Shown here one piece after another: positions 1 to 64,000 of a stretch of 64,000 bases of DNA. The stretch covers positions 1-64,000 of the forward strand of contig JANSYQ010000011.1 of the NCBI GenBank assembly GCA_024742305.1, in the 5' to 3' direction. Origin of the DNA: a bacterium. Lineage in GTDB: Bacteria > Bacteroidota > Bacteroidia > Flavobacteriales_D > Crocinitomicaceae. The position numbers and the translations under genes were made by a program. How positions within the stretch are numbered: position 1 is the stretch's first letter; every line of letters starts with the position of its first letter. Under the pieces are notes generated by a model, which was given only the letters and a program-made list of their open reading frames with translations, searched no databases and was not told where the DNA came from.

Positions 1-343
1 AATCCGCCTCAATAACTTTGTAGCCGACCACTTCATGGTCATAGAAATTATTCCCCTCCAATTTTGGAAGAACCTGTGCTGGGAGATATAACTGTTTGCG
101 CAATAATTTCTTTGCACTGTTTTCGTCGTTCAGACCTTCGAAACGAACAGCCGCAAAGCCATTGTTTTTCAGTTTTAGCGACTCGACAAAAAATGGGGTG
201 AGTTGGTCGTTAATATCGATAAAAACCGCGTCAAGTGTTTCGTAATCGGCGGGATTGGTAACGTCCAAAAACAGCGAAACTTCACCTTTAAATCCGTGAA
301 GTTTCGCTACATATCCTAAATAAAAGCAATCTGCTTTATTCAT
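1..343 (-). CDS. rimM: 16S rRNA-processing protein RimM, C-terminally cut by window edge
   Basis: The reading frame begins with ATG at 343 and stays open to the left edge, giving 114 visible residues. The N-terminus contains LGYVAKLHGFKGEVSLFLD, the signature of the RimM N-terminal beta-barrel domain; the start of the PRC-barrel part (NNFYDHEVVGYKV) is visible near the edge. RimM binds ribosomal protein S19 and helps mature the 30S subunit head. The gene lies 10 bases downstream of rpsP on the same strand, the classical rpsP-rimM order, so the two are probably co-transcribed. The remaining third or so of the protein lies outside the window. Confidence 0.93.
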   Translation of the reverse strand, partial: MNKADCFYLGYVAKLHGFKGEVSLFLDVTNPADYETLDAVFIDINDQLTPFFVESLKLKNNGFAAVRFEGLNDENSAKKLLRKQLYLPAQVLPKLEGNNFYDHEVVGYKVIEAD

Positions 344-353
344 CGAAGTTGCA

Positions 354-1049
354 TTATTTTGCTTCCTCTTCCGCTTCTGTTTCTTCAGATGCGTCTTCTT
401 TCTTTTCTTCTGCTGCTGGTGCTTCTTCCGCTTTCGCTTCAGTAGCCGGGGCTTCTTCCTTCGCTTCTTCAGCTGCAGGCTCTTCTGCCGGCGTCTCTTC
501 CGCTGCTGGAGCTTCTTCCGCAGGAGCATCACCTTCTGCTGCCGGAGCTTCTGCTTCTTCAGCTGGTGCTTCTTCTGTTTCTTCTACTTCAGGCGTGTTT
601 TTCGCTTCGATTTCTTTAGCACGAGCTGCACTTTTCTCAGCTTCTGCTTTCAAACGATCTGCTTTTTCTTTCTCAGCATCTTTTGTTGCTTTGTCTGATT
701 TTGCAGTTACTTTCGCTTCTTTCTCTTCTAGCCACTTAGCAAAACGCTCTTCAACCTGTGCCTCTGTTAAAGCACCTTTCGCTACACCTTTGATCAAGTG
801 GTTTTTGTACAATACTCCTTTGTAAGAAAGAATTGCACGAGCCGTATCTGACATTTCAGCTCCAGTTCCTACCCAGTGCAATGCACGATCGAAATCCAAG
901 TCGATAGTTGCAGGGTTAGTGTTTGGGTTATACGTTCCTAGTTTTTCGATAAAACGTCCGTCACGCTTTGCTCTGCTGTCTGCAGATACGATGTGGTAAA
1001 ATGGTTTTCCTTTTTTACCGTGTCTTTGCAATCTGATTCGAGTTGCCAT
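354..1049 (-). CDS. rpsP: 30S ribosomal protein S16 with long Ala/Glu-rich tail
   Basis: Residues 1 to about 85 are canonical S16 ([21 protein letters not shown], then [15 protein letters not shown] and the segment around YKNHLIKGV). The protein is 231 residues, while the conserved S16 domain is about 80-90. The remainder is a basic/acidic helical stretch (about 95-150) followed by a low-complexity tail (about 150-231) made of AEEAPA-type units rich in Ala, Glu, Pro and Lys. Bacteroidota S16 proteins often carry C-terminal extensions, but this one is long and strongly acidic. Start choice: ATG at 1049 gives the exact family N-terminus. It heads an rpsP-rimM transcript. A Ser/Ala-rich frame on the opposite strand is a shadow of the tail. 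Confidence 0.97.
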
Positions 1050-1115
1050 AAAAATTTATTCTTTTGGGTACGAAACCCGGGTTAATAATAATCCGCCTTC
1101 ACGAGACGAGAGCGC

Positions 1116-1180
1116 AGTCCTTCGCAGTAGCCTTGCTTTGCTGAAGCTTCGCGAAGGCATAGCTATGGTTGCGGAGCCGC
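1116..1180. repeat. partial copy of dispersed long palindromic repeat
   Basis: The stretch shares blocks such as TTTGCTGAAGCTTCGCGAAGG and GGTTGCGGAGCCGC with the other long elements at 8068, 30336, 54924 and 60709, but lacks the ACATCGAG/CTCGATGT ends. It is probably a truncated member lying upstream of rpsP. Confidence 0.55.
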
Positions 1181-1350
1181 AAAGATAAATGTTTTATCTA
1201 ACTAACAGTGCGATAGGAAAAAATTAATTCTCAGTTCAATACTCAATATAGAGTTGATCGAGAACATTAAGCTCGGAAGGTCGATCCCTTCTTTCGGAAA
1301 TTCTCCCCTTTTCATCCAAAGAAAGCACTACAACTTTGTAAATAAACGTT
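1181..1350. other. intergenic stretch, no clear feature
   Basis: Part of the gap between rpsP and the peptidase gene. AT-rich; I see no RNA gene, no strong hairpin and no coding frame before the ATG at 1351. A possible -7-like element (CAACTTTG, one mismatch to TAnnTTTG) sits at 1331-1338 without a good -33 partner. Confidence 0.4.
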
Positions 1351-1488
1351 ATGAAAAAAATCGTCAATACCGTATTTAATCGTTGCTACCAAAGTACATC
1401 GGCCGACTTTCGTTCAAAACAGGTAGCTACTTTTTTACTACTTTTTATTTACGGAGCCAGTATCGTGTTTATTTCAACAGTGCTGTGA
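1351..1488 (+). CDS. possible small single-pass membrane protein (45 residues)
   Basis: ATG at 1351 opens a frame of 45 residues to TGA at 1486-1488. It starts MKKIVNTVFNRCYQ and ends in a hydrophobic segment (VATFLLLFIYGASIVFISTVL) of transmembrane length, with a basic N-terminal half that would stay in the cytoplasm. A TAnnTTTG-like element (CAACTTTG) lies 12 bases upstream. No homology is recognised; the gene is short and could be a chance frame. It lies 50 bases before the secreted S9 peptidase and on the same strand. Confidence 0.35.
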   Translation: MKKIVNTVFNRCYQSTSADFRSKQVATFLLLFIYGASIVFISTVL

Positions 1489-1538
1489 CCCACTATTTGC
1501 TCAGGACTTAGTATTTTCAGCGTAGAATTTACTCGATT

Positions 1539-3902
1539 ATGCTGAAATATTTTGCCTGCGCGGCACTTTCTCTCCTCTCGCTCAATGCACTATCCCAAGA
1601 TTATCCAAATGCATCATCGTTGGACCTAAGGGCGATTATGCAAGGGCACGACTTTGTTGGACATCTCCCAGAAAATGCTCATTGGAGTCTGACAGGCGAA
1701 CATATTCTTTTCGATTGGAACCCTGATGCAGAACCGGGGAATAGTCTTTACTCCTACAATCTAAAGACAAAGTCAACGAATATAATCACGCCCGAATTCT
1801 ACAAAAACAACACCGATTTTTGGGGCGGGTCTGCTTCAGATTATACCTATTTCATTGAAAACGGCGCGCTTTACCATTTCGACTTCAAGAACAAACAATC
1901 TGAGCTCATTTACCGCTCAGCCAACAGGGTTAGCAATGTACAATATCACTCCGGAAGCGATTACGTTTACTTTCAAGAGGGAGATGAAATCAAGGCGTAT
2001 TGTATCGACAATAAGTGCATAGAAACCATTTTTATTTTCAAAGACGGAGACGCTCCAAGTAAGAAAGAATCGAGTGAATCGCACTGGGAAAAGGAAGAAC
2101 GACAGTTATTTGAGTTTATTCGAGAACAGGAAGAAGCAAAACAATGGCGCAAGAAAAAGCGGAGCGCATGGACGAATACTATTCCTTCCTTTCACAAAGG
2201 GAAAGAGCAGGTTAGCAACGTACAACTTTCTCCGGACGGTCGTTTTCTCACCTTCCGATTGTACACCAAAGCTGATGCTGAAAACACACACGTAGAACAC
2301 CACATCTCGGCAGATGGTCATACCTACACGAGTAATGCGCGTGCTAAAGTTCATGACAACGATCCGAATAACCGTTTGGCAATCCACGATTTTGAAAAAG
2401 ACACAACCTATTTCGTCGATTTCTCTACTTTGGAGGACATACGCAAAAAGCCAGCATATCTCAGCGAGTACGGAGATACAGAAGCAATGTATGAACAAGA
2501 TCGTAACATCGTTATGCACCGCGTAATCTATGCGGAAGGGAAAAATACCAACGTAATGGATGTCCGCAGTTATGACAATAAAGATCGGTGGATTGTATCT
2601 ATCAACTTGGAAGATGGCACGTTGGTGCAACGCGAACATCAGCATGATGAGGCTTGGATCGGAGGACCAGGAATCTCGAATTGGAATATGGTTTCTGGTA
2701 CGCTGGGATGGCTGCAAGATGGTAAAACATTCTATTTCCAATCGGAAGAGTCGGGTTACTCCCATTTGTATGAACACGAAATCACCAGTGGTAGACAAAC
2801 TGCAGTGACGTCGGGAAACTGGGAAGTTCATGATGTGACACTAAGCTCTGATGGTTCGACTTACTTCGTAACCACCAACGAAACGCATCCGGGCGACAAA
2901 GGTTTTTATCATATTGATGTTAAAACGCACAAACGCACTCCTATCTTAACAAAGTCAGGCGCTCACGAGGTTTCTATTTCACCAGACGAAAAGTGGTTGG
3001 CTGTTCGATATTCGTACAAAAACAAGCCGTGGGAGCTCTATATTGCTCCCAATAAAGCTGGAGCCGAACTGCAACAAATAACTTCCTCTACTTCTAATGT
3101 GTTTGCTCAATATTCATGGCACGAACCAGAAGTAATGACGTTTAAAGCCTCTGATGGTGCTACTGTACACGCGCGCTTGTACGAACCTGATGAAGGACTA
3201 AAAACCGATGCCGCTGTCATCTTCGTTCACGGTGCCGGATACCTTCAAAATGCACACAATTGGTGGAGTACGTATTTCAGAGAATATATGTTCCACAATC
3301 TGCTGCGCGACAACGGAATTACTGTTTTGGACATTGATTACCGTGCCAGTGCCGGTTACGGAAGAGATCACCGAACGGCCATTTACAGACACATGGGAGG
3401 AAAAGATTTGAGTGATCAAGTAGACGGGCGACAATGGCTCATTGATTCTTTGGGAATAAATCCTGATAAAGTGGGAATTTACGGTGGTTCGTATGGTGGT
3501 TTTATTACTCTCATGGCACTATTGAAAGAGCCCGGGAAATTTCAGGGAGGCGCCGCTTTACGATCTGTCACCGATTGGTACCATTACAACCATGAGTACA
3601 CTAGTAACATTTTGAATTATCCGACTACCGATACGCTGGCTTATGAAAGAAGTTCGCCAATTTATTTCGCTGATAATTTAGAAGATCGTTTGGTTATGTT
3701 GCACGGTATGGTAGATGATAACGTCCAATTTCAAGATGTTGTGCGCCTTTCACAACGCTTCATCGAAGTGGGAAAGGATAATTGGGAACTAGCAGTTTTT
3801 CCAGTGGAAGCACATAGTTTCCAAAAAGGATATTCTTGGGCGGATGAATACCGCCGTATTTATGAATTGTTTATGGACGAGTTGATATTAAAGAAGCAGT
3901 GA
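1539..3902 (+). CDS. secreted S9 family (DPP IV-like) serine peptidase
   Basis: 787 residues. An N-terminal signal peptide (MLKYFACAALSLLSLNALSQ) sends it across the inner membrane. Residues about 30-530 are the beta-propeller (DPP IV N-terminal region) with repeated blade motifs such as LSPDGRFLTFR and ISPDEKWLAVRY. The C-terminal alpha/beta-hydrolase domain holds the catalytic triad: Ser651 in GGSYGGF, Asp726 in HGMVDDNVQF and His759 in EAHSF. The HGAGY motif forms the oxyanion region. The family releases dipeptides or cleaves after proline in oligopeptides; exact specificity cannot be read here. An insertion rich in Lys/Glu lies around residues 175-220 of the propeller. The following acetyltransferase gene begins at its stop codon. 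Confidence 0.92.
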   Translation: MLKYFACAALSLLSLNALSQDYPNASSLDLRAIMQGHDFVGHLPENAHWSLTGEHILFDWNPDAEPGNSLYSYNLKTKSTNIITPEFYKNNTDFWGGSASDYTYFIENGALYHFDFKNKQSELIYRSANRVSNVQYHSGSDYVYFQEGDEIKAYCIDNKCIETIFIFKDGDAPSKKESSESHWEKEERQLFEFIREQEEAKQWRKKKRSAWTNTIPSFHKGKEQVSNVQLSPDGRFLTFRLYTKADAENTHVEHHISADGHTYTSNARAKVHDNDPNNRLAIHDFEKDTTYFVDFSTLEDIRKKPAYLSEYGDTEAMYEQDRNIVMHRVIYAEGKNTNVMDVRSYDNKDRWIVSINLEDGTLVQREHQHDEAWIGGPGISNWNMVSGTLGWLQDGKTFYFQSEESGYSHLYEHEITSGRQTAVTSGNWEVHDVTLSSDGSTYFVTTNETHPGDKGFYHIDVKTHKRTPILTKSGAHEVSISPDEKWLAVRYSYKNKPWELYIAPNKAGAELQQITSSTSNVFAQYSWHEPEVMTFKASDGATVHARLYEPDEGLKTDAAVIFVHGAGYLQNAHNWWSTYFREYMFHNLLRDNGITVLDIDYRASAGYGRDHRTAIYRHMGGKDLSDQVDGRQWLIDSLGINPDKVGIYGGSYGGFITLMALLKEPGKFQGGAALRSVTDWYHYNHEYTSNILNYPTTDTLAYERSSPIYFADNLEDRLVMLHGMVDDNVQFQDVVRLSQRFIEVGKDNWELAVFPVEAHSFQKGYSWADEYRRIYELFMDELILKKQ

Positions 3903-3904
3903 AA

Positions 3905-4342
3905 ATGGAGCTGAGAGAGTTGAAGACGAAGGAGGAAATGCTTGAGAACTTTGCGTTGATTCAAGAAATGTACCCAACAATTACGTTCGAGGAGTACAGC
4001 AACGAATTGGACATCATGCTACCGCACAATTATGGTCAGGTGGTAATTTATGACGGTACAACCTGCGCTGGTTTGACAGGATATTGGATCGGTTCTAAAT
4101 TGTGGTGTGGCAAGTACATGGAACTCGATAACGTGGTGGTTTCCTCGAAATACCGCAGACAAGGAATTGGTCAACGCTTGTTTGAACACATGGAAGCGAA
4201 AGCAAAAGAATTGGGTTGCACCATGCTAGCTTTAGACTCGTATACGGACAATTTTGAAGCGCATCGTTTCTTCTATGAACAGAAGTACGTACCCCGCGGA
4301 TTTCATTTCATCAATATTTTGGATAAGAGAAAGGTGAGATGA
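3905..4342 (+). CDS. GNAT family N-acetyltransferase
   Basis: About 146 residues. The acetyl-CoA-binding motif A is clear: VVVSSKYRRQGIGQRLFEHM carries the R/Q-x-x-G-x-G/A signature, followed by the conserved LDSYTDNFEAHRFFYEQKYV helix-strand of GNAT folds. The protein should transfer an acetyl group from acetyl-CoA to an amine; the substrate is unknown. Two starts are possible: GTG at 3899, overlapping the TGA stop of the upstream peptidase, or ATG at 3905, three bases beyond that stop. I chose ATG because it costs only two residues. Either way it is likely translated from the peptidase mRNA. Confidence 0.85.
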   Translation: MELRELKTKEEMLENFALIQEMYPTITFEEYSNELDIMLPHNYGQVVIYDGTTCAGLTGYWIGSKLWCGKYMELDNVVVSSKYRRQGIGQRLFEHMEAKAKELGCTMLALDSYTDNFEAHRFFYEQKYVPRGFHFINILDKRKVR

Positions 4343-4365
4343 GCGAATGATGAGTTATGAATTAT

Positions 4366-4400
4366 GCTCCTTCGCTGTAGCTTCGGCGCAGGCGCTGAGT
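4366..4400. repeat. fragment of dispersed palindromic repeat
   Basis: CTCCTTCGCTGTAGCTTCGG resembles the arm of the long elements at 8068 and 30336 (CTCCTACATAGCG / GGAGCTACAGCGAAG). Only one arm is present. The rest of the 4343-4623 gap has no other clear feature. Confidence 0.4.
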
Positions 4401-4623
4401 TTTGAATTGTTGTTTGGTTAGAATGAGGAATAAGTTCCTTAAGCATTGAGGTCATCGAGCAGGAAGAAGATTACGCTCAGAAGGATAAGGAGCGATCACT
4501 TCGAGTGCCTCATTGAACACTCATCTATTCGTTAATCAACGCAAAGGATTGTTAAGATGTCTTAACGGAGTGCTATCGCAATGTTTGGAGCGTTTATATT
4601 GTGCCTCAAATATTCCTAATACC

Positions 4624-5118
4624 ATGAAACGCATACTTCTAGTCTTCTTCATCGCTATTGCAGCGAACTTTTCCTTTGGTCAAAAAACAGGTCACATTAA
4701 TACGCTCGAACTCATCGACAAAATGCCCGAAAAAGCACAGGCGCAAGAAAAATTGAACAACCTTCAAATTGAGACGGATGCCATGCTCAAAGAACTTGTG
4801 GTGAAGTACACCAATTTGGGTATGGATATTGAAGAGCAAGGCGAAACGTGGAGTGCAGTCATCCTTCAAATGAAAAAGAACGAACTACTGCGCATGGAGC
4901 AAACCATTCAAGATGCGAAGATTCTTGCCGAGAAGGAATTTGTCTACAAAGAACAAGAACTCCTCGCTCCTATTCTTGACAAAGCTTTGGCTGCCATTGA
5001 AACCGTTGCTGAAAAACGCGGATACGATTATGTGATTGATACTGCCGCAGGAAGCACGCTTCTAAGTCCAAAAGAGCACGACCTAATGGAGGACGTACTC
5101 ACGGAACTCGGACTCTGA
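4624..5118 (+). CDS. OmpH/Skp family periplasmic chaperone
   Basis: 164 residues from ATG at 4624; an in-frame upstream extension to 4513 is unlikely because only this start yields a signal peptide (MKRILLVFFIAIAANFSFGQ). The mature part begins KTGHINTLELIDKMPE, the usual OmpH/Skp opening, and is followed by a long alpha-helical segment (about 45-125) typical of the tentacle coiled coil, ending with a conserved YDYVIDTAAGS strand. Skp-like proteins hold unfolded outer-membrane proteins in the periplasm. No BamA gene lies nearby. The stop codon abuts that of the convergent gene. Confidence 0.88.
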   Translation: MKRILLVFFIAIAANFSFGQKTGHINTLELIDKMPEKAQAQEKLNNLQIETDAMLKELVVKYTNLGMDIEEQGETWSAVILQMKKNELLRMEQTIQDAKILAEKEFVYKEQELLAPILDKALAAIETVAEKRGYDYVIDTAAGSTLLSPKEHDLMEDVLTELGL

Positions 5119-5820
5119 TTATTGTCCTTTAACTTCTTCCAACTTCGCTTTCAATTCGCGTAACTTTTCGCGCTCTTCATCGAGATCTTTCTCGATAGAT
5201 TGTAGATTGTATTCACCTTTCTTGATGACTTCTTCCAACGCGATAATTTCTTCAGACAGGAGCGCAATTTCCTCCTTGTTGTCAACAATATCCTCCTCTT
5301 GATCTTCCCGCTTTTCAGCAACATCTTCGACTTCCCCTTGCTGTTCTTCAACTTTTTCAGAATAATACGCGGGAATGTAGCTCGCCAAAAAATCACGTAG
5401 AATTAGATCCATTCGTGCAAATTCTTTAGGATGCTCTTCGGGATCAATAAATATATCGTACCCCTTGGCCGCAAAAACTTCCATTCGCGTACCGTCTTTT
5501 GATGCCACTACTTTCGTGTGAAAGTCAATGGTCTTGGTTGACAACTCATCAAATTGAACCTCTTCGGCGGTTAATACCTCCTTATTCGAGAACCATCCAA
5601 TTCCTTTCATGTCAACTTCATACTGCTCTTTAATGAAGTCGTGCCAAGCTTGTTTTACCTCTTTCGCTTCAGGAACCAAGGTCACCTCCAAACTAGGACG
5701 CGTTTTTCCTTCGTATTGTACTTGAGAAGTTTTGGGCACAGGCAATTGACTAAAGGCAGTCAAGCTGATGAGAGTATATAAAAGTGTATTTAAAAATGTT
5801 TTTGGATGATATAAATTCAT
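5119..5820 (-). CDS. exported protein with C-terminal coiled coil, function unknown
   Basis: 233 residues. The first 25 residues (LLYTLISLTAFSQ) look like a signal peptide. Residues 25-145 form a mixed alpha/beta region without a motif I recognise (KGIGWFSNKEVLTAEEVQF, EVFAAKGYDIFIDPEEHPKEF). Residues about 150-233 are almost pure Glu/Lys heptads and should be a coiled coil. The stop codon directly abuts the stop of the convergent OmpH-like gene, with no bases in between. I do not recognise a family; a periplasmic structural or adaptor role is only a guess. Confidence 0.7.
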   Translation of the reverse strand: MNLYHPKTFLNTLLYTLISLTAFSQLPVPKTSQVQYEGKTRPSLEVTLVPEAKEVKQAWHDFIKEQYEVDMKGIGWFSNKEVLTAEEVQFDELSTKTIDFHTKVVASKDGTRMEVFAAKGYDIFIDPEEHPKEFARMDLILRDFLASYIPAYYSEKVEEQQGEVEDVAEKREDQEEDIVDNKEEIALLSEEIIALEEVIKKGEYNLQSIEKDLDEEREKLRELKAKLEEVKGQ

Positions 5821-5894
5821 TGATATGTAAAAATTTTAATTGTAGGTGTTAAGAACATAACAATTATCAATGAGAACATCAAGTTTTTACACAA

Positions 5895-6710
5895 CTAATC
5901 TATATCAACCTCTGAAGTATCTGGCTTTATTTTAGGGGATATCCACTTTTTATGATTTCCAGACTCATCTAAAAGAATTTCAAATTTCGCTTCGCAAGTC
6001 AATCTTGAAAAAGCATTGAAGTGCCACCACTCGCTCGGTATGTTCGAAAAACGTTGCGACCTCATAACCTTCCGTAGCAACTTTCGATTCTCCCACTGGT
6101 CTTTGGTTAACTCTCCCGTTTTGAGAAAATGCGCCTCTTTAGATGGAAAGGCAATTGGGCGAAAGTCGTCGTAACCAGCCCCCATGTCCAGCTCCTTACC
6201 CGTTGAGTCGCAGATAGTGATGTCCACAGCCGTGCCAAAATTATGCACAGAACCAAAAATGGGGTTCGAAACAAACTTCCCTCGGTTCAAAGGTGGAATG
6301 GAGTCCAAAGCTTCCCACATTTCGCGTTGCACCTCCAAGGGACGAACACCGTCAAAAACTTTGAGACGATATCCGGGGTGCAACGAATCCAGCAGATCCT
6401 GACAATGAGACAATCGTTCGGCCACTTCTTGCTGCAACATCAAGCGATCCAAGGTATCATACAGGACCATACCCATAAAGTTATTATCGGTGGTGTAGCG
6501 CAAATCCACCAAGATGCGCTCATCTTGTACCTCTACGAGTCCAAAGGATTGATAAAGTGCTATAATGGAATCTGTAAATGGAGAGACTTCTGGCGTTTCA
6601 ACATTGTCAGATACCACGTCTCTTTCCTCCTCCTTTTCAGGTAAAACCTGATCATTGCAAGAAGATAATAGGAGCAAAACTGCAAATACGAATAAAACAG
6701 CGCGAATCAT
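5895..6710 (-). CDS. D-Ala-D-Ala dipeptidase-like (VanX/DdpX, peptidase M15D) lipoprotein
   Basis: 271 residues from ATG at 6710 (an upstream TTG in frame is less likely). MIRAVLFVFAVLLLLSSC is a lipoprotein signal with the lipidated Cys at 18. The catalytic region has all M15D hallmarks: Arg123 in DGVRP, His156 and Asp163 in SVHNFGTAVDITI as zinc ligands, and the general base Glu227 with third ligand His230 in SEWWHF. Such enzymes hydrolyse D-Ala-D-Ala; chromosomal copies outside vancomycin-resistance clusters are thought to recycle cell-wall dipeptide. No vanH/vanA genes lie nearby, so resistance is not suggested. Confidence 0.9.
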   Translation of the reverse strand: MIRAVLFVFAVLLLLSSCNDQVLPEKEEERDVVSDNVETPEVSPFTDSIIALYQSFGLVEVQDERILVDLRYTTDNNFMGMVLYDTLDRLMLQQEVAERLSHCQDLLDSLHPGYRLKVFDGVRPLEVQREMWEALDSIPPLNRGKFVSNPIFGSVHNFGTAVDITICDSTGKELDMGAGYDDFRPIAFPSKEAHFLKTGELTKDQWENRKLLRKVMRSQRFSNIPSEWWHFNAFSRLTCEAKFEILLDESGNHKKWISPKIKPDTSEVDID

Positions 6711-6757
6711 GTTGACAAAATACAAAATTCAGGAAGGAAAGAATTGGGCTTTTTAAG

Positions 6758-6789
6758 TTGAATCAGATAAAACATTCTCGTTATTTTTG
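6758..6789 (+). promoter_or_regulatory. predicted housekeeping promoter of the aminotransferase gene
   Basis: TTG at 6758-6760, 21 bases of spacer, then TATTTTTG at 6782-6789, a full match to the Bacteroidota -33/-7 pattern (TTG, 19-21 bases, TAnnTTTG). The ATG follows at 6809. Confidence 0.55.
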
Positions 6790-6808
6790 ACAAAAAAATT
6801 GTTCGACG

Positions 6809-8011
6809 ATGCCAAAAATTTCAAGCAAAGCCATTCAGATGCCGGAATCACCAATAAGAAAATTGGTTCCTTATGCTGAAAAGGCCAATCAACAGGGAAA
6901 AAAAGTTCACTTTCTAAATATAGGTCAACCCGATATCAAAACACCAAAGGTTGCTTTAGAAGCAGTGCGAAATATCAGTCCCGATCGAGTTCTTGAATAC
7001 AGTCACTCTGCTGGATTTACATCCTATAGAGAGCGTTTGGCAACCTATTATCAAGGCGTTGGAATTGATGTAAGTTCTGACGATTTAATGATTACGACAG
7101 GTGGTTCTGAGGCGTTGTCATTTGGATTTATGTCAACATGTAACCCGGGCGATGAAGTCATTATCCCTGAACCATTTTACGCCAACTACAATGGATTTGC
7201 CGTTGCCGCTGGATTGAAAGTTGTACCTGTTACAGCCTCCATTGAAAACGGATTTGCGCTTCCTCCCGTGGAAGAAATCAAAAAGAGGGTTTCGGACAAG
7301 ACCAAAGCCATTGTAATTTGTAATCCGGGGAACCCAACTGGATATTTGTACAGCAAGGAGGAGTTAGAGCAATTGCGTGACATTGTTAAGGAAAATGACC
7401 TGTTTTTGTTTGCAGATGAGGTGTATCGTGAGTTTTGCTATGATGGCGCTCAACCTTTCTCAGTGATGAATTTGCAGGGCATTGAGCAAAACGTGATTAT
7501 GATTGACTCTGTTTCCAAGCGATACTCCATGTGCGGTGCTCGTATCGGAGCGATTGTATCTCGAAACAAAGAGGTAATGTCCTCGGCACTGAAATTTGCC
7601 CAAGCGCGATTGTCTCCACCAACCTTGGCACAAATTGCCTCAGAGGCTGCATTGTCTACGCCGCAATCTTACTTTGACGAGGTGGTTTCCGAGTACGTTG
7701 AACGACGCAACACTATGGTAGATGGACTCAATGCCATTGATGGTGTTTTCTGCCCAAAACCGAGCGGTGCTTTTTATTGTGTGGCGAGATTTCCGGTGGA
7801 TGATACGGAGAAGTTTTGTCAATGGTTGCTAGAGTCTTTTGACTTTGACGGAGAAACAGTAATGATGGCACCCGCCAGCGGATTCTATGCGACACCAGGT
7901 TTGGGCAAGCAAGAAGCGCGCATTGCTTATGTTGTGAATACGGAGGATTTGAAAAAGGCCGTTCGTATTTTAGAGGAAGCATTAAAGGTATATCCAGGAC
8001 GCTCGAATTAA
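6809..8011 (+). CDS. PLP-dependent aminotransferase, class I/II
   Basis: 400 residues, the usual length for a fold-type I aminotransferase. The PLP lysine is Lys237 in DSVSKRYSMCGARIG; NPGNPTGYLYSKEEL and DEVYREFCYDG are the conserved cofactor-binding segments, and RIAYVVN near the end carries the substrate-carboxylate arginine. Members convert amino acids (often aspartate) and 2-oxoacids; the exact substrate cannot be assigned. The gene stands alone, with its own promoter upstream and an intrinsic terminator 26 bases downstream. Confidence 0.92.
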   Translation: MPKISSKAIQMPESPIRKLVPYAEKANQQGKKVHFLNIGQPDIKTPKVALEAVRNISPDRVLEYSHSAGFTSYRERLATYYQGVGIDVSSDDLMITTGGSEALSFGFMSTCNPGDEVIIPEPFYANYNGFAVAAGLKVVPVTASIENGFALPPVEEIKKRVSDKTKAIVICNPGNPTGYLYSKEELEQLRDIVKENDLFLFADEVYREFCYDGAQPFSVMNLQGIEQNVIMIDSVSKRYSMCGARIGAIVSRNKEVMSSALKFAQARLSPPTLAQIASEAALSTPQSYFDEVVSEYVERRNTMVDGLNAIDGVFCPKPSGAFYCVARFPVDDTEKFCQWLLESFDFDGETVMMAPASGFYATPGLGKQEARIAYVVNTEDLKKAVRILEEALKVYPGRSN

Positions 8012-8036
8012 TTCAATTTACCATTTGAAAATAGTA

Positions 8037-8061
8037 AAGGAGGCTACGGCTTCCTTTTTTT
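8037..8061 (+). terminator. intrinsic terminator of the aminotransferase gene
   Basis: An 8-bp stem (AAGGAGGC / GCTTCCTT with one G-U pair), a TACG loop and a run of T. Confidence 0.85.
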
Positions 8062-8067
8062 GTGGGT

Positions 8068-8170
8068 ACATCTAACTTCGTTGCTGCCTTCGGCGGTCGT
8101 GCTTAGCTGAAGCTCCTACGGCGCAATCCTTGCTATGAAGGAGTAGCTTCGCGAGAGCAATGCTCGATGT
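8068..8170. repeat. long dispersed palindromic repeat
   Basis: Bounded by ACATC at the left and GCTCGATGT at the right. Its complement reads CATCGAGCATTGCTCTCGCG and closely follows the element at 30336 for most of its length, with compensatory pairs such as CTCCT/AGGAG. It fills the gap between two terminators. Confidence 0.75.
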
Positions 8171-8206
8171 ATCATTGAACGTCCTAGTAAAATTAAAATT
8201 CAATGC

Positions 8207-8245
8207 ATAAAAAAACCCTGACGATCCTTGCGGATGTCAGGGTTT
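8207..8245 (-). terminator. intrinsic terminator of the T9SS cargo gene
   Basis: A 10-bp perfect stem (AAACCCTGAC / GTCAGGGTTT) with an inner ATCC/GGAT pair, followed on the minus strand by a run of T. A copy differing at one base in the hairpin lies at 47882-47918. Confidence 0.9.
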
Positions 8246-8265
8246 GTATCTCGAGAGAACGTTGC

Positions 8266-9114
8266 TTAGTTAGCTACGCTCATTTTCTTCGTGATTGTTC
8301 CTTGCTCAGAAGTAACGTTGATCATGTAGATTCCTCCGGCAAGACCGTTCATATCTACAACGAACTCAGTTCCTTCAACAGCTCCAGACTGTACTAATTG
8401 TCCTGATGCAGAAACAACAGTTACGTTAGCTCCAGTTACCGCTTCGTTCAAACGAACCATTACAGAGTTGTCTGCTTGGTTGATGAAGTGTACGTACTGA
8501 TCCATAGTACCTTCCTCGATGTTAGCAGTTGCTCCAGCTTCGATTCCAACTTGTCCAGCGTTGTAAGCGTAATCTTTCAAAGTCCAGATATCACCTTCAG
8601 CTTGTACATCCATACGTGCCCATCCGTAGTAAGTGTTTCCACCTGAATCGAAACGCAATCCTAAGTACTTATCTGTAACACCGTTCCAGTTTTCGTTGTA
8701 AGGGTTAGCAGACGCTTGGTTGTAAGCCATTGTGTTTGTAGCAGCGATCCAGTTCAACGTGTTGTCGATCATTGTCCCCATATCCAAAGCTAGTGCATAA
8801 TCAAATCCTGAAGGAGTTTCACCAGCAATAGCGTTGTTAGCTGCTTGTGATCCATATCCAGCTACAACTGTTGTTCTAACACGAACTGGACCTTGCGATG
8901 TAGTTTGGTAAATACTATCACCTGATGCGATAATAAAATCAAAGTTTCCATCGTTGTTCATATCCAAACCAAATCCGATTTCATCACCAGGGTGCGTAAA
9001 ATCAGGATCTACGTCCGTGTAAACAATCTGTGCGTTAGCACCTGTAGCCCCTACAGTAACAGCAGCTGCAGCAGCTGTATACTTGGACAATCTTTTTTGT
9101 AATTCTTTCTTCAT
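8266..9114 (-). CDS. T9SS type A sorting-domain secreted protein
   Basis: 282 residues. An Ala-rich signal sequence (about 1-28, ending GANAQ) leads to a mature part that starts IVYTDVDPDFTHPGDEIGF and contains an FG-GAP/VCBS-like Asp-rich stretch (LDMNNDGNFDF). The last 75 residues form the T9SS type A C-terminal domain: NQADNSVMVRLN, ANVTVVSASGQLVQ, LAGGIYMINVTSEQGTITKK. This domain directs passage through the T9SS outer-membrane channel. The function of the middle domain is not recognised. It has its own predicted promoter and terminator, so it is a monocistronic surface or secreted protein. Confidence 0.88.
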   Translation of the reverse strand: MKKELQKRLSKYTAAAAAVTVGATGANAQIVYTDVDPDFTHPGDEIGFGLDMNNDGNFDFIIASGDSIYQTTSQGPVRVRTTVVAGYGSQAANNAIAGETPSGFDYALALDMGTMIDNTLNWIAATNTMAYNQASANPYNENWNGVTDKYLGLRFDSGGNTYYGWARMDVQAEGDIWTLKDYAYNAGQVGIEAGATANIEEGTMDQYVHFINQADNSVMVRLNEAVTGANVTVVSASGQLVQSGAVEGTEFVVDMNGLAGGIYMINVTSEQGTITKKMSVAN

Positions 9115-9142
9115 AGAGAGTTTTATTGGTTAATTAACGAGC

Positions 9143-9174
9143 CGAATTTAAAGCAATTATTTCTCAATTACAAA
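9143..9174 (-). promoter_or_regulatory. predicted promoter of the T9SS cargo gene
   Basis: On the minus strand TTTG (9174-9171), 20 bases, then TAAATTCG (9150-9143), seven of eight matches to the Bacteroidota -7 pattern allowing two free positions. The start codon is 28 bases downstream. Confidence 0.5.
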
Positions 9175-9191
9175 AAAATGGATGTCTAATG

Positions 9192-11642
9192 TTAGGAAAT
9201 AAATGCCTGTATTAAATCTGTGTTAACATCTTCTGTTCGATTCAAGTACACAATATCCAAGTTGGGCTGTTGAGACATCCACACACGTGAAACTTCCTCT
9301 TGTTTCTTGATGGCTTCCAATAAGTTTTGGTTATAGGTCGCTTTTCTAAGTTTCCCCATTTCATTGATGTACATGGCGACATCATCGTGGTTGTCGTTCA
9401 CAAACAATAATCGATAGGAATATCGCTCAGGAATAGAACCTAGCATGCTCATCGGAACATAGATCAACTCTTCGTTCACATCATCGTACCACTCGTTACC
9501 TTGTGGGAAATTCTCTCCCAAAAGATCGTCCTTTCCGAAAATGCTTATTCCTTGTTCTGATAGAGACTCCAAGATACGCACGAGTTTTTCGCCCGGAAGT
9601 CCGGTGATCACCGTTTTCGTACCTTGACTAATCGTATCAAGTAATGCTTTGTATTTCTTTATTTCCTCTTCGTTTTCAGTTATTTCAGCCAAATCGTATA
9701 GCCAACGATATGCTTTAATGAAGGGTGATTTCATGGCAATTACGACTTCAAACGATCGTTTTGCCGTCTCGTATTCTTTCATCAGCGCCAGCGTCTCTCC
9801 CAAGTGCAGATGGGCCAGTGGGAAATGATAAATACAATCAATGGCATTCAAAAAGTATTCTAAAGCCGTCTCGTAATCTTCCATACTTTTGGCGGCCACA
9901 CCGTAGCCAAGATGAGCATGAGGATTATCCGGGTCCTTCTCTATTGCCTTACCGAAAGCAACCATGGCACGGTCAGATTCGCGTAAAGCGTTGAGTAATT
10001 GCCCCATATCAACCAATACTTCAATGGAATCAGGATAGTTTTTTGTCGCGCGCTCCAACGCTTTGAACGCCAACCTCGGATTGTTCAACCCTAATTGTAC
10101 TTTGGCTTGTAGAATATCTAGATAGCTTGGTGCGAACAACTCCATTTTATTGAAATACTCCAAGTATTCCTCAGCCAAAGCAAAGCGTTTTGTTTTAATA
10201 GCGGCATTGATGGTTTCTATCAAGTAGCGAAAATCGGGATTATTACGATCTTCAATTTCCAGCATGATTTCTAAACACTCTTCGTATTTGCCGTTGGATG
10301 CGTATGACTTGGCGAGATAGAAATTGTTCTCGCGCATGGTATTTTGGAAGTATTCCTTCGAAACTTGTTCCGCGTCTTCTCCCTTCTCGATTTGTAAATC
10401 GTTAATGTACCCTAAGTCAATTAATTGTTGCAGTGCTGCTTCATTGCCCGCATCTTCTCCTTTGAAGTCTGCCACAAGTTCACCTCCGAAGCGTTCATCG
10501 TTCTGCCAAGAGTCGATGTACTTTACCGGTTTGGGGTCTTCGTACATCTCCATCAATGGTTTACCATCCATATCTCTTCCCACTGGTAAATCAAAGAGGG
10601 TTAACAAGGTTGGTGTAATGTCGAGAATGCTTGCCCCGTATATATGTTCTCCTTTTTTGATTCCCGGCCCGGCGGCAACAAATACACCATACGGCGCGTG
10701 CTCAATTGCCGGCCCTGATGGTACGTTTGGTAGAAATTTCGGACGAAGGTGGTCAGAATGAAATCCATGGTCAGAGCATATAATAACCGTAGTATCTTCA
10801 TCAATTTGGCTCAACAACCGCTGTAGCATCATGTCGTGCCAAACATAGGCACCACGAACTACTCCTGAGTATAGCTCGAAAGCTTCTTCACTCATGCCTT
10901 CCATCTTCGGTGGGTGGAACTTCATGAACGCGTGACAGAAATGATCCATCGCGTCATGGTATACAGCCGTAATATCCCACTCCGTTGTGTCGAGTAGTTC
11001 GGTTGTAACGGCATGTACGGAGGATGAATGCGCTAGAAATTTTGCAATGATTTTGAGTTTTGTTTCCTCGCTCTCCTTCTTGTTTAATTCAACAGCCCTC
11101 GGAACGAATGGCGTAACCAAATGTCCACTAATGTCTTGAGGATGAACTCGCAATTCTGCCAAACTTTCCGCCAAGCTTTCAGGGTATACGGAAGCAGGAG
11201 CAATTGGCCAATCTTCTGCATCCAAAACCTTGTTGCCATCTTTTTCCAAATGAAATCGATTGGAAACCATTACCCCGTTAATTGACTCGACTGGATTGGA
11301 AGGCCACCACGCAACTACGTTACTTTTCAGTCCTTCTTTTGTAAACATGTTCCAAAAAGCATCTACTTTTCTTCCCTGCGATGATATCGGCATAATACCG
11401 CCTTTACCATTACTTTCTACAAACCCAAGTACACCATGCTTATATGGACGAACACCCGTTGCCATGGAAGTCCATAACATTGGAGACAAAGGCGGATCAA
11501 GCGTAGCGATTTTTCCACGAACTCCGCGATCAACGATACTTTTAAATGCTGGCATGTGTCCCTCAGCCATCAGCTGATCGCACAATTTCCAGTCACAGGC
11601 ATCCCAGCCAACGAGGAGTACTTTACGCTTCTTCTTTTCCAT
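9192..11642 (-). CDS. AlkP-superfamily phosphodiesterase/phosphatase fused to TPR repeats
   Basis: 816 residues, no signal peptide, so cytoplasmic. Residues 1 to about 375 are an alkaline phosphatase/nucleotide pyrophosphatase fold: Asp14 in VGWDACDW, nucleophile candidate Thr58 in PPLSPMLWTSMATG, metal ligands in HDAMDHFCHAF, CSDHGFHSDHL and EHAPYGVFVAAGPG. Residues about 430-650 are tetratricopeptide repeats (for example HAHLGYGVAAKSMEDYETALEY written in pieces HLGYGVAAKSMEDYETA). The C-terminal 160 residues are unassigned. The substrate is unknown. The start codon lies inside the end of a 58-residue gene, itself overlapping a sulfotransferase gene, so the three are translationally coupled. 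Confidence 0.85.
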   Translation of the reverse strand: MEKKKRKVLLVGWDACDWKLCDQLMAEGHMPAFKSIVDRGVRGKIATLDPPLSPMLWTSMATGVRPYKHGVLGFVESNGKGGIMPISSQGRKVDAFWNMFTKEGLKSNVVAWWPSNPVESINGVMVSNRFHLEKDGNKVLDAEDWPIAPASVYPESLAESLAELRVHPQDISGHLVTPFVPRAVELNKKESEETKLKIIAKFLAHSSSVHAVTTELLDTTEWDITAVYHDAMDHFCHAFMKFHPPKMEGMSEEAFELYSGVVRGAYVWHDMMLQRLLSQIDEDTTVIICSDHGFHSDHLRPKFLPNVPSGPAIEHAPYGVFVAAGPGIKKGEHIYGASILDITPTLLTLFDLPVGRDMDGKPLMEMYEDPKPVKYIDSWQNDERFGGELVADFKGEDAGNEAALQQLIDLGYINDLQIEKGEDAEQVSKEYFQNTMRENNFYLAKSYASNGKYEECLEIMLEIEDRNNPDFRYLIETINAAIKTKRFALAEEYLEYFNKMELFAPSYLDILQAKVQLGLNNPRLAFKALERATKNYPDSIEVLVDMGQLLNALRESDRAMVAFGKAIEKDPDNPHAHLGYGVAAKSMEDYETALEYFLNAIDCIYHFPLAHLHLGETLALMKEYETAKRSFEVVIAMKSPFIKAYRWLYDLAEITENEEEIKKYKALLDTISQGTKTVITGLPGEKLVRILESLSEQGISIFGKDDLLGENFPQGNEWYDDVNEELIYVPMSMLGSIPERYSYRLLFVNDNHDDVAMYINEMGKLRKATYNQNLLEAIKKQEEVSRVWMSQQPNLDIVYLNRTEDVNTDLIQAFIS

Positions 11643-11799
11643 TTTGTATTTCTTCCTTGTATTTCTTGTTTGCTTCTCTAATAGCTCTTACACCAATATT
11701 TCCCAATGCTAACACTCCAAGTGTTCCTCCAGGAGGCACTTTAAAAGGCTTACCATTCATGGTAATTACCACCTTTTGGTTCTCTTTATTATCCTTCAT
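11623..11799 (-). CDS. small conserved-looking protein (58 residues) between sulfotransferase and AlkP-TPR genes
   Basis: ATG at 11799, TAA at 11625-11623. The protein starts MKDNKENQKVVITMNGKPF, has a glycine-rich turn (VPPGGTLGVLALGNIGVRAI) and a charged helical end (REANKKYKEEIQNGKEEA). There is no signal peptide. Its start overlaps the end of the sulfotransferase gene by 11 bases and its stop lies 20 bases inside the AlkP-TPR gene, in a different frame. That double overlap on one strand is the main argument that it is real. No family is recognised. Confidence 0.7.
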   Translation of the reverse strand: MKDNKENQKVVITMNGKPFKVPPGGTLGVLALGNIGVRAIREANKKYKEEIQNGKEEA

Positions 11800-12346
11800 T
11801 TCTATTTCGATATAATTCCGGGTTCACTACTTCTGATAAACTTTCAGCATCCGCTTCCAATCCTAGAAAGTCAACTACCTGTTCTAAGGTTGGAACAGGG
11901 CTCGCCATTAACTCGTTGTAATTGATATCAATAAAAGGAATATCATGTTCTGATAAGAAACGGTATGTCTTTTTCAAATGAAACTCGTATATCGTTCTGA
12001 ACTTCTCTCGTTCGGAAGTTTGGTCCTTAGACAGCATCTTCTCCTGCGATTGTAGTATTTCTTCTATATCGCGACGCATGAATACCATTTTATATTTCAA
12101 ATTGGTCTTCATGTAAATGGGAAGTGGCGCGACAATTTTTACAGCTTTTCCCTCCGCTTTGTCTAAAAAGGAATTGTCTGCTACAATGTTTTTCACATCC
12201 TCCAACTCGAAATACCCCTGCGGATTGCTGATATCACTTTCACGAACACCATCTTGTAGAATGGGCACATTTGCTTTGTTCAGTACTTGCATCATAAGAG
12301 AGGTTCCCGACCTTGGAAGCCCCGTAACGACAATAATTTCAGACAT
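11789..12346 (-). CDS. small P-loop sulfotransferase family protein
   Basis: 185 residues. The N-terminal VVTGLPRSGTSLMMQVL (Gly9 to Ser16) is the 5'-phosphosulfate-binding loop of PAPS-dependent sulfotransferases; YKMVFMRRDIEEILQSQEKM matches the 3'-phosphate-binding strand-helix with its conserved Arg. It is shorter than typical sulfotransferases and may be a minimal member. The role would be sulfate transfer from PAPS to an unknown acceptor, or simply nucleotide binding. It heads the coupled operon with the 58-residue protein and the AlkP-superfamily/TPR protein. Confidence 0.8.
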   Translation of the reverse strand: MSEIIVVTGLPRSGTSLMMQVLNKANVPILQDGVRESDISNPQGYFELEDVKNIVADNSFLDKAEGKAVKIVAPLPIYMKTNLKYKMVFMRRDIEEILQSQEKMLSKDQTSEREKFRTIYEFHLKKTYRFLSEHDIPFIDINYNELMASPVPTLEQVVDFLGLEADAESLSEVVNPELYRNRNEG

Positions 12347-12402
12347 TGTTTTCGAGCGTTTTTGAAAGCGCCCAAATGTACGATTTTTCTAGATATTTTG
12401 CC

Positions 12403-12825
12403 CTATTTGCTCTCGCTTATTGACTCTGAAGAGTTCTGATTTTTAGCCGCTTCTTTCTTAAATCCAATGAAGAAGTTCGCCCAAATAATCTTGGACAAGG
12501 CATAATTATACGGAGCCGCGATTATAGAAACAAGGGAAATAATTCCTACTTGCCAACCAACATTTACCTGAGGAAAGAACAAGTTAAAAGAAACCCAAAA
12601 AGTGACAAAAAGCGCCACCCCTAGCGCGTACGCAACATACATCGCGCCGTAGTAGAACCCCGGCTCACGCGAGTATTTTAAGTCACATTTTGGACAGTGC
12701 TCATAAATATTCCCGGCATTCTTTAAATCGTATGGGTGAGAAGTGAAAAATTCTCCCTCCTGACATCTTGGACAACGCATCTTAAAAATGCTGTACAACT
12801 TCGATCCTTTACCCAATAACCTCAT
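12403..12825 (-). CDS. DUF983 membrane protein
   Basis: 140 residues. Two CxxC pairs (MRCPRCQEGEFF at about 17-20 and EHCPKCDLKYSREPGF at about 43-46) form a zinc-ribbon-like module, followed by two transmembrane helices (YGAMYVAYALGVALFVTFW and VGIISLVSIIAAPYNYAL). This matches the DUF983 family, whose members are found near cytochrome oxidase genes in some proteobacteria. The gene has a perfect TAnnTTTG element 20 bases before its start and a Crp/Fnr-like dyad farther upstream, arranged as at hemN and ccoS, so it is probably induced with the cbb3 oxidase. Confidence 0.88.
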   Translation of the reverse strand: MRLLGKGSKLYSIFKMRCPRCQEGEFFTSHPYDLKNAGNIYEHCPKCDLKYSREPGFYYGAMYVAYALGVALFVTFWVSFNLFFPQVNVGWQVGIISLVSIIAAPYNYALSKIIWANFFIGFKKEAAKNQNSSESISESK

Positions 12826-12845
12826 AGCGCTTCTTGATTATACTG

Positions 12846-12888
12846 CAAAGTTAATGGGATGTTTCCGTTTGAAAAGTGACAAAGGTCA
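12846..12888 (-). promoter_or_regulatory. Crp/Fnr-like dyad plus -7 element for the DUF983 gene
   Basis: The dyad TGAC-AAAG-GTCA occupies 12877-12888 (GTGAC/GTCAC if extended). On the minus strand TAACTTTG, a full match to TAnnTTTG, occupies 12853-12846. The distance from the dyad centre (12882.5) to the first T is 29.5 bases, identical to the hemN and ccoS promoters. paaA lies on the other side, 108 bases from the dyad. Confidence 0.7.
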
Positions 12889-12970
12889 CATTTCGCCTAT
12901 TATTCACGAAACTGACATTTATCATGTTTTTCCACCATTTTGAATCATTTTAATTCGAGAATATGCGACG

Positions 12971-12978
12971 TTACTTTG
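12971..12978 (+). promoter_or_regulatory. possible -7 element of the paa operon
   Basis: TTACTTTG, one mismatch to TAnnTTTG, ends 18 bases before the paaA ATG. No good -33 element is seen at the right distance. Confidence 0.35.
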
Positions 12979-12996
12979 TGTCACAATCAATGTATT

Positions 12997-13959
12997 ATGA
13001 AAGAAACGCTGCTAGACGAAGCTACATTGCTCGCTGAATTTGAAGCGAAAATTGATGCAGAAATTAAGATAGAACCACGCGATTGGATGCCGGATGCTTA
13101 CAGAAAACACCTGATTCGGCAGATTTCGCAACATGCCCACTCCGAAGTAATCGGGATGCAACCTGAAGGAAACTGGATCACTCGAGCTCCTTCGCTACGA
13201 TCGAAAAAAATTCTACTGGCGAAAATTCAGGATGAAGGAGGGCATGGACTGTATTTATACAGCGCCGCAGAAACGTTGGGTGTGAGTCGTGACCAATACA
13301 TTCAATGGTTACACGAAGGCAAAGCAAAATATGCCAGCGTCTTCAATTACCCAACGTTGAACTGGGCGGATATTGGCGCTATCGGATGGTTGGTAGACGG
13401 TGCCGCAATTACCAATCAGGTTTCTTTGCAACGAACTTCATACGGACCTTACTCAAGAGCCATGGTACGAATTTGTAAAGAAGAGTCCTTTCACCAGCGT
13501 CAGGGATACGAAATCATGTGGAAAATGATGGAGGGAACCAAGGATCAACAGCGTATGGCACAAGATGCAATCAACCGCTGGTGGTGGCCTGCATTGATGA
13601 TGTTCGGACCGCACGACAGCGATTCTGCGCATACTGGAAACGCGATGAAGTGGAAAATCAAACGGGAGACCAACGATCGTTTGCGCGAAAAATTCATCAA
13701 CAAAACGGTTCCTCAAGCTGAGCTTATCGGACTAAAAGTTCCTGATGCCAACCTCAAAGTTTCGGGCACCGATTCTTTCGGAGAGCCAACATACGATCAC
13801 AGCGACATCAATTGGGAGGAGTTTTGGCAAGTAGTGAACGGAAATGGTCCTTGCAACGAACAGCGATTGGAGCATCACGTCAAAGCGCACCAAGATGGAA
13901 AATGGGTTCGCGAATGTGCTAAGGCATTTCAAAATAACAACGATTCAATCAACCGTTAA
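12997..13959 (+). CDS. paaA: 1,2-phenylacetyl-CoA epoxidase, catalytic subunit A
   Basis: 320 residues from ATG at 12997; the longer frame from 12940 would run across the predicted promoter. Diiron ligands of the ferritin-like fold are visible: [13 protein letters not shown] (E-x-x-x-H type) and [17 protein letters not shown] (E-E-x-x-H). The segment [16 protein letters not shown] is typical of PaaA. With PaaB and PaaC it forms the oxygenase that epoxidises the ring of phenylacetyl-CoA in the aerobic phenylacetate pathway. It is followed after 10 bases by a Gre-like gene and then paaB and paaC. Confidence 0.95.
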
Positions 13960-13969
13960 ATAGAAAATT

Positions 13970-14413
13970 ATGGACAAGCAAAGCATTAAAAACTTTCTAT
14001 TGGAGAAGCAATCTACCTTGGTTTCCGAGTTGAAAGAACAAACGCAAACCATCCACACCATGGTGGACATAGACGAATCGGATACGATTGATCCGGAAGA
14101 TTATTCGCACCAGTATGAATCGCAGGAAATGGAGCAAATGCTAAAGGTTCAATTGAATCGTGCCGAGCGCGGATTAGAGATGTTGGCGAGTTTGGATATC
14201 TCGCCGAAATCGAAAGTGGAAACTGGCGCCATCATTCAAACCGACTCGTTAAACTTTTTCATCGGATACCCAACCATTCCTTTTGAAATGGAAGGTCAGC
14301 GCTACGTAGGAATTTCCGCAGGATCGCCCATCTATACGCTGATGAACGGCAAGCGCAAGGGAGATTCCTTCCAATACGCCGGTACACCTTATAACATTAC
14401 TAATATTTTTTAG
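13970..14413 (+). CDS. GreA/GreB C-terminal-domain-like protein inside the paa operon
   Basis: 147 residues. Residues 1 to about 75 are helical and probably form a short coiled-coil hairpin with an acidic centre (IDESDTIDPEDYSHQYESQ); residues about 82-147 resemble the FKBP-like C-terminal domain of GreA/GreB (GISAGSPIYTLMNGKRKGDSF, with the SP...L...GD pattern). Gre factors enter the RNA polymerase secondary channel. The gene sits 10 bases after paaA and 3 bases before paaB, which is not part of the usual paa gene order. A protein of the same layout is encoded at 33886. Its role in phenylacetate metabolism is unknown; an RNA polymerase or stress role is inference. Confidence 0.7.
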   Translation: MDKQSIKNFLLEKQSTLVSELKEQTQTIHTMVDIDESDTIDPEDYSHQYESQEMEQMLKVQLNRAERGLEMLASLDISPKSKVETGAIIQTDSLNFFIGYPTIPFEMEGQRYVGISAGSPIYTLMNGKRKGDSFQYAGTPYNITNIF

Positions 14414-14416
14414 ATC

Positions 14417-14743
14417 ATGAGTACTACAGTTAATTCATCAAACGAACGCGCTCAAGATGGCGCAGATCAAGGACCACTTTGGGAAGTATTCATCCAATCC
14501 AAACCGGGCCTTGCTTTTAAACACGCTGGAAGTGTCCATGCTTACGACAAGGAAATGGCCATTGAAAATGCGCGCGACGTCTACACACGGCGCAACGAAG
14601 GAACCAATTTATGGCTGGTGCCAAGCAATGAAATTGTAGCGGTGAGCGCCTCGGAAAATGCCTCTTTCTTCGAACCGGCATCTGACAAAATATACCGTCA
14701 TCCGACATTTTACAATCTGCCCGAAGGCGTAAAACAGATGTAA
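14417..14743 (+). CDS. paaB: 1,2-phenylacetyl-CoA epoxidase, subunit B
   Basis: 108 residues. GPLWEVFIQSKPGLAFKHAG near the N-terminus and AIENARDVYTRRNEGTNLW are characteristic of the small PaaB subunit, which bridges PaaA and PaaC and is needed for activity. The ending ADKIYRHPTFYN-like segment (SDKIYRHPTFYNLPEG) is also typical. The stop overlaps the paaC start by one base (TAATG), so the two are coupled. Confidence 0.94.
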   Translation: MSTTVNSSNERAQDGADQGPLWEVFIQSKPGLAFKHAGSVHAYDKEMAIENARDVYTRRNEGTNLWLVPSNEIVAVSASENASFFEPASDKIYRHPTFYNLPEGVKQM

Positions 14744-15498
14744 TGGAAACAGGAAAAAGAAATTACTATCTAGAAATTGCCGATAACGCTCACATCTTGA
14801 GCCATCGTCTGGCTGAAAATTGCAGTCGTGGACCGTTTTTAGAAGAGGATTTGGCTTGTACGAACGTTGCCCTGGACCTCATCGGTTTGGCAGAATCTGT
14901 GTATAACGAAATTGCCAAGCAATTGGAAGGAAATATATCGGGGGACGACGTTGCTTACCGCAGAGACGAAATTGACTACCGCAATTGCCTTTTGACAGAA
15001 CAGCCGAATGATGACTTTGCGCATCTGATGACACGGCAGTTCTTCATGGACACTTACCACTACTACATCTTTACCGAATTATCTGTTTCGAGCGACACGT
15101 TTTTATCCGCTTTGGCGAATAAATCATTGAAGGAGGTAACGTACCATTTAAAGCGTAGCTCGGAATGGATGATTCGGTTTGGTAACGGCACAAAAGAATC
15201 CAGTGAGCGTGCTCAGGCGGCCATCAATCGCTTGTGGCGCTACACGGATGAACTTTTCACTAGCGACGAAAGTTATTCTGATTTGATTGGTACTGGAGTT
15301 TATCCCGATCAGGACAAATTGAAAAAGTCGTGGATGCAAAAAGTGGACGAAGTGTTCTTCTTGGCACAACTCAGAAAACCTGAGAACAAGGGGTTTCAAC
15401 TGCACGGAGGTAAGTCAGGAAGACATAGCGAACACATGGGGTACATTTTATCGGAGATGCAGTTTCTCCCGAATAAATACCCGGACGCTACATGGTAG
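14743..15498 (+). CDS. paaC: 1,2-phenylacetyl-CoA epoxidase, structural subunit C
   Basis: 251 residues, normal length. Recognisable PaaC segments: ADNAHILSHRLAENC, EEDLACTNVALDLIGLAE, LLTEQPNDDFAHLMTRQFF, and LKRSSEWMIRFGNGTKES. PaaC is the ferritin-like structural partner of PaaA. No paaD or paaE (Fe-S assembly factor and reductase) follows; instead a short tandem repeat and a convergent Crp/Fnr gene end the operon, so those genes must be elsewhere if the pathway is active. Confidence 0.94.
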   Translation: METGKRNYYLEIADNAHILSHRLAENCSRGPFLEEDLACTNVALDLIGLAESVYNEIAKQLEGNISGDDVAYRRDEIDYRNCLLTEQPNDDFAHLMTRQFFMDTYHYYIFTELSVSSDTFLSALANKSLKEVTYHLKRSSEWMIRFGNGTKESSERAQAAINRLWRYTDELFTSDESYSDLIGTGVYPDQDKLKKSWMQKVDEVFFLAQLRKPENKGFQLHGGKSGRHSEHMGYILSEMQFLPNKYPDATW

Positions 15499-15499
15499 G

Positions 15500-15557
15500 G
15501 TGAGTGTGAGAGTGAGTGTGAGAGTGAGTGGGAGAGTGAAAGTGAGAGTGAGTGCGG
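15500..15557. repeat. 12-bp tandem repeat, about 4.8 copies
   Basis: Units at 15500, 15512, 15524, 15536 and 15548 (partial) derive from GTGAGTGTGAGA with 0-3 changes. They fill the gap between the paaC stop and the stop of the convergent regulator gene. Confidence 0.85.
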
Positions 15558-15559
15558 AG

Positions 15560-16249
15560 TTAGTTTCCGGCTACTCGTAATAGACCTTCTCTATCCAAAA
15601 TTTCCACGCGGCGTGCATGCGTAGCAATGAGTTCTTCTTCTTTGAAATCTTTCAAAAGACGGATCAAGGTTTCTGTTGCCGTACCAACGAAATTGGCCAT
15701 GTCTTCGCGAGACAGATTTATCATTTCTTCCTTGTAGATATCTTGAAGCATCAGTAGTGAGAAAGCCAAACGTTCGCGAACCGATTTTTGCGCCATATTG
15801 GTAATGAAAGTAGCACGATCGGCCAACTCTTTTGACAGTTCCTTCATAATGCCGTTGCGCAAAGTAGGGTTGCTGTCTACGAGGTCTAGAAAGTCTGATT
15901 TCCCGATGAAACAAATGTTGCTTTCTTCCAGCGTTGTTGCCGAAACTTTGTACGGCTCTCCGCTGAACATCGCACGGAATCCAACCACTTCTCCGGCTGC
16001 CGCCAAATGAATGATTTGCTCTTTTCCCTCCTCACCTCTAGCAAAGATTTTCACTTTCCCCTCGTTGATACAGTACACACCCCTAGGAGCGCTTCCTTCA
16101 ATAAACAAGGGCTGATTCTTCTTGAAATACGAACACGACTTTTGACGCTCCAAGAGGTCTACTTCCTCACCGCAGAAGCTTCCAAACAAAGAGTTTTGTC
16201 GCGACAAACAGTTCTCGCAGGTTACATGTTTATGTGATTTCTCTGGCAT
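15560..16249 (-). CDS. Crp/Fnr family transcription regulator
   Basis: 229 residues. Residues about 25-140 are the cyclic-nucleotide-binding-like beta-roll (FIEGSAPRGVYCINEGKVKI). A long dimer helix follows, then a winged helix (about 155-225) with recognition helix VGTATETLIRLLKDF; Glu193, Thr194 and Arg197 occupy the DNA-contact positions of CRP/FNR. The N-terminus has Cys11, Cys14 and Cys26, with Cys39, Cys60 and Cys113 beyond, so an oxygen-sensing Fe-S cluster is possible but the spacing is not that of E. coli FNR. It lies between the paa and cco genes and is the best candidate for binding the TGAY-N4-RTCA dyads in the window. Confidence 0.9.
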   Translation of the reverse strand: MPEKSHKHVTCENCLSRQNSLFGSFCGEEVDLLERQKSCSYFKKNQPLFIEGSAPRGVYCINEGKVKIFARGEEGKEQIIHLAAAGEVVGFRAMFSGEPYKVSATTLEESNICFIGKSDFLDLVDSNPTLRNGIMKELSKELADRATFITNMAQKSVRERLAFSLLMLQDIYKEEMINLSREDMANFVGTATETLIRLLKDFKEEELIATHARRVEILDREGLLRVAGN

Positions 16250-16377
16250 ACTATTGTAGGGTCTCTAACAAAAATAACGGAAAATTAGCAGATCGAATAG
16301 CGAAAAGGCAAAAAGCGTTCGTTACATCAAAAAAATCAAAATCAATTGTCCCTTTTTTCCATGTTTCGACGGGGTAC

Positions 16378-16421
16378 ATGATAAAAATCATTTTTTACTC
16401 TTGCCCCTCGCTCTACATTTG
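16378..16421 (+). promoter_or_regulatory. Crp/Fnr-like dyad plus -7 element for hemN-ccoI
   Basis: A perfect 14-base dyad, ATGAT-AAAA-ATCAT, at 16378-16391 (centre 16384.5), followed by TACATTTG at 16414-16421, a full match to TAnnTTTG. If transcription starts about 5 bases after the element, the dyad centre is near -41.5, the position used by class II activators. The hemN ATG is 18 bases downstream of the -7 element. Confidence 0.75.
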
Positions 16422-16439
16422 TTTCATAAATTGAATTAC

Positions 16440-17801
16440 ATGCAAACGCTCGTTCAGAAGTACAATGTAGCCGGTCCTAGATACACCTCCTACCCTACCG
16501 TTCCATTTTGGAAGAATCCAACATTGAGCGCAGAAGACTGGAGCAAAACCATCGAGCGTAATTACCGCCATTTCCAGTCGAATGAAATGAGTTTGTATGT
16601 TCACCTTCCTTTTTGCGAAAGTCTCTGCACTTTTTGTGGATGTCATAAACGCATCACAAAAAATCACGGAGTGGAAGCGCCATACATTGATGCGGTAATT
16701 AAAGAGTGGGAAATGTATAGAGAAGCGATGCCTTTCTCACCGGATATCCAAGAGTTGCATTTTGGAGGGGGAACACCGACGTTTTTTGGAGCAGATCAAT
16801 TGGAACGATTGCTCCAGGCGATTTTTGGAAAGAAAAAAGTAGACCCTGAACACGTCGAACTGGGATTTGAAGCGCATCCGAACAATACATCCAACGAACA
16901 TTTAGAAACGCTCTACCAATTTGGTTTCCGAAGATTGAGTCTCGGAATTCAAGATTACAGTCCCGTGGTGCAAAAGGCCATCAACCGAATTCAAAGTTTC
17001 GATCAAGTAAAAACCGTTCATGAGCATGCCCGAAAATTAGGCTACACATCCATAAGTCACGACTTGGTTTTCGGATTACCCAAACAGGAAAAAGCAGATA
17101 TTGTTGATTCCGTGGCAAAAACACTCTCTTTGCGACCAGACCGCATTTCACTCTACAGCTATGCCCATGTTCCGTGGATAAAAGGAAATGGTCAACGTGG
17201 TTTCGACGAAAATGACCTTCCGAAAGACGACGAGAAACGCGCTTTGTACGAAATTGCGAAATCAATGCTCTTGAAATCAGGGTACATCGAAATTGGCATG
17301 GATCACTTCGCACTTCCGACCGATTCTTTGGCGATTGCTTTTTTAAATAAATCATTGCACCGAAACTTCATGGGATATACGACACAACGTACCGATTTCT
17401 TGCTCGGACTGGGCATGTCGGCAATTTCCGACAGCTGGTTCGGCTTTGCGCAAAATGATAAGTCGGTCGAAGGCTACCATGAGCGTATTCAAAAAGGAGA
17501 AATTCCTGTATTCAGAGGACATATTTTATCCGATTTGGACCTAGAGATTCGCGGCTACATTCTTGATTTGATGTGTCACTTCGAAACAACATTGAACACC
17601 AACAGTCCTAACGCATTCATTTTCCCGGAAATTAAGGCAAAGTTACTTCCTATGATTGAAGACGGACTGGTTGAAATTGATGGAAACAAAGTCTCGGTAA
17701 CAGAAGAAGGGATTCCATTCGTTCGCAATTGTTGCATGGCATTTGACCAAGATCTCACTACGGACCTTCAGAAAGAAGAGATGTTTTCCAAAACGGTATG
17801 A
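16440..17801 (+). CDS. hemN: oxygen-independent coproporphyrinogen III oxidase
   Basis: 453 residues from ATG at 16440; an upstream in-frame start at 16401 would lie inside the promoter. It is a radical-SAM enzyme: Cys59, Cys63 and Cys66 form CxxxCxxC in PFCESLCTFCGC, with the extra Cys68 typical of HemN. HFGGGTPTFF is the SAM-binding motif; MDHFALPTDSLA and NFMGYTTQRTDFLLGLGMSAIS are HemN signatures. It decarboxylates coproporphyrinogen III without oxygen in heme synthesis. Its last four bases overlap ccoI (ATGA), and its promoter carries a Fnr-like site, so heme supply and oxidase assembly are expressed together. Confidence 0.96.
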   Translation: MQTLVQKYNVAGPRYTSYPTVPFWKNPTLSAEDWSKTIERNYRHFQSNEMSLYVHLPFCESLCTFCGCHKRITKNHGVEAPYIDAVIKEWEMYREAMPFSPDIQELHFGGGTPTFFGADQLERLLQAIFGKKKVDPEHVELGFEAHPNNTSNEHLETLYQFGFRRLSLGIQDYSPVVQKAINRIQSFDQVKTVHEHARKLGYTSISHDLVFGLPKQEKADIVDSVAKTLSLRPDRISLYSYAHVPWIKGNGQRGFDENDLPKDDEKRALYEIAKSMLLKSGYIEIGMDHFALPTDSLAIAFLNKSLHRNFMGYTTQRTDFLLGLGMSAISDSWFGFAQNDKSVEGYHERIQKGEIPVFRGHILSDLDLEIRGYILDLMCHFETTLNTNSPNAFIFPEIKAKLLPMIEDGLVEIDGNKVSVTEEGIPFVRNCCMAFDQDLTTDLQKEEMFSKTV

Positions 17802-20134
17802 GCGAGACGTGTTTTCACTGTGGAGATGACATCATTGGTCGCACGATCGTTTACGATGAAAAGCAATTTTGTTGCAACGGCTGCTCCACGGTGTATCAGC
17901 TCCTTTCTGAAAATAATTTGGATAATTTTTATGCCATTGAAAAAGGTGCGGGTGTAAAACCGAAGAATGCCAACTCACATAAATATGCGTTCTTGGATGT
18001 TCCTGAAATTCGGCAAAAATATGTTACCTACGAGGACGATAAGAGTGTACACATCACGCTTTTTCTCCCAACTATTCATTGTTCCAGCTGCATTTATTTG
18101 TTAGAAAACATTCAGAAAATTGATTCGAATGTCACTTCGTGTAGCGTTAATTTTGTGCAGAAAACGGCAGCCATTATCCTGAAAAAAGAAGCGTTTTTGT
18201 CGGAGTTTGCTTTGCTGCTGGATCAAATTGGTTACGCTCCCAACTTTGGAGATAAAAAAGCGCTGCAAAAAAAGCGCAACTATCAATATTTGTACAAACT
18301 TGGTGTAGCTGGATTCGCTTTTGGAAGCATCATGCTGTGGACTTTTCCGGAGTACCTCGGAATAGAAGAAGACAATCCTGAGATTCGATCTTTTACCGCA
18401 TATCTCTCCCTGGCGGTTTCCATCCCAGTTCTACTCTACTCTGCTTCCGACTATTTAAAATCTGCTTACAAAGCGCTGAGGTTTCGCAGTTTGAATCTTG
18501 ATGTACCGATATCCATTGGAATCATCGCCTTGTATGCCCAAAGTGTGTACACCATTTTAACCGATCAGGGAACAGGCTACATGGATAGCTTCGCCGGATT
18601 TGTCTTCTTCCTTTTAATCGGGAAATGGTTTCAAAGTAAGACATACGAATCTCTGTCGTTTGAGCGTGATTACACCGCCTATTTCCCCGTGGCAGTTACG
18701 CGCGTTCAAGACGAAAAGGAGGAGATTGTTGAGATCGATAAGATTAAGGTTGGCGACCGCATTAAATTGCGCAACGAAGAGATTATTCCCTGCGATGCCG
18801 TTCTGAAATCGGACACCGTTTCTATTGATTACAGCTTTGTTACCGGAGAATCAGAACCGATACGGCTTCACGAAGGTGATTTTATTTATGCAGGTGGAAA
18901 AATCGTAGGGAAGCCGGCAATCGTTCAAGCCGAAAAAGAGAGCAATCGAAGTCAATTAACGCGTATTTGGAACGATTCCGGAGAACAAAGTCAAGAAGAA
19001 AAAGGAGATCGTCTGTCTGTTTATTTTCTCACAGGAGTTTTGATACTTGCCGCCATATCTGCCGTTCTGTGGTACTTTTTAGACATGCATCGAATCTTGG
19101 AGATCGTTGTCGCAGTGCTGATTGTTGCCTGTCCGTGTGCACTCGCCCTTTCCAAGCCCTTCACTTACGGAAACATTACACGCATTTTAGGACGGAAAGG
19201 ACTTTTTCTCAAGAATACCGAAGTTATTGAACCTCTCAATGAAACCACAGATATCGTTTTTGACAAAACGGGGACATTGACTTCTAACAAAGATCGCGAA
19301 GTTCGCTACGAAGGGCAAACGCTCGATGCAACTCAAAAACTGGCTATTTCGAGCATCACAAATGCTTCTTCTCATCCACTTTCTCGCGCAATTACCTTGT
19401 TTTTCCAGCAACAGGGCATTCATCCGGAAGCGATGGAGACATTTGAAGAAATTTCCGGAGAAGGAATTCGCGGTGTATTCAATGAAATGTCAATAATGAT
19501 GGGCAAAGCGACATTTGTTGGAGCATCATCAGCCACCACAGAAACGGAAGTACATCTGAAAATTGATGATCGTTATTTGGGCAAGTTTCAAATCCAATCT
19601 GCTTTTCGTCCTGATATTTTTAATGTCTTGCAAGAACTTGGAAAAGAAAAAGATATTCATGTGTTATCAGGCGATTCGGAAAAAGATAGATCCACCATTA
19701 TCAATTCCGTTTCTAACATAAAAGATTTGCATTTCGGGCAATCACCGGAGGATAAGAAAGACTACATTGACCACTTGCAAAATCGAGGGAAAAAAGTGTT
19801 GATGATCGGCGATGGGCTGAATGATGCCGGAGCCCTTAAAAAAGCGAATGTTGGCATCGCCATCTCAGAGGATATCTTCCGTTTTACTCCAGGTTCTAAC
19901 GCCATTATTGATGCAGATTCGCTGAGTCAGCTGCCCCAACTATTGAAAACTTCGCAATTTGCTAAAACCATATTGGGTATCTGCTATGCATTTTCTATCC
20001 TCTACAATATCGTTGGACTCACCTTTGCTATCTCGGGCGAATTAACACCGCTGATCGCGGCCATTCTCATGCCCATAAGTTCCATAACTATTGTTTTCAT
20101 TAGTACTCTTTCGGCGTATTTGAAAGGGAGGTAA
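17798..20134 (+). CDS. ccoI: cbb3-oxidase-associated copper-translocating P-type ATPase
   Basis: 778 residues. An N-terminal Cys cluster (Cys5, Cys8, Cys25, Cys26, Cys29) precedes a heavy-metal-associated domain with TIHCSSCIY. The membrane-embedded CPC motif is Cys445-Pro446-Cys447 in VACPCALALS; the phosphorylated Asp489 lies in FDKTGTLTS; MIGDGLNDAGALKKANVGIAI is the hinge. This is the FixI/CcoI type that exports copper for the CuB centre of cbb3 oxidase. It overlaps hemN by four bases and precedes ccoS, separated from it by a repeat-rich 311-base gap with a second promoter. Confidence 0.94.
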   Translation: MSETCFHCGDDIIGRTIVYDEKQFCCNGCSTVYQLLSENNLDNFYAIEKGAGVKPKNANSHKYAFLDVPEIRQKYVTYEDDKSVHITLFLPTIHCSSCIYLLENIQKIDSNVTSCSVNFVQKTAAIILKKEAFLSEFALLLDQIGYAPNFGDKKALQKKRNYQYLYKLGVAGFAFGSIMLWTFPEYLGIEEDNPEIRSFTAYLSLAVSIPVLLYSASDYLKSAYKALRFRSLNLDVPISIGIIALYAQSVYTILTDQGTGYMDSFAGFVFFLLIGKWFQSKTYESLSFERDYTAYFPVAVTRVQDEKEEIVEIDKIKVGDRIKLRNEEIIPCDAVLKSDTVSIDYSFVTGESEPIRLHEGDFIYAGGKIVGKPAIVQAEKESNRSQLTRIWNDSGEQSQEEKGDRLSVYFLTGVLILAAISAVLWYFLDMHRILEIVVAVLIVACPCALALSKPFTYGNITRILGRKGLFLKNTEVIEPLNETTDIVFDKTGTLTSNKDREVRYEGQTLDATQKLAISSITNASSHPLSRAITLFFQQQGIHPEAMETFEEISGEGIRGVFNEMSIMMGKATFVGASSATTETEVHLKIDDRYLGKFQIQSAFRPDIFNVLQELGKEKDIHVLSGDSEKDRSTIINSVSNIKDLHFGQSPEDKKDYIDHLQNRGKKVLMIGDGLNDAGALKKANVGIAISEDIFRFTPGSNAIIDADSLSQLPQLLKTSQFAKTILGICYAFSILYNIVGLTFAISGELTPLIAAILMPISSITIVFISTLSAYLKGR

Positions 20135-20138
20135 AAGT

Positions 20139-20308
20139 ACATCTCGACTCCGCTCGATGTCCTTTTAACATCTAAACTAATTGACATGAAGTACGAATTC
20201 GTTCGATGTCATTGCAAGAATCCGAACTAACCAAAGTCCATCTCGACTCCGCTCGACGTCTTTTTAACTTCCAAACCATTTGACGAACATCGAGCGGAGT
20301 CGAGATGT
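20139..20308. repeat. cluster of three short palindromic repeats
   Basis: Three 22-base copies of the short form (ACATCTCGAC-TCC-GCTCGATGT): 20139-20160 and 20238-20259 in one orientation and 20287-20308 inverted. The second copy has two changes. A diverged half-copy (GTTCGATGTCATT) lies around 20202. Together they occupy most of the gap between ccoI and ccoS and could fold as a long hairpin in RNA. Confidence 0.85.
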
Positions 20309-20375
20309 TCTGTTCATCCTACACCCCTTGATTTTAAACAAAACTGCGCCCTCCAGAGCCTCCATGACAAAAACA

Positions 20376-20418
20376 TGACAAAAGTCACCTTTTAAGGTGT
20401 AAGAGGGTCATACTTTAC
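20376..20418 (+). promoter_or_regulatory. Crp/Fnr-like dyad plus weak -7 element for ccoS-NO-Q-P
   Basis: The dyad TGAC-AAAA-GTCA is at 20376-20387 (centre 20381.5). TACTTTAC at 20411-20418 stands exactly where the -7 element stands at hemN (29.5 bases from the centre) but matches TAnnTTTG at only four of six fixed positions, as expected for an activator-dependent promoter. A preceding direct half-site (TGACAAAAA) lies at about 20365. Confidence 0.65.
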
Positions 20419-20445
20419 TCAGTCTTTGGTCAGCACCTTTGTATC

Positions 20446-20631
20446 ATGGGAATTATCTATTTGATGTTAATCGTGAGTTTGGCCATTGCGCTCTTCTTTT
20501 TGTTCAGCTTTTTTTGGGCGGCTAAGTCGGGGCAATACGACGACGATTATTCTCCATCAGTAAGAATTCTCTTTGACGACGAAAAACAATCATCAGAAAA
20601 TCAACAAACAGATGGAAGTACAGAAGTTTAG
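20446..20631 (+). CDS. ccoS: cbb3-type cytochrome oxidase assembly protein CcoS
   Basis: 61 residues with one N-terminal transmembrane helix (IIYLMLIVSLAIALFFLFSFFWA) followed by the CcoS signature AAKSGQYDDDYSPSVRILFDD. CcoS is needed for cofactor insertion into cbb3 oxidase. The gene opens the operon and its end overlaps the ccoNO start by 20 bases in another frame. Confidence 0.93.
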   Translation: MGIIYLMLIVSLAIALFFLFSFFWAAKSGQYDDDYSPSVRILFDDEKQSSENQQTDGSTEV

Positions 20632-22846
20632 TTACGACAATAAGGTCGTAAAGTATTTCGGTTATGCAACAGTCATTTGGGGTATTACCGGTATGCTCGT
20701 TGGATTAATTGCGGCGGCGCAATTGGCTTTTCCAAATTTCTTCAACGATTACCTTGGATTTAGTTTCCTTTCCTTTGGACGTATCCGACCGCTTCACACC
20801 AACGCGGTCATTTTTGCGTTCGTAGGAAACGGAATCTTTATGGGAGTCTATTACTCGCTACAGCGTTTGCTAAAAACACGCATGTGGAGCGATGCACTCA
20901 GCTACCTCAACTTCTGGGGCTGGCAGGTAATCATCTTAAGCGCCGTAATTACGCTTCCGTTGGGAATTACCACCGGTAAGGAATACGCCGAACTGGAGTG
21001 GTGGATTGATATCCTCATTGCTTTGATGTGGGTGGTTTTCGGATTGAACATGTTTATGACGATTCTTAACCGTCGTGTAAAACACTTGTACGTAGCCATT
21101 TGGTTCTACATCGCCACCTTCGTAACCGTTGCCATCTTACACATTTTCAACTCCTTTGAATTGCCTATTTCCATGGTAAAAAGTTACTCGTGGTATGCAG
21201 GTGTTCAAGATGCCTTGGTACAATGGTGGTACGGACACAACGCCGTGGCTTTCTTCTTAACCACACCATATCTTGGTTTGATGTACTATTTCGTGCCGAA
21301 AGCTGCCAATCGTCCAGTATACTCGTACCGATTGTCCATTATTCACTTTTGGGCGCTCATCTTCATCTACATCTGGGCAGGTCCTCACCACTTGCTTTAC
21401 ACATCACTTCCTGATTGGGCGCAAAGTTTAGGAGTTGTATTCTCCATCATGTTGATTGCTCCATCTTGGGGAGGTATGCTCAACGGACTTTTAACCTTGC
21501 GAGGTGCTTGGGACCGCGTTCGTGACGATGTTATGCTCAAATTTATGGTGGTCGCCTTGACGTGTTACGGTATGGCGACATTCGAAGGACCGATGCTTTC
21601 ATTGAAGAATGTCAACATGATCTCTCACTTTACCGATTGGACCATTGCCCACGTGCACATTGGTGGATTGGGTTGGAACGGTATGATGACCTTCGGAATG
21701 TTGTACTGGCTCTTCCCGAAAATGTTCCGAGTAAAACTGTACTCTAAGAAATTGGCCAACCAACACTTTTGGATCGCGACCCTTGGTATTATCCTATATG
21801 CAATTCCAATGTATATCGCAGGATTTGTTCAAGGATTAATGTGGCAAAAATTCAAGCCGACAGGTCAACTTAGCAACCCAGAATTCTTGGAAACCGTTAC
21901 CGCTCTTTCTCCTTACTATATTTTGAGAACCATCGGTGGATTGCTCTTTATCATCGGAGCGGTGATGATGTTCTACAACTTGATTAAAACAGCGAAAAGC
22001 GGAAACTTCCTTGCGGATGAACCTGCAGAGGCGGTAAATGCTCGATTGCTACCGGAAAAGGCACACGTGAAAGGCGGACGCAACTATTGGCACAGAGCTA
22101 TTGAAAAACGTCCGGTTCGGATGATGATCGTAAGTATCATCGTGGTAGCCATCGGAGGTTTGGTGGGAATCATCCCAACAATGGTGGTAGAAAGTAACGT
22201 CAAAACCATTGACAGCGTTCGACCTTATACCGCACTAGAGTTAGAAGGACGCGATCTATACATTCGTGAAGGATGTTACAACTGTCACTCTCAAATGATT
22301 CGTCCACTTCGTTTTGAAACGGAGCGCTACGGTGAATACAGTAAATCGGGAGAATTTGTTTACGATCACCCATTCCAATGGGGATCTAAGCGTACCGGTC
22401 CGGATTTGGCTCGTGAAGGAGGAAAACGAGACGATGTTTGGCACTACCGCCACATGCAAGATCCAAAATCTGTTTCCAACAACTCCATCATGCCGGCTTA
22501 CCCGTGGATGTTTGAAGACAACTCGCTTGATCTATCAGACATCGACACGAAAGTAGAAGCCATGATCACGCTCGGTGTTCCGTACAAGAAGTCGTACATC
22601 AAAAACGCGAAAAAACACGCACTTGATCAAGCAGAAGAAATTGCCGTGAAGGTTGTTGAGTTCCAATGGGACAGAATCCCTGAAAAGGAACGCGCGAAGA
22701 TGAAGAAAGAAGACTTGATCAAAAAAGTGAAAAAGCGAGAGGTAGTTGCATTGATTGCCTATTTACACCGCCTCGGAACAGACATTAAAAAAGAGAAAGG
22801 AGCGGAAGATCCATCGGACTTCTACACCTATACAACTAAAAAATAA
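20612..22846 (+). CDS. ccoNO: fused cbb3 oxidase subunits I and II (CcoN-CcoO)
   Basis: 744 residues from ATG at 20612 (MEVQKFSYDNKVVKYFG is the typical Bacteroidota start; an in-frame ATG at 20573 lies within ccoS). Residues 1 to about 480 are the heme-copper oxidase CcoN, with about twelve membrane helices and heme/CuB ligand histidines in RPLHTNAV, WWYGHNAVAFF, PHHLLYT and THWTIAHVHIGGLGW-like FTDWTIAHVHIG. A further helix (about 505-525) leads to the CcoO cytochrome c domain with CYNCHSQMIRP and a distal Met segment (NNSIMPAYPWM). It reduces oxygen to water with proton pumping at low oxygen. Fusion of N and O is usual in this phylum. Confidence 0.96.
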   Translation: MEVQKFSYDNKVVKYFGYATVIWGITGMLVGLIAAAQLAFPNFFNDYLGFSFLSFGRIRPLHTNAVIFAFVGNGIFMGVYYSLQRLLKTRMWSDALSYLNFWGWQVIILSAVITLPLGITTGKEYAELEWWIDILIALMWVVFGLNMFMTILNRRVKHLYVAIWFYIATFVTVAILHIFNSFELPISMVKSYSWYAGVQDALVQWWYGHNAVAFFLTTPYLGLMYYFVPKAANRPVYSYRLSIIHFWALIFIYIWAGPHHLLYTSLPDWAQSLGVVFSIMLIAPSWGGMLNGLLTLRGAWDRVRDDVMLKFMVVALTCYGMATFEGPMLSLKNVNMISHFTDWTIAHVHIGGLGWNGMMTFGMLYWLFPKMFRVKLYSKKLANQHFWIATLGIILYAIPMYIAGFVQGLMWQKFKPTGQLSNPEFLETVTALSPYYILRTIGGLLFIIGAVMMFYNLIKTAKSGNFLADEPAEAVNARLLPEKAHVKGGRNYWHRAIEKRPVRMMIVSIIVVAIGGLVGIIPTMVVESNVKTIDSVRPYTALELEGRDLYIREGCYNCHSQMIRPLRFETERYGEYSKSGEFVYDHPFQWGSKRTGPDLAREGGKRDDVWHYRHMQDPKSVSNNSIMPAYPWMFEDNSLDLSDIDTKVEAMITLGVPYKKSYIKNAKKHALDQAEEIAVKVVEFQWDRIPEKERAKMKKEDLIKKVKKREVVALIAYLHRLGTDIKKEKGAEDPSDFYTYTTKK

Positions 22847-22851
22847 ACGCC

Positions 22852-23052
22852 ATGTTACGATTTATCTCACACAATATGACAGGAATTGATGGCATCGAAA
22901 TTTTCCCCATCCTTTCCCTACTCATTTTCACGCTATTCTTTGCTTTCGTGATTACCTACGTGATCCGAATGAGCAAAGCGCGAGTGGAAGAAGTAAGCTC
23001 TATTCCACTGGAAGATGACAACGATTTTTTCAATGAAACAACGAACAAATAA
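22852..23052 (+). CDS. ccoQ: cbb3 oxidase subunit CcoQ
   Basis: 66 residues with one transmembrane helix (FPILSLLIFTLFFAFVITYVI) and a short acidic cytoplasmic end (PLEDDNDFFNE). Position between ccoNO (5 bases away) and ccoP, size and topology all fit CcoQ, which stabilises the oxidase complex. Confidence 0.88.
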   Translation: MLRFISHNMTGIDGIEIFPILSLLIFTLFFAFVITYVIRMSKARVEEVSSIPLEDDNDFFNETTNK

Positions 23053-23062
23053 TACGACCATC

Positions 23063-24484
23063 ATGAAGACATTAACAGCGATAATGGTTACAGTACTCAT
23101 CGCCATCGCCCCGCGAGCTTTTGCGCAAGATGGAGAAGGGTTGTTCAAATCAAAATGTAATACCTGTCACGCCTTACAACAAAATTCCACCGGACCGATG
23201 TTGCAAGGCGTGAAGGCAAAATGGGAGGAAGCTGGAGAAGGCGAACTTCTGTATCAGTGGGTAAAAAACTCACCACAACTAATTGCCGCAGGAAATAGTA
23301 ATATGGCGAAATCCATCATGAATTTTAGTCCATCAGTAATGACGCCGCAGCAAGTGACGAATGAAGAAATTGATGCGATTCTTGCCTACGTCGACAATTG
23401 GGTTCCTCCAACGAAAACTACGGACGGTCCTCCAACGGAAGGCGGAGAAGTTGTATACGTTGCCGATTACGAATGGAACTTAAAAATGTTCTACATCTTG
23501 TGTACACTCACAATCGTGCTGCTTATTGCCATTATTATGATGTCGGGGACGGTAACAAGAATGATCAAAAGCGATTTCTTTCAAAAGAAACTGCGCGAAC
23601 GCAACAATACATTGAACACGCTTCTTCTAATCGGCTTATTTGTTGGAGTGAGTACTTCTTCGTTCGCACTTCAATTCAACGGACCGGGAGAAGCAAAGGA
23701 AGGGCAACCTTGGATGTTGATTGAAAACATCGACTTGTACGTTCTCCTAACCATTGACATTGTTCTTGTAGGCGTGCTATTGTATGTACGTCGCATGTTC
23801 AACACCTTCATCGCCATGACAAAACCTCCGAAAACGGAAGCCGAGATTGCCGCTGAAGAGGAAGACGTAATGAAGAAGGTGAATCAAATTCTCACAGATG
23901 TCGTTCCTATTGAGGAAGAGCACACCATTCTAATGGATCACGAATACGACGGTATCCGAGAGTTGGACAACAACTTGCCACCATGGTGGGTTTGGGGATT
24001 TTATTTCACTATCGGGTTCGCTATTGTGTATTTGTTCCATTATCACATTTTGGGCACCGGTGACTTACAGGAAGTAGCCTACAAAAAAGAAATGAAGCGA
24101 GAAGACGCCAAAGTGGAAGCGTACTTGAAAAAAATGGCAATGAACGTAACTGCGGAATCTGCTACGGTTATGACAGAGCCTTCGGACCTCAATGCTGGTA
24201 AGTCCATCTTTACACAAAGCTGTGCTACTTGCCACAACCCTGATGGAGAAGGAATCAGCGGGTCTGGACCGAACTTAACAGATAAATACTGGATTTACGG
24301 ATATGAAATGAAGGATGTCTTTACCACCATCGAAAACGGTCGTCCTGGAGGAATGCCTGAGCATGGAAGTAAATTCACGCCTATTCAAATTCAACAAGTA
24401 GCTTCTTATGTGCTTCAATTGCCGGAAAAAGACGGCGTAGAACCGAAAGGTGAAATTGTTGAAGGAGAACAAAAGGAAGAATAA
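23063..24484 (+). CDS. ccoP: cbb3 oxidase subunit III with extra N-terminal cytochrome c domain
   Basis: 473 residues from ATG at 23063, which gives a clean signal peptide (MKTLTAIMVTVLIAIAPRAFAQ). An N-terminal cytochrome c domain has CNTCHA; three membrane helices follow (about 145-260). The canonical CcoP start is then seen: YDGIRELDNNLPPWWVWGF with its own membrane helix. The C-terminal cytochrome c domain has CATCHN and the Met region GRPGGMPEHG. Standard CcoP has two heme domains in the C-terminal half; here one of the two is at the N-terminus, an arrangement seen in Bacteroidota. It brings electrons to CcoO. Confidence 0.93.
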   Translation: MKTLTAIMVTVLIAIAPRAFAQDGEGLFKSKCNTCHALQQNSTGPMLQGVKAKWEEAGEGELLYQWVKNSPQLIAAGNSNMAKSIMNFSPSVMTPQQVTNEEIDAILAYVDNWVPPTKTTDGPPTEGGEVVYVADYEWNLKMFYILCTLTIVLLIAIIMMSGTVTRMIKSDFFQKKLRERNNTLNTLLLIGLFVGVSTSSFALQFNGPGEAKEGQPWMLIENIDLYVLLTIDIVLVGVLLYVRRMFNTFIAMTKPPKTEAEIAAEEEDVMKKVNQILTDVVPIEEEHTILMDHEYDGIRELDNNLPPWWVWGFYFTIGFAIVYLFHYHILGTGDLQEVAYKKEMKREDAKVEAYLKKMAMNVTAESATVMTEPSDLNAGKSIFTQSCATCHNPDGEGISGSGPNLTDKYWIYGYEMKDVFTTIENGRPGGMPEHGSKFTPIQIQQVASYVLQLPEKDGVEPKGEIVEGEQKEE

Positions 24485-24506
24485 AATTCCCACCGAACGC
24501 TTAGCC

Positions 24507-24526
24507 CATCGAGCTTGTCGAGATGT
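24507..24526. repeat. short dispersed palindromic repeat
   Basis: CATCGAGCTTGTCGAGATGT, the short form with centre TT in place of GGA. Confidence 0.8.
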
Positions 24527-24627
24527 CTATGCGTGAGGCGGAAATTAAAGATAGAAAAGCAACGAAGTAAATAATAACACGAAATAAAGAATACATGATA
24601 GGTTTTCAAATGAAGAAGTGCACTTCG

Positions 24628-24647
24628 ACATCTCGACAAGCTCGATG
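24628..24647. repeat. short dispersed palindromic repeat, inverted
   Basis: ACATCTCGACAAGCTCGATG, inverted relative to the copy at 24507. With that copy it frames the ccoP-ccoG gap; flanks (AAGTGCACTTCG, CTCAGTGCTCAGCG) recur near 55012-55034. Confidence 0.8.
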
Positions 24648-24717
24648 ACCTCAGTGCTCAGCGTTCTAATTCTAGCAATTCCTAATGTATTCACAAGTTT
24701 CGCTCAACTAAGCAATC

Positions 24718-26136
24718 ATGAGTGAACAAGAGAAAATAACGGGAGACGAAGAAGAGTTCAGAGACCATATTTCAACGGTCAATGAAGAGGGAAAGCGCGT
24801 GTGGATTTTCCCCAAAAAGCCATCCGGAAAATGGTACAATCGTAGAAAGATTGTCAGCTACTTTCTGTTGGTTCTTCTCTTTGCATCTCCTCATATCAAA
24901 GTAGGCGGCGAGCAACTCTTCCTCTTCAATATCATTGAGCGAAAATTCGTTCTTTTTGGAAAAGTTTTTTGGCCACAAGATCTATACCTGTTCGCTATCG
25001 CAGCGATCATCTTGGTAATTTTCATTACGTTATTTACGGTAGTCTACGGTCGTCTTTTCTGCGGCTGGGTGTGTCCACAAACCATTTTTATGGAGATGGT
25101 GTTCCGTCGCATTGAGTATTGGATTGAAGGCGATTGGACGCATCAGAAAAAATTAAAGGCGATGCCTTGGAACCGGGAGAAAATCCTGAAGAAAACGGGC
25201 AAGCATCTGATTTTTTGGGGGATTTCCTTCTTAATTGCCAATACCTTCTTGGCCTACATCATCGGTTCTGATGAACTTTGGAAAATTCAAACCGACCCCA
25301 TTGACCAACACGTAGGCGGATTGATTTCTATCGTCATTTTTACCACCATTTTTTACCTCGTATTTGCCAAGCTTCGCGAACAAGTTTGTACTACCATTTG
25401 TCCGTACGGAAGACTCCAGGGTGTACTGCTAGATCAAAATTCTATGGTAGTCGCTTATGATCACAAACGTGGAGAGGAGCGTGCTAAATTCCGCAAAAAC
25501 GAAGATCGCTCGAAAGTCGGTAAAGGCGATTGTATCGACTGCCATCAATGTGTTCACGTATGTCCTACGGGAATCGATATTCGTAATGGAACGCAGTTGG
25601 AGTGCGTCAATTGTACCGCTTGTATAGATGCCTGTGATCACATGATGGAAGGCGTAGGTCTAGAAAAAGGATTGATTCGCATTGTCTCTGAAAATGGCAT
25701 TAAAAACAATCATGGATTCGTTTGGACGCACCGAATTAAGGCTTACACGGCATTGCTTATCGGGTTAATCGCTGTTTTAGTGGTCTTACTGATCACAAGA
25801 AAAGACTTTGAGACAGAGATTTTCAAGCAACGTGGTAGCATCTTCCTTATGACGGAAGACGGAAGAATTAGTAATACCTACACGCTCAAACTCACCAACA
25901 AAACCAAGAAAAAGTACAAGATCGATTTTGAGTTAGTCGGAGTGAAAAACGGAGAAATCCGAAAAATGAACGAAAAGGTTGTACTCAAAGGAGAGGACGA
26001 AATTAAAGAGAGGTTCCTAGTGGTGGTGCCATACAGTGCTTTCGATAAAGGGAAGAAAAAAGTGGTTGTCCGTGTACTCGGGAACGGAAAAGAAATAAGT
26101 AGAGAAACCGTGAAATTGAGCGGTCCGTACATTTAA
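24718..26136 (+). CDS. ccoG: cbb3 oxidase accessory protein CcoG (FixG/RdxA)
   Basis: 472 residues, about five transmembrane helices. The N-terminal half has GRLFCGWVCPQTIFMEMVFRR and CTTICPYGRLQGVLLD. A soluble ferredoxin-like segment holds two 4Fe-4S motifs, CIDCHQCVHVCPTGIDIR and CVNCTACIDACDHMM. The C-terminal 110 residues are an Ig-like periplasmic domain. CcoG is a cupric reductase in cbb3 maturation. It is separated from ccoP by a 233-base repeat-containing gap, so it may use its own weak promoter or read-through. Confidence 0.95.
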   Translation: MSEQEKITGDEEEFRDHISTVNEEGKRVWIFPKKPSGKWYNRRKIVSYFLLVLLFASPHIKVGGEQLFLFNIIERKFVLFGKVFWPQDLYLFAIAAIILVIFITLFTVVYGRLFCGWVCPQTIFMEMVFRRIEYWIEGDWTHQKKLKAMPWNREKILKKTGKHLIFWGISFLIANTFLAYIIGSDELWKIQTDPIDQHVGGLISIVIFTTIFYLVFAKLREQVCTTICPYGRLQGVLLDQNSMVVAYDHKRGEERAKFRKNEDRSKVGKGDCIDCHQCVHVCPTGIDIRNGTQLECVNCTACIDACDHMMEGVGLEKGLIRIVSENGIKNNHGFVWTHRIKAYTALLIGLIAVLVVLLITRKDFETEIFKQRGSIFLMTEDGRISNTYTLKLTNKTKKKYKIDFELVGVKNGEIRKMNEKVVLKGEDEIKERFLVVVPYSAFDKGKKKVVVRVLGNGKEISRETVKLSGPYI

Positions 26137-26146
26137 ATGAAACAAG

Positions 26147-26572
26147 ATGAATTGGGGAAAAGGAATTACTATTGCATTAATCATGTTTATCGGATTTATC
26201 GTCAGTTTGGGCGTAATACTGATGCAGCAAAACGTGGATTTGGTAGCAGAGGATTATTACCAACAGGAAATTGATTACGAGACGCAAATCAGTGCGGAAT
26301 CCAATGCAAAAAAATTGGACGAACAACCTTCTTTTGCACAGGATGAAACATATTTCATCGTCAATATTCCCGAAGGAGAGTTTACCAATATGACCGTGGA
26401 GCTAAGCCGACCGAACAATAGTGACAAAGATCAAACCTTTGACATTGTCGGCACCAAAATGTTCATGATTGAAAAAAGTAATCTCGAAGTTGGACAATAC
26501 GGCATCACGCTGCGCTACGACCACGAAGGAAAACCGTGTCAACAAAAAACGTCTGTATTCATTCAAAAGTAG
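26147..26572 (+). CDS. ccoH: FixH/CcoH family protein
   Basis: 141 residues with one N-terminal membrane helix (GITIALIMFIGFIVSLGVILM), then LVAEDYYQQEIDYETQI, the FixH hallmark, and a periplasmic beta-rich part ending in GKPCQQKTSVFIQK. CcoH works with CcoI and CcoG in cbb3 assembly. It starts 10 bases after ccoG and ends 3 bases before the TauE/SafE-like gene. Confidence 0.92.
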   Translation: MNWGKGITIALIMFIGFIVSLGVILMQQNVDLVAEDYYQQEIDYETQISAESNAKKLDEQPSFAQDETYFIVNIPEGEFTNMTVELSRPNNSDKDQTFDIVGTKMFMIEKSNLEVGQYGITLRYDHEGKPCQQKTSVFIQK

Positions 26573-26575
26573 CCT

Positions 26576-27355
26576 ATGTGGACCTTCGTCATTACCGGAT
26601 TTATTCTAGGACTTTCATCAAGTTTGCACTGTATCGGAATGTGTGGACCGATTGCTATGGCATTGCCATTGAACCGAAAATCTAACGGAACCATTCTTTC
26701 CGGTGCACTTCAATACAACCTTGGACGTACGATTACATACGCCATTTTGGGAGTCATCGCCGGTTCCATCGGGTTGACAGTTCATACCTTCGGCTTTTTA
26801 CAATTGGCGAGTATCTTTTCTGGAATTTTCCTCATTCTATTTGCCTGGCGAAAACTTCTTTCAAGAGTCTCCTTTTTGCACGCTCCCAATTTCTTCTTCT
26901 CAACGAAATTGAACAGCTTACTCGGAAAAATTGTTCGTTCCAACAGTCCTGGAAAACTTTGGCTATTCGGAGCCCTGAATGGTCTGTTCCCTTGCGGGAT
27001 GGTTTATGCGGCACTACTCAACTCCATTCTAGCTGGATCCCCCATGCACAGCTCCATGGCGATGATTGCTTTCGGGTTGGGAACACTTCCTGCCATGTTA
27101 TTCGTGAGTTTTGCCATCGGGAAAATATCCAAAGAACGTCAGCAAACCTTCCGACGCGCTCTCCCCTACATTCTATCTCTAGTGGGCGTTATTGTTATTC
27201 TTCGTGGAATGAACCTCAACATTCCCTACCTAAGCCCAAGAGTATCCGTACAAACGGAAGCAACTTCCGTAGATGGAGAGAATTCCACAACACAACCAAA
27301 GTCAGAAGTTGTGATGGATTGCTGCCATAGTCAAGATGCTTGTGAAGAAGATTGA
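26576..27355 (+). CDS. TauE/SafE-like (CcoA/DsbD-TM-like) membrane protein at the end of the cco cluster
   Basis: 259 residues with six or seven membrane helices. GLSSSLHCIGMCGPIAMALP carries the C-x3-C pair common to this DsbD_2/UreH-like family, and GALNGLFPCGMVYAALL is the second conserved cysteine repeat. Members lie at the end of cco clusters in many Bacteroidota and are proposed to move copper or reductant. The soluble tail ends MDCCHSQDACEED, with three cysteines and a histidine that could bind metal. Annotations as sulfite exporter come from the superfamily name only. Confidence 0.82.
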   Translation: MWTFVITGFILGLSSSLHCIGMCGPIAMALPLNRKSNGTILSGALQYNLGRTITYAILGVIAGSIGLTVHTFGFLQLASIFSGIFLILFAWRKLLSRVSFLHAPNFFFSTKLNSLLGKIVRSNSPGKLWLFGALNGLFPCGMVYAALLNSILAGSPMHSSMAMIAFGLGTLPAMLFVSFAIGKISKERQQTFRRALPYILSLVGVIVILRGMNLNIPYLSPRVSVQTEATSVDGENSTTQPKSEVVMDCCHSQDACEED

Positions 27356-27495
27356 CTTTTCTTTACACCCCGCCTACACTGAGCAACACGAAGTGTCGCG
27401 GTTATCATTAGTTCGCATTAACATTTTTTTCACTTTCACATTTGAACCCTTTTTGATCTCCTCTGTACTTGCTATTGAACATACAACAGCACGTT

Positions 27496-28623
27496 ATGAG
27501 AAAAATCAGTTTAGCCCTAGCCTTGCTTTTCATTTGCAATTTCGCAGCGCAGGCACAAAGTCCACGTAAAATTCAGGTGGCCATTCTATTCGATACCTCC
27601 AACAGTATGGATGGATTGATCGACCAAGCCAAATCTAGAATTTGGAAAATTGTGAACGAGGTAAGTTCCCTCAAGCACAGTGGTCAAACACCCAATATCG
27701 AATTTGCCTTATACCAATACGGAAACGATGGTTTAAGTCAAAAAGAGAATTACATTCAAAAAATATTGGATCTCACCTCCGATTTGGATGTTATCAGTCA
27801 GAAATTGTTTGCCTTGAGAACAAACGGTGGACAAGAGTACTGTGGCGCCGTGATTGGACGATCGCTTTCCGATTTGAACTGGTCGGCAAATCCACAAGAT
27901 TTGAAAATGATTTACATTGCCGGAAACGAACCGTTTGATCAAGGTCCGGTTAGCTTCAGAGAAGAATGCAAAAAAGCAGCAGGACGCAATATTTACATCA
28001 ACACAATTTACTGTGGTGCGTACGATCAAGGCGTTCGTGAATTGTGGAAAGAAGGTGCTGAATGCAGCGAAGGAGATTACTTCAACATCAACTCAAACGA
28101 GGCAGTCGTGCATATCGACACACCTTATGATAAAGACATTCAAGTGTACAACGATTCATTGAACAGCACTTACTACGGATACGGTTCATTGGGAGCAGCG
28201 CGCAAATCTTCTCAAACTATGGAAGATTCCAATGCCGAAATGGAGGCTCCTGCCGTAGCAACAGAACGCGCCATTGTGAAGTCGAAAGCTGTATACAACA
28301 ATAGTTCTTGGGATTTACTGGACGGTGTAGAATCTGGCTCCGTAAACATAGAAGAAATGAAAGACGAAGAATTGCCCGAGGAATTCAAAGGAAAGTCACC
28401 TGAAGAACGAAAGGCATTGTTGGAAGAAAAACAAGCCGAGCGCAAGCGTTACCAAGACAAAATTTCCCAACTCGCTGTAGAACGCCAAAAATTCATTGAT
28501 GAAGAAATGGAGAAACGTGCAGCAGAAGGAGAAGCCGATGATTTTGGAACTTCCGTGAACAAAAGTTTGATGGAAAAAGCCTCAGAGATTGGCTATGAGA
28601 AAGAAACTCCTGACGTGGAGTAA
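27496..28623 (+). CDS. secreted VWA-domain protein
   Basis: 375 residues from ATG at 27496. Signal peptide MRKISLALALLFICNFAAQAQ. Residues about 25-215 form a von Willebrand factor A domain with MIDAS motif FDTSNSMDG. Pairs of cysteines (EYCGAV, FREECKK, TIYCGAYD, GAECSEGD) suggest disulfides, so it acts in the periplasm or outside. The C-terminal 120 residues are Lys/Glu-rich and helical (SPEERKALLEEKQAERKRY), probably a coiled coil. Partner unknown. It lies 140 bases after the cco cluster and has its own terminator. Confidence 0.85.
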   Translation: MRKISLALALLFICNFAAQAQSPRKIQVAILFDTSNSMDGLIDQAKSRIWKIVNEVSSLKHSGQTPNIEFALYQYGNDGLSQKENYIQKILDLTSDLDVISQKLFALRTNGGQEYCGAVIGRSLSDLNWSANPQDLKMIYIAGNEPFDQGPVSFREECKKAAGRNIYINTIYCGAYDQGVRELWKEGAECSEGDYFNINSNEAVVHIDTPYDKDIQVYNDSLNSTYYGYGSLGAARKSSQTMEDSNAEMEAPAVATERAIVKSKAVYNNSSWDLLDGVESGSVNIEEMKDEELPEEFKGKSPEERKALLEEKQAERKRYQDKISQLAVERQKFIDEEMEKRAAEGEADDFGTSVNKSLMEKASEIGYEKETPDVE

Positions 28624-28651
28624 CTACGTAAGTATGTTTTCATGTTTTCAG

Positions 28652-28679
28652 ACACCCGCAGCGATGTGGGTGTTTTTTT
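28652..28679 (+). terminator. intrinsic terminator of the VWA gene
   Basis: A 9-bp stem (ACACCCGCA / TGTGGGTGT, one G-U), GCGA loop, then seven T. It also meets the end of the convergent DUF4419-like gene. Confidence 0.88.
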
Positions 28680-30180
28680 ATATCGTCAACACAAAACTGA
28701 AATTCACCGGGGTTACATGTGGATGAAGTGCTGGCTTCCATAGTCCACTAGTGCCGTCCAGTAAGTTTCTGATATACTCTTCCTGCTTATCACTCGCTCC
28801 TTCAATGGATTGAATAATCAAAGTTCCTTCATGAGCAATCCAAATTTGAATTTTGGGATGATCATCCTTTTTGAAAAGTCCGCTGTGTACCATCTTCTTT
28901 TGCAAAGTAAGAATGCCTTCTTCGAACGTCCCATGTTCCTCTTCGTTATAAATAGGCTTCACCTTCGCACGACCTGTAAGTCCCGGTTCCCATTGTGGGC
29001 ATTCCTTGTATCTATCTTCTCTACTTTGCCGGTCTTGTCTGTAAATTTTGTAATTACTTCCGGAACTGCCCTTCACTTCTGCCGATGTGATGACCCACGA
29101 AATATTCGGACGTACGGCGCCAGTGGTTTCATCTTGGAGTATGCCGTAAAAACCAGAGTACAAGCGCAATTTTTCAGTGAATATGCTATCTCTGTAACAA
29201 ATCCATTTAAATTCCGTTTCTTTTCTTCCTTTCGGTAAACTTTCATCTCCAATATCCGAGAGAAGATACTTCTGTCCTTCCATAAAGGGGTTAGGATAAT
29301 ATGAATCATCTCCACGCACTGTTTCCCGTAAATAAGGATAAAATTTCAAGATCCAACCGGAAATAACATCAACGTCATACACCGTAATTGTTTTGTAAAA
29401 TCGCTTCCAAAAATCAATGTTTGGATTTCCTTCCGAAGCCTCCACAAACTCTTCTAAAACGGGCTTTAATTCTTCTACCCAATGTTCCAATCCAAATGCT
29501 GAAAAGCGATCCATTTGATGGTAAATCTTGCGCCAATCTTCCGGTGTTCCCAGCAACGTTATCGATGGGAATCCGCACATCGTCTTAGAGATTAACCCTA
29601 CATAATGAGAGGTAACATCCATGCGCGTTGCACGATACACCGAACTTATGGTAGGCGTAGTCGTACTGAATTCTTGGACAATCAAATTCTTGAACGCATC
29701 TTTTGAGATTTCGTCAATTTCATCATCAAACGAAGCCATCAAATTGCTCCATTCTTTGTCGTCCTCATGCGTTAATTTATCGTTTCTGACGACAATTTCT
29801 TTTGGGTGATCCTCTTTTAATAAAAGGTATTCCATACTATCCTTGTTAGCAGTGATGTGGTCTCCAAAACTTTGGCAAATCACCAACCAAATATCATCAG
29901 GTGAAAGTTCCAAAGGACGATGGTCGTTGAAAGCAAATTGCACCGTTTTCAAAAAGCCATTGCCATGATGAGCCACTACCTTTTTACCACTCATTTCTTG
30001 GGGATAGGCGTACACTTTCTTGCTAAATCGATCTTTAATAAACACATCAAATGTCGTTTCATTGAGGCGATTCGTGGACTGTTCCACATCATCAACAACA
30101 AAAGTGAATCCCTCTTCTTGGGAGAAGCCATCAAAGAAGGGCAGTAAAACGAGAATGAGAAGTCGAGGTAGTAAGTTCAT
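28678..30180 (-). CDS. exported DUF4419-like protein
   Basis: 500 residues. Signal peptide MNLLPRLLILVLLPFFDGFSQ. The central region has the features I associate with DUF4419: HRPLELSPDDIWLVICQSFGDH near residue 90 and TMCGFPSITLLGTPEDWRKIYH near residue 210. Later segments (SGWILKFYPYLRE) fit the same family. The function of this domain is unknown; members occur in fungi and scattered bacteria. A C-terminal part (about 400-500) is related to TonB-like PIQIWIAHEGTLIIQSIEGASD phrases (KIQIWIAHEGTLIIQS, LHPHVTPVNFSFVLTI) and resembles a TonB C-terminal fold. Confidence 0.65.
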   Translation of the reverse strand: MNLLPRLLILVLLPFFDGFSQEEGFTFVVDDVEQSTNRLNETTFDVFIKDRFSKKVYAYPQEMSGKKVVAHHGNGFLKTVQFAFNDHRPLELSPDDIWLVICQSFGDHITANKDSMEYLLLKEDHPKEIVVRNDKLTHEDDKEWSNLMASFDDEIDEISKDAFKNLIVQEFSTTTPTISSVYRATRMDVTSHYVGLISKTMCGFPSITLLGTPEDWRKIYHQMDRFSAFGLEHWVEELKPVLEEFVEASEGNPNIDFWKRFYKTITVYDVDVISGWILKFYPYLRETVRGDDSYYPNPFMEGQKYLLSDIGDESLPKGRKETEFKWICYRDSIFTEKLRLYSGFYGILQDETTGAVRPNISWVITSAEVKGSSGSNYKIYRQDRQSREDRYKECPQWEPGLTGRAKVKPIYNEEEHGTFEEGILTLQKKMVHSGLFKKDDHPKIQIWIAHEGTLIIQSIEGASDKQEEYIRNLLDGTSGLWKPALHPHVTPVNFSFVLTI

Positions 30181-30320
30181 AAGTTCCTTGAATTAGTTTT
30201 CTACTAATACAAACGTTCCTTTTTAGGAATAATTCCTTTCGAGCTAAGGCATTACCTCTGCGGATACTTCCAATGACTGGATACTATTTCTCACTGATTG
30301 AATGGCGAATACTGGGTACA

Positions 30321-30426
30321 AAAAAAAACGCTGATCATCGAGCATTGCTTTTGCGAAGCTTCTCCTACATAGCGAGTATTGCGGCGAAGGAGCTACAGCG
30401 AAGCAAAGCGGAGTCGAGATGCAGCG
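30321..30426 (-). terminator. terminator with a long repeat as its loop
   Basis: Read on the minus strand, CGCTG/CAGCG plus GATG/CATC pairs enclose the 86-base dispersed repeat and are followed by nine T (complement of 30320-30328). It lies 24 bases after the stop of the lipoprotein gene. Confidence 0.6.
30336..30421. repeat. long dispersed palindromic repeat
   Basis: Starts CATCGAGCATTGC and ends GGAGTCGAGATG; the inner arms GAAGCTTCTCC and GGAGCTACAGC pair approximately. Closest relative is the complement of 8068-8170. Confidence 0.8.
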
Positions 30427-30449
30427 GCCTTTTAATTTTTCAGCATTGA

Positions 30450-30950
30450 TTAGAACAAATCAACATCTTCTAGATAGGAGTTCACATCAATTTCCGCGAG
30501 GCGCTTCGAGACAGAATCCATTCTTGCCATAGATTCTTTGTACATCTCTGTAAACTTTAAAATATCCTCCGCATTTAAGTTTTTCTCAACGTTTTCTTTA
30601 ATCGTTCCTTGTTGCTCCAGCGATTCTTCCAATTCTTGAATCGCTTCCATAGACTCCATCAACTTCACCGACGCCGTCATGGCATCCATTGCGTTCAAAT
30701 CATCTTGATCCAACTTCTCCAAAACATCCAAAGCTGTCTCCCCTACTTTTATGTATTCATTGATGACTTCGTTCAACACTTTGAAATATTCCTTCACCTG
30801 AGGTTCGCGTTCAATTAAAGGCTTCGACTCTTTTTCTTCCGTCTTTGTGCCATCTCCAGTATCATCCGCTTCGTTCGAACAACTGGTAAAAGCAAGCAGA
30901 GCAAACATGGGAAGTGCTACTAAAAGGAATTGAAAATGTTTCTTTCTCAT
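30450..30950 (-). CDS. lipoprotein with helical mature part, function unknown
   Basis: 166 residues. The lipobox is AFTSC after MRKKHFQFLLVALPMFALL, so the protein is anchored at Cys24. An acidic linker (NEADDTGDGTKTEEKESKP) is followed by three long amphipathic helices without a motif I recognise. It could be a four-helix-type periplasmic lipoprotein. It is flanked by the repeat-containing terminator downstream and a divergent gene upstream. Confidence 0.75.
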   Translation of the reverse strand: MRKKHFQFLLVALPMFALLAFTSCSNEADDTGDGTKTEEKESKPLIEREPQVKEYFKVLNEVINEYIKVGETALDVLEKLDQDDLNAMDAMTASVKLMESMEAIQELEESLEQQGTIKENVEKNLNAEDILKFTEMYKESMARMDSVSKRLAEIDVNSYLEDVDLF

Positions 30951-31064
30951 GATCTTAGGTTCATAGGTGATTTCATATCGAATTTAGTAAAAACAGAAAG
31001 ATACATGTGACAAATAACCAATTTTCATAGTTTCGTAAGTGCCGAAGAATAAAAGCACCGAAGC

Positions 31065-31586
31065 ATGGAAACTCCTTTTCAGTCCAAAATTGACTACCTC
31101 GAAAAGCTGAAACTGCACTACATTTCGGTTTCTGAAGAGTTGTTGCAACAATTTCATACTCCCGAGGACACTGGTTCTGTATTCAATCAACGATTTCTTG
31201 TCACTATAAATGATGAAGTTTCCTGGAGAGCTGGGTCCGTTAGCCTAGGGAACAGAGAAGCCTACATTACTCTTTCCAAGGCGCGAATGAAAAAATTGGG
31301 GGTTGATAAGGGTGATTCTGTCTCCGTGTTACTAAAAAAGGATACCTCGAAGTACGGTATGGATGTTCCCGAAGAATTTGAAGAACTTTTGCGTCAAGAC
31401 AATGAAGCCCGAAAACGCTTCGAAGCACTAACAATGGGCGTTCAGCGAGCATCTATCTACATTATCGCACAATTGAAATCAAGTCAAAAAAGGATTGATA
31501 AGTCGGTGTTTTTGATGGAAAACTTGAAAAAAGCGCCCGCTGGAAAGGAAACAATGCGTCACATTTTGGGTAAAGAGATTTCCTGA
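31065..31586 (+). CDS. DUF1905 / YdeI-OmdA-like protein
   Basis: 173 residues, no signal peptide. The N-terminal 95 residues fit a DUF1905-type small beta-barrel (RAGSVSLGNREAYITLSKARMKKLGVDKGDSVSVLL). The C-terminal part (VPEEFEELLRQDNEARKRFEAL, then RASIYIIAQLKSSQKRIDKSVFLMENLK) is the YdeI/OmdA helical domain. The family is linked to bacteriocin or peptide protection in some bacteria but its biochemistry is unclear. It lies 36 bases before the cysteine desulfurase gene. Confidence 0.75.
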   Translation: METPFQSKIDYLEKLKLHYISVSEELLQQFHTPEDTGSVFNQRFLVTINDEVSWRAGSVSLGNREAYITLSKARMKKLGVDKGDSVSVLLKKDTSKYGMDVPEEFEELLRQDNEARKRFEALTMGVQRASIYIIAQLKSSQKRIDKSVFLMENLKKAPAGKETMRHILGKEIS

Positions 31587-31622
31587 ATTGTCGTTATCTT
31601 CGCGCCCAAGTTACAAACGATT

Positions 31623-32756
31623 ATGGCTGTTTATTTAGACAATGCTGCGACAACACCAGTCGCTCCTGAAGTGGTAGACGTAATGATTACGACCTTGAGA
31701 GATCACTATGGTAATCCTTCTTCCAGTCATAGTTATGGCCGGAAGGTGAAAGCCTTGTTGGAAACTTCAAGAAGATCCATTGCCAAACATTTAAACTGTC
31801 AACCATCCGAGTTAATTTTTACATCGGGCGGAACAGAAGCCGACAATATGGCGCTGCAATCTGCGACTAGCCAATTGGGTGTTACGCACATCATCACTTC
31901 CGAGCTGGAGCATCACGCTGTTGGACACACTGCCGTTGCTTTGATGGATAAGGTGAAAGTATCTTATGTTCGCGTTTGTAACAAAGGACATGTCGATTTA
32001 GCGCACTTAGAAGAACTCTTGCAATCAGATGAGAAGACATTGGTATCGCTCATGCATGCCAATAACGAAATCGGAACGAAAATCGACCTGTACAAAGTGA
32101 GTGCCCTGTGCCGAAAGTATGGAGCTTGGTTCCATTCGGATACTGTACAAACAATGGGACACTATCGCTTCGATTTGCAAGATTTGGATATCGACTTTAT
32201 TACTTGCGCGGCGCACAAATTTCACGGACCAAAAGGTGTTGGATTCCTCTACGTTAACAAGAACATTAAAGTTGAACCTTTAATTCACGGTGGAGCCCAA
32301 GAGCGCGGTTTTAGAGGAGGTACAGAAAATACTGCTGGTATCGCAGGATTGGCAAAAGCGATGGACCTTGCTCACGACGGTATGGAAGAACACCAAAAGC
32401 ATGTGCAAGAAATCAAAACGTACATGATTGAGCAACTGAAAAGTTATTTCCCGAATATTGAGTTTCATGGAGATATTGATCCGAAACACTCGTTATACAC
32501 GGTATTAAATGTATGCTTCCCAGCAAATGAAAAATCAAGCATGCTTTTATTTACCCTCGATTTGAAAGGTGTTGCTGTTTCCGGAGGAAGTGCTTGTTCT
32601 TCAGGTGCATCGACAGGCTCACATGTTTTGCGGGGCATTAACGCTGATATGAAGCGACCGAATGCACGTTTCTCTTTTTCTAGATATACAACGAGGGAAG
32701 AAATCGACTTCGCTCTAGAGCAAGTGAAAGCCTGTTACGAAAAAACATTGGCCTAA
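31623..32756 (+). CDS. cysteine desulfurase (NifS/IscS family)
   Basis: 377 residues. YLDNAATTPVAPEV is the family start; PLP-binding Lys199 is in CAAHKFHGPKGVGFLYV; active-site Cys325 lies in GGSACSSGASTGSHVL, the short-loop class I type (IscS/NifS). It removes sulfur from cysteine for Fe-S clusters and tRNA thiolation. No iscU or suf genes are adjacent; a glycosyltransferase gene starts 18 bases later. Confidence 0.94.
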   Translation: MAVYLDNAATTPVAPEVVDVMITTLRDHYGNPSSSHSYGRKVKALLETSRRSIAKHLNCQPSELIFTSGGTEADNMALQSATSQLGVTHIITSELEHHAVGHTAVALMDKVKVSYVRVCNKGHVDLAHLEELLQSDEKTLVSLMHANNEIGTKIDLYKVSALCRKYGAWFHSDTVQTMGHYRFDLQDLDIDFITCAAHKFHGPKGVGFLYVNKNIKVEPLIHGGAQERGFRGGTENTAGIAGLAKAMDLAHDGMEEHQKHVQEIKTYMIEQLKSYFPNIEFHGDIDPKHSLYTVLNVCFPANEKSSMLLFTLDLKGVAVSGGSACSSGASTGSHVLRGINADMKRPNARFSFSRYTTREEIDFALEQVKACYEKTLA

Positions 32757-32774
32757 ATTCGTATTTTGGCGCTC

Positions 32775-33896
32775 ATGCCAGAAAACGCTCCGCATATTCT
32801 TATTCTGTCGTCTTGGTATCCATCCGAGAAGCAGCCTTTTTTAGGAAATTTCGTGCGTCGTCAAGCGCATCTCTTATCTCAGAAGTATCGAGTAACGGTG
32901 ATCAATTTGATCTGCTGTGAGACAATCGAGAAGAATCAGCTCTCCACTGTGAATGACGGTCAAGTTACTGAAATTCAAGCACGATATCCCAAAGGATCAC
33001 GATTATCGCGTTTAGGTAACCGATCCCGCGTTTTTAGCGACGCGTTAAAATCATTGGATAAAGTAGACATCATTTTAGGACATGTGTTACTTCCGCACGG
33101 ATGGATGTTTTTGCAGGCGCAACGCAAATTGAAATGTCCTTTAATTTGGATCGAACACGGGTCCTATTTTCGGACAGATATCCGTAGAAACTGGCATCCT
33201 AGAGAACGTATGTTACGACGAAGTTTAGTTTTGCGTGCCAATGAAATTGTGGCGGTATCAGATGTTTTACGAAAAGATATGCAACATTACATTTCCTCTA
33301 ACAATATTCAAGTCATTGGAAATCATGTTGACGAAAAACTGTTCGCATTCAAAGAAAAGCAACCTTCCGAAAGAGTCCAGTTCTTGCACGTTTCAACCTT
33401 GGACAGAAAAACGAAAAATCCGCAAGGGATTATAGATGCCTGTGTACTATTGAAAAAAGAAGGAGCTTCCTTTCATTTAACTATTGTCTCCGATGAGGAC
33501 GCAACAGAGTGGATCGAATACGCACTCAAAAAAGATGTCAGTGATTTGATTTCCTTCGAGGGTCCGAAAAAATGGAGCGAGCTACCGAAGTACTATCATC
33601 AAGCTGATGCGTTCGTTCTGAATTCTGAATACGAGACCTTTTCTATAGTACTGGCAGAAGCGCTATCCACAGGTACACCGATAATAACAACGGATGTAGG
33701 AATTTCGTCTGAAATTCCGGAAAGTGCCAAAATTCCCGTAACGAAAAACGATCCGCATTCGCTGAAAGAAGCTATAAAAGAAATATTGCAAGGTCGCACA
33801 TTTGATCATCAAACCATCGCTCATCTTGGCGAGAAATATCATTCCGGTATTATTTTGAAGAAATGGGAACAAGTAATTTCCAAGCATGTTAGATAA
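32775..33896 (+). CDS. GT4-type glycosyltransferase
   Basis: 373 residues from ATG at 32775. ILILSSWYPSEKQPFLGNFVRRQ is the N-terminal pattern of GT-B glycosyltransferases; LHVSTLDRKTKNPQGIIDA and DAFVLNSEYETFSIVLAEALSTGTPIITT (the E-x7-E region) are the C-terminal nucleotide-sugar site of family GT4. The sugar and acceptor are unknown. The end overlaps the Gre-like gene by 11 bases. Confidence 0.9.
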   Translation: MPENAPHILILSSWYPSEKQPFLGNFVRRQAHLLSQKYRVTVINLICCETIEKNQLSTVNDGQVTEIQARYPKGSRLSRLGNRSRVFSDALKSLDKVDIILGHVLLPHGWMFLQAQRKLKCPLIWIEHGSYFRTDIRRNWHPRERMLRRSLVLRANEIVAVSDVLRKDMQHYISSNNIQVIGNHVDEKLFAFKEKQPSERVQFLHVSTLDRKTKNPQGIIDACVLLKKEGASFHLTIVSDEDATEWIEYALKKDVSDLISFEGPKKWSELPKYYHQADAFVLNSEYETFSIVLAEALSTGTPIITTDVGISSEIPESAKIPVTKNDPHSLKEAIKEILQGRTFDHQTIAHLGEKYHSGIILKKWEQVISKHVR

Positions 33897-34332
33897 AGCT
33901 TCTGTTCATACCGCTGCTTTAGAGCTGGTCTCCGAAAAACTGGCTGGCATACAGCGTGAATTCGATGCTTTGCAAGAGTCCTTGATGTCTGAAACGAAAA
34001 GCTCGGCTGGCGATAAACATGAAACCGGGCGTGCCATGGCGCAATTGGAGCAAGAAAAGTTATCACGACAACTGGCTGAAACACGCAAAACCCGAGACGG
34101 ATTAAAACAAATTGATCCATCGAATACATCGACCAATATCGGTTTTGGAAGTTTGGCAAAAACAAATAGGGGTTATTTCTTCGTTTCTGTGGGAATTGGT
34201 CAGATTCAGGTAGACGGTACAAACGTTTTCTGTATAACGGCAGGAAGTCCTCTCGGTCAAAAGCTCCTGAACAGAACCACGGGAGATCAAATTGAAATGA
34301 ACGGTTTATTGATCATCGAAGAAATTGCCTAA
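33886..34332 (+). CDS. GreA/GreB-like transcription factor homologue
   Basis: 148 residues. Residues 1-80 are a coiled-coil hairpin with the tip SSAGDKHETGRAMAQLEQEKL, a pattern known from small Bacteroidota Gre-like proteins; residues 88-148 form the FKBP-like domain (CITAGSPLGQKLLNRTTGDQIEMNG). It is organised like the paa-operon protein at 13970 and shares the ITAGSP/ISAGSP core. Binding in the RNA polymerase secondary channel is inferred from the family. Translation is coupled to the glycosyltransferase gene by overlap. Confidence 0.8.
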   Translation: MLDKASVHTAALELVSEKLAGIQREFDALQESLMSETKSSAGDKHETGRAMAQLEQEKLSRQLAETRKTRDGLKQIDPSNTSTNIGFGSLAKTNRGYFFVSVGIGQIQVDGTNVFCITAGSPLGQKLLNRTTGDQIEMNGLLIIEEIA

Positions 34333-34452
34333 AAAAGTGAAGAAAATTATTTTTTTTTCATCCATCCATCTTACGATAATTACTTTTTATTCCTCTTGGA
34401 CTTCCAATAAAATAAGGGATTTCAAGAAAAATCTACTTTTTTTAATATCTCA

Positions 34453-34480
34453 GGCAACCTTTGATTTTTTAACCCCGTTG
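34453..34480 (+). promoter_or_regulatory. ECF-type promoter, first copy
   Basis: GGCAACC at 34453-34459, 16 bases, CGTTG at 34476-34480, within CAGGCAACCTTT, which recurs at 34831. The pattern AACC...CGTT is typical of ECF sigma promoters. It faces a 300-base stretch without a good gene. Confidence 0.55.
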
Positions 34481-34776
34481 ATGGGATGAGACTCACTGAC
34501 TATTTCGTTTGCGAGACTCGTGTATTCGGTTTAATCCGAAAATGAAGAACAAAACATGCATCTAACAAGATTACATAAAGCAATATCCTCGCTCCACTCA
34601 ACAACCTACATTACTACTACGATTGTGGAAGCAACAGGAACACCTGTAGATATCTGATAAGAAACTATTGGAGTTCCTGTGGCTATTGCGCTTGAACTTG
34701 AAGGAAGCATTTAAAATATTTAAGACGCCGGAGTAAAGGTTAGGTTACTCAAATTTATCTGGTATAGTTAGTAGTC
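34481..34776 (+). other. possible non-coding transcript or decayed gene between ECF promoter and hairpin
   Basis: No open frame above about 35 codons. One frame reads TTTIVEATGTPVDI, then TGA and TAA, then ETIGVPVAIALELEGSI and TAA, which looks like a short coding remnant with two internal stops, or chance. A transcript from the promoter at 34453 to the palindrome at 34777 would be about 320 bases. The region 34333-34452 before it is AT-rich with no clear feature. Confidence 0.35.
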
Positions 34777-34804
34777 GAAAGCCGTTAGAATTCTAACGGC
34801 TTTC
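34777..34804. terminator. perfect 28-base palindrome, probable bidirectional terminator
   Basis: GAAAGCCGTTAGAA followed directly by its complement TTCTAACGGCTTTC. It would form a 12-bp or longer stem in RNA from either strand. The T-tract is short, so termination efficiency is uncertain; it could also be a protein-binding site. Confidence 0.6.
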
Positions 34805-34832
34805 CTAACATTTGAACATTACTATTATGTCA

Positions 34833-34861
34833 GGCAACCTTTTTACCTTATCTTTACGTTG
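34833..34861 (+). promoter_or_regulatory. ECF-type promoter, second copy, of the sigma operon
   Basis: GGCAACC at 34833-34839, 17 bases, CGTTG at 34857-34861. A start site 5-10 bases downstream would place the lipoprotein ATG at 34886 about 16-20 bases into the message and excludes an in-frame earlier start at 34859. Confidence 0.65.
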
Positions 34862-34885
34862 GACTATTACTACAAGAAGCCAACT

Positions 34886-35566
34886 ATGCGAAAAATCAAC
34901 TACACAATGCTTTCCATCCTAGTTATTGCCGCCATGTTATTAGGCTGTAATAAGCAAGATTGGAGTGTTACCGTAAAGTCGGAAGTCCGATGCACAACAA
35001 GTAGCAATGAAACGGAAATCGCCGGAAAATCCTTCGTCATGGATCAAGTTATGATCAACCTAGCGGAGATGACGATCACAGGTGAAAGAATCCAAAGCGA
35101 TCCTATTGAAATTACGCTCTACGGAAATGAAGACGCTGATTTCTTGAGTCCAATCGCTCTTCATCCCGTTGATATTCCCATCGGAACGTACCCTGAAATG
35201 TATTTTTCAAGTGCTGTTGTCTCAAACGGAGCACCTTCGGTAAATATCACTGGAACCTATTACTTAGGAAATGGAGACACGTATGACGTAGTAATTGCCT
35301 TAGATATCAGTCAAGATATTTCAAAGCAAATTATAGATACCGATGGATCACCGACCATTCTTATTGAAGAAAGCACTCAAAAGAATTTAAGTTTGACTTT
35401 GGATACGGATATTCTGTTTTCGGATATCAACGCCGGACTTTGGAACGCGGCGGCAGTTACCAATAATAACGGTGCTGAAACAGTGCAGGTCGACCTTTTG
35501 AATAACGAAAATATTTACAACGCCATAAGTGCTAAATTAAACGACGCTCTCATTGTTCAGTTTTAA
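34886..35566 (+). CDS. lipoprotein co-transcribed with an ECF sigma factor
   Basis: 226 residues from ATG at 34886. MRKINYTMLSILVIAAMLLGC has a lipobox with Cys21. The mature part is beta-strand rich (MDQVMINLAEMTITGERI, SVNITGTYYLGNGDTYDVVIALD) and lacks a motif I recognise; it resembles DUF4382-like or transthyretin-like lipoproteins only loosely. Four bases separate it from the sigma factor gene. Being first behind the ECF promoter, it may be the main product of the response or the sensor. Confidence 0.75.
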   Translation: MRKINYTMLSILVIAAMLLGCNKQDWSVTVKSEVRCTTSSNETEIAGKSFVMDQVMINLAEMTITGERIQSDPIEITLYGNEDADFLSPIALHPVDIPIGTYPEMYFSSAVVSNGAPSVNITGTYYLGNGDTYDVVIALDISQDISKQIIDTDGSPTILIEESTQKNLSLTLDTDILFSDINAGLWNAAAVTNNNGAETVQVDLLNNENIYNAISAKLNDALIVQF

Positions 35567-35569
35567 TCA

Positions 35570-36175
35570 ATGACAGAGAAACAACAGAAAATATTACTCA
35601 AAGGATGTCGTAATGGCAAGCCGGCTGCTCAAAAAGAGTTGTACGATCGCTATGCGAGTGATATGTTCAAAGTTTGTTTGATGTATTCTAAAGATTATGA
35701 TGCTGCCAATGATTTACTTCAGGAAGGTTTTTTGAAGGTCTTCCAAAAAATACACCTCTTCAAGTTCAAAGATCATAGCTCTTTGGGTGGGTGGATACGA
35801 ACGGTGATTGTACACAACTGTGTCGATCATTATCGCTCCGACAGTTGGAATCGGAACAAACTAGAGCTAACTGATGAAGAAACAGAAAGAGCTCAGTATC
35901 GAAACCATGAAGAAAGTGAAGAGGAGACAATTTACGACCGAGATGAATTTTTGAAAATCATCTCCTTACTTCCAGATGGATACGCATTGGTTTTGAACCT
36001 CTTCTACTTGGAAGGATATACACACAAAGAAATCGCAGAAAAACTGGAGATTACTGAAGGGACTTCGAAGTCGCAGTTATTTAAAGCGAAAAAATATTTA
36101 AGACAACTGCTCCTTGAAAATCTTGGAGACGAAGAAATCAGCAGATATGAAGGATTCGGTAGGAAAGTGGTATAA
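35570..36175 (+). CDS. ECF-type RNA polymerase sigma factor
   Basis: 201 residues. Region 2: AAQKELYDRYASDMFKVCLMY and DLLQEGFLKVFQKIHLF, with GWIRTVIVHNCVDHYR as region 2.4. Region 4: LLPDGYALVLNLFYLEGYTH, HKEIAEKLEITEGTSKSQLF helix-turn-helix. The linker between them is short and acidic. This is a Bacteroidota-type ECF factor. The two GGCAACC...CGTTG promoters upstream suggest autoregulation. Its end overlaps the next gene by 29 bases, so the anti-sigma candidate is coupled. Confidence 0.94.
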   Translation: MTEKQQKILLKGCRNGKPAAQKELYDRYASDMFKVCLMYSKDYDAANDLLQEGFLKVFQKIHLFKFKDHSSLGGWIRTVIVHNCVDHYRSDSWNRNKLELTDEETERAQYRNHEESEEETIYDRDEFLKIISLLPDGYALVLNLFYLEGYTHKEIAEKLEITEGTSKSQLFKAKKYLRQLLLENLGDEEISRYEGFGRKVV

Positions 36176-37412
36176 AGACAGAGCGGAAGAACTCAATGTT
36201 ATCCCTCCTCACGAAGCTTGGGAAAATGTTGAGAGCACAATGCAGGATTGGCCAAGACACTGGTACCAGTCTAATTTCTCGGGCATGGAATCTGAGACCG
36301 GAAAACAAAGTTGGGAGGCAATTTCTGAACAATTAGAAATTCAACGCAACGTGAAGAAGTCTCGACGTATGTTCTACATACGAACAGCATCCCTTGTGGC
36401 TGGATTGGCATTGATTCCAATGTGGATCGCTAATGTTTCAAACCTAGCGACTATTACTACTCCAAATATGAATGTTCCGACGGCAGTTGCCAACAACAAC
36501 GAAGTAGTAGCTCCGTCTAGCCCTGTGGCAGTGAATGTGGCGGTACCGACCATTCAAACGGTTCAAAATACGGCTACCACTCCATCCACAACTGCTACTC
36601 CGGAAATTATTGACATTACAACGAATACAACACCTCAAATCAATCCTGTTCTTGCCGCGAATGCTGTAGCTATGATAGAGATGAATGCAATGGAAACGCA
36701 AGAGACAATGCCATTACGCGAAGCGTTGCCAGTACTAGCTGGTTTAACACGACGCGCTGTGCCAACTTTCAACTTTACGGAACCATTGGACCTACAAGAC
36801 GAAGATGTTGCCGAGGAAACTCCGAGAAACTGGTATGTTGGACCAACAGCCATTCTAGGATCTTCCGAGTTGTTGAACCCATTGTCATTTAGAGAAGACG
36901 CAACAACATCCAATGACTTAAACTTAGCTTGGGGATTGACAGCATCAAGAAGGTTTGGTAAAAATGTATTGACTGCAGATGTATTGTTTAACGATACCAA
37001 GTCACAAATGGCCTCACTGAATTCGGAAGAAGTGACTACTTCTCTGAATTATGTAACCACTGCATTGCAGTACGAACGTGTGATTCCGTTATTCAAGTCA
37101 GCTAACAAACTAAAGCCTGAGTTAAACATCGGTGCAGGAATTTTCGGTTCTGTTCTTTCCAACTCAACTATTTTGTCAAACCAAGAGAATTCCTACTACT
37201 CTTCTTTCACGTATCGTAACTTCGATGCAGGAGGAGTATTGACAGCAGGAGGTTCTGTTCAGCTCGGACAACACTTGAGAGCAGGTGTGAATGCGCGTAT
37301 TCAATCAGGCGTTGTTAATCTATTCGAAGGACGAGAGAAAGTACCTAGCAAATTGTTTAGAACTCAGTCTCTAGCTTCAGGAATTCAGGCAAAGTTGAGC
37401 TACAATTTCTAA
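36147..37412 (+). CDS. membrane-anchored anti-sigma candidate with C-terminal beta-barrel-like domain
   Basis: 421 residues from ATG at 36147. Residues 1-78 are soluble and hold W-rich segments (PPHEAWENVESTMQDWPRHW, GKQSWEAISEQLEIQ) like those of anti-sigma/DUF-type cytoplasmic regions. A single membrane helix follows (FYIRTASLVAGLALIPMWIA). A Thr/Asn/Pro-rich linker (about 105-230) leads to about 190 residues resembling an outer-membrane beta-barrel protein (NWYVGPTAILGSS, GLTASRRFGKNVLTADVLF, HLRAGVNARIQSG, IQAKLSYNF end in aromatic). It probably binds the sigma factor and may reach the outer membrane; this is inference. Confidence 0.7.
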   Translation: MKDSVGKWYKDRAEELNVIPPHEAWENVESTMQDWPRHWYQSNFSGMESETGKQSWEAISEQLEIQRNVKKSRRMFYIRTASLVAGLALIPMWIANVSNLATITTPNMNVPTAVANNNEVVAPSSPVAVNVAVPTIQTVQNTATTPSTTATPEIIDITTNTTPQINPVLAANAVAMIEMNAMETQETMPLREALPVLAGLTRRAVPTFNFTEPLDLQDEDVAEETPRNWYVGPTAILGSSELLNPLSFREDATTSNDLNLAWGLTASRRFGKNVLTADVLFNDTKSQMASLNSEEVTTSLNYVTTALQYERVIPLFKSANKLKPELNIGAGIFGSVLSNSTILSNQENSYYSSFTYRNFDAGGVLTAGGSVQLGQHLRAGVNARIQSGVVNLFEGREKVPSKLFRTQSLASGIQAKLSYNF

Positions 37413-37478
37413 TCATAGTTCATTCAGAGAAGATTTGCAACACAAGCACAAACACAACTTAGCTGATTCTCAAATCGT

Positions 37479-40445
37479 TTAATGAAGGACATTCACGTGT
37501 CCATGGAACTCGTACTTCTTATCGTTTAGAAGATCTCTTGTGGTAATAAACCATGTATACGTTCCATCTTGAACTGTCTTTCCATTGAAAGTGGCATCCC
37601 ACCCTGCATTCGGATCGTTTGTTTGCCAAACTATTTGTCCCCAGCGATTGAAAACCGTTAGTTCGAAGTCGTAAATATCAACTCCTTCTATGAACACGTG
37701 CCAATTCTGATTGAACTCATCTCCATCTGGTGTAAATGTGTTCGGCGCATACAAAATTACTTCAGGGTACACTTGGATATCCAAGATTATTGTATCTGTA
37801 CATCCCAAATCTGAAATTGCCACCAGTGATGTCTCGTACAATCCTACCTGACCATCAGGGAAAATTGTAGTTGGATTTTCCACGTTAGAAGTTGAAGGTG
37901 CCCCTTGCTCGAAGGTCCATTCGTAAGTACTTGCTCCCACCGAACCGTTATTAAACAATACCTGCGTATTGAACATTGTTGGCGGATTCGGACTGAAGGT
38001 AAAGTTGGCAATAGGTGCTGGTGCTACATAAAGTGCATTGGGAAATAGTGATGATCCAACGCAGCCTTCCGGGGAAGTGACAGTCATTTCAAGGTCATAG
38101 GACCCCGCATCGTACGATTGCGTAATAATCGTCTCTTGATTCACAAAAACTTCCGACCCATTCACGGTCCAAATAATTTCATCCACAGTGTTTGGATCCG
38201 TTGTATTTACAATTTCAAAAATCCCCGGCTCACACTGTAACGGACTAACAATTTCAAAGGATGGTACCGGCTCAGGTGCTACATTCACCACGCTTGAAAT
38301 ACTGATAGGCGTTGTCTCACAGGCATCATCTACAAGCACAGTGTAGGTTGTTGTATCCGTCGGAGAAACGGTAATTTGATCCGTTGTTTGACCTGAATCC
38401 CATGTAAACGTATACGGACCACCGTCTCCACCAGTTGCTGAAACCGTTATGCCAGCTGACTCTCCCGGACAAATACTTTGTGGAGGTGTAATTGTGGCGG
38501 TCAAAGGAGCCAAAACGGTTACCGTGATTACTTCCGGGGCAGAAACACAGCCGTTTTCATTTTCTGCATAAACTGTATAAGTGTACGTAGATTGCCCTGT
38601 ACTTGGAGCAGGTGAAACCGTTTGATTTGCGGATAAATCTCCCGTGAAGTCCCAGTGATAATCGAAGGTGTTACCTCCATTTCCAGTAGCGGTGAGTGTT
38701 GTACTACCATTTTGGCAAATAATGACATTAGGACTAACCGACACTGTTACAGGCGAGGGATCCAAAACTGTAACCGTTTCGCAAACTTCACATCCCAAGG
38801 CGGTTCTAGAACAAATAGTGTGTGTACCCGCAGACAAATTCAAAAAGAAAGAGTCCGCTTGCCAAGTTACTCCGTTATCAGCACTGTATTCAACAGCCAA
38901 AACATTATCAACATGAATTTCCGCATCCGTGGATCCTTGACACGTTGGATTGATTACCGAGGTTGTTTGAGCAGGTGTTTGTTGATCAATAACAATTGTG
39001 TCAGAAACTACACAGATGGGACCGAAGGAAATATCGTCGATAGCAAAATCGTTACCTGAGGCCGCTGTCGATTGATTGATAATTTCCAAAACAGCTGTGG
39101 TAGCTCCACCTGAATTCCAAATATCACTTATTTGCAACCAATTGCAAGAGGTCGTTGTTGAATTCACAGGTCCAATTGGGATGTTGTTGATGTACAATTG
39201 AAGGTCCGATGTATTCGGATTGTTCACCACGTTAGTTGCCCAAAACGAAAACAGGTAGTCCGTACCCGGTGTTACCGTAACGCTTTGTCGCCACACTACG
39301 GTTCCAGCGATCCAAGATCCGTTGGCGATAAACATGTTTCCTGTGCCCGTTGTGTGATCCCCACAAGTGACAAAGTTGGTGTGGGTTAAACTTGGGTTCG
39401 TTGATATCGCATATTGACCTCCATTGGACAGCAGTCCCCATGTTCCACCTGTTCCGGGGATGTAATCTGTCGTAAAATTGTTCGCCGTAGTAGTTGTACC
39501 TCCTTCAAAATCTCCGTTCTGTACTATGTTCCCCATTTGCACCGAGGCATCTACGATGTAGGTTCCTGGCGCGGTAGCATTTATCGACTGAGTAGTGGCA
39601 CCATTGGACCAAGAATAACTATCAAATCCAGATCCAGCGTCCAAACTAAGCGCACTCCCGGAACAAACTGTTGTATCATTTCCCAAGTCAATGATTCCTG
39701 GAAAATTAATTTCGGCGGTAGAAACTGTAGCGGTACATCCCGTTCCTTCTGAGTAGGTATACAAACCGTTACTATTGACATTTGGATCGAAGGTGCCCAA
39801 ATATCCATTCGTTAGAGTGGACGGCCCGGACCAAGTTCCCGTCGTTCCTATGGCTGATGAAAATAACGAATGTAGATTCACCGTGCCCGTATTATTACAA
39901 TCCGAATAAACCACCGATTCTCCAGCCGGTGGACATTGCGTCATGAGGATGTCTTCCACACAAATATCAACTCCGTTCCCTCCAGTAGAATTACAATGAA
40001 TGATAAAACGTAAATCTGCCGTGGTCGCTGTAAAATTGAAGAAGATTTGCTGATAAGTATTGGTGAGATTTAATGTTTGGGTCGCCAACACCGCCCCCGT
40101 GTTATCTTCCACAGTAAAGGTCACATTCGTAACACCAAAAGATTGTCGTGTCCAAAAAGAAACTTCAGTGGGAAGTCCGACGCAAAACCCCGGAATCAAT
40201 CTGTCGTAAACGTCCACGTTGCTAAGACCGTTAATCACATTGAACCAGCCGTGCAAGTTTCCGCTAATGATATACCCCGCTCCATTATAGGTTCCTCCTC
40301 CGTAAATATTGGCAGTTACGGCTCCGGGGAGCGGATTTCCTCCTTCAAAATCCTCGAAAAATATGGTGTTTGGATTTGAACAGGGCGCTTGAGCTTCCGA
40401 CCAAAATGAAAACAATACGAAAACCAACGCTATGATTCCTCTCAT
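37479..40445 (-). CDS. giant T9SS type B (gliding-associated) adhesin-like protein
   Basis: 988 residues. Signal peptide MRGIIALVFVLFSFWSEAQA. Residues about 20-170 may be a carbohydrate-binding-like beta-sandwich (DNTGAVLATQTLNLTNTYQQ). The middle holds PKD/Ig-like repeats (YSWSNGATTQSINATAPGTY, YTYTVYAENENGCVSAPEV, TTYTVLVDDACET). The last 90 residues are the gliding motility-associated C-terminal domain: NTFTPDGDEFNQNWHVF, VFNRWGQIVWQ, DGTYTWFITTRD. This is the T9SS type B signal. It is likely exported to the surface as an adhesin. The last seven codons are close to the sigma operon end. Confidence 0.9.
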   Translation of the reverse strand: MRGIIALVFVLFSFWSEAQAPCSNPNTIFFEDFEGGNPLPGAVTANIYGGGTYNGAGYIISGNLHGWFNVINGLSNVDVYDRLIPGFCVGLPTEVSFWTRQSFGVTNVTFTVEDNTGAVLATQTLNLTNTYQQIFFNFTATTADLRFIIHCNSTGGNGVDICVEDILMTQCPPAGESVVYSDCNNTGTVNLHSLFSSAIGTTGTWSGPSTLTNGYLGTFDPNVNSNGLYTYSEGTGCTATVSTAEINFPGIIDLGNDTTVCSGSALSLDAGSGFDSYSWSNGATTQSINATAPGTYIVDASVQMGNIVQNGDFEGGTTTTANNFTTDYIPGTGGTWGLLSNGGQYAISTNPSLTHTNFVTCGDHTTGTGNMFIANGSWIAGTVVWRQSVTVTPGTDYLFSFWATNVVNNPNTSDLQLYINNIPIGPVNSTTTSCNWLQISDIWNSGGATTAVLEIINQSTAASGNDFAIDDISFGPICVVSDTIVIDQQTPAQTTSVINPTCQGSTDAEIHVDNVLAVEYSADNGVTWQADSFFLNLSAGTHTICSRTALGCEVCETVTVLDPSPVTVSVSPNVIICQNGSTTLTATGNGGNTFDYHWDFTGDLSANQTVSPAPSTGQSTYTYTVYAENENGCVSAPEVITVTVLAPLTATITPPQSICPGESAGITVSATGGDGGPYTFTWDSGQTTDQITVSPTDTTTYTVLVDDACETTPISISSVVNVAPEPVPSFEIVSPLQCEPGIFEIVNTTDPNTVDEIIWTVNGSEVFVNQETIITQSYDAGSYDLEMTVTSPEGCVGSSLFPNALYVAPAPIANFTFSPNPPTMFNTQVLFNNGSVGASTYEWTFEQGAPSTSNVENPTTIFPDGQVGLYETSLVAISDLGCTDTIILDIQVYPEVILYAPNTFTPDGDEFNQNWHVFIEGVDIYDFELTVFNRWGQIVWQTNDPNAGWDATFNGKTVQDGTYTWFITTRDLLNDKKYEFHGHVNVLH

Positions 40446-40566
40446 ATCAACCTTTGTTTGTTTCTTAAAACGTTTACTATACGATTTAGCATTATGTCAG
40501 GTCTAAACCGTTTAAGTAGCAGGTCACAAGATAGACGATTCAACCTTGTTTTGGTTGCTTATACCT

Positions 40567-41286
40567 TTACTTTAAATCGGTGAGAAGTTGAACTCCCGGA
40601 AAACGTTCTACTGTGAATCCTTCACCACAAGTAAACCCTGCTTGGCGTCCCATTTCATGCATGCGTCCCCAAATAAAATCCATAAAGTCGGCTCCTGAAA
40701 TTGGTGTTTTAGGTCCGTCTTGGTCAGGTTGAAAGAACTGTGTTTTGTATGCTTTAATCGCTTCCATTTTTCGTTCGGCTACGGCTGTAACATCCACAAC
40801 GAAGTCGGGTTTGATATAACGATCTTGGATATAGTGGTAAACAACTTTTGGGCGGAAAGCTTCCTGTACTTCCCCATTCCAAGTTGTCTCAAATTGAATC
40901 AGTCCGGCAAGGAAGCAAGCCTCAGATACCAATTGCGCCCCTCTCCCATGATCCGGGTGGCGATCATCTACCGCATTTGCCAAAACAATGTTTGGTTGAA
41001 AACGACGCACCTGCTCTACAATCAGGCGCTTATTGGCTTCATTGATTTCAAAAAGTCCGTCTTCCATTTTCAGATTTACGCGCTCAGAAATTCCCATAAT
41101 CTTTGATGCATCAGCTGCTTCATCGTAACGTGTTTCAATGGTCCCTCTCGATCCCATTTCTCCTTGTGTCAAATCAACAATTCCTACGCGCATTCCAGCA
41201 TCCACATGCTTTATAACGGTTCCAGCACACGCCAACTCTACATCGTCAGGATGTGCACCAAAAGCGAGAATATCTAACTTTTTCAT
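40567..41286 (-). CDS. bshB1: bacillithiol biosynthesis deacetylase BshB1
   Basis: 239 residues from ATG at 41286 (TGATG overlap with the upstream stop). Zinc-binding AHPDDVE is at about 11-17, and HPDHGRG supplies the third ligand. The segments TQGEMGSRGTIETRYDEA and GWTCGEGFTVERFPG-like FTCGEGFTVERFPG separate BshB1 from other LmbE-family deacetylases. It removes the acetyl group from GlcNAc-malate in bacillithiol synthesis. bshA and bshC are not in the window. Confidence 0.92.
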   Translation of the reverse strand: MKKLDILAFGAHPDDVELACAGTVIKHVDAGMRVGIVDLTQGEMGSRGTIETRYDEAADASKIMGISERVNLKMEDGLFEINEANKRLIVEQVRRFQPNIVLANAVDDRHPDHGRGAQLVSEACFLAGLIQFETTWNGEVQEAFRPKVVYHYIQDRYIKPDFVVDVTAVAERKMEAIKAYKTQFFQPDQDGPKTPISGADFMDFIWGRMHEMGRQAGFTCGEGFTVERFPGVQLLTDLK

Positions 41287-44200
41287 CAATCTAAAATTTC
41301 AGCATTTTGGTTGTTCGACTTTCTTCCTCCAATAAGGTACTGAATTGCAGTAGCCGCTAGTATCAAGGCTAAGATTTTACCTGTGTTTGCCAATACTGTT
41401 GTCGCTGGAGAGATTTTGAAAATCAACATCATCAACGCTACACCAACTACTAGGGAACTCAAAATAATGAATTTGCGCGAGAAATGTTTCATGGGTATTG
41501 GCTCGCCCTTGTTCTTAAACAATTGATTTTTAAGAGAGGCAAATTCTGTAAACAAATAAAAGATAATGCCGACGTAAACCAGCCACCATGGTAACTCTGC
41601 CAATCCTTCTCCATTCGCGTAAGAGTGTAATCCGACGAGGTAAAAATTCACACCAAAGAAGGTAAATAAGATGGTGGTATATCCCCAAAAAGAAACCGCA
41701 TTGAAAGTAAATTGATCTTTTACTCCGGGAATGAAGCGCAAGTGAAGAATGACCGCGTATGCCAAAATAGCTACAAGTGCCCAAGTCTCCTTCGGGTCCC
41801 ATCCCCAATAACGGCCCCACGATTCATTTGCCCAAACACCTCCAAGGAAGGTTCCAATGGTGAGCATCACAACCCCCACGGTAATCGCAATTTCCGTAAT
41901 GTAAGTGATTTGTTTAATAACCAGCTTTAGTTGTGCATCGTTTTCCTTGTTGCGACTGATGAACAAAATCATATTGATGAAAGCCAAAATTGCCGCAATT
42001 CCCAATGGGGCGTAGCTTCCGGTGATAATCGCAACGTGAATCTTCAACCAATACGACTTTAATACGGGCTGCAACTTGGTGATTTCCGGATCGAGGATGT
42101 TCATACTGCTGACGAACAGTAGCAAGAACGCCAAAATACACGCCGCTGCAAGAATGACCTTATTCACACGATAGAGTGCTACACCTGTGACAGCCGCCAC
42201 GAAGGAGATGAAAATCAGCGCCTCGTAGCCATCCCCCCAAGGAACGTGACCGGAAATAAGTGCTCGCATCACAAGTCCAGCACCCAAATACAAGGTGGTA
42301 ACTACAGCCATCCAAAACAATACAATTTCTGATATTCGAACCCAGCGTGGGGTTTTTCCTCCTTTGGCTAAAAGACCAATCAAGAACAAAATCAAAAGCA
42401 AAACGCCAATGGCAAGGAATGCACGATAGGCCTGCTTCACCACCTCCATTTTGTTGTAAGCTATTTCGGCTTTCACCATAGACTCTGAAGGAATGTCTTT
42501 CCCTCCCAATTTTCTTTGCAGCGCCAGGAGCTTATCTAGGTTGTCCTCGGCTGTACCGTACCCCCCTTCTCCCCTTGTAGCCGCGTTTAGCGCACCGAAG
42601 TAGTTCACTGCAGTCAAGAACTCCTCTGAATCTTGTTTGAAGTCGAGAATTGTCAACCACTCCTGACCTTTGTTCTTTGGGAGAATGCGTAAATAAGGCC
42701 AATTCGGTGACATCATGTTCATCATGATTTGGTATTTCTCAACCAACTTCACAATTTGTTTCTCGCGCTCTGTTCGTTTTGATTCCGCTTTTCTAAAGGC
42801 TTCTTCTGCCTCTTTCGATAATTTGAAGTCGCCCGTTTCAAGGTTCATCAGATCTTTCATCGAAGCATACTTCTCCACGCCTAGTGATTCTCGTATTTCA
42901 CCTTTTGACGAGACGTAAATGATTGGCTCATCCCACCAATACGATTGATTCAAGTGAATGTTCATGATCACCTGCACGGCGCTATACCCTTCATAAGTAT
43001 TACCGCGGTGAATTTTGTTCAGCAATTGATTCGCCAAGGTATGGAATGGCATCGCACGCTTGTGGACATCACTGTGCACTAAAAGCAACTCCAATTCACC
43101 GGCATGCTCTTCTGATAAAATGTTTAGTTTTCCCTTCGGAGGAAACTCTATTGATTGCGGTTCATTTGGGTGTTCGCCTGGAGCGTGATTGTGTCCTTCA
43201 TGACCTTCCTCCACAGCAACTACCTTCTGCATCTGATTCGTATCGGTGGAATCTTGGGCATAAGAGTTAACACCCACTGACATCGCAATAAGAAGGGCAA
43301 TCATGCTTACTTTGTCGCGCTTTTCGTCAATCACTTTGATTTTACGAATCAACTCTCTTGTTCGACCTCCCGGAGCGATAAGTGCCAACACCATTCCTAG
43401 TCCCATTAGTAAATAGCCAAAGTAAGATATGTTTGTTCCCCACCAGTCATTGTTCACTTGCAGAATGGTTCCAGAAAGGTCGGCTTTGTAACTAGACTGA
43501 AACAAACGGTAGCCTTCGTAATCAATTACATGGTTCATGAACAACTCCTGTGTTTTCTGATAGTTTTTTGCGGTATCGATAATCGTTAAATCACTCTCAT
43601 ACGATGATGGTTGTGATGATCCCGGGTAACGCTCCAATCGAAAATCTTCACATCGTACACCAAAAGGAAGTTCTACCACTTTGGATCCGTATTCAATTTT
43701 AAATTTCAATCCTTCGTGATTTCTAATCACGCTGTTTTGATGTCCAATTCGTTTCATTCCACCCGGAACAAAGAAGGGCTCACTGAACTTGTTGTTCACT
43801 TCCAGTTTTACTTCCAACAAATCAAGACCCGCATCTTTCTTAGGCGATTTCACCCAGTCGCGAGCCGTGTTCTTTTTAATATCCTTCAATACAAACTGTT
43901 CTCCCTGAACGTTATACAGCTTCGCCATTTCAAGGGTGATTGTTGAGTCGGGCATCACGACATCGTACAAAGAATCGGGTGGCGCTTCACCACTTTCTCG
44001 AATTGCGCGCAATTGAGTCATAGCAAGAGATCGCAAGCCAACGCTTGATTTCATTTTGAATTTGTTGCCTTCCTTCCAAACTTGCACACCACTGGAGGCA
44101 TCTTTCACTTCGTAATAAAGTGGCGTTGCACCAAGCAAGGTAGATTGTCCTTCCGCTAAATACTGCGCTTCCATTCCGCCAATGGCAAATCCTAGCGCCG

Positions 44201-44765
44201 TTTCTTTGATATCCTTTCGTGTAACCAACGAATCCACCATATTCTTCTGATAACCGATACAGTGTACAGAAGCCTCCTTTTTCACCGCTCCGTTAACCAA
44301 TAAGGGAACTTCGTCTTCAAACTCAGGACTCAGCGCCTCTGACATCAGTAATTTGCGTCCCCAAGAATAACTGTCTTTTTCATCCGACACTTCTACCACT
44401 AGGTAAGGATCGGCACTGTACATATAACCAATGGTTTCGCCCTCATTGATGATCATGGTTCCCTCAAACCCGAAGTAGCGCGTTACTGCCGCGCCAATAA
44501 TCATGATAATGAATGCCAAGTGAAATGTAAGGATGGAGATTTTTTCTGCCCGAAACATGCGATATCGGAAAATATTCGCGACCATTCCAGCACACAGATA
44601 CAGCAAAAGGATGGAGAACCAGTTGGCTTCATAGATCATCAAACGTGCTGTTTGAGTATCGTACACTGTTTCAGCAAAAGTTGCCAATCCAATTGATACA
44701 AGAAACACAAACAACGCGACAACCATCATGCGCATTGAAAAAAACTCCTGAGCGATTCGTTCCAT
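41286..44765 (-). CDS. ccsBA: ResB-CcsA fusion cytochrome c biogenesis protein
   Basis: 1159 residues from ATG at 44765; a longer frame to 44795 would include the -7 element. The N-terminal part (1 to about 470) is ResB-like with four membrane helices. The middle has a short His-rich run ([12 protein letters not shown]) and a large periplasmic region. The C-terminal 330 residues are CcsA with the heme-binding WWD motif ([20 protein letters not shown]) and flanking His residues ([16 protein letters not shown]). It carries heme across the membrane and attaches it to apocytochromes c, so it serves ccoO and ccoP. It shares one base with bshB1. Confidence 0.93.
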   Translation of the reverse strand: [1159 protein letters not shown]

Positions 44766-44784
44766 ACAAGTTACATTTCGACCA

Positions 44785-44792
44785 CAAAGATA
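44785..44792 (-). promoter_or_regulatory. -7 element of ccsBA
   Basis: TATCTTTG on the minus strand, full TAnnTTTG match, 19 bases before the ATG at 44765. No clear -33 element. Confidence 0.5.
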
Positions 44793-44919
44793 CATAGTAT
44801 ATGCCTTCGAATGGAGCGATTTTAGGATTACAAAAATTTAACAATAAATGCCGATTAAATTATCCGTCAAACGTGTAAAAAATTATTTTTAGGATGAAAC
44901 AAACACTTAATTTCTCCTG

Positions 44920-47793
44920 ATGAAAAAACGACTCAAAAAAATCCTTAAGTGGACTGGGATTTCCCTGCTCGTGCTAATTCTTCTTTTAATTCTGATTCCA
45001 ATTATTTTCAAGAATCAAATTAAAGAAATGGTGGTGGATGAGGTAAATAAAAACCTCAATGCTGAACTTTCTGTGGGAGACTTCGACCTGACATTCATTA
45101 GCACATTTCCTGACATGACTATTGAGCTCTACAATACAAAATTGGTGGGGAAAGATGAATTCAAAGGCGTGGATCTTGTAAAAATGAAGAAGTTGACGGC
45201 GCATGTAGGGTTTTGGAGTGTTATTGCCGGTGATCAAGTGGAAGTAGACGAAATTCATATAGAGAAACCGACTATTGATATCAGGATTCTAGAAGACGGT
45301 AGCGCCAACTATGATATTGTGAAGTCGGATGAAGAAAAAACGAAAGACGAGCTAGAAGAACCCTCTAATTTTAAATTAAGTCTGAAAGAATATTCCATCA
45401 CTGACGGACAAATTCGCTACGCCGATAAGTTGTACGATATGTTTATGGTGCTTCACAATGTAGATCATACTGGAAAAGGAGATTTAACTGCCGATAAATT
45501 CAATTTTGAAACGGTTTCGGATGTAGAAAAATGCACCTACCGTATGTATGGAATTAATTATCTCACGGAGGTGAAAACGGATGCAAAAGTCAATCTGTTG
45601 ATGGAATTTACCGAGAAATCTTCCAAGTTCACTTTCAAGCAAAACACAATAAAGCTCAACAAAGTAAACTGCTCACTGGAGGGATATTACGAAATGTTTG
45701 AGGAGTACGACGACATGGATCTGAAACTCGACGCTTCGAGAACATCCTTCAAAGATTTCCTTTCATTGATTCCTGCGTTTTACCGATCCGGGTACGAGAG
45801 CATGGTGAGTTCGGGAAATCTCTCGCTACAAGCTTTGATGAAAGGTAAAATGGATGATGTGAATATGCCGGCTTGGGACGTATCCATGAAAGTGGATAAG
45901 GGATCGGTAAAATACACAGGATTACCGGGCAAAATTACGAACATTAAGGTCGATGCAGGATCAAAATTCCCGGGCGGCTCCGACTACAACAAAATGACAG
46001 TAGACGTTCCTGAATTCCACGCCGAATTGGGAGAAAATACCATTGATGCGAATCTTGCCTTGCGCAATATTGAAGTAGATCCGGAGATAACTTCGGGCAT
46101 TCACACGAATGTGAATCTTGCTACGCTAAAAAATTATATACCAATGGCGGAAGGAGAATCGTTCGCAGGTATTTTGGATGCTGACGTGGATATGAAAGGT
46201 AAAGCATCCGCCATGAGCAGCGGTAATTACAAGGCATTTGATGCAAAAGGAACCATTGACTTGAGCAAATTGAACTACTCCTCCAAAGATTTGACGGAAG
46301 ATGTGATCATCGATCACTTACAATTGAAGTTTACTCCTGCGCAGCTAGAATTGGCTGATTTCGATGCAAAAATGGGCGGTTCCGACTTCCGAATGAAAGG
46401 CACTATATCTAAATACTTTGATTACATCTTTGAGGAGGAAGGCCAGTTGGTTGGAAAATTCGACTTCAACAGTAACTACCTTGACTTGGATGCCCTGATG
46501 AATGTATACCCGGAAGAAGAATCAACGAAGCCTGTGAAAAGTGCGGCAAAACAAGATTTTTCTCAGCCGGAAGAAACGGGTCCAACACTGGTACCAGCCA
46601 ACATTGACTTTGCATTAAACACCAATATTGCCAAAGCAAAATACAACGGAATAACTGCCAAGAATGTTCGCGGAAGAACAGCGATCAAAGATGAAGTAGC
46701 GACGCTTCGAGACTTTTCCATGCAAGCCATGGGAGGAAGTGTTGGGCTGGAAGGCAGTTATGACACACGTGACCCAAAAAATCCAAAGTTTGATTTTGAG
46801 TATCGTTTGACGGACATTGATATTTCCGAACTCACGAAAAACTTTTTAACGGTCGAAAAACTCGCTCCAATTGCACAATATGCCAAAGGGCGTATATCAT
46901 CCAACTTTGCGATGAGCTCGAAATTGGATGACAACCTCATGCCTGTTTTGAACTCCATTTCAAGTACTGGTGATGTGAGTAGTAGATCGTTATCCATTAC
47001 CGATGTTCCCTTGTTGAGTAAAATTGAGAAGGCGACGCAATTGAAGAATATTTCGAACCGAACTTTGGACAATTTCCGAGCGCGTTTCTCAGTTCATGAC
47101 GGAAAAGTGATGCTAACACCATTCGATGTGAAACTCGGAAAAATTCCAACGAAAGTTTCCGGCTACACCACATTGGAGAAAGAAATGAACTACAAGTTCG
47201 AAATGGACATTCCAAAGGAGCAAATTCCTGAAAAATTGCTCAAGGAAGTAGAAAAAGGACTCACCATGGCCAATGGATTGCATCCTGATATTAAAATTGG
47301 TGAGTTACCACCTTCTATCCAAGCAAATGTATTCGCTATTGGCGATGTGAAGAATCCAAAGATTACAACGGATTTACCGGACAAACTTCGAGAAGCCGTG
47401 AAAAATAAGGTGGGGAATATCATTGATGATGTAAAAGAAACGATAAAGGACAGCGTACAAACGATCATTGATGACAAGACAGACGAAATCAAAGCCGAAC
47501 TTGCAGCGCAAAAGAAGAAAATTTTAGAGGATGCTCAAAAGCGAGCCGACCAAGTGAAGGCCGAGGGTAAAAGAGCGGCAGATGCAGCTAGAGCGGAGGC
47601 AGAGAAGTTAGCACAGCAAGTGATGAATGAAGCTGGAAGCAATCCTGTGAAAAAGAAAATCGCAGAAGCCAGCGCCAAAAAAATTCGCGAAGAAGGCGAG
47701 AAAAAAGCACAAGGCATTGAGAATACAGCCAATCAAAAAGCGGACGACATCATGCGCAAAGCACGAGAAGAAGCCGATCGGTTAGGCGATTGA
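44920..47793 (+). CDS. AsmA-like protein with long helical C-terminal tail
   Basis: 957 residues. One N-terminal membrane helix (GISLLVLILLLILIPIIF) and the AsmA opening DEVNKNLNAELSVGDFDLTFISTFPDMTIEL. The large periplasmic part (about 40-830) has repeating beta-strand units (FAGILDADVDMKGKASAM, LEGSYDTRDPKNPKF) as in bridge-like lipid-transfer AsmA proteins. The final 130 residues switch to Lys/Ala/Glu helices (VKAEGKRAADAARAEAEKLA), an apolipoprotein-like tail not usual for AsmA. A role in moving lipid between membranes or in outer-membrane assembly is inferred from the family. Confidence 0.88.
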   Translation: MKKRLKKILKWTGISLLVLILLLILIPIIFKNQIKEMVVDEVNKNLNAELSVGDFDLTFISTFPDMTIELYNTKLVGKDEFKGVDLVKMKKLTAHVGFWSVIAGDQVEVDEIHIEKPTIDIRILEDGSANYDIVKSDEEKTKDELEEPSNFKLSLKEYSITDGQIRYADKLYDMFMVLHNVDHTGKGDLTADKFNFETVSDVEKCTYRMYGINYLTEVKTDAKVNLLMEFTEKSSKFTFKQNTIKLNKVNCSLEGYYEMFEEYDDMDLKLDASRTSFKDFLSLIPAFYRSGYESMVSSGNLSLQALMKGKMDDVNMPAWDVSMKVDKGSVKYTGLPGKITNIKVDAGSKFPGGSDYNKMTVDVPEFHAELGENTIDANLALRNIEVDPEITSGIHTNVNLATLKNYIPMAEGESFAGILDADVDMKGKASAMSSGNYKAFDAKGTIDLSKLNYSSKDLTEDVIIDHLQLKFTPAQLELADFDAKMGGSDFRMKGTISKYFDYIFEEEGQLVGKFDFNSNYLDLDALMNVYPEEESTKPVKSAAKQDFSQPEETGPTLVPANIDFALNTNIAKAKYNGITAKNVRGRTAIKDEVATLRDFSMQAMGGSVGLEGSYDTRDPKNPKFDFEYRLTDIDISELTKNFLTVEKLAPIAQYAKGRISSNFAMSSKLDDNLMPVLNSISSTGDVSSRSLSITDVPLLSKIEKATQLKNISNRTLDNFRARFSVHDGKVMLTPFDVKLGKIPTKVSGYTTLEKEMNYKFEMDIPKEQIPEKLLKEVEKGLTMANGLHPDIKIGELPPSIQANVFAIGDVKNPKITTDLPDKLREAVKNKVGNIIDDVKETIKDSVQTIIDDKTDEIKAELAAQKKKILEDAQKRADQVKAEGKRAADAARAEAEKLAQQVMNEAGSNPVKKKIAEASAKKIREEGEKKAQGIENTANQKADDIMRKAREEADRLGD

Positions 47794-47834
47794 AACAAAT
47801 TAAGAATTTTGAATTAAGAATTATGATTTGAAGC

Positions 47835-47856
47835 ACATCTCGGCTCCGCTCGATGT
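47835..47856. repeat. short dispersed palindromic repeat
   Basis: ACATCTCGGCTCC followed by GCTCGATGT; differs from the copy at 20139 at one base (G for A). Confidence 0.8.
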
Positions 47857-47881
47857 GCTGTTGCACACAACTTAAAACAAT

Positions 47882-47918
47882 AAAAAAACCCTGACGATCC
47901 TTGTGGATGTCAGGGTTT
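47882..47918 (-). terminator. intrinsic terminator of the LTD-domain T9SS gene
   Basis: Same 10-bp stem as at 8213-8245 (AAACCCTGAC / GTCAGGGTTT) and the same inner loop except for one base, followed on the minus strand by seven T. Confidence 0.9.
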
Positions 47919-47937
47919 CTTTAATGTATTTGAAGTC

Positions 47938-50292
47938 TTATTTCTTCACGAACGTTTTTGTAAACATTCCTGCTTCTGTCGTCACGTTGATTACGTACAT
48001 TCCTGATGCGAGGTTAGCCACAGAAACACTGTTCTCTTTGCTATTCGCAACTGTCATTCCTGACAAATCAACTACCGTGATTGAGGTAACGTCTGAAATT
48101 GACTGTACGTTCAATACGTCTGCTGCAGGGTTTGGATAAACAACAATTCCGTTTGCCTCTAACTCTTCAATGCTCGCACAATCCTGAACGATCAAATCAG
48201 CAGTAGCTGTTCCTGTACATCCCGATTGAGAATCAACATACGTGTAAGTAATTGTAACGGTGCCAGCACCTGCTACTGAAGGATCAAACTCTCCGTTTGT
48301 TACTCCTGTTCCTGAGTACGTTCCTCCTGCTGGAGAACCGCCTGACAAAGTAAAGGCTGCATCTGAATCACATACAGTCGGCTGCGCTGCTAACGTAGTC
48401 GCTGGCGCCGGTGTCACGGTAATCTCCACTGAATCTACACCTGTACAACCGAACTGATCCGTTCCAGTTACTGTATACGTTGTTGTAGTTGTTGCAGCGA
48501 ACGCTACACCGTCAGTAACACCGTTATCCCAAGCATAGGTATCCGCACCTGAACCTGTCAATGTTACATTTTCTCCTTCACAAACAGCTGTTGCTGTTGC
48601 GTTTGCTACTACTGCTGGTGGAGCATTGAATGTAATGTCAACCTGCGTTGCAGCACTTTGACATGTAGTTCCTCCTGTAACTGATGCAGTAACATAATAT
48701 GACGTGCTTCCGGAAGTAATTCCTGGTGTAAACGAGTTTCCGGTTGAAATAAGCGTTGCCAAACCAGCGTCATCATACCAATCGATAGTTGTGTTTTGAG
48801 CAACATACGAGTAAGTTTGAACCGGGAACGGCGTTGGAGCCCCAGCGTTTGTCGGTTGGTTATCCAATGCGTTGATTCCTGAGAAATCCCATTCACTAAT
48901 GATGAAGTTTCCTCCGTTTGGAACTGCGTTATCTTTACGGTATGCCCAACCATCAAGATATTCCCAAGCTTGACCAGTACCATCAACATTTATATCACCG
49001 AAAACGTCAATCACTGCTCCGTTGTGGAACAACTCAATCGCATCATCTCCGTTAACGTTTCCAGCTGTACCTCCAACGTAATCAGGGAAGAATCCCAAGA
49101 ATGCATTGAAGTTAGTAGAGTCAGTTGCCACATGAATGTATGTTCCTGCTACTGCTGGTACTGCTGGGAAAGTATACTCTTCTCCGTCAGATCCTCCACC
49201 ATTGTTGGCAGAACCAAAACCGTAAGCGCTCAAGTCAGGAATATCGGCAAGTACGTAAAACTCAATCACTTTAGGAAGACCTCCGGGGAGTGTAGCATCC
49301 ATCACACCTGAAATGATCAATGAATCCACCGCTCCTGCACCGGAAACCGTTAATGCTGTAGGTGTATCTCCATCACAGTAGTCTAACGTCCCGGAAACAA
49401 CTGGCGCTGCCGGTGTTTGTGTAATATCAAGTACTAAAGTGATCACGCTATCACAACCTACCGCGTTAGTTAGTGTTTGCGTGTACGTACCGCTAAAGGT
49501 ATACGTTGTTCCGTTGATGGAAATTGAATCACACCCTGATTGATTTATTGTACTTGCTGTAGCGTTATTGATCGTTAAGTTGATCGTAATCGTACTATCA
49601 CAGCCCTGAGAATTCGGAATTACAGCAGTGTATGAACCTGTAGTAGTATATACCATCCCGTCAGGTGCTGTATACGTATCACAAGCTGTTGGTGCAATTG
49701 TAGAGGAAGTTGGCGTACATGGTGCTCCACAAGCAATCATGTAATGTGTTCCCAAGGAATCAAACATATTCTGAGGGAAGTCGTTCCATTGGTTTTGACT
49801 AACGGACCAAACAGATGTTCCGCCTTGAATGTTCGGTTGACGGATCAAGGTGTTTTCATTCGTAAACCCTGACCCTACTGGCCAGTTGGAACCTGGATCA
49901 ACACCGATTTCTCCGATTACATCTAGAGTCGTTCCAGTACTAATCTTTACCAATTCTAAAGCGTCATCACCGTTGTAGAATGTTACGTTACTCGTCGTAT
50001 CACTAACGGCAAGAATTAAAGGGTCAGCATTTGAATTTGCGATTACATAAACATCGCCAGGAGCTAGCGTCCCAGCTAAGTCAAGGGAGTTACCAACTGT
50101 GGTAGCTCCATTGAAATACAGGTTAACAGTGTAATCTGATAGATCAATGGGGTTACTTGTTGGATTGTAAATTTCAAGCGCTTTGTTACTTGATGACCCT
50201 TCAATGTATTCTGAAAAGAAGAGGTCGGTACATTGTGCTTGCGCGCTTCCTGCAAGAAGAACGAAAGCCAAAAGGTGTACGATTTTTTTCAT
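47938..50292 (-). CDS. lamin-tail-domain, Ig-repeat T9SS type A protein
   Basis: 784 residues from ATG at 50292. Signal peptide MKKIVHLLAFVLLAGSAQAQ. The lamin tail domain (LTD) covers about residues 22-180: FFSEYIEGSSSNKALEIYNP, TFYNGDDALELVK. A second LTD-like unit lies around 330-470 (NGDDAIELFHNGAVIDVFG). Ig-like repeats follow (DTYAWDNGVTDGVAFAATTTT). The last 80 residues are a T9SS type A signal (VVYPNPAADVLNVQ, ASGMYVINVTTEAGMFTKTF). It is probably a secreted adhesin or nuclease-like scaffold; no nuclease residues are seen. Confidence 0.88.
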   Translation of the reverse strand: MKKIVHLLAFVLLAGSAQAQCTDLFFSEYIEGSSSNKALEIYNPTSNPIDLSDYTVNLYFNGATTVGNSLDLAGTLAPGDVYVIANSNADPLILAVSDTTSNVTFYNGDDALELVKISTGTTLDVIGEIGVDPGSNWPVGSGFTNENTLIRQPNIQGGTSVWSVSQNQWNDFPQNMFDSLGTHYMIACGAPCTPTSSTIAPTACDTYTAPDGMVYTTTGSYTAVIPNSQGCDSTITINLTINNATASTINQSGCDSISINGTTYTFSGTYTQTLTNAVGCDSVITLVLDITQTPAAPVVSGTLDYCDGDTPTALTVSGAGAVDSLIISGVMDATLPGGLPKVIEFYVLADIPDLSAYGFGSANNGGGSDGEEYTFPAVPAVAGTYIHVATDSTNFNAFLGFFPDYVGGTAGNVNGDDAIELFHNGAVIDVFGDINVDGTGQAWEYLDGWAYRKDNAVPNGGNFIISEWDFSGINALDNQPTNAGAPTPFPVQTYSYVAQNTTIDWYDDAGLATLISTGNSFTPGITSGSTSYYVTASVTGGTTCQSAATQVDITFNAPPAVVANATATAVCEGENVTLTGSGADTYAWDNGVTDGVAFAATTTTTYTVTGTDQFGCTGVDSVEITVTPAPATTLAAQPTVCDSDAAFTLSGGSPAGGTYSGTGVTNGEFDPSVAGAGTVTITYTYVDSQSGCTGTATADLIVQDCASIEELEANGIVVYPNPAADVLNVQSISDVTSITVVDLSGMTVANSKENSVSVANLASGMYVINVTTEAGMFTKTFVKK

Positions 50293-50314
50293 GTTGTGTG
50301 TTGATTTTTCACTG

Positions 50315-50346
50315 CAAAGATAGGGCAGACGCAACCGTTAAATCAA
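50315..50346 (-). promoter_or_regulatory. predicted promoter of the LTD-domain T9SS gene
   Basis: On the minus strand TTG (50346-50344), 21 bases, TATCTTTG (50322-50315). Full match to the -33/-7 pattern; the ATG at 50292 is 22 bases downstream, which supports that start over 50334. Confidence 0.6.
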
Positions 50347-50424
50347 CGTTGAAAACAAAAATTAACACTACGATAAAATAGGCGTAAAGCCGTAAAACTG
50401 GGTGGTTCGCGTGTATCCCTCTAC

Positions 50425-51378
50425 TTAATCGTTTAATTGCTTTAAGAAGCTTTCAACATTAAGTTTTATACGCCCTTCAATATCGGATGTATCGGCACGC
50501 TGAAATTGCTTACCGGTGATCTTTTCATACAACTCGATGTATCTTTCGGTCACTATTTCAACAAATGAATCCGGCATTTCAGGCATGCTTTGTCCTTCTA
50601 GTCCTTGGAATCCATTTTCTATCAGCCATTGGCGAACAAATTCCTTGGAAAGTTGCTTTTGCGGTTCTCCTTTTTCCTGTCGTTCGGCATAACCATCAGC
50701 ATAGAAATATCGAGAGGAATCCGGGGTATGAATTTCATCGATTAGCATGATTTCTCCATCGCGAATTCCAAACTCATACTTTGTATCCACGAGAATTAAT
50801 CCTTGCTTGGCCGCCATTTCGGTTCCGCGTTGAAACAAAGCGCGTGTGTACTCCTCCAACTTTACATAGATATCCTCAGGAACAATTCCTTGGGCAATAA
50901 TTTCTTCACGAGAAATATCTTCATCGTGTCCCTCCTCTGCCTTAGTCGCTGGCGTAATAATGGGCTCCGGAAACTTGTCGTTTTCTTTCATTCCTTCCGG
51001 CATAGGAACTCCACAAAGAAGTCGTTTTCCTGCTTTGTATTCTCGTGCAGCGTGCCCCGACATGTAACCACGAATAACCATTTCTACTCGGATGGGTTCA
51101 CAAGCATACCCAACAGCCACGGATGGATCGGGCATTCCAATCAACCAGTTTGGTACAATGTCACGCGTCGCCTCTAGAAACATCGTTGCCACTTGGTTCA
51201 ACACTTGTCCTTTGTGCGGTATTCCTTTGGGCAAAATATGATCAAATGCAGAAATACGATCCGATGCTACCATCACCAATAAGCCGTTATCAAGTGTGTA
51301 AACGTCTCTTACCTTTCCGTTGTAAACGGCCGTTTGTCCGGTGAAATTGAAACTGCTATTCGTGTTTGCGTTGCCCAT
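50425..51378 (-). CDS. purC: phosphoribosylaminoimidazole-succinocarboxamide synthase
   Basis: 317 residues. [26 protein letters not shown] is the SAICAR synthetase start, and VDTKYEFG and [14 protein letters not shown] are conserved ATP/substrate segments; [18 protein letters not shown] is also typical. It adds aspartate to CAIR in purine synthesis. The length (about 300) is that of the longer eukaryote/Bacteroidota type. A TACTTTTG -7 element (51402-51395 on the minus strand) lies 16 bases before the start. No other pur gene is adjacent. Confidence 0.95.
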
Positions 51379-51394
51379 GAGAAAAAAGTTTCGG

Positions 51395-51402
51395 CAAAAG
51401 TA
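51395..51402 (-). promoter_or_regulatory. -7 element of purC
   Basis: TACTTTTG on the minus strand, full match to TAnnTTTG, 16 bases before the purC ATG. Confidence 0.45.
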
Positions 51403-51570
51403 GAAAATCAGTCGCTTATGTTGCGCTGAAACGGTTCAGAAGTTATGAGGAAATATTAACAGGTGGTGATTGGTGAGAAGTGAAAAAGAGAACCTTCAGA
51501 AGTAGGAGGTGAAAAGTCAGAGGTTACTTATCTTGAACTTTTTACGTACCTTTTGGTCAGGCTCTGAAAA

Positions 51571-52383
51571 ATGCATAAGACTTTTTACCTTATATTTCTG
51601 AATATAAACCTTTTCCTTACCGCTTGCGGCGAAAATGTTGAGAAAACGACCAATCCGAATCATCCAAGTCTGAATAAGATACAACTCAACACAGAGGATC
51701 GAAAACGAATTTATTCAGAACGTATTGACGGACCTGCCAATATCAGATCCTCGCCAAATGGACCCGTTCTATTTTCATTAAATGAGGATGTAGTGATAGA
51801 TGTAGGCTTGGAAATAGACGGCTGGTACAATGTCTTGTATTATGCCGATCTCAAATATCAAGAGTTTGGATTGGATTCTATTGAAGTAGGGCGGCCAATA
51901 ATTAATGGTACCGATACAGTAGGAATTATCAAAGCGTCACATTCCATTTCTACCGGGCAAGCAGGAAAGTCAACTTGGGCCATTCTTTATGGCTTCACCC
52001 ATAAAAACAACATTAAACCAGAGTCTATAATTGAAAACCAAATTAACAAGAAGATTCAAACAAAGGATTGGTCATTTGATAATTGGAATGAAATTATCAC
52101 TCTATTTGACTTAGAATTATTCGCTATTTCTGACGACGAAATTTCGACCTATTCCAAAAATGAATCTACCGCTATTGATTTTTCCCCAGGACTACGAATT
52201 CTGCTCATTTTTGATAAAGATCAACTTGTTGGCATCATACATTCAAGGAAGATTAACAATGAAGGCATGTCAATGCATTCTGTAATCCGCGGATTGAAAG
52301 TTTCATTCGTTGAAGAATATCCTAAGAAAAAACAGCACGACTTTCTTGAACGCTTTGAACGGTGCATGATTGGCGCAGATTGA
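51571..52383 (+). CDS. lipoprotein with SH3-like domain, function unknown
   Basis: 270 residues. MHKTFYLIFLNINLFLTAC gives a lipobox with Cys19. Residues about 45-100 look like a bacterial SH3 domain (GPANIRSSPNGPVLFSLNEDVVIDVG, then EIDGWYNVLYYA), with no catalytic residues. The rest (residues 100-270) is unrecognised. Isolated gene between purC and the phoH operon. Confidence 0.72.
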   Translation: MHKTFYLIFLNINLFLTACGENVEKTTNPNHPSLNKIQLNTEDRKRIYSERIDGPANIRSSPNGPVLFSLNEDVVIDVGLEIDGWYNVLYYADLKYQEFGLDSIEVGRPIINGTDTVGIIKASHSISTGQAGKSTWAILYGFTHKNNIKPESIIENQINKKIQTKDWSFDNWNEIITLFDLELFAISDDEISTYSKNESTAIDFSPGLRILLIFDKDQLVGIIHSRKINNEGMSMHSVIRGLKVSFVEEYPKKKQHDFLERFERCMIGAD

Positions 52384-52406
52384 CGCGCAATTAATAGCCT
52401 CGGTTA

Positions 52407-52658
52407 CTACTTATTATTCGCCTTTGCTTTTTTCAGAACAAACCTTCCTGAGAATCCAAGAACAGCAATAATTACAAAAGCACAAATGGACCATAAACCA
52501 AATCCCATAAACTGAGATACAGTCAGAATTACTCCCGTCACACCAACAATCCACGCTGCGTAAGTCAGAGACTTTTTCGCGTTTCGCCGTTCCTGATAGT
52601 CCATGAAAACAATGAGTAAAAGAAACAATGCCAAAAAGATCAATCCGAAGTGTATCAT
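52407..52658 (-). CDS. small two-helix membrane protein coupled to phoH
   Basis: 83 residues. One hydrophobic segment at the N-terminus (FGLIFLALFLLLIVFMDY) and two after residue 30 (LTYAAWIVGVTGVILTVSQF, FGLWSICAFVIIAVLGFSG), with basic ends. The start overlaps the phoH stop by four bases (ATGA), so both are translated from one message. No family recognised. Confidence 0.72.
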   Translation of the reverse strand: MIHFGLIFLALFLLLIVFMDYQERRNAKKSLTYAAWIVGVTGVILTVSQFMGFGLWSICAFVIIAVLGFSGRFVLKKAKANNK

Positions 52659-53632
52659 TTTTTCTCTGAGTTATTTTCGTTCTTCTGCTTCTCTTCGAGT
52701 TCTTCCATGGCAACGATCATCTTTTTTACAAGTGAATGTCGCATCACATCTGATTGTCCCATACGAATGATACCAACGCCTTCGACCTCTTTCAAAGCGT
52801 CGAGTGCAAATGCCAATCCCGACTTTTGCTTGCGTGGCAAATCTACTTGAGACATATCTCCCGTTACGATGAACTTTGCCGATCGTCCCATTCGTGTCAA
52901 GAACATTTTCATTTGCATCGTCGTTGTGTTCTGAGCTTCATCTAGAATTACAAATGCTTTATCCAAGGTGCGCCCGCGCATGAAGGCCAAAGGAGCAATT
53001 TCAATGATGCCAAATTCGATCATATCCGCCAACTTCTCTGCTGGAATCATGTCCCGAAGAGCATCGTACAAAGGCATTAAGTACGGATCGAGCTTTTCCT
53101 TCAAATCTCCGGGCAAAAAACCAAGATTCTCACCTGCCTCTACTGCTGGACGCGTCAGAATAATTCGTTTGACTTCCTTCGCTTTGAGGGCGCGAACAGC
53201 CATAGCCACAGCTGTGTACGTTTTCCCAGTTCCTGCTGGTCCGACGGCAAAAACCATATCATTTTTATTGACCAAATCCACCAACTTTCGTTGATTGACG
53301 GTTTGCGCCTTGATTTTCGCGCCGTGACTTCCGTGGACCAAAATCTCCGATCCATTTTCTCCAGCGACCAAAGACGATCCCTCCGCCATCATCAGGTTGT
53401 CAATATGATTTTCTGTGAGCTCGTTGTACTTGTGGAAGTGCGGTTGAATCAAGTCCATTTTCTGCTCGAAAACAGTCATGACTTCCTCCTCTCCGGCAAC
53501 GGTTAAAATGTTACCGCGCGCCACAATTTTCAGTTTTGGGAAAAAGCTCTTAATGTGCTTTAATTTCTTATTGTTCACCCCAAACAATTCCGCTGGGTTG
53601 ATCCCCTTAATTTCAATCTTCTTTTCTAACAA
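52655..53632 (-). CDS. PhoH family ATPase
   Basis: 325 residues. Walker A GPAGTGKTYTAVA at about 132-140, Walker B VILDEAQNTTTMQM, and the PhoH-specific LTRPAVEAGENLGFLPGDL. An N-terminal KH-like segment (PHFHKYNELTENHIDNLM) precedes it. Homologues are PhoH/PhoL-type ATPases implicated in RNA metabolism. The start is TTG at 53632; no in-frame ATG exists upstream before a stop codon 12 bases earlier. It is divergent from the SAM hydroxide adenosyltransferase gene. Confidence 0.92.
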   Translation of the reverse strand: MLEKKIEIKGINPAELFGVNNKKLKHIKSFFPKLKIVARGNILTVAGEEEVMTVFEQKMDLIQPHFHKYNELTENHIDNLMMAEGSSLVAGENGSEILVHGSHGAKIKAQTVNQRKLVDLVNKNDMVFAVGPAGTGKTYTAVAMAVRALKAKEVKRIILTRPAVEAGENLGFLPGDLKEKLDPYLMPLYDALRDMIPAEKLADMIEFGIIEIAPLAFMRGRTLDKAFVILDEAQNTTTMQMKMFLTRMGRSAKFIVTGDMSQVDLPRKQKSGLAFALDALKEVEGVGIIRMGQSDVMRHSLVKKMIVAMEELEEKQKNENNSEKK

Positions 53633-53718
53633 TCGAATATTTTATTTTTACCTTTACTCGCAATTAACGAACTCCAAATTTAGGAAATAATTCGGCGCTA
53701 ATACAGCACTACGAGCGA

Positions 53719-54576
53719 ATGCAGATTCTTACCTTGACATCGGATATGGGATTGGATGATCACTACGTGGCATCGCTGAAAGGAAAAGTTCTGAGCGAGG
53801 TAGCTTCTGTTCAAATTGTAGATATTACCCACCAAGTAAAGCCCTTTGATGTTTCCGAGGCCTCTTTCCACTTGATGTCGTGCTACAAAGACTTCCCAAA
53901 AGGTACCATTCACGTGATTGGCGTAGACAGTGAGCCTATTGTCAATTTTGGCGGTACAGACGGTAGTTTCCCAACAATTATGGAATTCGAAGGACAATAC
54001 TTTATTTGCAACGATAACGGATTTTACGGGGCATTTTTACAAGAAAATCGACCGGAAGCTATGTGGCGGATTGAATCTTTCATGAAAGATCCGTCGAGTT
54101 TTAAATTCCCAACGAAAAATATTCTCGTTAAAGCTGCTATTGATATCCTGCAAGGCAAAAAGCCATCTGAGCTCGGAGTTCCTGCTACAGGATACAAAAG
54201 TGCCTTGGCGCTTATGGCGGTTTCTGAGACGAACTTAATTAAGGGGCACGTCATTCACGTGGATAGCTACGGAAACGCTATTACCAATGTTCATCAAACT
54301 TTGTTCGAACGATTTGGAAAAGACACTCCGTTCATCCTGTATTTCAAACGAAAGGACTACTACATTGATCGGATTTCGAATACGTATAACGAAGTGGCAC
54401 AAGGCGAAAAAGTGGCCACGTTCAACGAAAACGGATTTCTCGAAATTGCCATTAATCGTGGGGCCAACGCAAGCTCCGGAGGTGCCGAACAACTCTTTGG
54501 CTTGCACAAAAACGACGTAATCCGAATTGAGTTCACACCGCAAGGCTCACGAGAAACCTTAGAATCCTTGTTTTAA
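53719..54576 (+). CDS. SAM hydroxide adenosyltransferase family protein (DUF62)
   Basis: 285 residues. LTLTSDMGLDDHYVASLKGKVL with the conserved Asp-Asp-His near the start and HVDSYGNAITNV around residue 180 are family signatures; FDVSEASFHLMSCYKDFP and GTIHVIGVDSEP are also diagnostic. Members hydrolyse S-adenosylmethionine to adenosine and methionine by a fluorinase-like mechanism. It is coupled to the following ABM gene (one-base overlap, TAATG). Confidence 0.92.
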   Translation: MQILTLTSDMGLDDHYVASLKGKVLSEVASVQIVDITHQVKPFDVSEASFHLMSCYKDFPKGTIHVIGVDSEPIVNFGGTDGSFPTIMEFEGQYFICNDNGFYGAFLQENRPEAMWRIESFMKDPSSFKFPTKNILVKAAIDILQGKKPSELGVPATGYKSALALMAVSETNLIKGHVIHVDSYGNAITNVHQTLFERFGKDTPFILYFKRKDYYIDRISNTYNEVAQGEKVATFNENGFLEIAINRGANASSGGAEQLFGLHKNDVIRIEFTPQGSRETLESLF

Positions 54577-54887
54577 TGATTACGCGCATCGTAAAATTGG
54601 AATTTCAGGAGGAACGCACCCAAGACTTCCTCGACTTTTTCGATACCATAAAGCATATTGTGAACGAATTTCCCGGTTGCTACGGAATGAAATTATATCA
54701 GGATATCGATCGACCGAATATCGTGATGACCTACAGCCATTGGGATAGCGAAACATCGTTAAACAAGTACCGTGACTCAGAGCAATTCGGGAAAATTTGG
54801 CCGAGAATTAAACCTTGGTTTAAGGAAAAACCTCAGGCCTGGAGTGTCGCAGCGTATTTTGATGGGTTTCAGCAAGAGAAACACTAG
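54576..54887 (+). CDS. antibiotic biosynthesis monooxygenase (ABM) domain protein
   Basis: 103 residues with the dimeric alpha-beta-barrel pattern: ITRIVKLEFQEERTQDFLDFF, FPGCYGMKLYQDIDRPNIVM, YSHWDSETSLNKYRDSEQF. Members may oxidise small aromatic molecules or degrade heme; the substrate is not known here. It overlaps the preceding gene by one base. Confidence 0.85.
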   Translation: MITRIVKLEFQEERTQDFLDFFDTIKHIVNEFPGCYGMKLYQDIDRPNIVMTYSHWDSETSLNKYRDSEQFGKIWPRIKPWFKEKPQAWSVAAYFDGFQQEKH

Positions 54888-54923
54888 AAAGTAAGACACT
54901 AGACGCTAGACTATTCAAAACCG

Positions 54924-55009
54924 ACATCGAGGCTTGCTTCGCTGAAGCTTCTACTTCATAACTAGCATTGCGGCTAAGGAGCTGCGCGAAGGCAATGCCT
55001 GTGGAGATG
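54924..55009. repeat. long dispersed palindromic repeat
   Basis: Starts ACATCGAGGCTTGC, ends GTGGAGATG, with inner arms GAAGCTTCTACTTCATA and TAAGGAGCTGCGCGAAGG that recur in the copy at 30336. It is followed at 55012 by a GTGCACTTGGACAAGCTCAG module resembling the flank at 24620. Confidence 0.75.
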
Positions 55010-55043
55010 GAAGTGCACTTGGACAAGCTCAGCGTACTCCCAG

Positions 55044-55532
55044 TTAATCCTCAATCACCACCTTAAACGTAAACCGATTCTGTAAGGTATAGCTATAAAC
55101 AACCGAAATGGCGGTAACTAAAATTTTCGCGAGCGTTGCCCAAAAGTCAAGAACGTCCACGAAGAGTTTCATCAAAAGGTAATTGAGCAAAATGGCGCCG
55201 GCAACTACCAGTGCGTAGCGGTACAATTGAATTCGGCCACGCAAGTTGGATTCTCCAAAAGCAATGTATTTGTTTAACAGAAACCCCGTAAGAAAGGTGA
55301 TTGGAAATACAATGAATAGAGCTGCAATGTGCGGACTTACGACCAAGAAGCCGAGATCCAAATTTTCTTGATGCAGAACGTAATTATAGAAAATGTAATA
55401 CAGAAAGATGTCCAAAATCAAATTACCTCCTCCGCAAACCGCGTAGCGATAGGTTTTCAAAGGCATCCAGCGTTTGAATAAGGGATAAAAAATATCCACC
55501 AATGCCGTAATAATCTTTTGTAGTGCTCGCAT
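55044..55532 (-). CDS. GtrA family membrane protein
   Basis: 162 residues with four membrane helices: TYRYAVCGGGNLILDIFLYY, VSPHIAALFIVFPITFLTGF, YRYALVVAGAILLNYLLMK, LVTAISVVYSYTLQNRF. The FLxNKYxxF-like NKYIAFGE and NRFTFK ending match GtrA, which flips undecaprenyl-linked sugars or assists cell-surface glycosylation. On the minus strand a TAGATTTG -7 element lies at 55574-55567, 34 bases before the start. Confidence 0.88.
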   Translation of the reverse strand: MRALQKIITALVDIFYPLFKRWMPLKTYRYAVCGGGNLILDIFLYYIFYNYVLHQENLDLGFLVVSPHIAALFIVFPITFLTGFLLNKYIAFGESNLRGRIQLYRYALVVAGAILLNYLLMKLFVDVLDFWATLAKILVTAISVVYSYTLQNRFTFKVVIED

Positions 55533-55707
55533 CTTTTTGGTTTGCCTGTCTCAGGCTTCGAAGCGGCAAATCTACACAATTCGCATAAAAAGCGTATCTC
55601 TCTTATTCAAATGCGTTATTAGCTACGACAGAGGAATTCACAATTTCGAATGAATAAATGATTAACACACTTTACCATTTGCGGACCCATCATCTCGAAG
55701 GAAACCT

Positions 55708-55715
55708 TATTTTTG
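55708..55715 (+). promoter_or_regulatory. -7 element of the gldF operon
   Basis: TATTTTTG, full TAnnTTTG match, 23 bases before the gldF ATG. No -33 element at the right distance. Confidence 0.4.
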
Positions 55716-55738
55716 ACATGATAAAATCAACGCTTTAG

Positions 55739-56470
55739 ATGAGAGCACTGTACTTCAAGGAAATTCGTAGCTTTCTCGGTTCTATTACCGGATATATATT
55801 CATCTTCATTTTCCAGATTGTTTCTGGATACATGCTTTGGGTGGATAGCGGTAGTTTCAACCTTTTGGAAGGTGCCGAGGCAGATTTAATTCCATTTTTT
55901 AATTTGGCACCATGGGTCTTTTTGATTCTGATTCCGGCAATAACCATGCGATCGTTTGCCGAGGAAAGGAGAACGGGAACCATTGAACTCTTGTTCACGC
56001 GTCCCATTTCTGATTTAAAAATTGTTTTGGCGAAGTATTTTGCCAGTGTTTCCTTGCTCATCATCACTTTGCTACCAACTTTGGTGTATTACATCACGAT
56101 GCATTACATCGGAGATCCGGTGGGAATAATGGATGACGGATCGGCAATTGCCTCCTATTTCGCCTTGATTTTACTTGGTTCAGCGTTTATTTCCATGGGG
56201 ATTTTCGCTTCTACACTTACGAGTAGTCAAATTGTCTCCCTGATATTAGGCGTATTCTTTTGTTCTCTACTCTATCTCGGGTTCTACCTAGTAGGAAACT
56301 ACAACTTGATAGGAAATTTGGATAGCTCATTTCAATATTTGGGCATGTACAGTCATTACATAGATATGATGGAAGGCGCTTTGAACACCAAAGACATCGT
56401 CTACTTTTTGACTCTTAATGTATTGTTCATCTTCGGTGCGCTTACCGTGATTAAATCCTTTAAGAAATAA
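55739..56470 (+). CDS. gldF: gliding motility ABC transporter permease GldF
   Basis: 243 residues with six membrane helices. MRALYFKEIRSFLGSITGYI and FFNLAPWVFLILIPAITMRSFAEERRTGTIELLFTRPIS are the ABC-2 permease pattern of GldF. With GldA (ATPase) and GldG it forms an ABC transporter needed for gliding in Flavobacterium. The ATPase is not in this window. gldG follows after 2 bases. Confidence 0.92.
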   Translation: MRALYFKEIRSFLGSITGYIFIFIFQIVSGYMLWVDSGSFNLLEGAEADLIPFFNLAPWVFLILIPAITMRSFAEERRTGTIELLFTRPISDLKIVLAKYFASVSLLIITLLPTLVYYITMHYIGDPVGIMDDGSAIASYFALILLGSAFISMGIFASTLTSSQIVSLILGVFFCSLLYLGFYLVGNYNLIGNLDSSFQYLGMYSHYIDMMEGALNTKDIVYFLTLNVLFIFGALTVIKSFKK

Positions 56471-56472
56471 TT

Positions 56473-58296
56473 ATGGCAAGATCGAAAAGCAAATTAGTCA
56501 AACAAGCTTACTATTGGATACTTCTTGGAATCATCCTCGTGGCGGTAGTGTTAGTGAATCTAATTAGTGCCTACGTCAACAAGAAGTTCGACCTTACCGA
56601 CGACCAGCGTCACTCACTTTCGGAGTCCACCATAGATTTCTTGGAAAAAGCCGACAGCTCTTTCCACGGACCAGTGTACATCGAGGTATACTTGGAAGGA
56701 AAACTACCAGCCGAGTTGAAACGCTTCCGAAATATGGTGGAAGATCGCTTGGAGGAGTTCACCGATATTGCCGGAGATCGCATCGAATACAAATTCACCA
56801 ATCCTGAGGATGGTAAAAAAGAAGATGCTGAAGAACTCAAACGAATGCTCTTTAACGAAGGACGCGGTATCTTGCCCATGTTCGTAGAATACAAAGGCGA
56901 AGGACAAGAAAGTCAACTCATATTGTGGCCCGGAGCAGTTATTCGATACAGTGGATCTGCCGGGACGAAAGAGTTGGTTGTTCAGTTACTCCCCGGAACA
57001 AGAACTGGAAGACCGTTTCAGTTGGAAGAACTGATTCAAGTGGTGCAGGGCGGAATGCGAAATCTTGAGTACAACTTGATGAACGGATTACGCCGTATTA
57101 CTCGTGAAAAAACGCCACGCGTTGGATTTTTGCAGGGACACGGCGAATTGAACTTTGGAGCAACGTACAGAGCAAGAAGTGTTATTGGAGCCGATTACAG
57201 CGTTGAAAATGTAACCATTGACGGAAAAATTGACGCTTTAGACCAGTACGATGGACTCGTCATTGCGCGACCTACACAACGAATGTCTGATGAAGACTTA
57301 TACTTAATTGATCAATTCGTGATGCGCGGAGGTAGACTGATGTGCTTCATCGATGCGCTTGAAATTCGGGAAGATTCGCTGCGCAAGAACAAACAAACGC
57401 ATACGGTCCGCATAGAAACGGGACTCGATAATTTACTATACGACTACGGCATCAGCATAAAGGATAATTATGTCTTGGATGAAAAATGTGGTCAGAAACC
57501 GCTGTCATTGGAGCGGAAGTCGCGCATTCCATGGTTCTATCATGTACTCGCAACTCCAACCGATCATCCAGTTTCGAAAAATCTAGAACCTGTATCTCTG
57601 AAGTACACAAGTCAATTGGATTATGGAAAAAAGCCTCAGAATAATCAGTTCGTGGTGTCCCCCATTCTGACTTCTAGTACCAACTCAAGAGTAACGGGCT
57701 CCTCACCTTTAGTGGCTTATGCAATTCCATTAAATTACTTGAATCCAGACAATCCTCGTGAGCGTCCTAAGCTAGCACTTGATCCCGACGATCCAAGCAA
57801 CAAGAAGATGTTGGCCGCCGTTTCTGAAGGGAAATTCACGTCCTATTACAAGCGACGACTTCCACCTGATTTTAAAAACCAAAAAGAACTGAAATACAAA
57901 GAGTCAAGCACCAAAAACGGGAAAGTGTTTGTGGTTGGAAACAGTCGCATGATTACCAATTCCTACGACTCTTTGATGAATCCATCGGGGACCGATATCA
58001 TGTACCGTCCAAAGCAAGGACCAAATGAATTGGAATACGACCGAGAAATGGTCCAAATGGGGATTCAGCATCTTTTCGGAAACGAAGATTTCTTCATGAA
58101 CTTGGTGGATTTTATGATGGGCGACAACTCTGTTTTAGCACTACGTTCCCGTCAAATTGAAATTCATGCCATAGACAAAGCGAAAGTTCAAGAAAACGCC
58201 GGATTCTACCAAACCATCAATATAGGACTGCCCATTCTACTCATACTCACGCTGGCCATAGTCATGTACTTGATTCGCAAAAAGAAATACGCGTAA
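56473..58296 (+). CDS. gldG: gliding motility ABC transporter substrate-binding protein GldG
   Basis: 607 residues. N-terminal membrane helix (YWILLGIILVAVVLVNLISAY) followed by LTDDQRHSLSESTIDFLEKAD, the GldG opening; QLLPGTRTGRPFQLEELIQV and YDGLVIARPTQRMSDEDLY belong to the ABC_transp_aux domain. A second helix near the C-terminus (IGLPILLILTLAIVMYLIR) anchors it. The central periplasmic domain probably contacts a sugar or polymer. The DUF4340-like gene is 10 bases downstream. Confidence 0.92.
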   Translation: MARSKSKLVKQAYYWILLGIILVAVVLVNLISAYVNKKFDLTDDQRHSLSESTIDFLEKADSSFHGPVYIEVYLEGKLPAELKRFRNMVEDRLEEFTDIAGDRIEYKFTNPEDGKKEDAEELKRMLFNEGRGILPMFVEYKGEGQESQLILWPGAVIRYSGSAGTKELVVQLLPGTRTGRPFQLEELIQVVQGGMRNLEYNLMNGLRRITREKTPRVGFLQGHGELNFGATYRARSVIGADYSVENVTIDGKIDALDQYDGLVIARPTQRMSDEDLYLIDQFVMRGGRLMCFIDALEIREDSLRKNKQTHTVRIETGLDNLLYDYGISIKDNYVLDEKCGQKPLSLERKSRIPWFYHVLATPTDHPVSKNLEPVSLKYTSQLDYGKKPQNNQFVVSPILTSSTNSRVTGSSPLVAYAIPLNYLNPDNPRERPKLALDPDDPSNKKMLAAVSEGKFTSYYKRRLPPDFKNQKELKYKESSTKNGKVFVVGNSRMITNSYDSLMNPSGTDIMYRPKQGPNELEYDREMVQMGIQHLFGNEDFFMNLVDFMMGDNSVLALRSRQIEIHAIDKAKVQENAGFYQTINIGLPILLILTLAIVMYLIRKKKYA

Positions 58297-58306
58297 CTAA
58301 AGAATT

Positions 58307-59392
58307 ATGAAGAAGATTATTATCCTCGTTGTATCCATCGCCGCATTGACTGGATTAACCTACTACGTTTTCTATTTAATGGATAACAGTGGCAAATCGG
58401 ATGGGGTAAAAAGAGAATTGATCGATTTTGCCATTAAAGACACGAAATCTATCGACAAAATAACCATCACCGACAAGTTGGATCGCACATACACATTGCG
58501 CAAGAAAAATGGTGTTTGGGAAGGAAAAAAAGGCGCGTGCGTTACCCAAGAAAAAGTAAAATGGGTGCTCGATGCTATTGAAAACATTCGTTTCAAAGGA
58601 TATTTGTCGGATGCAGCAGTAGAGCGCTTCAACAAGCAAATGACTGCCCAAAACATTAAGGTGGAAATCTTCCAAAACGGCAAATGGTCGAAAACGTGGT
58701 ACATTGGTCCATCCACGCAAGATCACTTGGGACAAATCATGCTGTTGGATTCAAAAGAATCGGGTAAAAGTTCCGTTCCTGTGGAAATGGCGCTTGGCAA
58801 CATGGCAGGAATTATCGATCCGCGGTTCCATGCCGACCCGATGCAATGGCAGTGTACACATATTTTCCGATTGGGGTTAAGTGAAATTAGCTCTGTAGAT
58901 GTGAAGTTTAACGACGAGCCGCAACGTAGCTTCAAAGTAGAGAAGTCGGGGCAAGACGTAACGGTATCACAACGAGGAAAAACGTTGGAAGGATATACGC
59001 CTCAGGATGCATATCGTTATTTGAACAACTTCCAAAAAGTACACTGGGATGTAGCGAACTACGTACTTTCTGACCACCAAGTAGACAGTGTGAAGCGTAC
59101 CGTGCCATTCTGTGTAATGACGGTTACAGAGACCTCGGGCAAATCGACCAAACTGCGCTTGTTCCGAATCCAGTCGAAATCAAACGAAAAAGTAGCTGGG
59201 TTGGAAGTCGTGAACCCTGACCTAAACTACCTATGGTGCGAGTTGCCGAGTGGAGAATTGGTAAAGTGTCAATACTTTGTGTTTAGTCCATTAATTTCTG
59301 GTCACATTTACTTCCCAATGGATCTTTCTGGCGTAGAAACCATTGATGGTATGCGGAGAATAGAAGATGTGAACGGAGAGACGCCGAAATAA
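58307..59392 (+). CDS. DUF4340-like membrane-anchored protein of the gldFG operon
   Basis: 361 residues. One N-terminal helix (IIILVVSIAALTGLTYYVFYL), then periplasmic repeats with DxIxKIxITDKLDRTYTLRK-like motifs (SIDKITITDKLDRTYTLRKK and NGVWEGKKGACVTQ) that resemble DUF4340. It is the third gene of the gldF-gldG transcript, a common arrangement in Bacteroidota, and may be part of the transporter. No enzyme residues are seen. Confidence 0.78.
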   Translation: MKKIIILVVSIAALTGLTYYVFYLMDNSGKSDGVKRELIDFAIKDTKSIDKITITDKLDRTYTLRKKNGVWEGKKGACVTQEKVKWVLDAIENIRFKGYLSDAAVERFNKQMTAQNIKVEIFQNGKWSKTWYIGPSTQDHLGQIMLLDSKESGKSSVPVEMALGNMAGIIDPRFHADPMQWQCTHIFRLGLSEISSVDVKFNDEPQRSFKVEKSGQDVTVSQRGKTLEGYTPQDAYRYLNNFQKVHWDVANYVLSDHQVDSVKRTVPFCVMTVTETSGKSTKLRLFRIQSKSNEKVAGLEVVNPDLNYLWCELPSGELVKCQYFVFSPLISGHIYFPMDLSGVETIDGMRRIEDVNGETPK

Positions 59393-59532
59393 AGTGTCAA
59401 AACAATCTTCGGAGCAATACACAACCAAGCTGTATCTCTTCATCTAGCATTTAGCCGATTAATGCACATGTAATGTTGATAACTCCGGTAAAATTTCAGG
59501 ATTCAACTCGGACAAAATTGTGCTGTTTTTGA

Positions 59533-59540
59533 TAGCTTTG
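59533..59540 (+). promoter_or_regulatory. -7 element of dnaN
   Basis: TAGCTTTG, full match to TAnnTTTG, 20 bases before the dnaN ATG; no clear -33. Confidence 0.45.
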
Positions 59541-59560
59541 AGTGGTTAAAAAAAGAGCGA

Positions 59561-60676
59561 ATGAATTTTGTTATATCGAGTGCTTCGTTACTCAAACATT
59601 TGCAAGGGATTTCTGGTGTGCTAAGCACAAGCAATGCCCTTCCAATTCTAGACAACTTCCTTTTCGAGATCAATGACGGGCAACTTTCCGTTTCTGCATC
59701 TGATTTGGAAACTACGATGCGCACTACGATGGAAGTAGAAGCAAAAGAAGAAGGTAAAATTGCCATCCCAGCGAAACTTTTGTTGGATGTGTTGAAAAAC
59801 CTTCCCGATCAACCGTGTACCTTCCTTGTGGACATGGACACTTTAGCGGTGGAGATTGCCTACGACAACGGTAAATCGAAAATGGTTGGATACAACGGAG
59901 ACGAATTCCCAAGAACGCCGGAATTAGAAAACTCTAGTTCTATTCGTATCTCAGGAGAAATCGTTGCGAATGCCATCAACAAAACCTTGTTCGCTACGGG
60001 TGTAGACGATTTGCGCCCAGTAATGAGCGGTGTATTTTGTCAGTTCTCACCGGAAAATATCACTTTCGTTGCAACGGATGCTCATAAATTGGTTCGTTAC
60101 ACGCGTACTGATTCTCAAGCCGATGGAAGCTCTGCATTCATCCTTCCGAAAAAGCCTTTAAACCTTTTGAAGACGAACTTGAAAGGCGATGAAGAAGTGC
60201 AATTGGAATACAATGACTCAAATGCTGTGTTCCGCTTCAACGATATTGTTTTGGTGTGTCGACTGATCGACGGGAAATACCCGAATTATGAAGCCGTTAT
60301 TCCAAAAGAGAATCCAAACGTATTGACAATTGATCGCGTTCAATTCTTGGGTTCTATCAAACGTGTTTCCATTTTTGCGAACAAAACAACGCATCAAATC
60401 AAATTGAAATTGGCAGGGTCAGAGCTTTCTCTGTCTGCTGAAGACATTGATTTCGCAAACGAAGCGAACGAACGATTGACGTGTAACTATTCCGGAGAAG
60501 ATTTGGAAATTGGATTCAACTCACGTTTCCTCATGGAGATGTTGAACAACTTAGAATCCAATGAAGTTCGTTTGGAAATGAGTGCTCCCAACCGCGCAGG
60601 ATTGTTGATGCCATCTGAACACGGCGAAGATGAGGACATCCTTATGTTGGTGATGCCAGTGATGCTGAACAGATAA
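59561..60676 (+). CDS. dnaN: DNA polymerase III beta subunit (sliding clamp)
   Basis: 371 residues, normal length for the three-domain clamp. MNFVISSASLLKHLQGISGVL and SNALPILDNFLFEI are typical of DnaN; later DLRPVMSGVFCQFSPENITFVATDAHKL and the C-terminal MLVMPVMLNR match the clamp end. It binds DNA polymerase and many other proteins. The replication origin and dnaA are not visible next to it, so the order differs from the common dnaA-dnaN pair. Confidence 0.97.
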   Translation: MNFVISSASLLKHLQGISGVLSTSNALPILDNFLFEINDGQLSVSASDLETTMRTTMEVEAKEEGKIAIPAKLLLDVLKNLPDQPCTFLVDMDTLAVEIAYDNGKSKMVGYNGDEFPRTPELENSSSIRISGEIVANAINKTLFATGVDDLRPVMSGVFCQFSPENITFVATDAHKLVRYTRTDSQADGSSAFILPKKPLNLLKTNLKGDEEVQLEYNDSNAVFRFNDIVLVCRLIDGKYPNYEAVIPKENPNVLTIDRVQFLGSIKRVSIFANKTTHQIKLKLAGSELSLSAEDIDFANEANERLTCNYSGEDLEIGFNSRFLMEMLNNLESNEVRLEMSAPNRAGLLMPSEHGEDEDILMLVMPVMLNR

Positions 60677-60699
60677 GACGAAACAATTTTAAATAGGTG

Positions 60700-60773
60700 A
60701 AAAGACCGCATCTCGACAAGCTTGCCTTCGCGAAGCTTTAGCGAAGCAATGTTCGATGTTCGGTCTTTTTTTT
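60700..60773. terminator. bidirectional terminator with a repeat as its loop
   Basis: A 9-bp perfect stem (AAAAGACCG / CGGTCTTTT) encloses a 51-base repeat and is followed by T runs in both directions (plus strand to 60773, minus strand before 60700 weaker). It serves dnaN and possibly the convergent T9SS gene. Confidence 0.8.
60709..60759. repeat. intermediate-length dispersed palindromic repeat
   Basis: Begins CATCTCGACAAGCTTGCC and ends GTTCGATGT; 51 bases, between the 22-base short and the 86-103-base long forms. Inner arms GCGAAGCTTTAGCG are themselves palindromic. Confidence 0.8.
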
Positions 60774-60777
60774 GTGC

Positions 60778-61812
60778 TTATTGTTTGATAAATCGAGCCG
60801 ACGTTCCGTTATCCAACAGAACAAGATAGGTTCCGGGATATATATATCCCATCTCCAACTGCACGGCATCTGTGAATTCTCCGGATTGAATTTCTTTGCC
60901 CGTTATATCCATAATACGATACGTATGTTGACCGTCTGCCTTTAGATGCAGCTCTTCACCTTTTAATGGGTTCGGATAGACACTAAGCTCGTTCATCTCA
61001 ATCACTTCCGCCCCTAGCGTATAATCGCACGTTTCGCATGCCTCCACGAACAAAGCGGAATCGTATATACCATCTCCAACATCAGCAATGCTAAACGTAA
61101 GTCGATATACACCGTTGATGAGTAATCCATGAAAGTTTACCGCTGTACCCTGCGTAAATCCGTCATAGCCAATTTTCGTTTGATCTACGCTTGTTGAGAC
61201 ATCAGGATTGTCTACAAAGTACTGTCCATTTTGATTTGGGTACGAACCAAATTGATTGTTAAGTGCTGGATGGACTGAGTTAATCGAAATCACATCTGAA
61301 TTGGGCAAAGTGCCAATATTGACCGGGTTGGGAATTCCTGGGCCTTCAATATAAATTGCCATTACATCATTGAATTGCGATCCAACAAACTCTTTGTACT
61401 CCTCCGAGGCAAAAACAAATCGGAAAGAAATACTATCCAGCTGGGTTTGAAAATCAAAAGACAACGTGGTCCCGTCATATCTCGGTGAAATCCCGATTCC
61501 ATTCATTAAAGGTGATGATCCGTGGATAGAAATATCCAAGCCTTCGTCAGGTGTCTTATTAGGACCGTAAGCGATACTTCTGTCTCCAGTACAAATCATA
61601 AAACCTTTGTCAAGACCCAAATTACAATTGGTCCCATCGAATTGTCCATAAGAAAGTGGATGTCCAACAAAGTCTACGTTACTAACCGTGTAATCAGGTC
61701 CAAGGAAGTTGTACGCAGGTAGATATTGTGGTTCAACAACGTCAATTACAATTTGTGAGCATACTACCATCGCGTTCATAGCGAAAAATGCCAAGAGCAG
61801 TGAATTTTTCAT
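60778..61812 (-). CDS. choice-of-anchor L domain T9SS type A protein
   Basis: 344 residues. Signal peptide MKNSLLLAFFAMNAMVVCSQ. The domain around residues 30-260 is choice-of-anchor L: NVDFVGHPLSYGQF, DKGFMICTGD, FRFVFASEEYKEFVGSQFNDVMAIYIEG, LTFSIADVGDGIYDSALFVEA. The last 70 residues are a T9SS type A signal (LSVYPNPLKGEELHLKADG, YIYPGTYLVLLDNGTSARFIKQ). Such proteins are surface or matrix components. It faces dnaN tail to tail and shares its terminator. Confidence 0.88.
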   Translation of the reverse strand: MKNSLLLAFFAMNAMVVCSQIVIDVVEPQYLPAYNFLGPDYTVSNVDFVGHPLSYGQFDGTNCNLGLDKGFMICTGDRSIAYGPNKTPDEGLDISIHGSSPLMNGIGISPRYDGTTLSFDFQTQLDSISFRFVFASEEYKEFVGSQFNDVMAIYIEGPGIPNPVNIGTLPNSDVISINSVHPALNNQFGSYPNQNGQYFVDNPDVSTSVDQTKIGYDGFTQGTAVNFHGLLINGVYRLTFSIADVGDGIYDSALFVEACETCDYTLGAEVIEMNELSVYPNPLKGEELHLKADGQHTYRIMDITGKEIQSGEFTDAVQLEMGYIYPGTYLVLLDNGTSARFIKQ

Positions 61813-61928
61813 AAGCGGCGTTTCTTCTTGAAGATACCTCTACTTAAATTCAGCTCGGAGGACTCTTCGATTAAATAAAATCTTCCCTATACACGTCTAC
61901 GCCGAACAATTATTGCACTAAAATGAAA

Positions 61929-64000
61929 CTACTTCTTATCCTTTCTGCGGAAATAAATCGCATCAATGAACACCAACAAACGAAGAGAAATACTATTGAT
62001 TTGTGGTTGCTCAAATAGCGTTTCGAAAGTGGTAAAATAAGAGGGCTCCAATCGGTTCTTGGTTTGGAAAATATTGTTTTTGTAGAAGATCGTCAACTCG
62101 CTTCCTGGGATAAAAATCCAGCGGAAATTCACATCGAGCGTAAACGCGTTGTAGTTGGTGTTGTGTACTGAAACGCCCTCATCATTCAGAGGGTTGTACA
62201 ATGTTGGTTCCAAAACTCCTTCATCTATCAACTCTCGAAACCCAGTGTAATCAACTTGCTGCCAATAGTGACGAAGACGAAAATCAATCCCCATTCGATT
62301 GGTAAATACAAGGCGACTGCTTACTACGTTTTCTACAATCAGGCGGTCTCGTACACCGATCATAATGTCGCCATTGAAATTATCGTCTTGGACAGAAACG
62401 TACCCGTAATCATCGTTCAAATTTTGAATGCTAGTCTCCAAGATGATGTCCAAGCGATCTGACGCTCTTAGCCGCGGACTCACAAATAGGTTCGTACCGT
62501 ACTGCGAAGTGTTCAAGAAATCCTTTACCCAAGCGCGTACATCCAAAGCTACTCGCTTACTATAATCTGTGGAAATAAAGTAGCTAAAGAAGATGCTTTC
62601 GTTGAAGTGGAGTTCCTTTCCAAATACACGCGATTCAAAATGATTTACTTCTCCAAATGGGTTCACTTCAGCACTTACTTGTGTGTAAAACTGCTTCTTA
62701 TGCAACCCGCCTAATGTTGCTCCGAACTGCGTGTTTTGATACAGTTGCGGTTTGTACAATTCCGTATACCACCAATTCACTCGGAAGTTTCTTCGGAAGA
62801 ATCGCTTCGAGCCTTTGAAATCGTTCCAGCTAACTTCTCCCGAATAGCCTCGCTCATTGTTATTGAAGAGGAAACCAAGGTCATTTGGATCGTACGTGTC
62901 GCTCTCCTCCCAATAACCAATGTTGTAGCGCCAAGTTCCCGAAACTTTGGAAATACGTGTTCCGAAACTATGTCCGTTGACCGTTTCTTGTCCCATCACC
63001 GAAGAGAATTTCGCCGATGTAAACAAGCGATATTGTCCATCTTTGCTAAACATATTCGATTCCACAACTGAGACATTGGCATCTGTTGCCCCGCCGGCGC
63101 GCGTAACATTGGTATTTACAAAGGAAATCGTTCCGTTATTTTTCGTGTTCTGTGAGAGAACGAAAACGTTGTAATTCGTCAGCGGATTGGTTTCAAACTG
63201 TCGCACATTGCCCATGGAGTCAACAATAGTGGCATTGGAACGAGCCTCGATTGCGTTAAACACACCAATTCCTAGCCCGGACTTGGTTCTACCTGAAACT
63301 TTCGTCGCGTTGATCAAAGGTGCAGCATTTGGATTTTGAGTCACTTCTTCCCCTTCCTCCAAATCGCCGTAGGCATCGAAATATTTATAAGGTGTTCCTC
63401 CAATTCTTCTCGAATAAAATACACCACCAATTTGAAACAAATCGGTTCCCTCCAAGAAAAACGGACGATTCTCATTAAAGCGCACCTCAAAAGGTCCCAA
63501 GTTCAAAACTTGTTGATCGGAAATCGTTTGCCCAAAATCAGGAATCAAGGTCATGTCCAAGGTAAAGGCATCGTTCAAACCGTACTTCAAATCCATTCCT
63601 CCTGTAACGCGGCGTTTCCAGGTTTGCTTCCCTAAGGCATTGTCAAACGAATTTTCGAGGTATCCGGTGGTATAGGGTGTAATTGACAAACGCAATGGAG
63701 AGGTAACTCCTTCAATTCCTACCATTTTCCCTGACTGCGTAATTTCACCAAAAACCTGCGGATCGATGGGGTTCCAATGAGAAAACTCGCGATCACGACG
63801 AACAGAGCGAGCAAAGTTGATGTTCCACTCTTGAATATCTTTATTTGGGAAACGATACGCTGAGTGAGGAATCTTCATCTCAAACGACCATCCGTAGTCC
63901 GTTTTGGACACCGCACTTCGCCAAACCGTGTTCCAGCTTTGATCAAACCTTCCGTCGGCACTTTCTAACCCATCAATTTCTACTCCAGCGGAAGTAATGG
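61929..64000 (-). CDS. DUF5916 outer-membrane protein, N-terminus beyond the right edge
   Basis: About 690 visible residues. The frame continues without a stop to the window edge (DQSWNTVWRSAVSKTDYGWSFEM spans the boundary region), so a GTG at 63911 is not the real start. The visible N-terminal part is the end of a CBM9-like domain (IPHSAYRFPNKDIQEWNINFARSV); DUF5916 follows with FEVRFNENRPFFLEGTDLFQIGGVFYSRRIGG, then repeated beta-strands of a barrel. The end is YFRRKDKK after aromatic strands. Members are outer-membrane proteins often near carbohydrate or peptidase genes; function unknown. Confidence 0.88.
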   Translation of the reverse strand, partial: ITSAGVEIDGLESADGRFDQSWNTVWRSAVSKTDYGWSFEMKIPHSAYRFPNKDIQEWNINFARSVRRDREFSHWNPIDPQVFGEITQSGKMVGIEGVTSPLRLSITPYTTGYLENSFDNALGKQTWKRRVTGGMDLKYGLNDAFTLDMTLIPDFGQTISDQQVLNLGPFEVRFNENRPFFLEGTDLFQIGGVFYSRRIGGTPYKYFDAYGDLEEGEEVTQNPNAAPLINATKVSGRTKSGLGIGVFNAIEARSNATIVDSMGNVRQFETNPLTNYNVFVLSQNTKNNGTISFVNTNVTRAGGATDANVSVVESNMFSKDGQYRLFTSAKFSSVMGQETVNGHSFGTRISKVSGTWRYNIGYWEESDTYDPNDLGFLFNNNERGYSGEVSWNDFKGSKRFFRRNFRVNWWYTELYKPQLYQNTQFGATLGGLHKKQFYTQVSAEVNPFGEVNHFESRVFGKELHFNESIFFSYFISTDYSKRVALDVRAWVKDFLNTSQYGTNLFVSPRLRASDRLDIILETSIQNLNDDYGYVSVQDDNFNGDIMIGVRDRLIVENVVSSRLVFTNRMGIDFRLRHYWQQVDYTGFRELIDEGVLEPTLYNPLNDEGVSVHNTNYNAFTLDVNFRWIFIPGSELTIFYKNNIFQTKNRLEPSYFTTFETLFEQPQINSISLRLLVFIDAIYFRRKDKK

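Follow-up and report, generated by a model that had tools for sequence, protein, structure and literature searches.

The locus described here raises the question of what an ECF-type promoter produces when the stretch in front of it appears to hold no gene. Two closely matching promoters, P1 and P2, stand 5' of an operon for a lipoprotein-like protein, an ECF sigma factor and its anti-sigma factor; P2 leads into the operon itself and P1 into a segment between the two promoters. The genome comprises 4,090,148 bases (4.09 Mb) and is 99.86% complete, and the window, meaning the whole 64-kb stretch of DNA that was analysed, is part of its contig C16. We consider it moderately probable that P1 yields a discrete, structured noncoding RNA of ~320 bases, which would be the noncoding arm of an ECF sigma factor that regulates its own operon and has a Dma-like anti-sigma factor. 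Our confidence in this reading was lowered slightly because the segment as a whole is not more conserved than the sigma factor gene and because RNAalifold disagrees on the helix that would close the RNA.

Twin ECF-type promoters at the sigma factor locus

The same gene order is found in this genome and in two relatives, G021 and G018: a cysteine-desulfurase-like gene (a label given by eye), a glycosyltransferase gene, a gene for a 148-aa protein, the segment, and the genes for the lipoprotein, the ECF sigma factor and the anti-sigma factor. On the opposite strand, 3' of the anti-sigma gene, lies the gene for a large secreted protein, which is present as two frames in G021. All three operon genes are on the plus strand and encode a lipoprotein-like protein of 226 aa (34886-35566; its lipoprotein nature was read by eye from the N-terminus, and no Pfam family was matched at E 0.1), an ECF sigma factor of 201 aa (35570-36175; Sigma70_r2 and Sigma70_r4_2 above cut-off, together with TIGR02937) and a putative anti-sigma factor (36147-37412). 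The 148-aa protein encoded 5' of the segment (window positions 33886-34332) bears a weak likeness to the C-terminal part of GreA/GreB that falls below the cut-offs.

According to the original prediction, a promoter word is repeated at this locus and followed by CGTTG at distances of 16 and 17 bases, and both the positions and the spacings were borne out. P1 (34451-34481) and P2 (34831-34861) are both on the plus strand and share an identical -35 element, with CAGGCAACCTTT at 34451-34462 and again at 34831-34842; CGTTG follows at 34476-34480 in P1 and at 34857-34861 in P2, leaving gaps from GGCAACC of 16 and 17 bases, respectively. These are the sole two exact copies of CAGGCAACCTTT in the 4.09-Mb genome, on the same strand and 380 bases apart. 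With at most one mismatch, the word occurs at 7 places in the genome versus 42 for the reversed control and is therefore not a common word. The looser pattern GGCAACC-N14-19-CGTTG is by itself not clearly above chance in this genome (3 matches versus 2 for the reversed control), nor is it specific genome-wide when seven genomes are pooled (26 versus 15); 15 of those 26 places lie outside frames of at least 120 aa and 11 inside, an uncontrolled split. The case for two promoters is thus one of position and conservation, not of the loose motif by itself. In G021 and G018, P1 keeps AGGCAACCTTT and CCCGTTGA, and over the three genomes its invariant columns number 11 of 12 in the -35 element, 4 of 11 in the spacer and 8 of 8 in the -10 element. 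P2 is invariant in 29 of 31 columns and keeps AGGCAACCTTTTTACCTTATCTTTACGTT in all three genomes, with an A replacing the last G of CGTTG in G018. We infer that both promoters would be recognised by the adjoining sigma factor.

Further sites of this kind were seen away from the locus. A third GGCAACC-N16-CGTTG site in the same genome, whose spacer resembles that of P1 (L057, C37:56135-56162, minus strand), lies 51 bases 5' of a gene whose product is a secreted protein of 323 aa carrying two Cys-rich repeats. G021 has two additional motif sites, which precede genes for a 132-aa and a 125-aa protein, both with signal-peptide-like stretches. At most, the L057 site and the two extra G021 sites mark candidate members of the regulon.

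The sigma factor is 91% identical to its counterpart in G021 and 88% to that in G018, and more distant versions occur in G017 (60%), G004 (56%), G010 (53%) and G008 (47%). In these last four genomes the lipoprotein gene and the sigma gene stand in the same order; the anti-sigma gene is also present in G017, G010 and G008, and the G004 contig ends 3' of the sigma gene. All four distant operons have G[GA]CAACC with CGTTG, CGTTC or CGTAGG before the lipoprotein gene (some of these assigned by eye), and all four have an additional promoter copy before a gene 5' of the operon. The genes behind these extra copies encode a 519-aa secreted protein in G017, a 45-47-aa membrane protein followed by a 93-aa secreted protein in G010 and G004, and a 341-aa lipoprotein in G008. 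A promoter copy beside the operon is therefore recurrent. DNA and covariance-model searches found the RNA segment absent from all four genomes, so that in the three-species group the recurrent copy faces the proposed RNA where the distant genomes have a protein gene.

The small membrane protein of G010 (L075:3200-3337) and G004 (L076:4585-4728), with its 45-47 aa and 43% identity between the two genomes, is easily missed in annotation, and weakly related sequences occur in G003, at another place in G004 and in G021. Descent of the segment from this gene was considered and rejected: no match was found in the segment's own genome at E 0.01, and the weak match in G021 (E 0.007) lies elsewhere in that genome.

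Conserved boundaries, fold and palindrome

The proposed RNA would span 34487-34806 on the plus strand, its start placed from the -10 box of P1 and its end from the palindrome described below. Comparison among close relatives had been suggested as a check, and by this measure the segment is maintained: it occupies the corresponding position in G021 and G018, both Fluviicola-like and of the same genus group. A DNA search recovered it from 2 of 59 other genomes (2 of the 33 in the same genus), a count that leaves out a 37-base match in G039 (E 3.9e-4), and a covariance model with stricter filters gave convincing matches in 2 of 298 other genomes, with six more weak ones. All six weak matches (E 6.7e-4 to 0.08) were rejected, as none has G[AG]CAACC within 500 bases upstream; two, L062 and L063, resemble terminators in being hairpins with a T run, and another, L064, is a local intergenic repeat. 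The L064 repeat copies (1385-1440 and 1590-1640, in G157) have a stretch around CTCAAATTT in common with the RNA, probably by chance. Chance was also taken to explain 21 short BLAST places outside the three genomes, 13 of which were checked, with 11 of these 13 lying in frames of at least 100 codons. An exact 20-mer of the segment was found in two records of a genome collection that perhaps does not contain this genome, and in no viral contigs.

Conservation begins at the first -35 box, ends behind the palindrome and resumes at P2. Across the three genomes, 28 of 149 columns are invariant in the upstream spacer, 30 of 85 in the first part of the RNA region (34482-34552), 97 of 143 over 34553-34690 and 3 of 29 over 34691-34713, followed by a nearly invariant 3' block (34714-34806, plus strand; 90 of 93 columns) that includes a hairpin at 34727-34763 and the palindrome. 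Behind the palindrome the count is 6 of 24, and in the P2 leader it is 9 of 25. An alignment with cheap gaps flatters poor stretches (the upstream spacer reaches 73-76% there, although 28 of its 149 columns are invariant), and identities are therefore given with gaps counted. On this basis the final 86 bases show 96.5-98.8% identity from one species to another, more than any of the five neighbouring genes (60.7-82.0%). The segment as a whole, at 77.1-77.9%, lies above the genes for the 148-aa protein (68.9-70.5%), the lipoprotein (63.6-64.8%) and the anti-sigma factor (60.7-65.9%), level with the desulfurase-like gene (76.3-79.2%) and below the sigma gene (79.4-82.0%). By this comparison conservation is exceptional in the 3' block; in the 5' part it does not exceed that of the best genes.

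The fold is largely shared among the three species. With the palindrome included, the folding z is -5.4 in this genome and -5.6 and -3.7 in the two relatives; without it, the values are -3.3, -3.4 and only -1.1, and of 850 stretches of equal length in the window, 34 have a better fold after GC correction than the palindrome-less RNA of this genome. The strongest-folding 294-base stretch of the window is found at 20101-20394 on the minus strand (GC-corrected z -4.6). Folding each of the three sequences separately, without the palindrome and the -10 box, gives ten common pairs of a closing helix in which GACUCACUGAC (34490-34500) pairs with GUUAGUAGUC (34767-34776), as well as the hairpin at 34727-34763 and part of an internal hairpin at 34634-34680. 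In the closing helix 97% of cells pair, and two pairs vary only to G-U. The internal hairpin (CAGGAACaCC / GGaGUUCCUG, plus strand) contains two compensatory pairs. Overall, pairing holds in 95.7% of the 231 cells of the shared structure, and in four pairs both partners change, a number reached by 11 of 500 shuffles, with slid structures giving 0 or 1, for a structure that was itself derived from the same three sequences. RNAalifold, applied to a longer alignment, instead pairs the 3' strand of the closing helix internally (columns 94-102) and returns a slightly unfavourable covariation term (+0.34), and no closing helix appears when G018 is folded at full length together with the -10 region. 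Judging from these three sequences, two 5' stretches may compete for the closing-helix 3' strand.

Rfam gave a single chance match to the segment (E 1.5, far under its cut-off) and nothing at gathering score in the whole 64-kb window, and identity with 6S RNA was rejected on the lack of an Rfam match in the window.

The perfect 28-base palindrome at which the ~320-base RNA from P1 had been predicted to end is present at 34777-34804 (plus strand), with 12 pairs, an AATT loop and one compensatory pair, and it is the sole perfect hairpin in the 64-kb window with at least 9 pairs and a loop of 3-8. It may form the 3' end of the RNA. As for an intrinsic terminator, none of the three species has a U-tract behind the palindrome, and the terminator scan was empty; the drop in conservation right behind the palindrome argues for a boundary at this point. 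Elsewhere in the window, GC-rich hairpins with CTTCGC/GCGAAG cores, possibly a dispersed repeat, occur behind several genes (~4359-4402, 60713-60756 and near 30400-30430).

The main rival explanation, already among the readings first put forward, is that transcription from P1 reads through the palindrome to yield a long, structured 5' leader controlling the stability, termination or translation of the operon. Such a leader is possible because the palindrome lacks a U-tract, and the segment does lie directly 5' of the operon on the same strand. We nevertheless regard it as rather unlikely: the strongly conserved P2 stands in between, only 6 of 24 columns are invariant behind the palindrome, and the proposed pairing of 5' and 3' ends fits a self-contained RNA. 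Alternatively, the segment might be conserved as DNA, with the palindrome and its surroundings binding a regulator of P2 and any RNA being a by-product. This is improbable in our view; the palindrome does end just 26 bases before the -35 box of P2 and the 3' block is invariant in loops and stems alike, but a second conserved promoter points into the segment, conservation extends 200-300 bases away from P2, and the internal helices keep pairing through changes.

Coding potential of the segment

The segment contains no well-conserved reading frame, in agreement with the earlier impression that no convincing gene lies inside. Just one plus-strand frame of at least 8 codons has a start codon in each of the three genomes. 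It begins at ATG 34556 and measures 33 aa in this genome, 34 aa in G021 and 21 aa in G018, where a 5-base deletion shortens it. Its codon changes are mostly non-synonymous, with 2 synonymous and 10 non-synonymous between this genome and G021 and, over the first 16 codons, 1 and 4 between this genome and G018 and 0 and 4 between G021 and G018. The two in-frame stops that had been described correspond to TGA TAA at 34655-34660, behind the 33-aa frame. Five short minus-strand frames also have a start codon in each genome, and the shortest version of each is at most 22 aa. The segment is, on these counts, probably not coding. A messenger for a 33-34-aa protein translated from ATG 34556, possibly with a second function as RNA, would account for the retention of that start codon in three of three genomes, but it is very improbable given the truncated G018 frame and the preponderance of non-synonymous changes.

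Decay of a former target gene whose promoter is still active, to which the extra promoter copies before protein genes in four distant genomes and the tandem stops might point, is highly improbable against a 3' block invariant in 90 of 93 columns and a G010 small membrane protein without a match in this genome. Among the three readings of the original prediction, a sigma-dependent small RNA is thus favoured, the segment being maintained and structured with a few compensatory changes, and its conservation bounded by promoter and palindrome; the leader is possible and the decayed gene unlikely.

The anti-sigma factor and a possible noncoding arm

The AlphaFold2 model of the anti-sigma factor (36150-37409, first residue omitted) is of low confidence, with a mean pLDDT of 53.6 and a pTM of 0.43. 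It consists of helices to residue 98, no structure over residues 99-227 and eight long strands over residues 228-418, and its nearest folds in a Foldseek search are OmpA and NspA; the match of the protein to OMP_b-brl_2 is under its cut-off. On this model, and with the membrane helix judged by eye, the protein has the architecture of Dma anti-sigma factors: a helical N-terminus, a membrane helix, a disordered tether and a C-terminal barrel. Dma factors are encoded beside an ECF21 sigma factor; the neighbour here is, by its domains, an ECF sigma factor. The Dma/Das pairs of Bacteroides thetaiotaomicron, as far as the available text of that report describes them, have the same adjacent ECF sigma factor, N-terminal domain, membrane helix, long tether and C-terminal barrel (PMC13088901). 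They differ from the present locus, whose operon starts with a lipoprotein gene and would be preceded by an RNA gene; no RNA is mentioned for Dma/Das in that text (PMC13088901). The same text states that Dma anti-sigma factors of Bacteroides control their sigma factors and vesicle formation (PMC13088901).

Searches of the genome for RNA-binding partners detected no Hfq (PF17209), with 5 of 14 control genomes positive, and two RRM_1 proteins. Hfq is the partner of enterobacterial ECF-sigma-dependent sRNAs and is not required in all phyla. Because Hfq was not detectable and two RRM_1 proteins are encoded, we assume an action that is Hfq-independent and perhaps RRM-assisted. Duplex folding of the RNA with ten local 100-base stretches, each compared with 12 shuffles, brought out no convincing antisense target.

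In the noncoding-RNA reading that we favour, the Dma-like anti-sigma factor, probably spanning both membranes, would release the ECF sigma factor, and the freed sigma factor would transcribe its own operon from P2 and the RNA from P1. The 5' end of the transcript would pair with the bases immediately ahead of the 3' palindrome; the palindrome would mark the 3' end, and the RNA would then act in trans, post-transcriptionally, on mRNAs or on a protein.

This arrangement has precedents. RybB, MicA and MicL of enterobacteria are sRNAs within an ECF sigma regulon and constitute its 'noncoding arm'. FoxI and FoxJ of Fusobacterium nucleatum are, in the excerpts consulted, likewise described as sigma-E-dependent sRNAs forming an ECF 'noncoding arm' (PMC11005410). 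By these descriptions, FoxJ measures ~156 nt and acts on porin mRNAs (PMC11005410), whereas the RNA proposed here would measure ~320 nt and lie beside the sigma operon of a member of the Bacteroidota without detectable Hfq. Within the Bacteroidota, Rfp18 of Flavobacterium psychrophilum is, by its description, likewise a conserved and strongly structured RNA, and an ECF-type motif with a CGT box, SM6, is described in the same species; unlike the promoter setting here, the excerpted account ties Rfp18 to no ECF factor (PMC9723704). GibS of Bacteroides thetaiotaomicron, again compared by description, is another conserved regulatory RNA of this phylum; it carries the motif PM2, for which the portion of the report at hand has its authors suggesting a possible, unnamed alternative sigma factor (PMC7366714). 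Among the matches listed in a mostly open-access literature search, no Bacteroidota RNA was tied to a named ECF factor.

More tentatively, the noncoding arm of a Dma-type envelope response in Bacteroidota could possibly take the form of a large RNA with joined ends, or an RNA-protein particle, that operates without Hfq and not as a simple antisense, adjusting envelope proteins or vesicle formation under stress sensed by the barrel. The promoter-to-palindrome unit is small enough for direct deletion and probing, and the segment would represent a new RNA family, as it has no Rfam match. If the reading is correct, this would be, among the literature matches listed, the first Bacteroidota RNA tied to a particular ECF sigma factor. 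A conserved RNA behind an apparent sigma autopromoter would, in a genome of this phylum without detectable Hfq, add a post-transcriptional branch to Dma regulons, whose action is only partly known.
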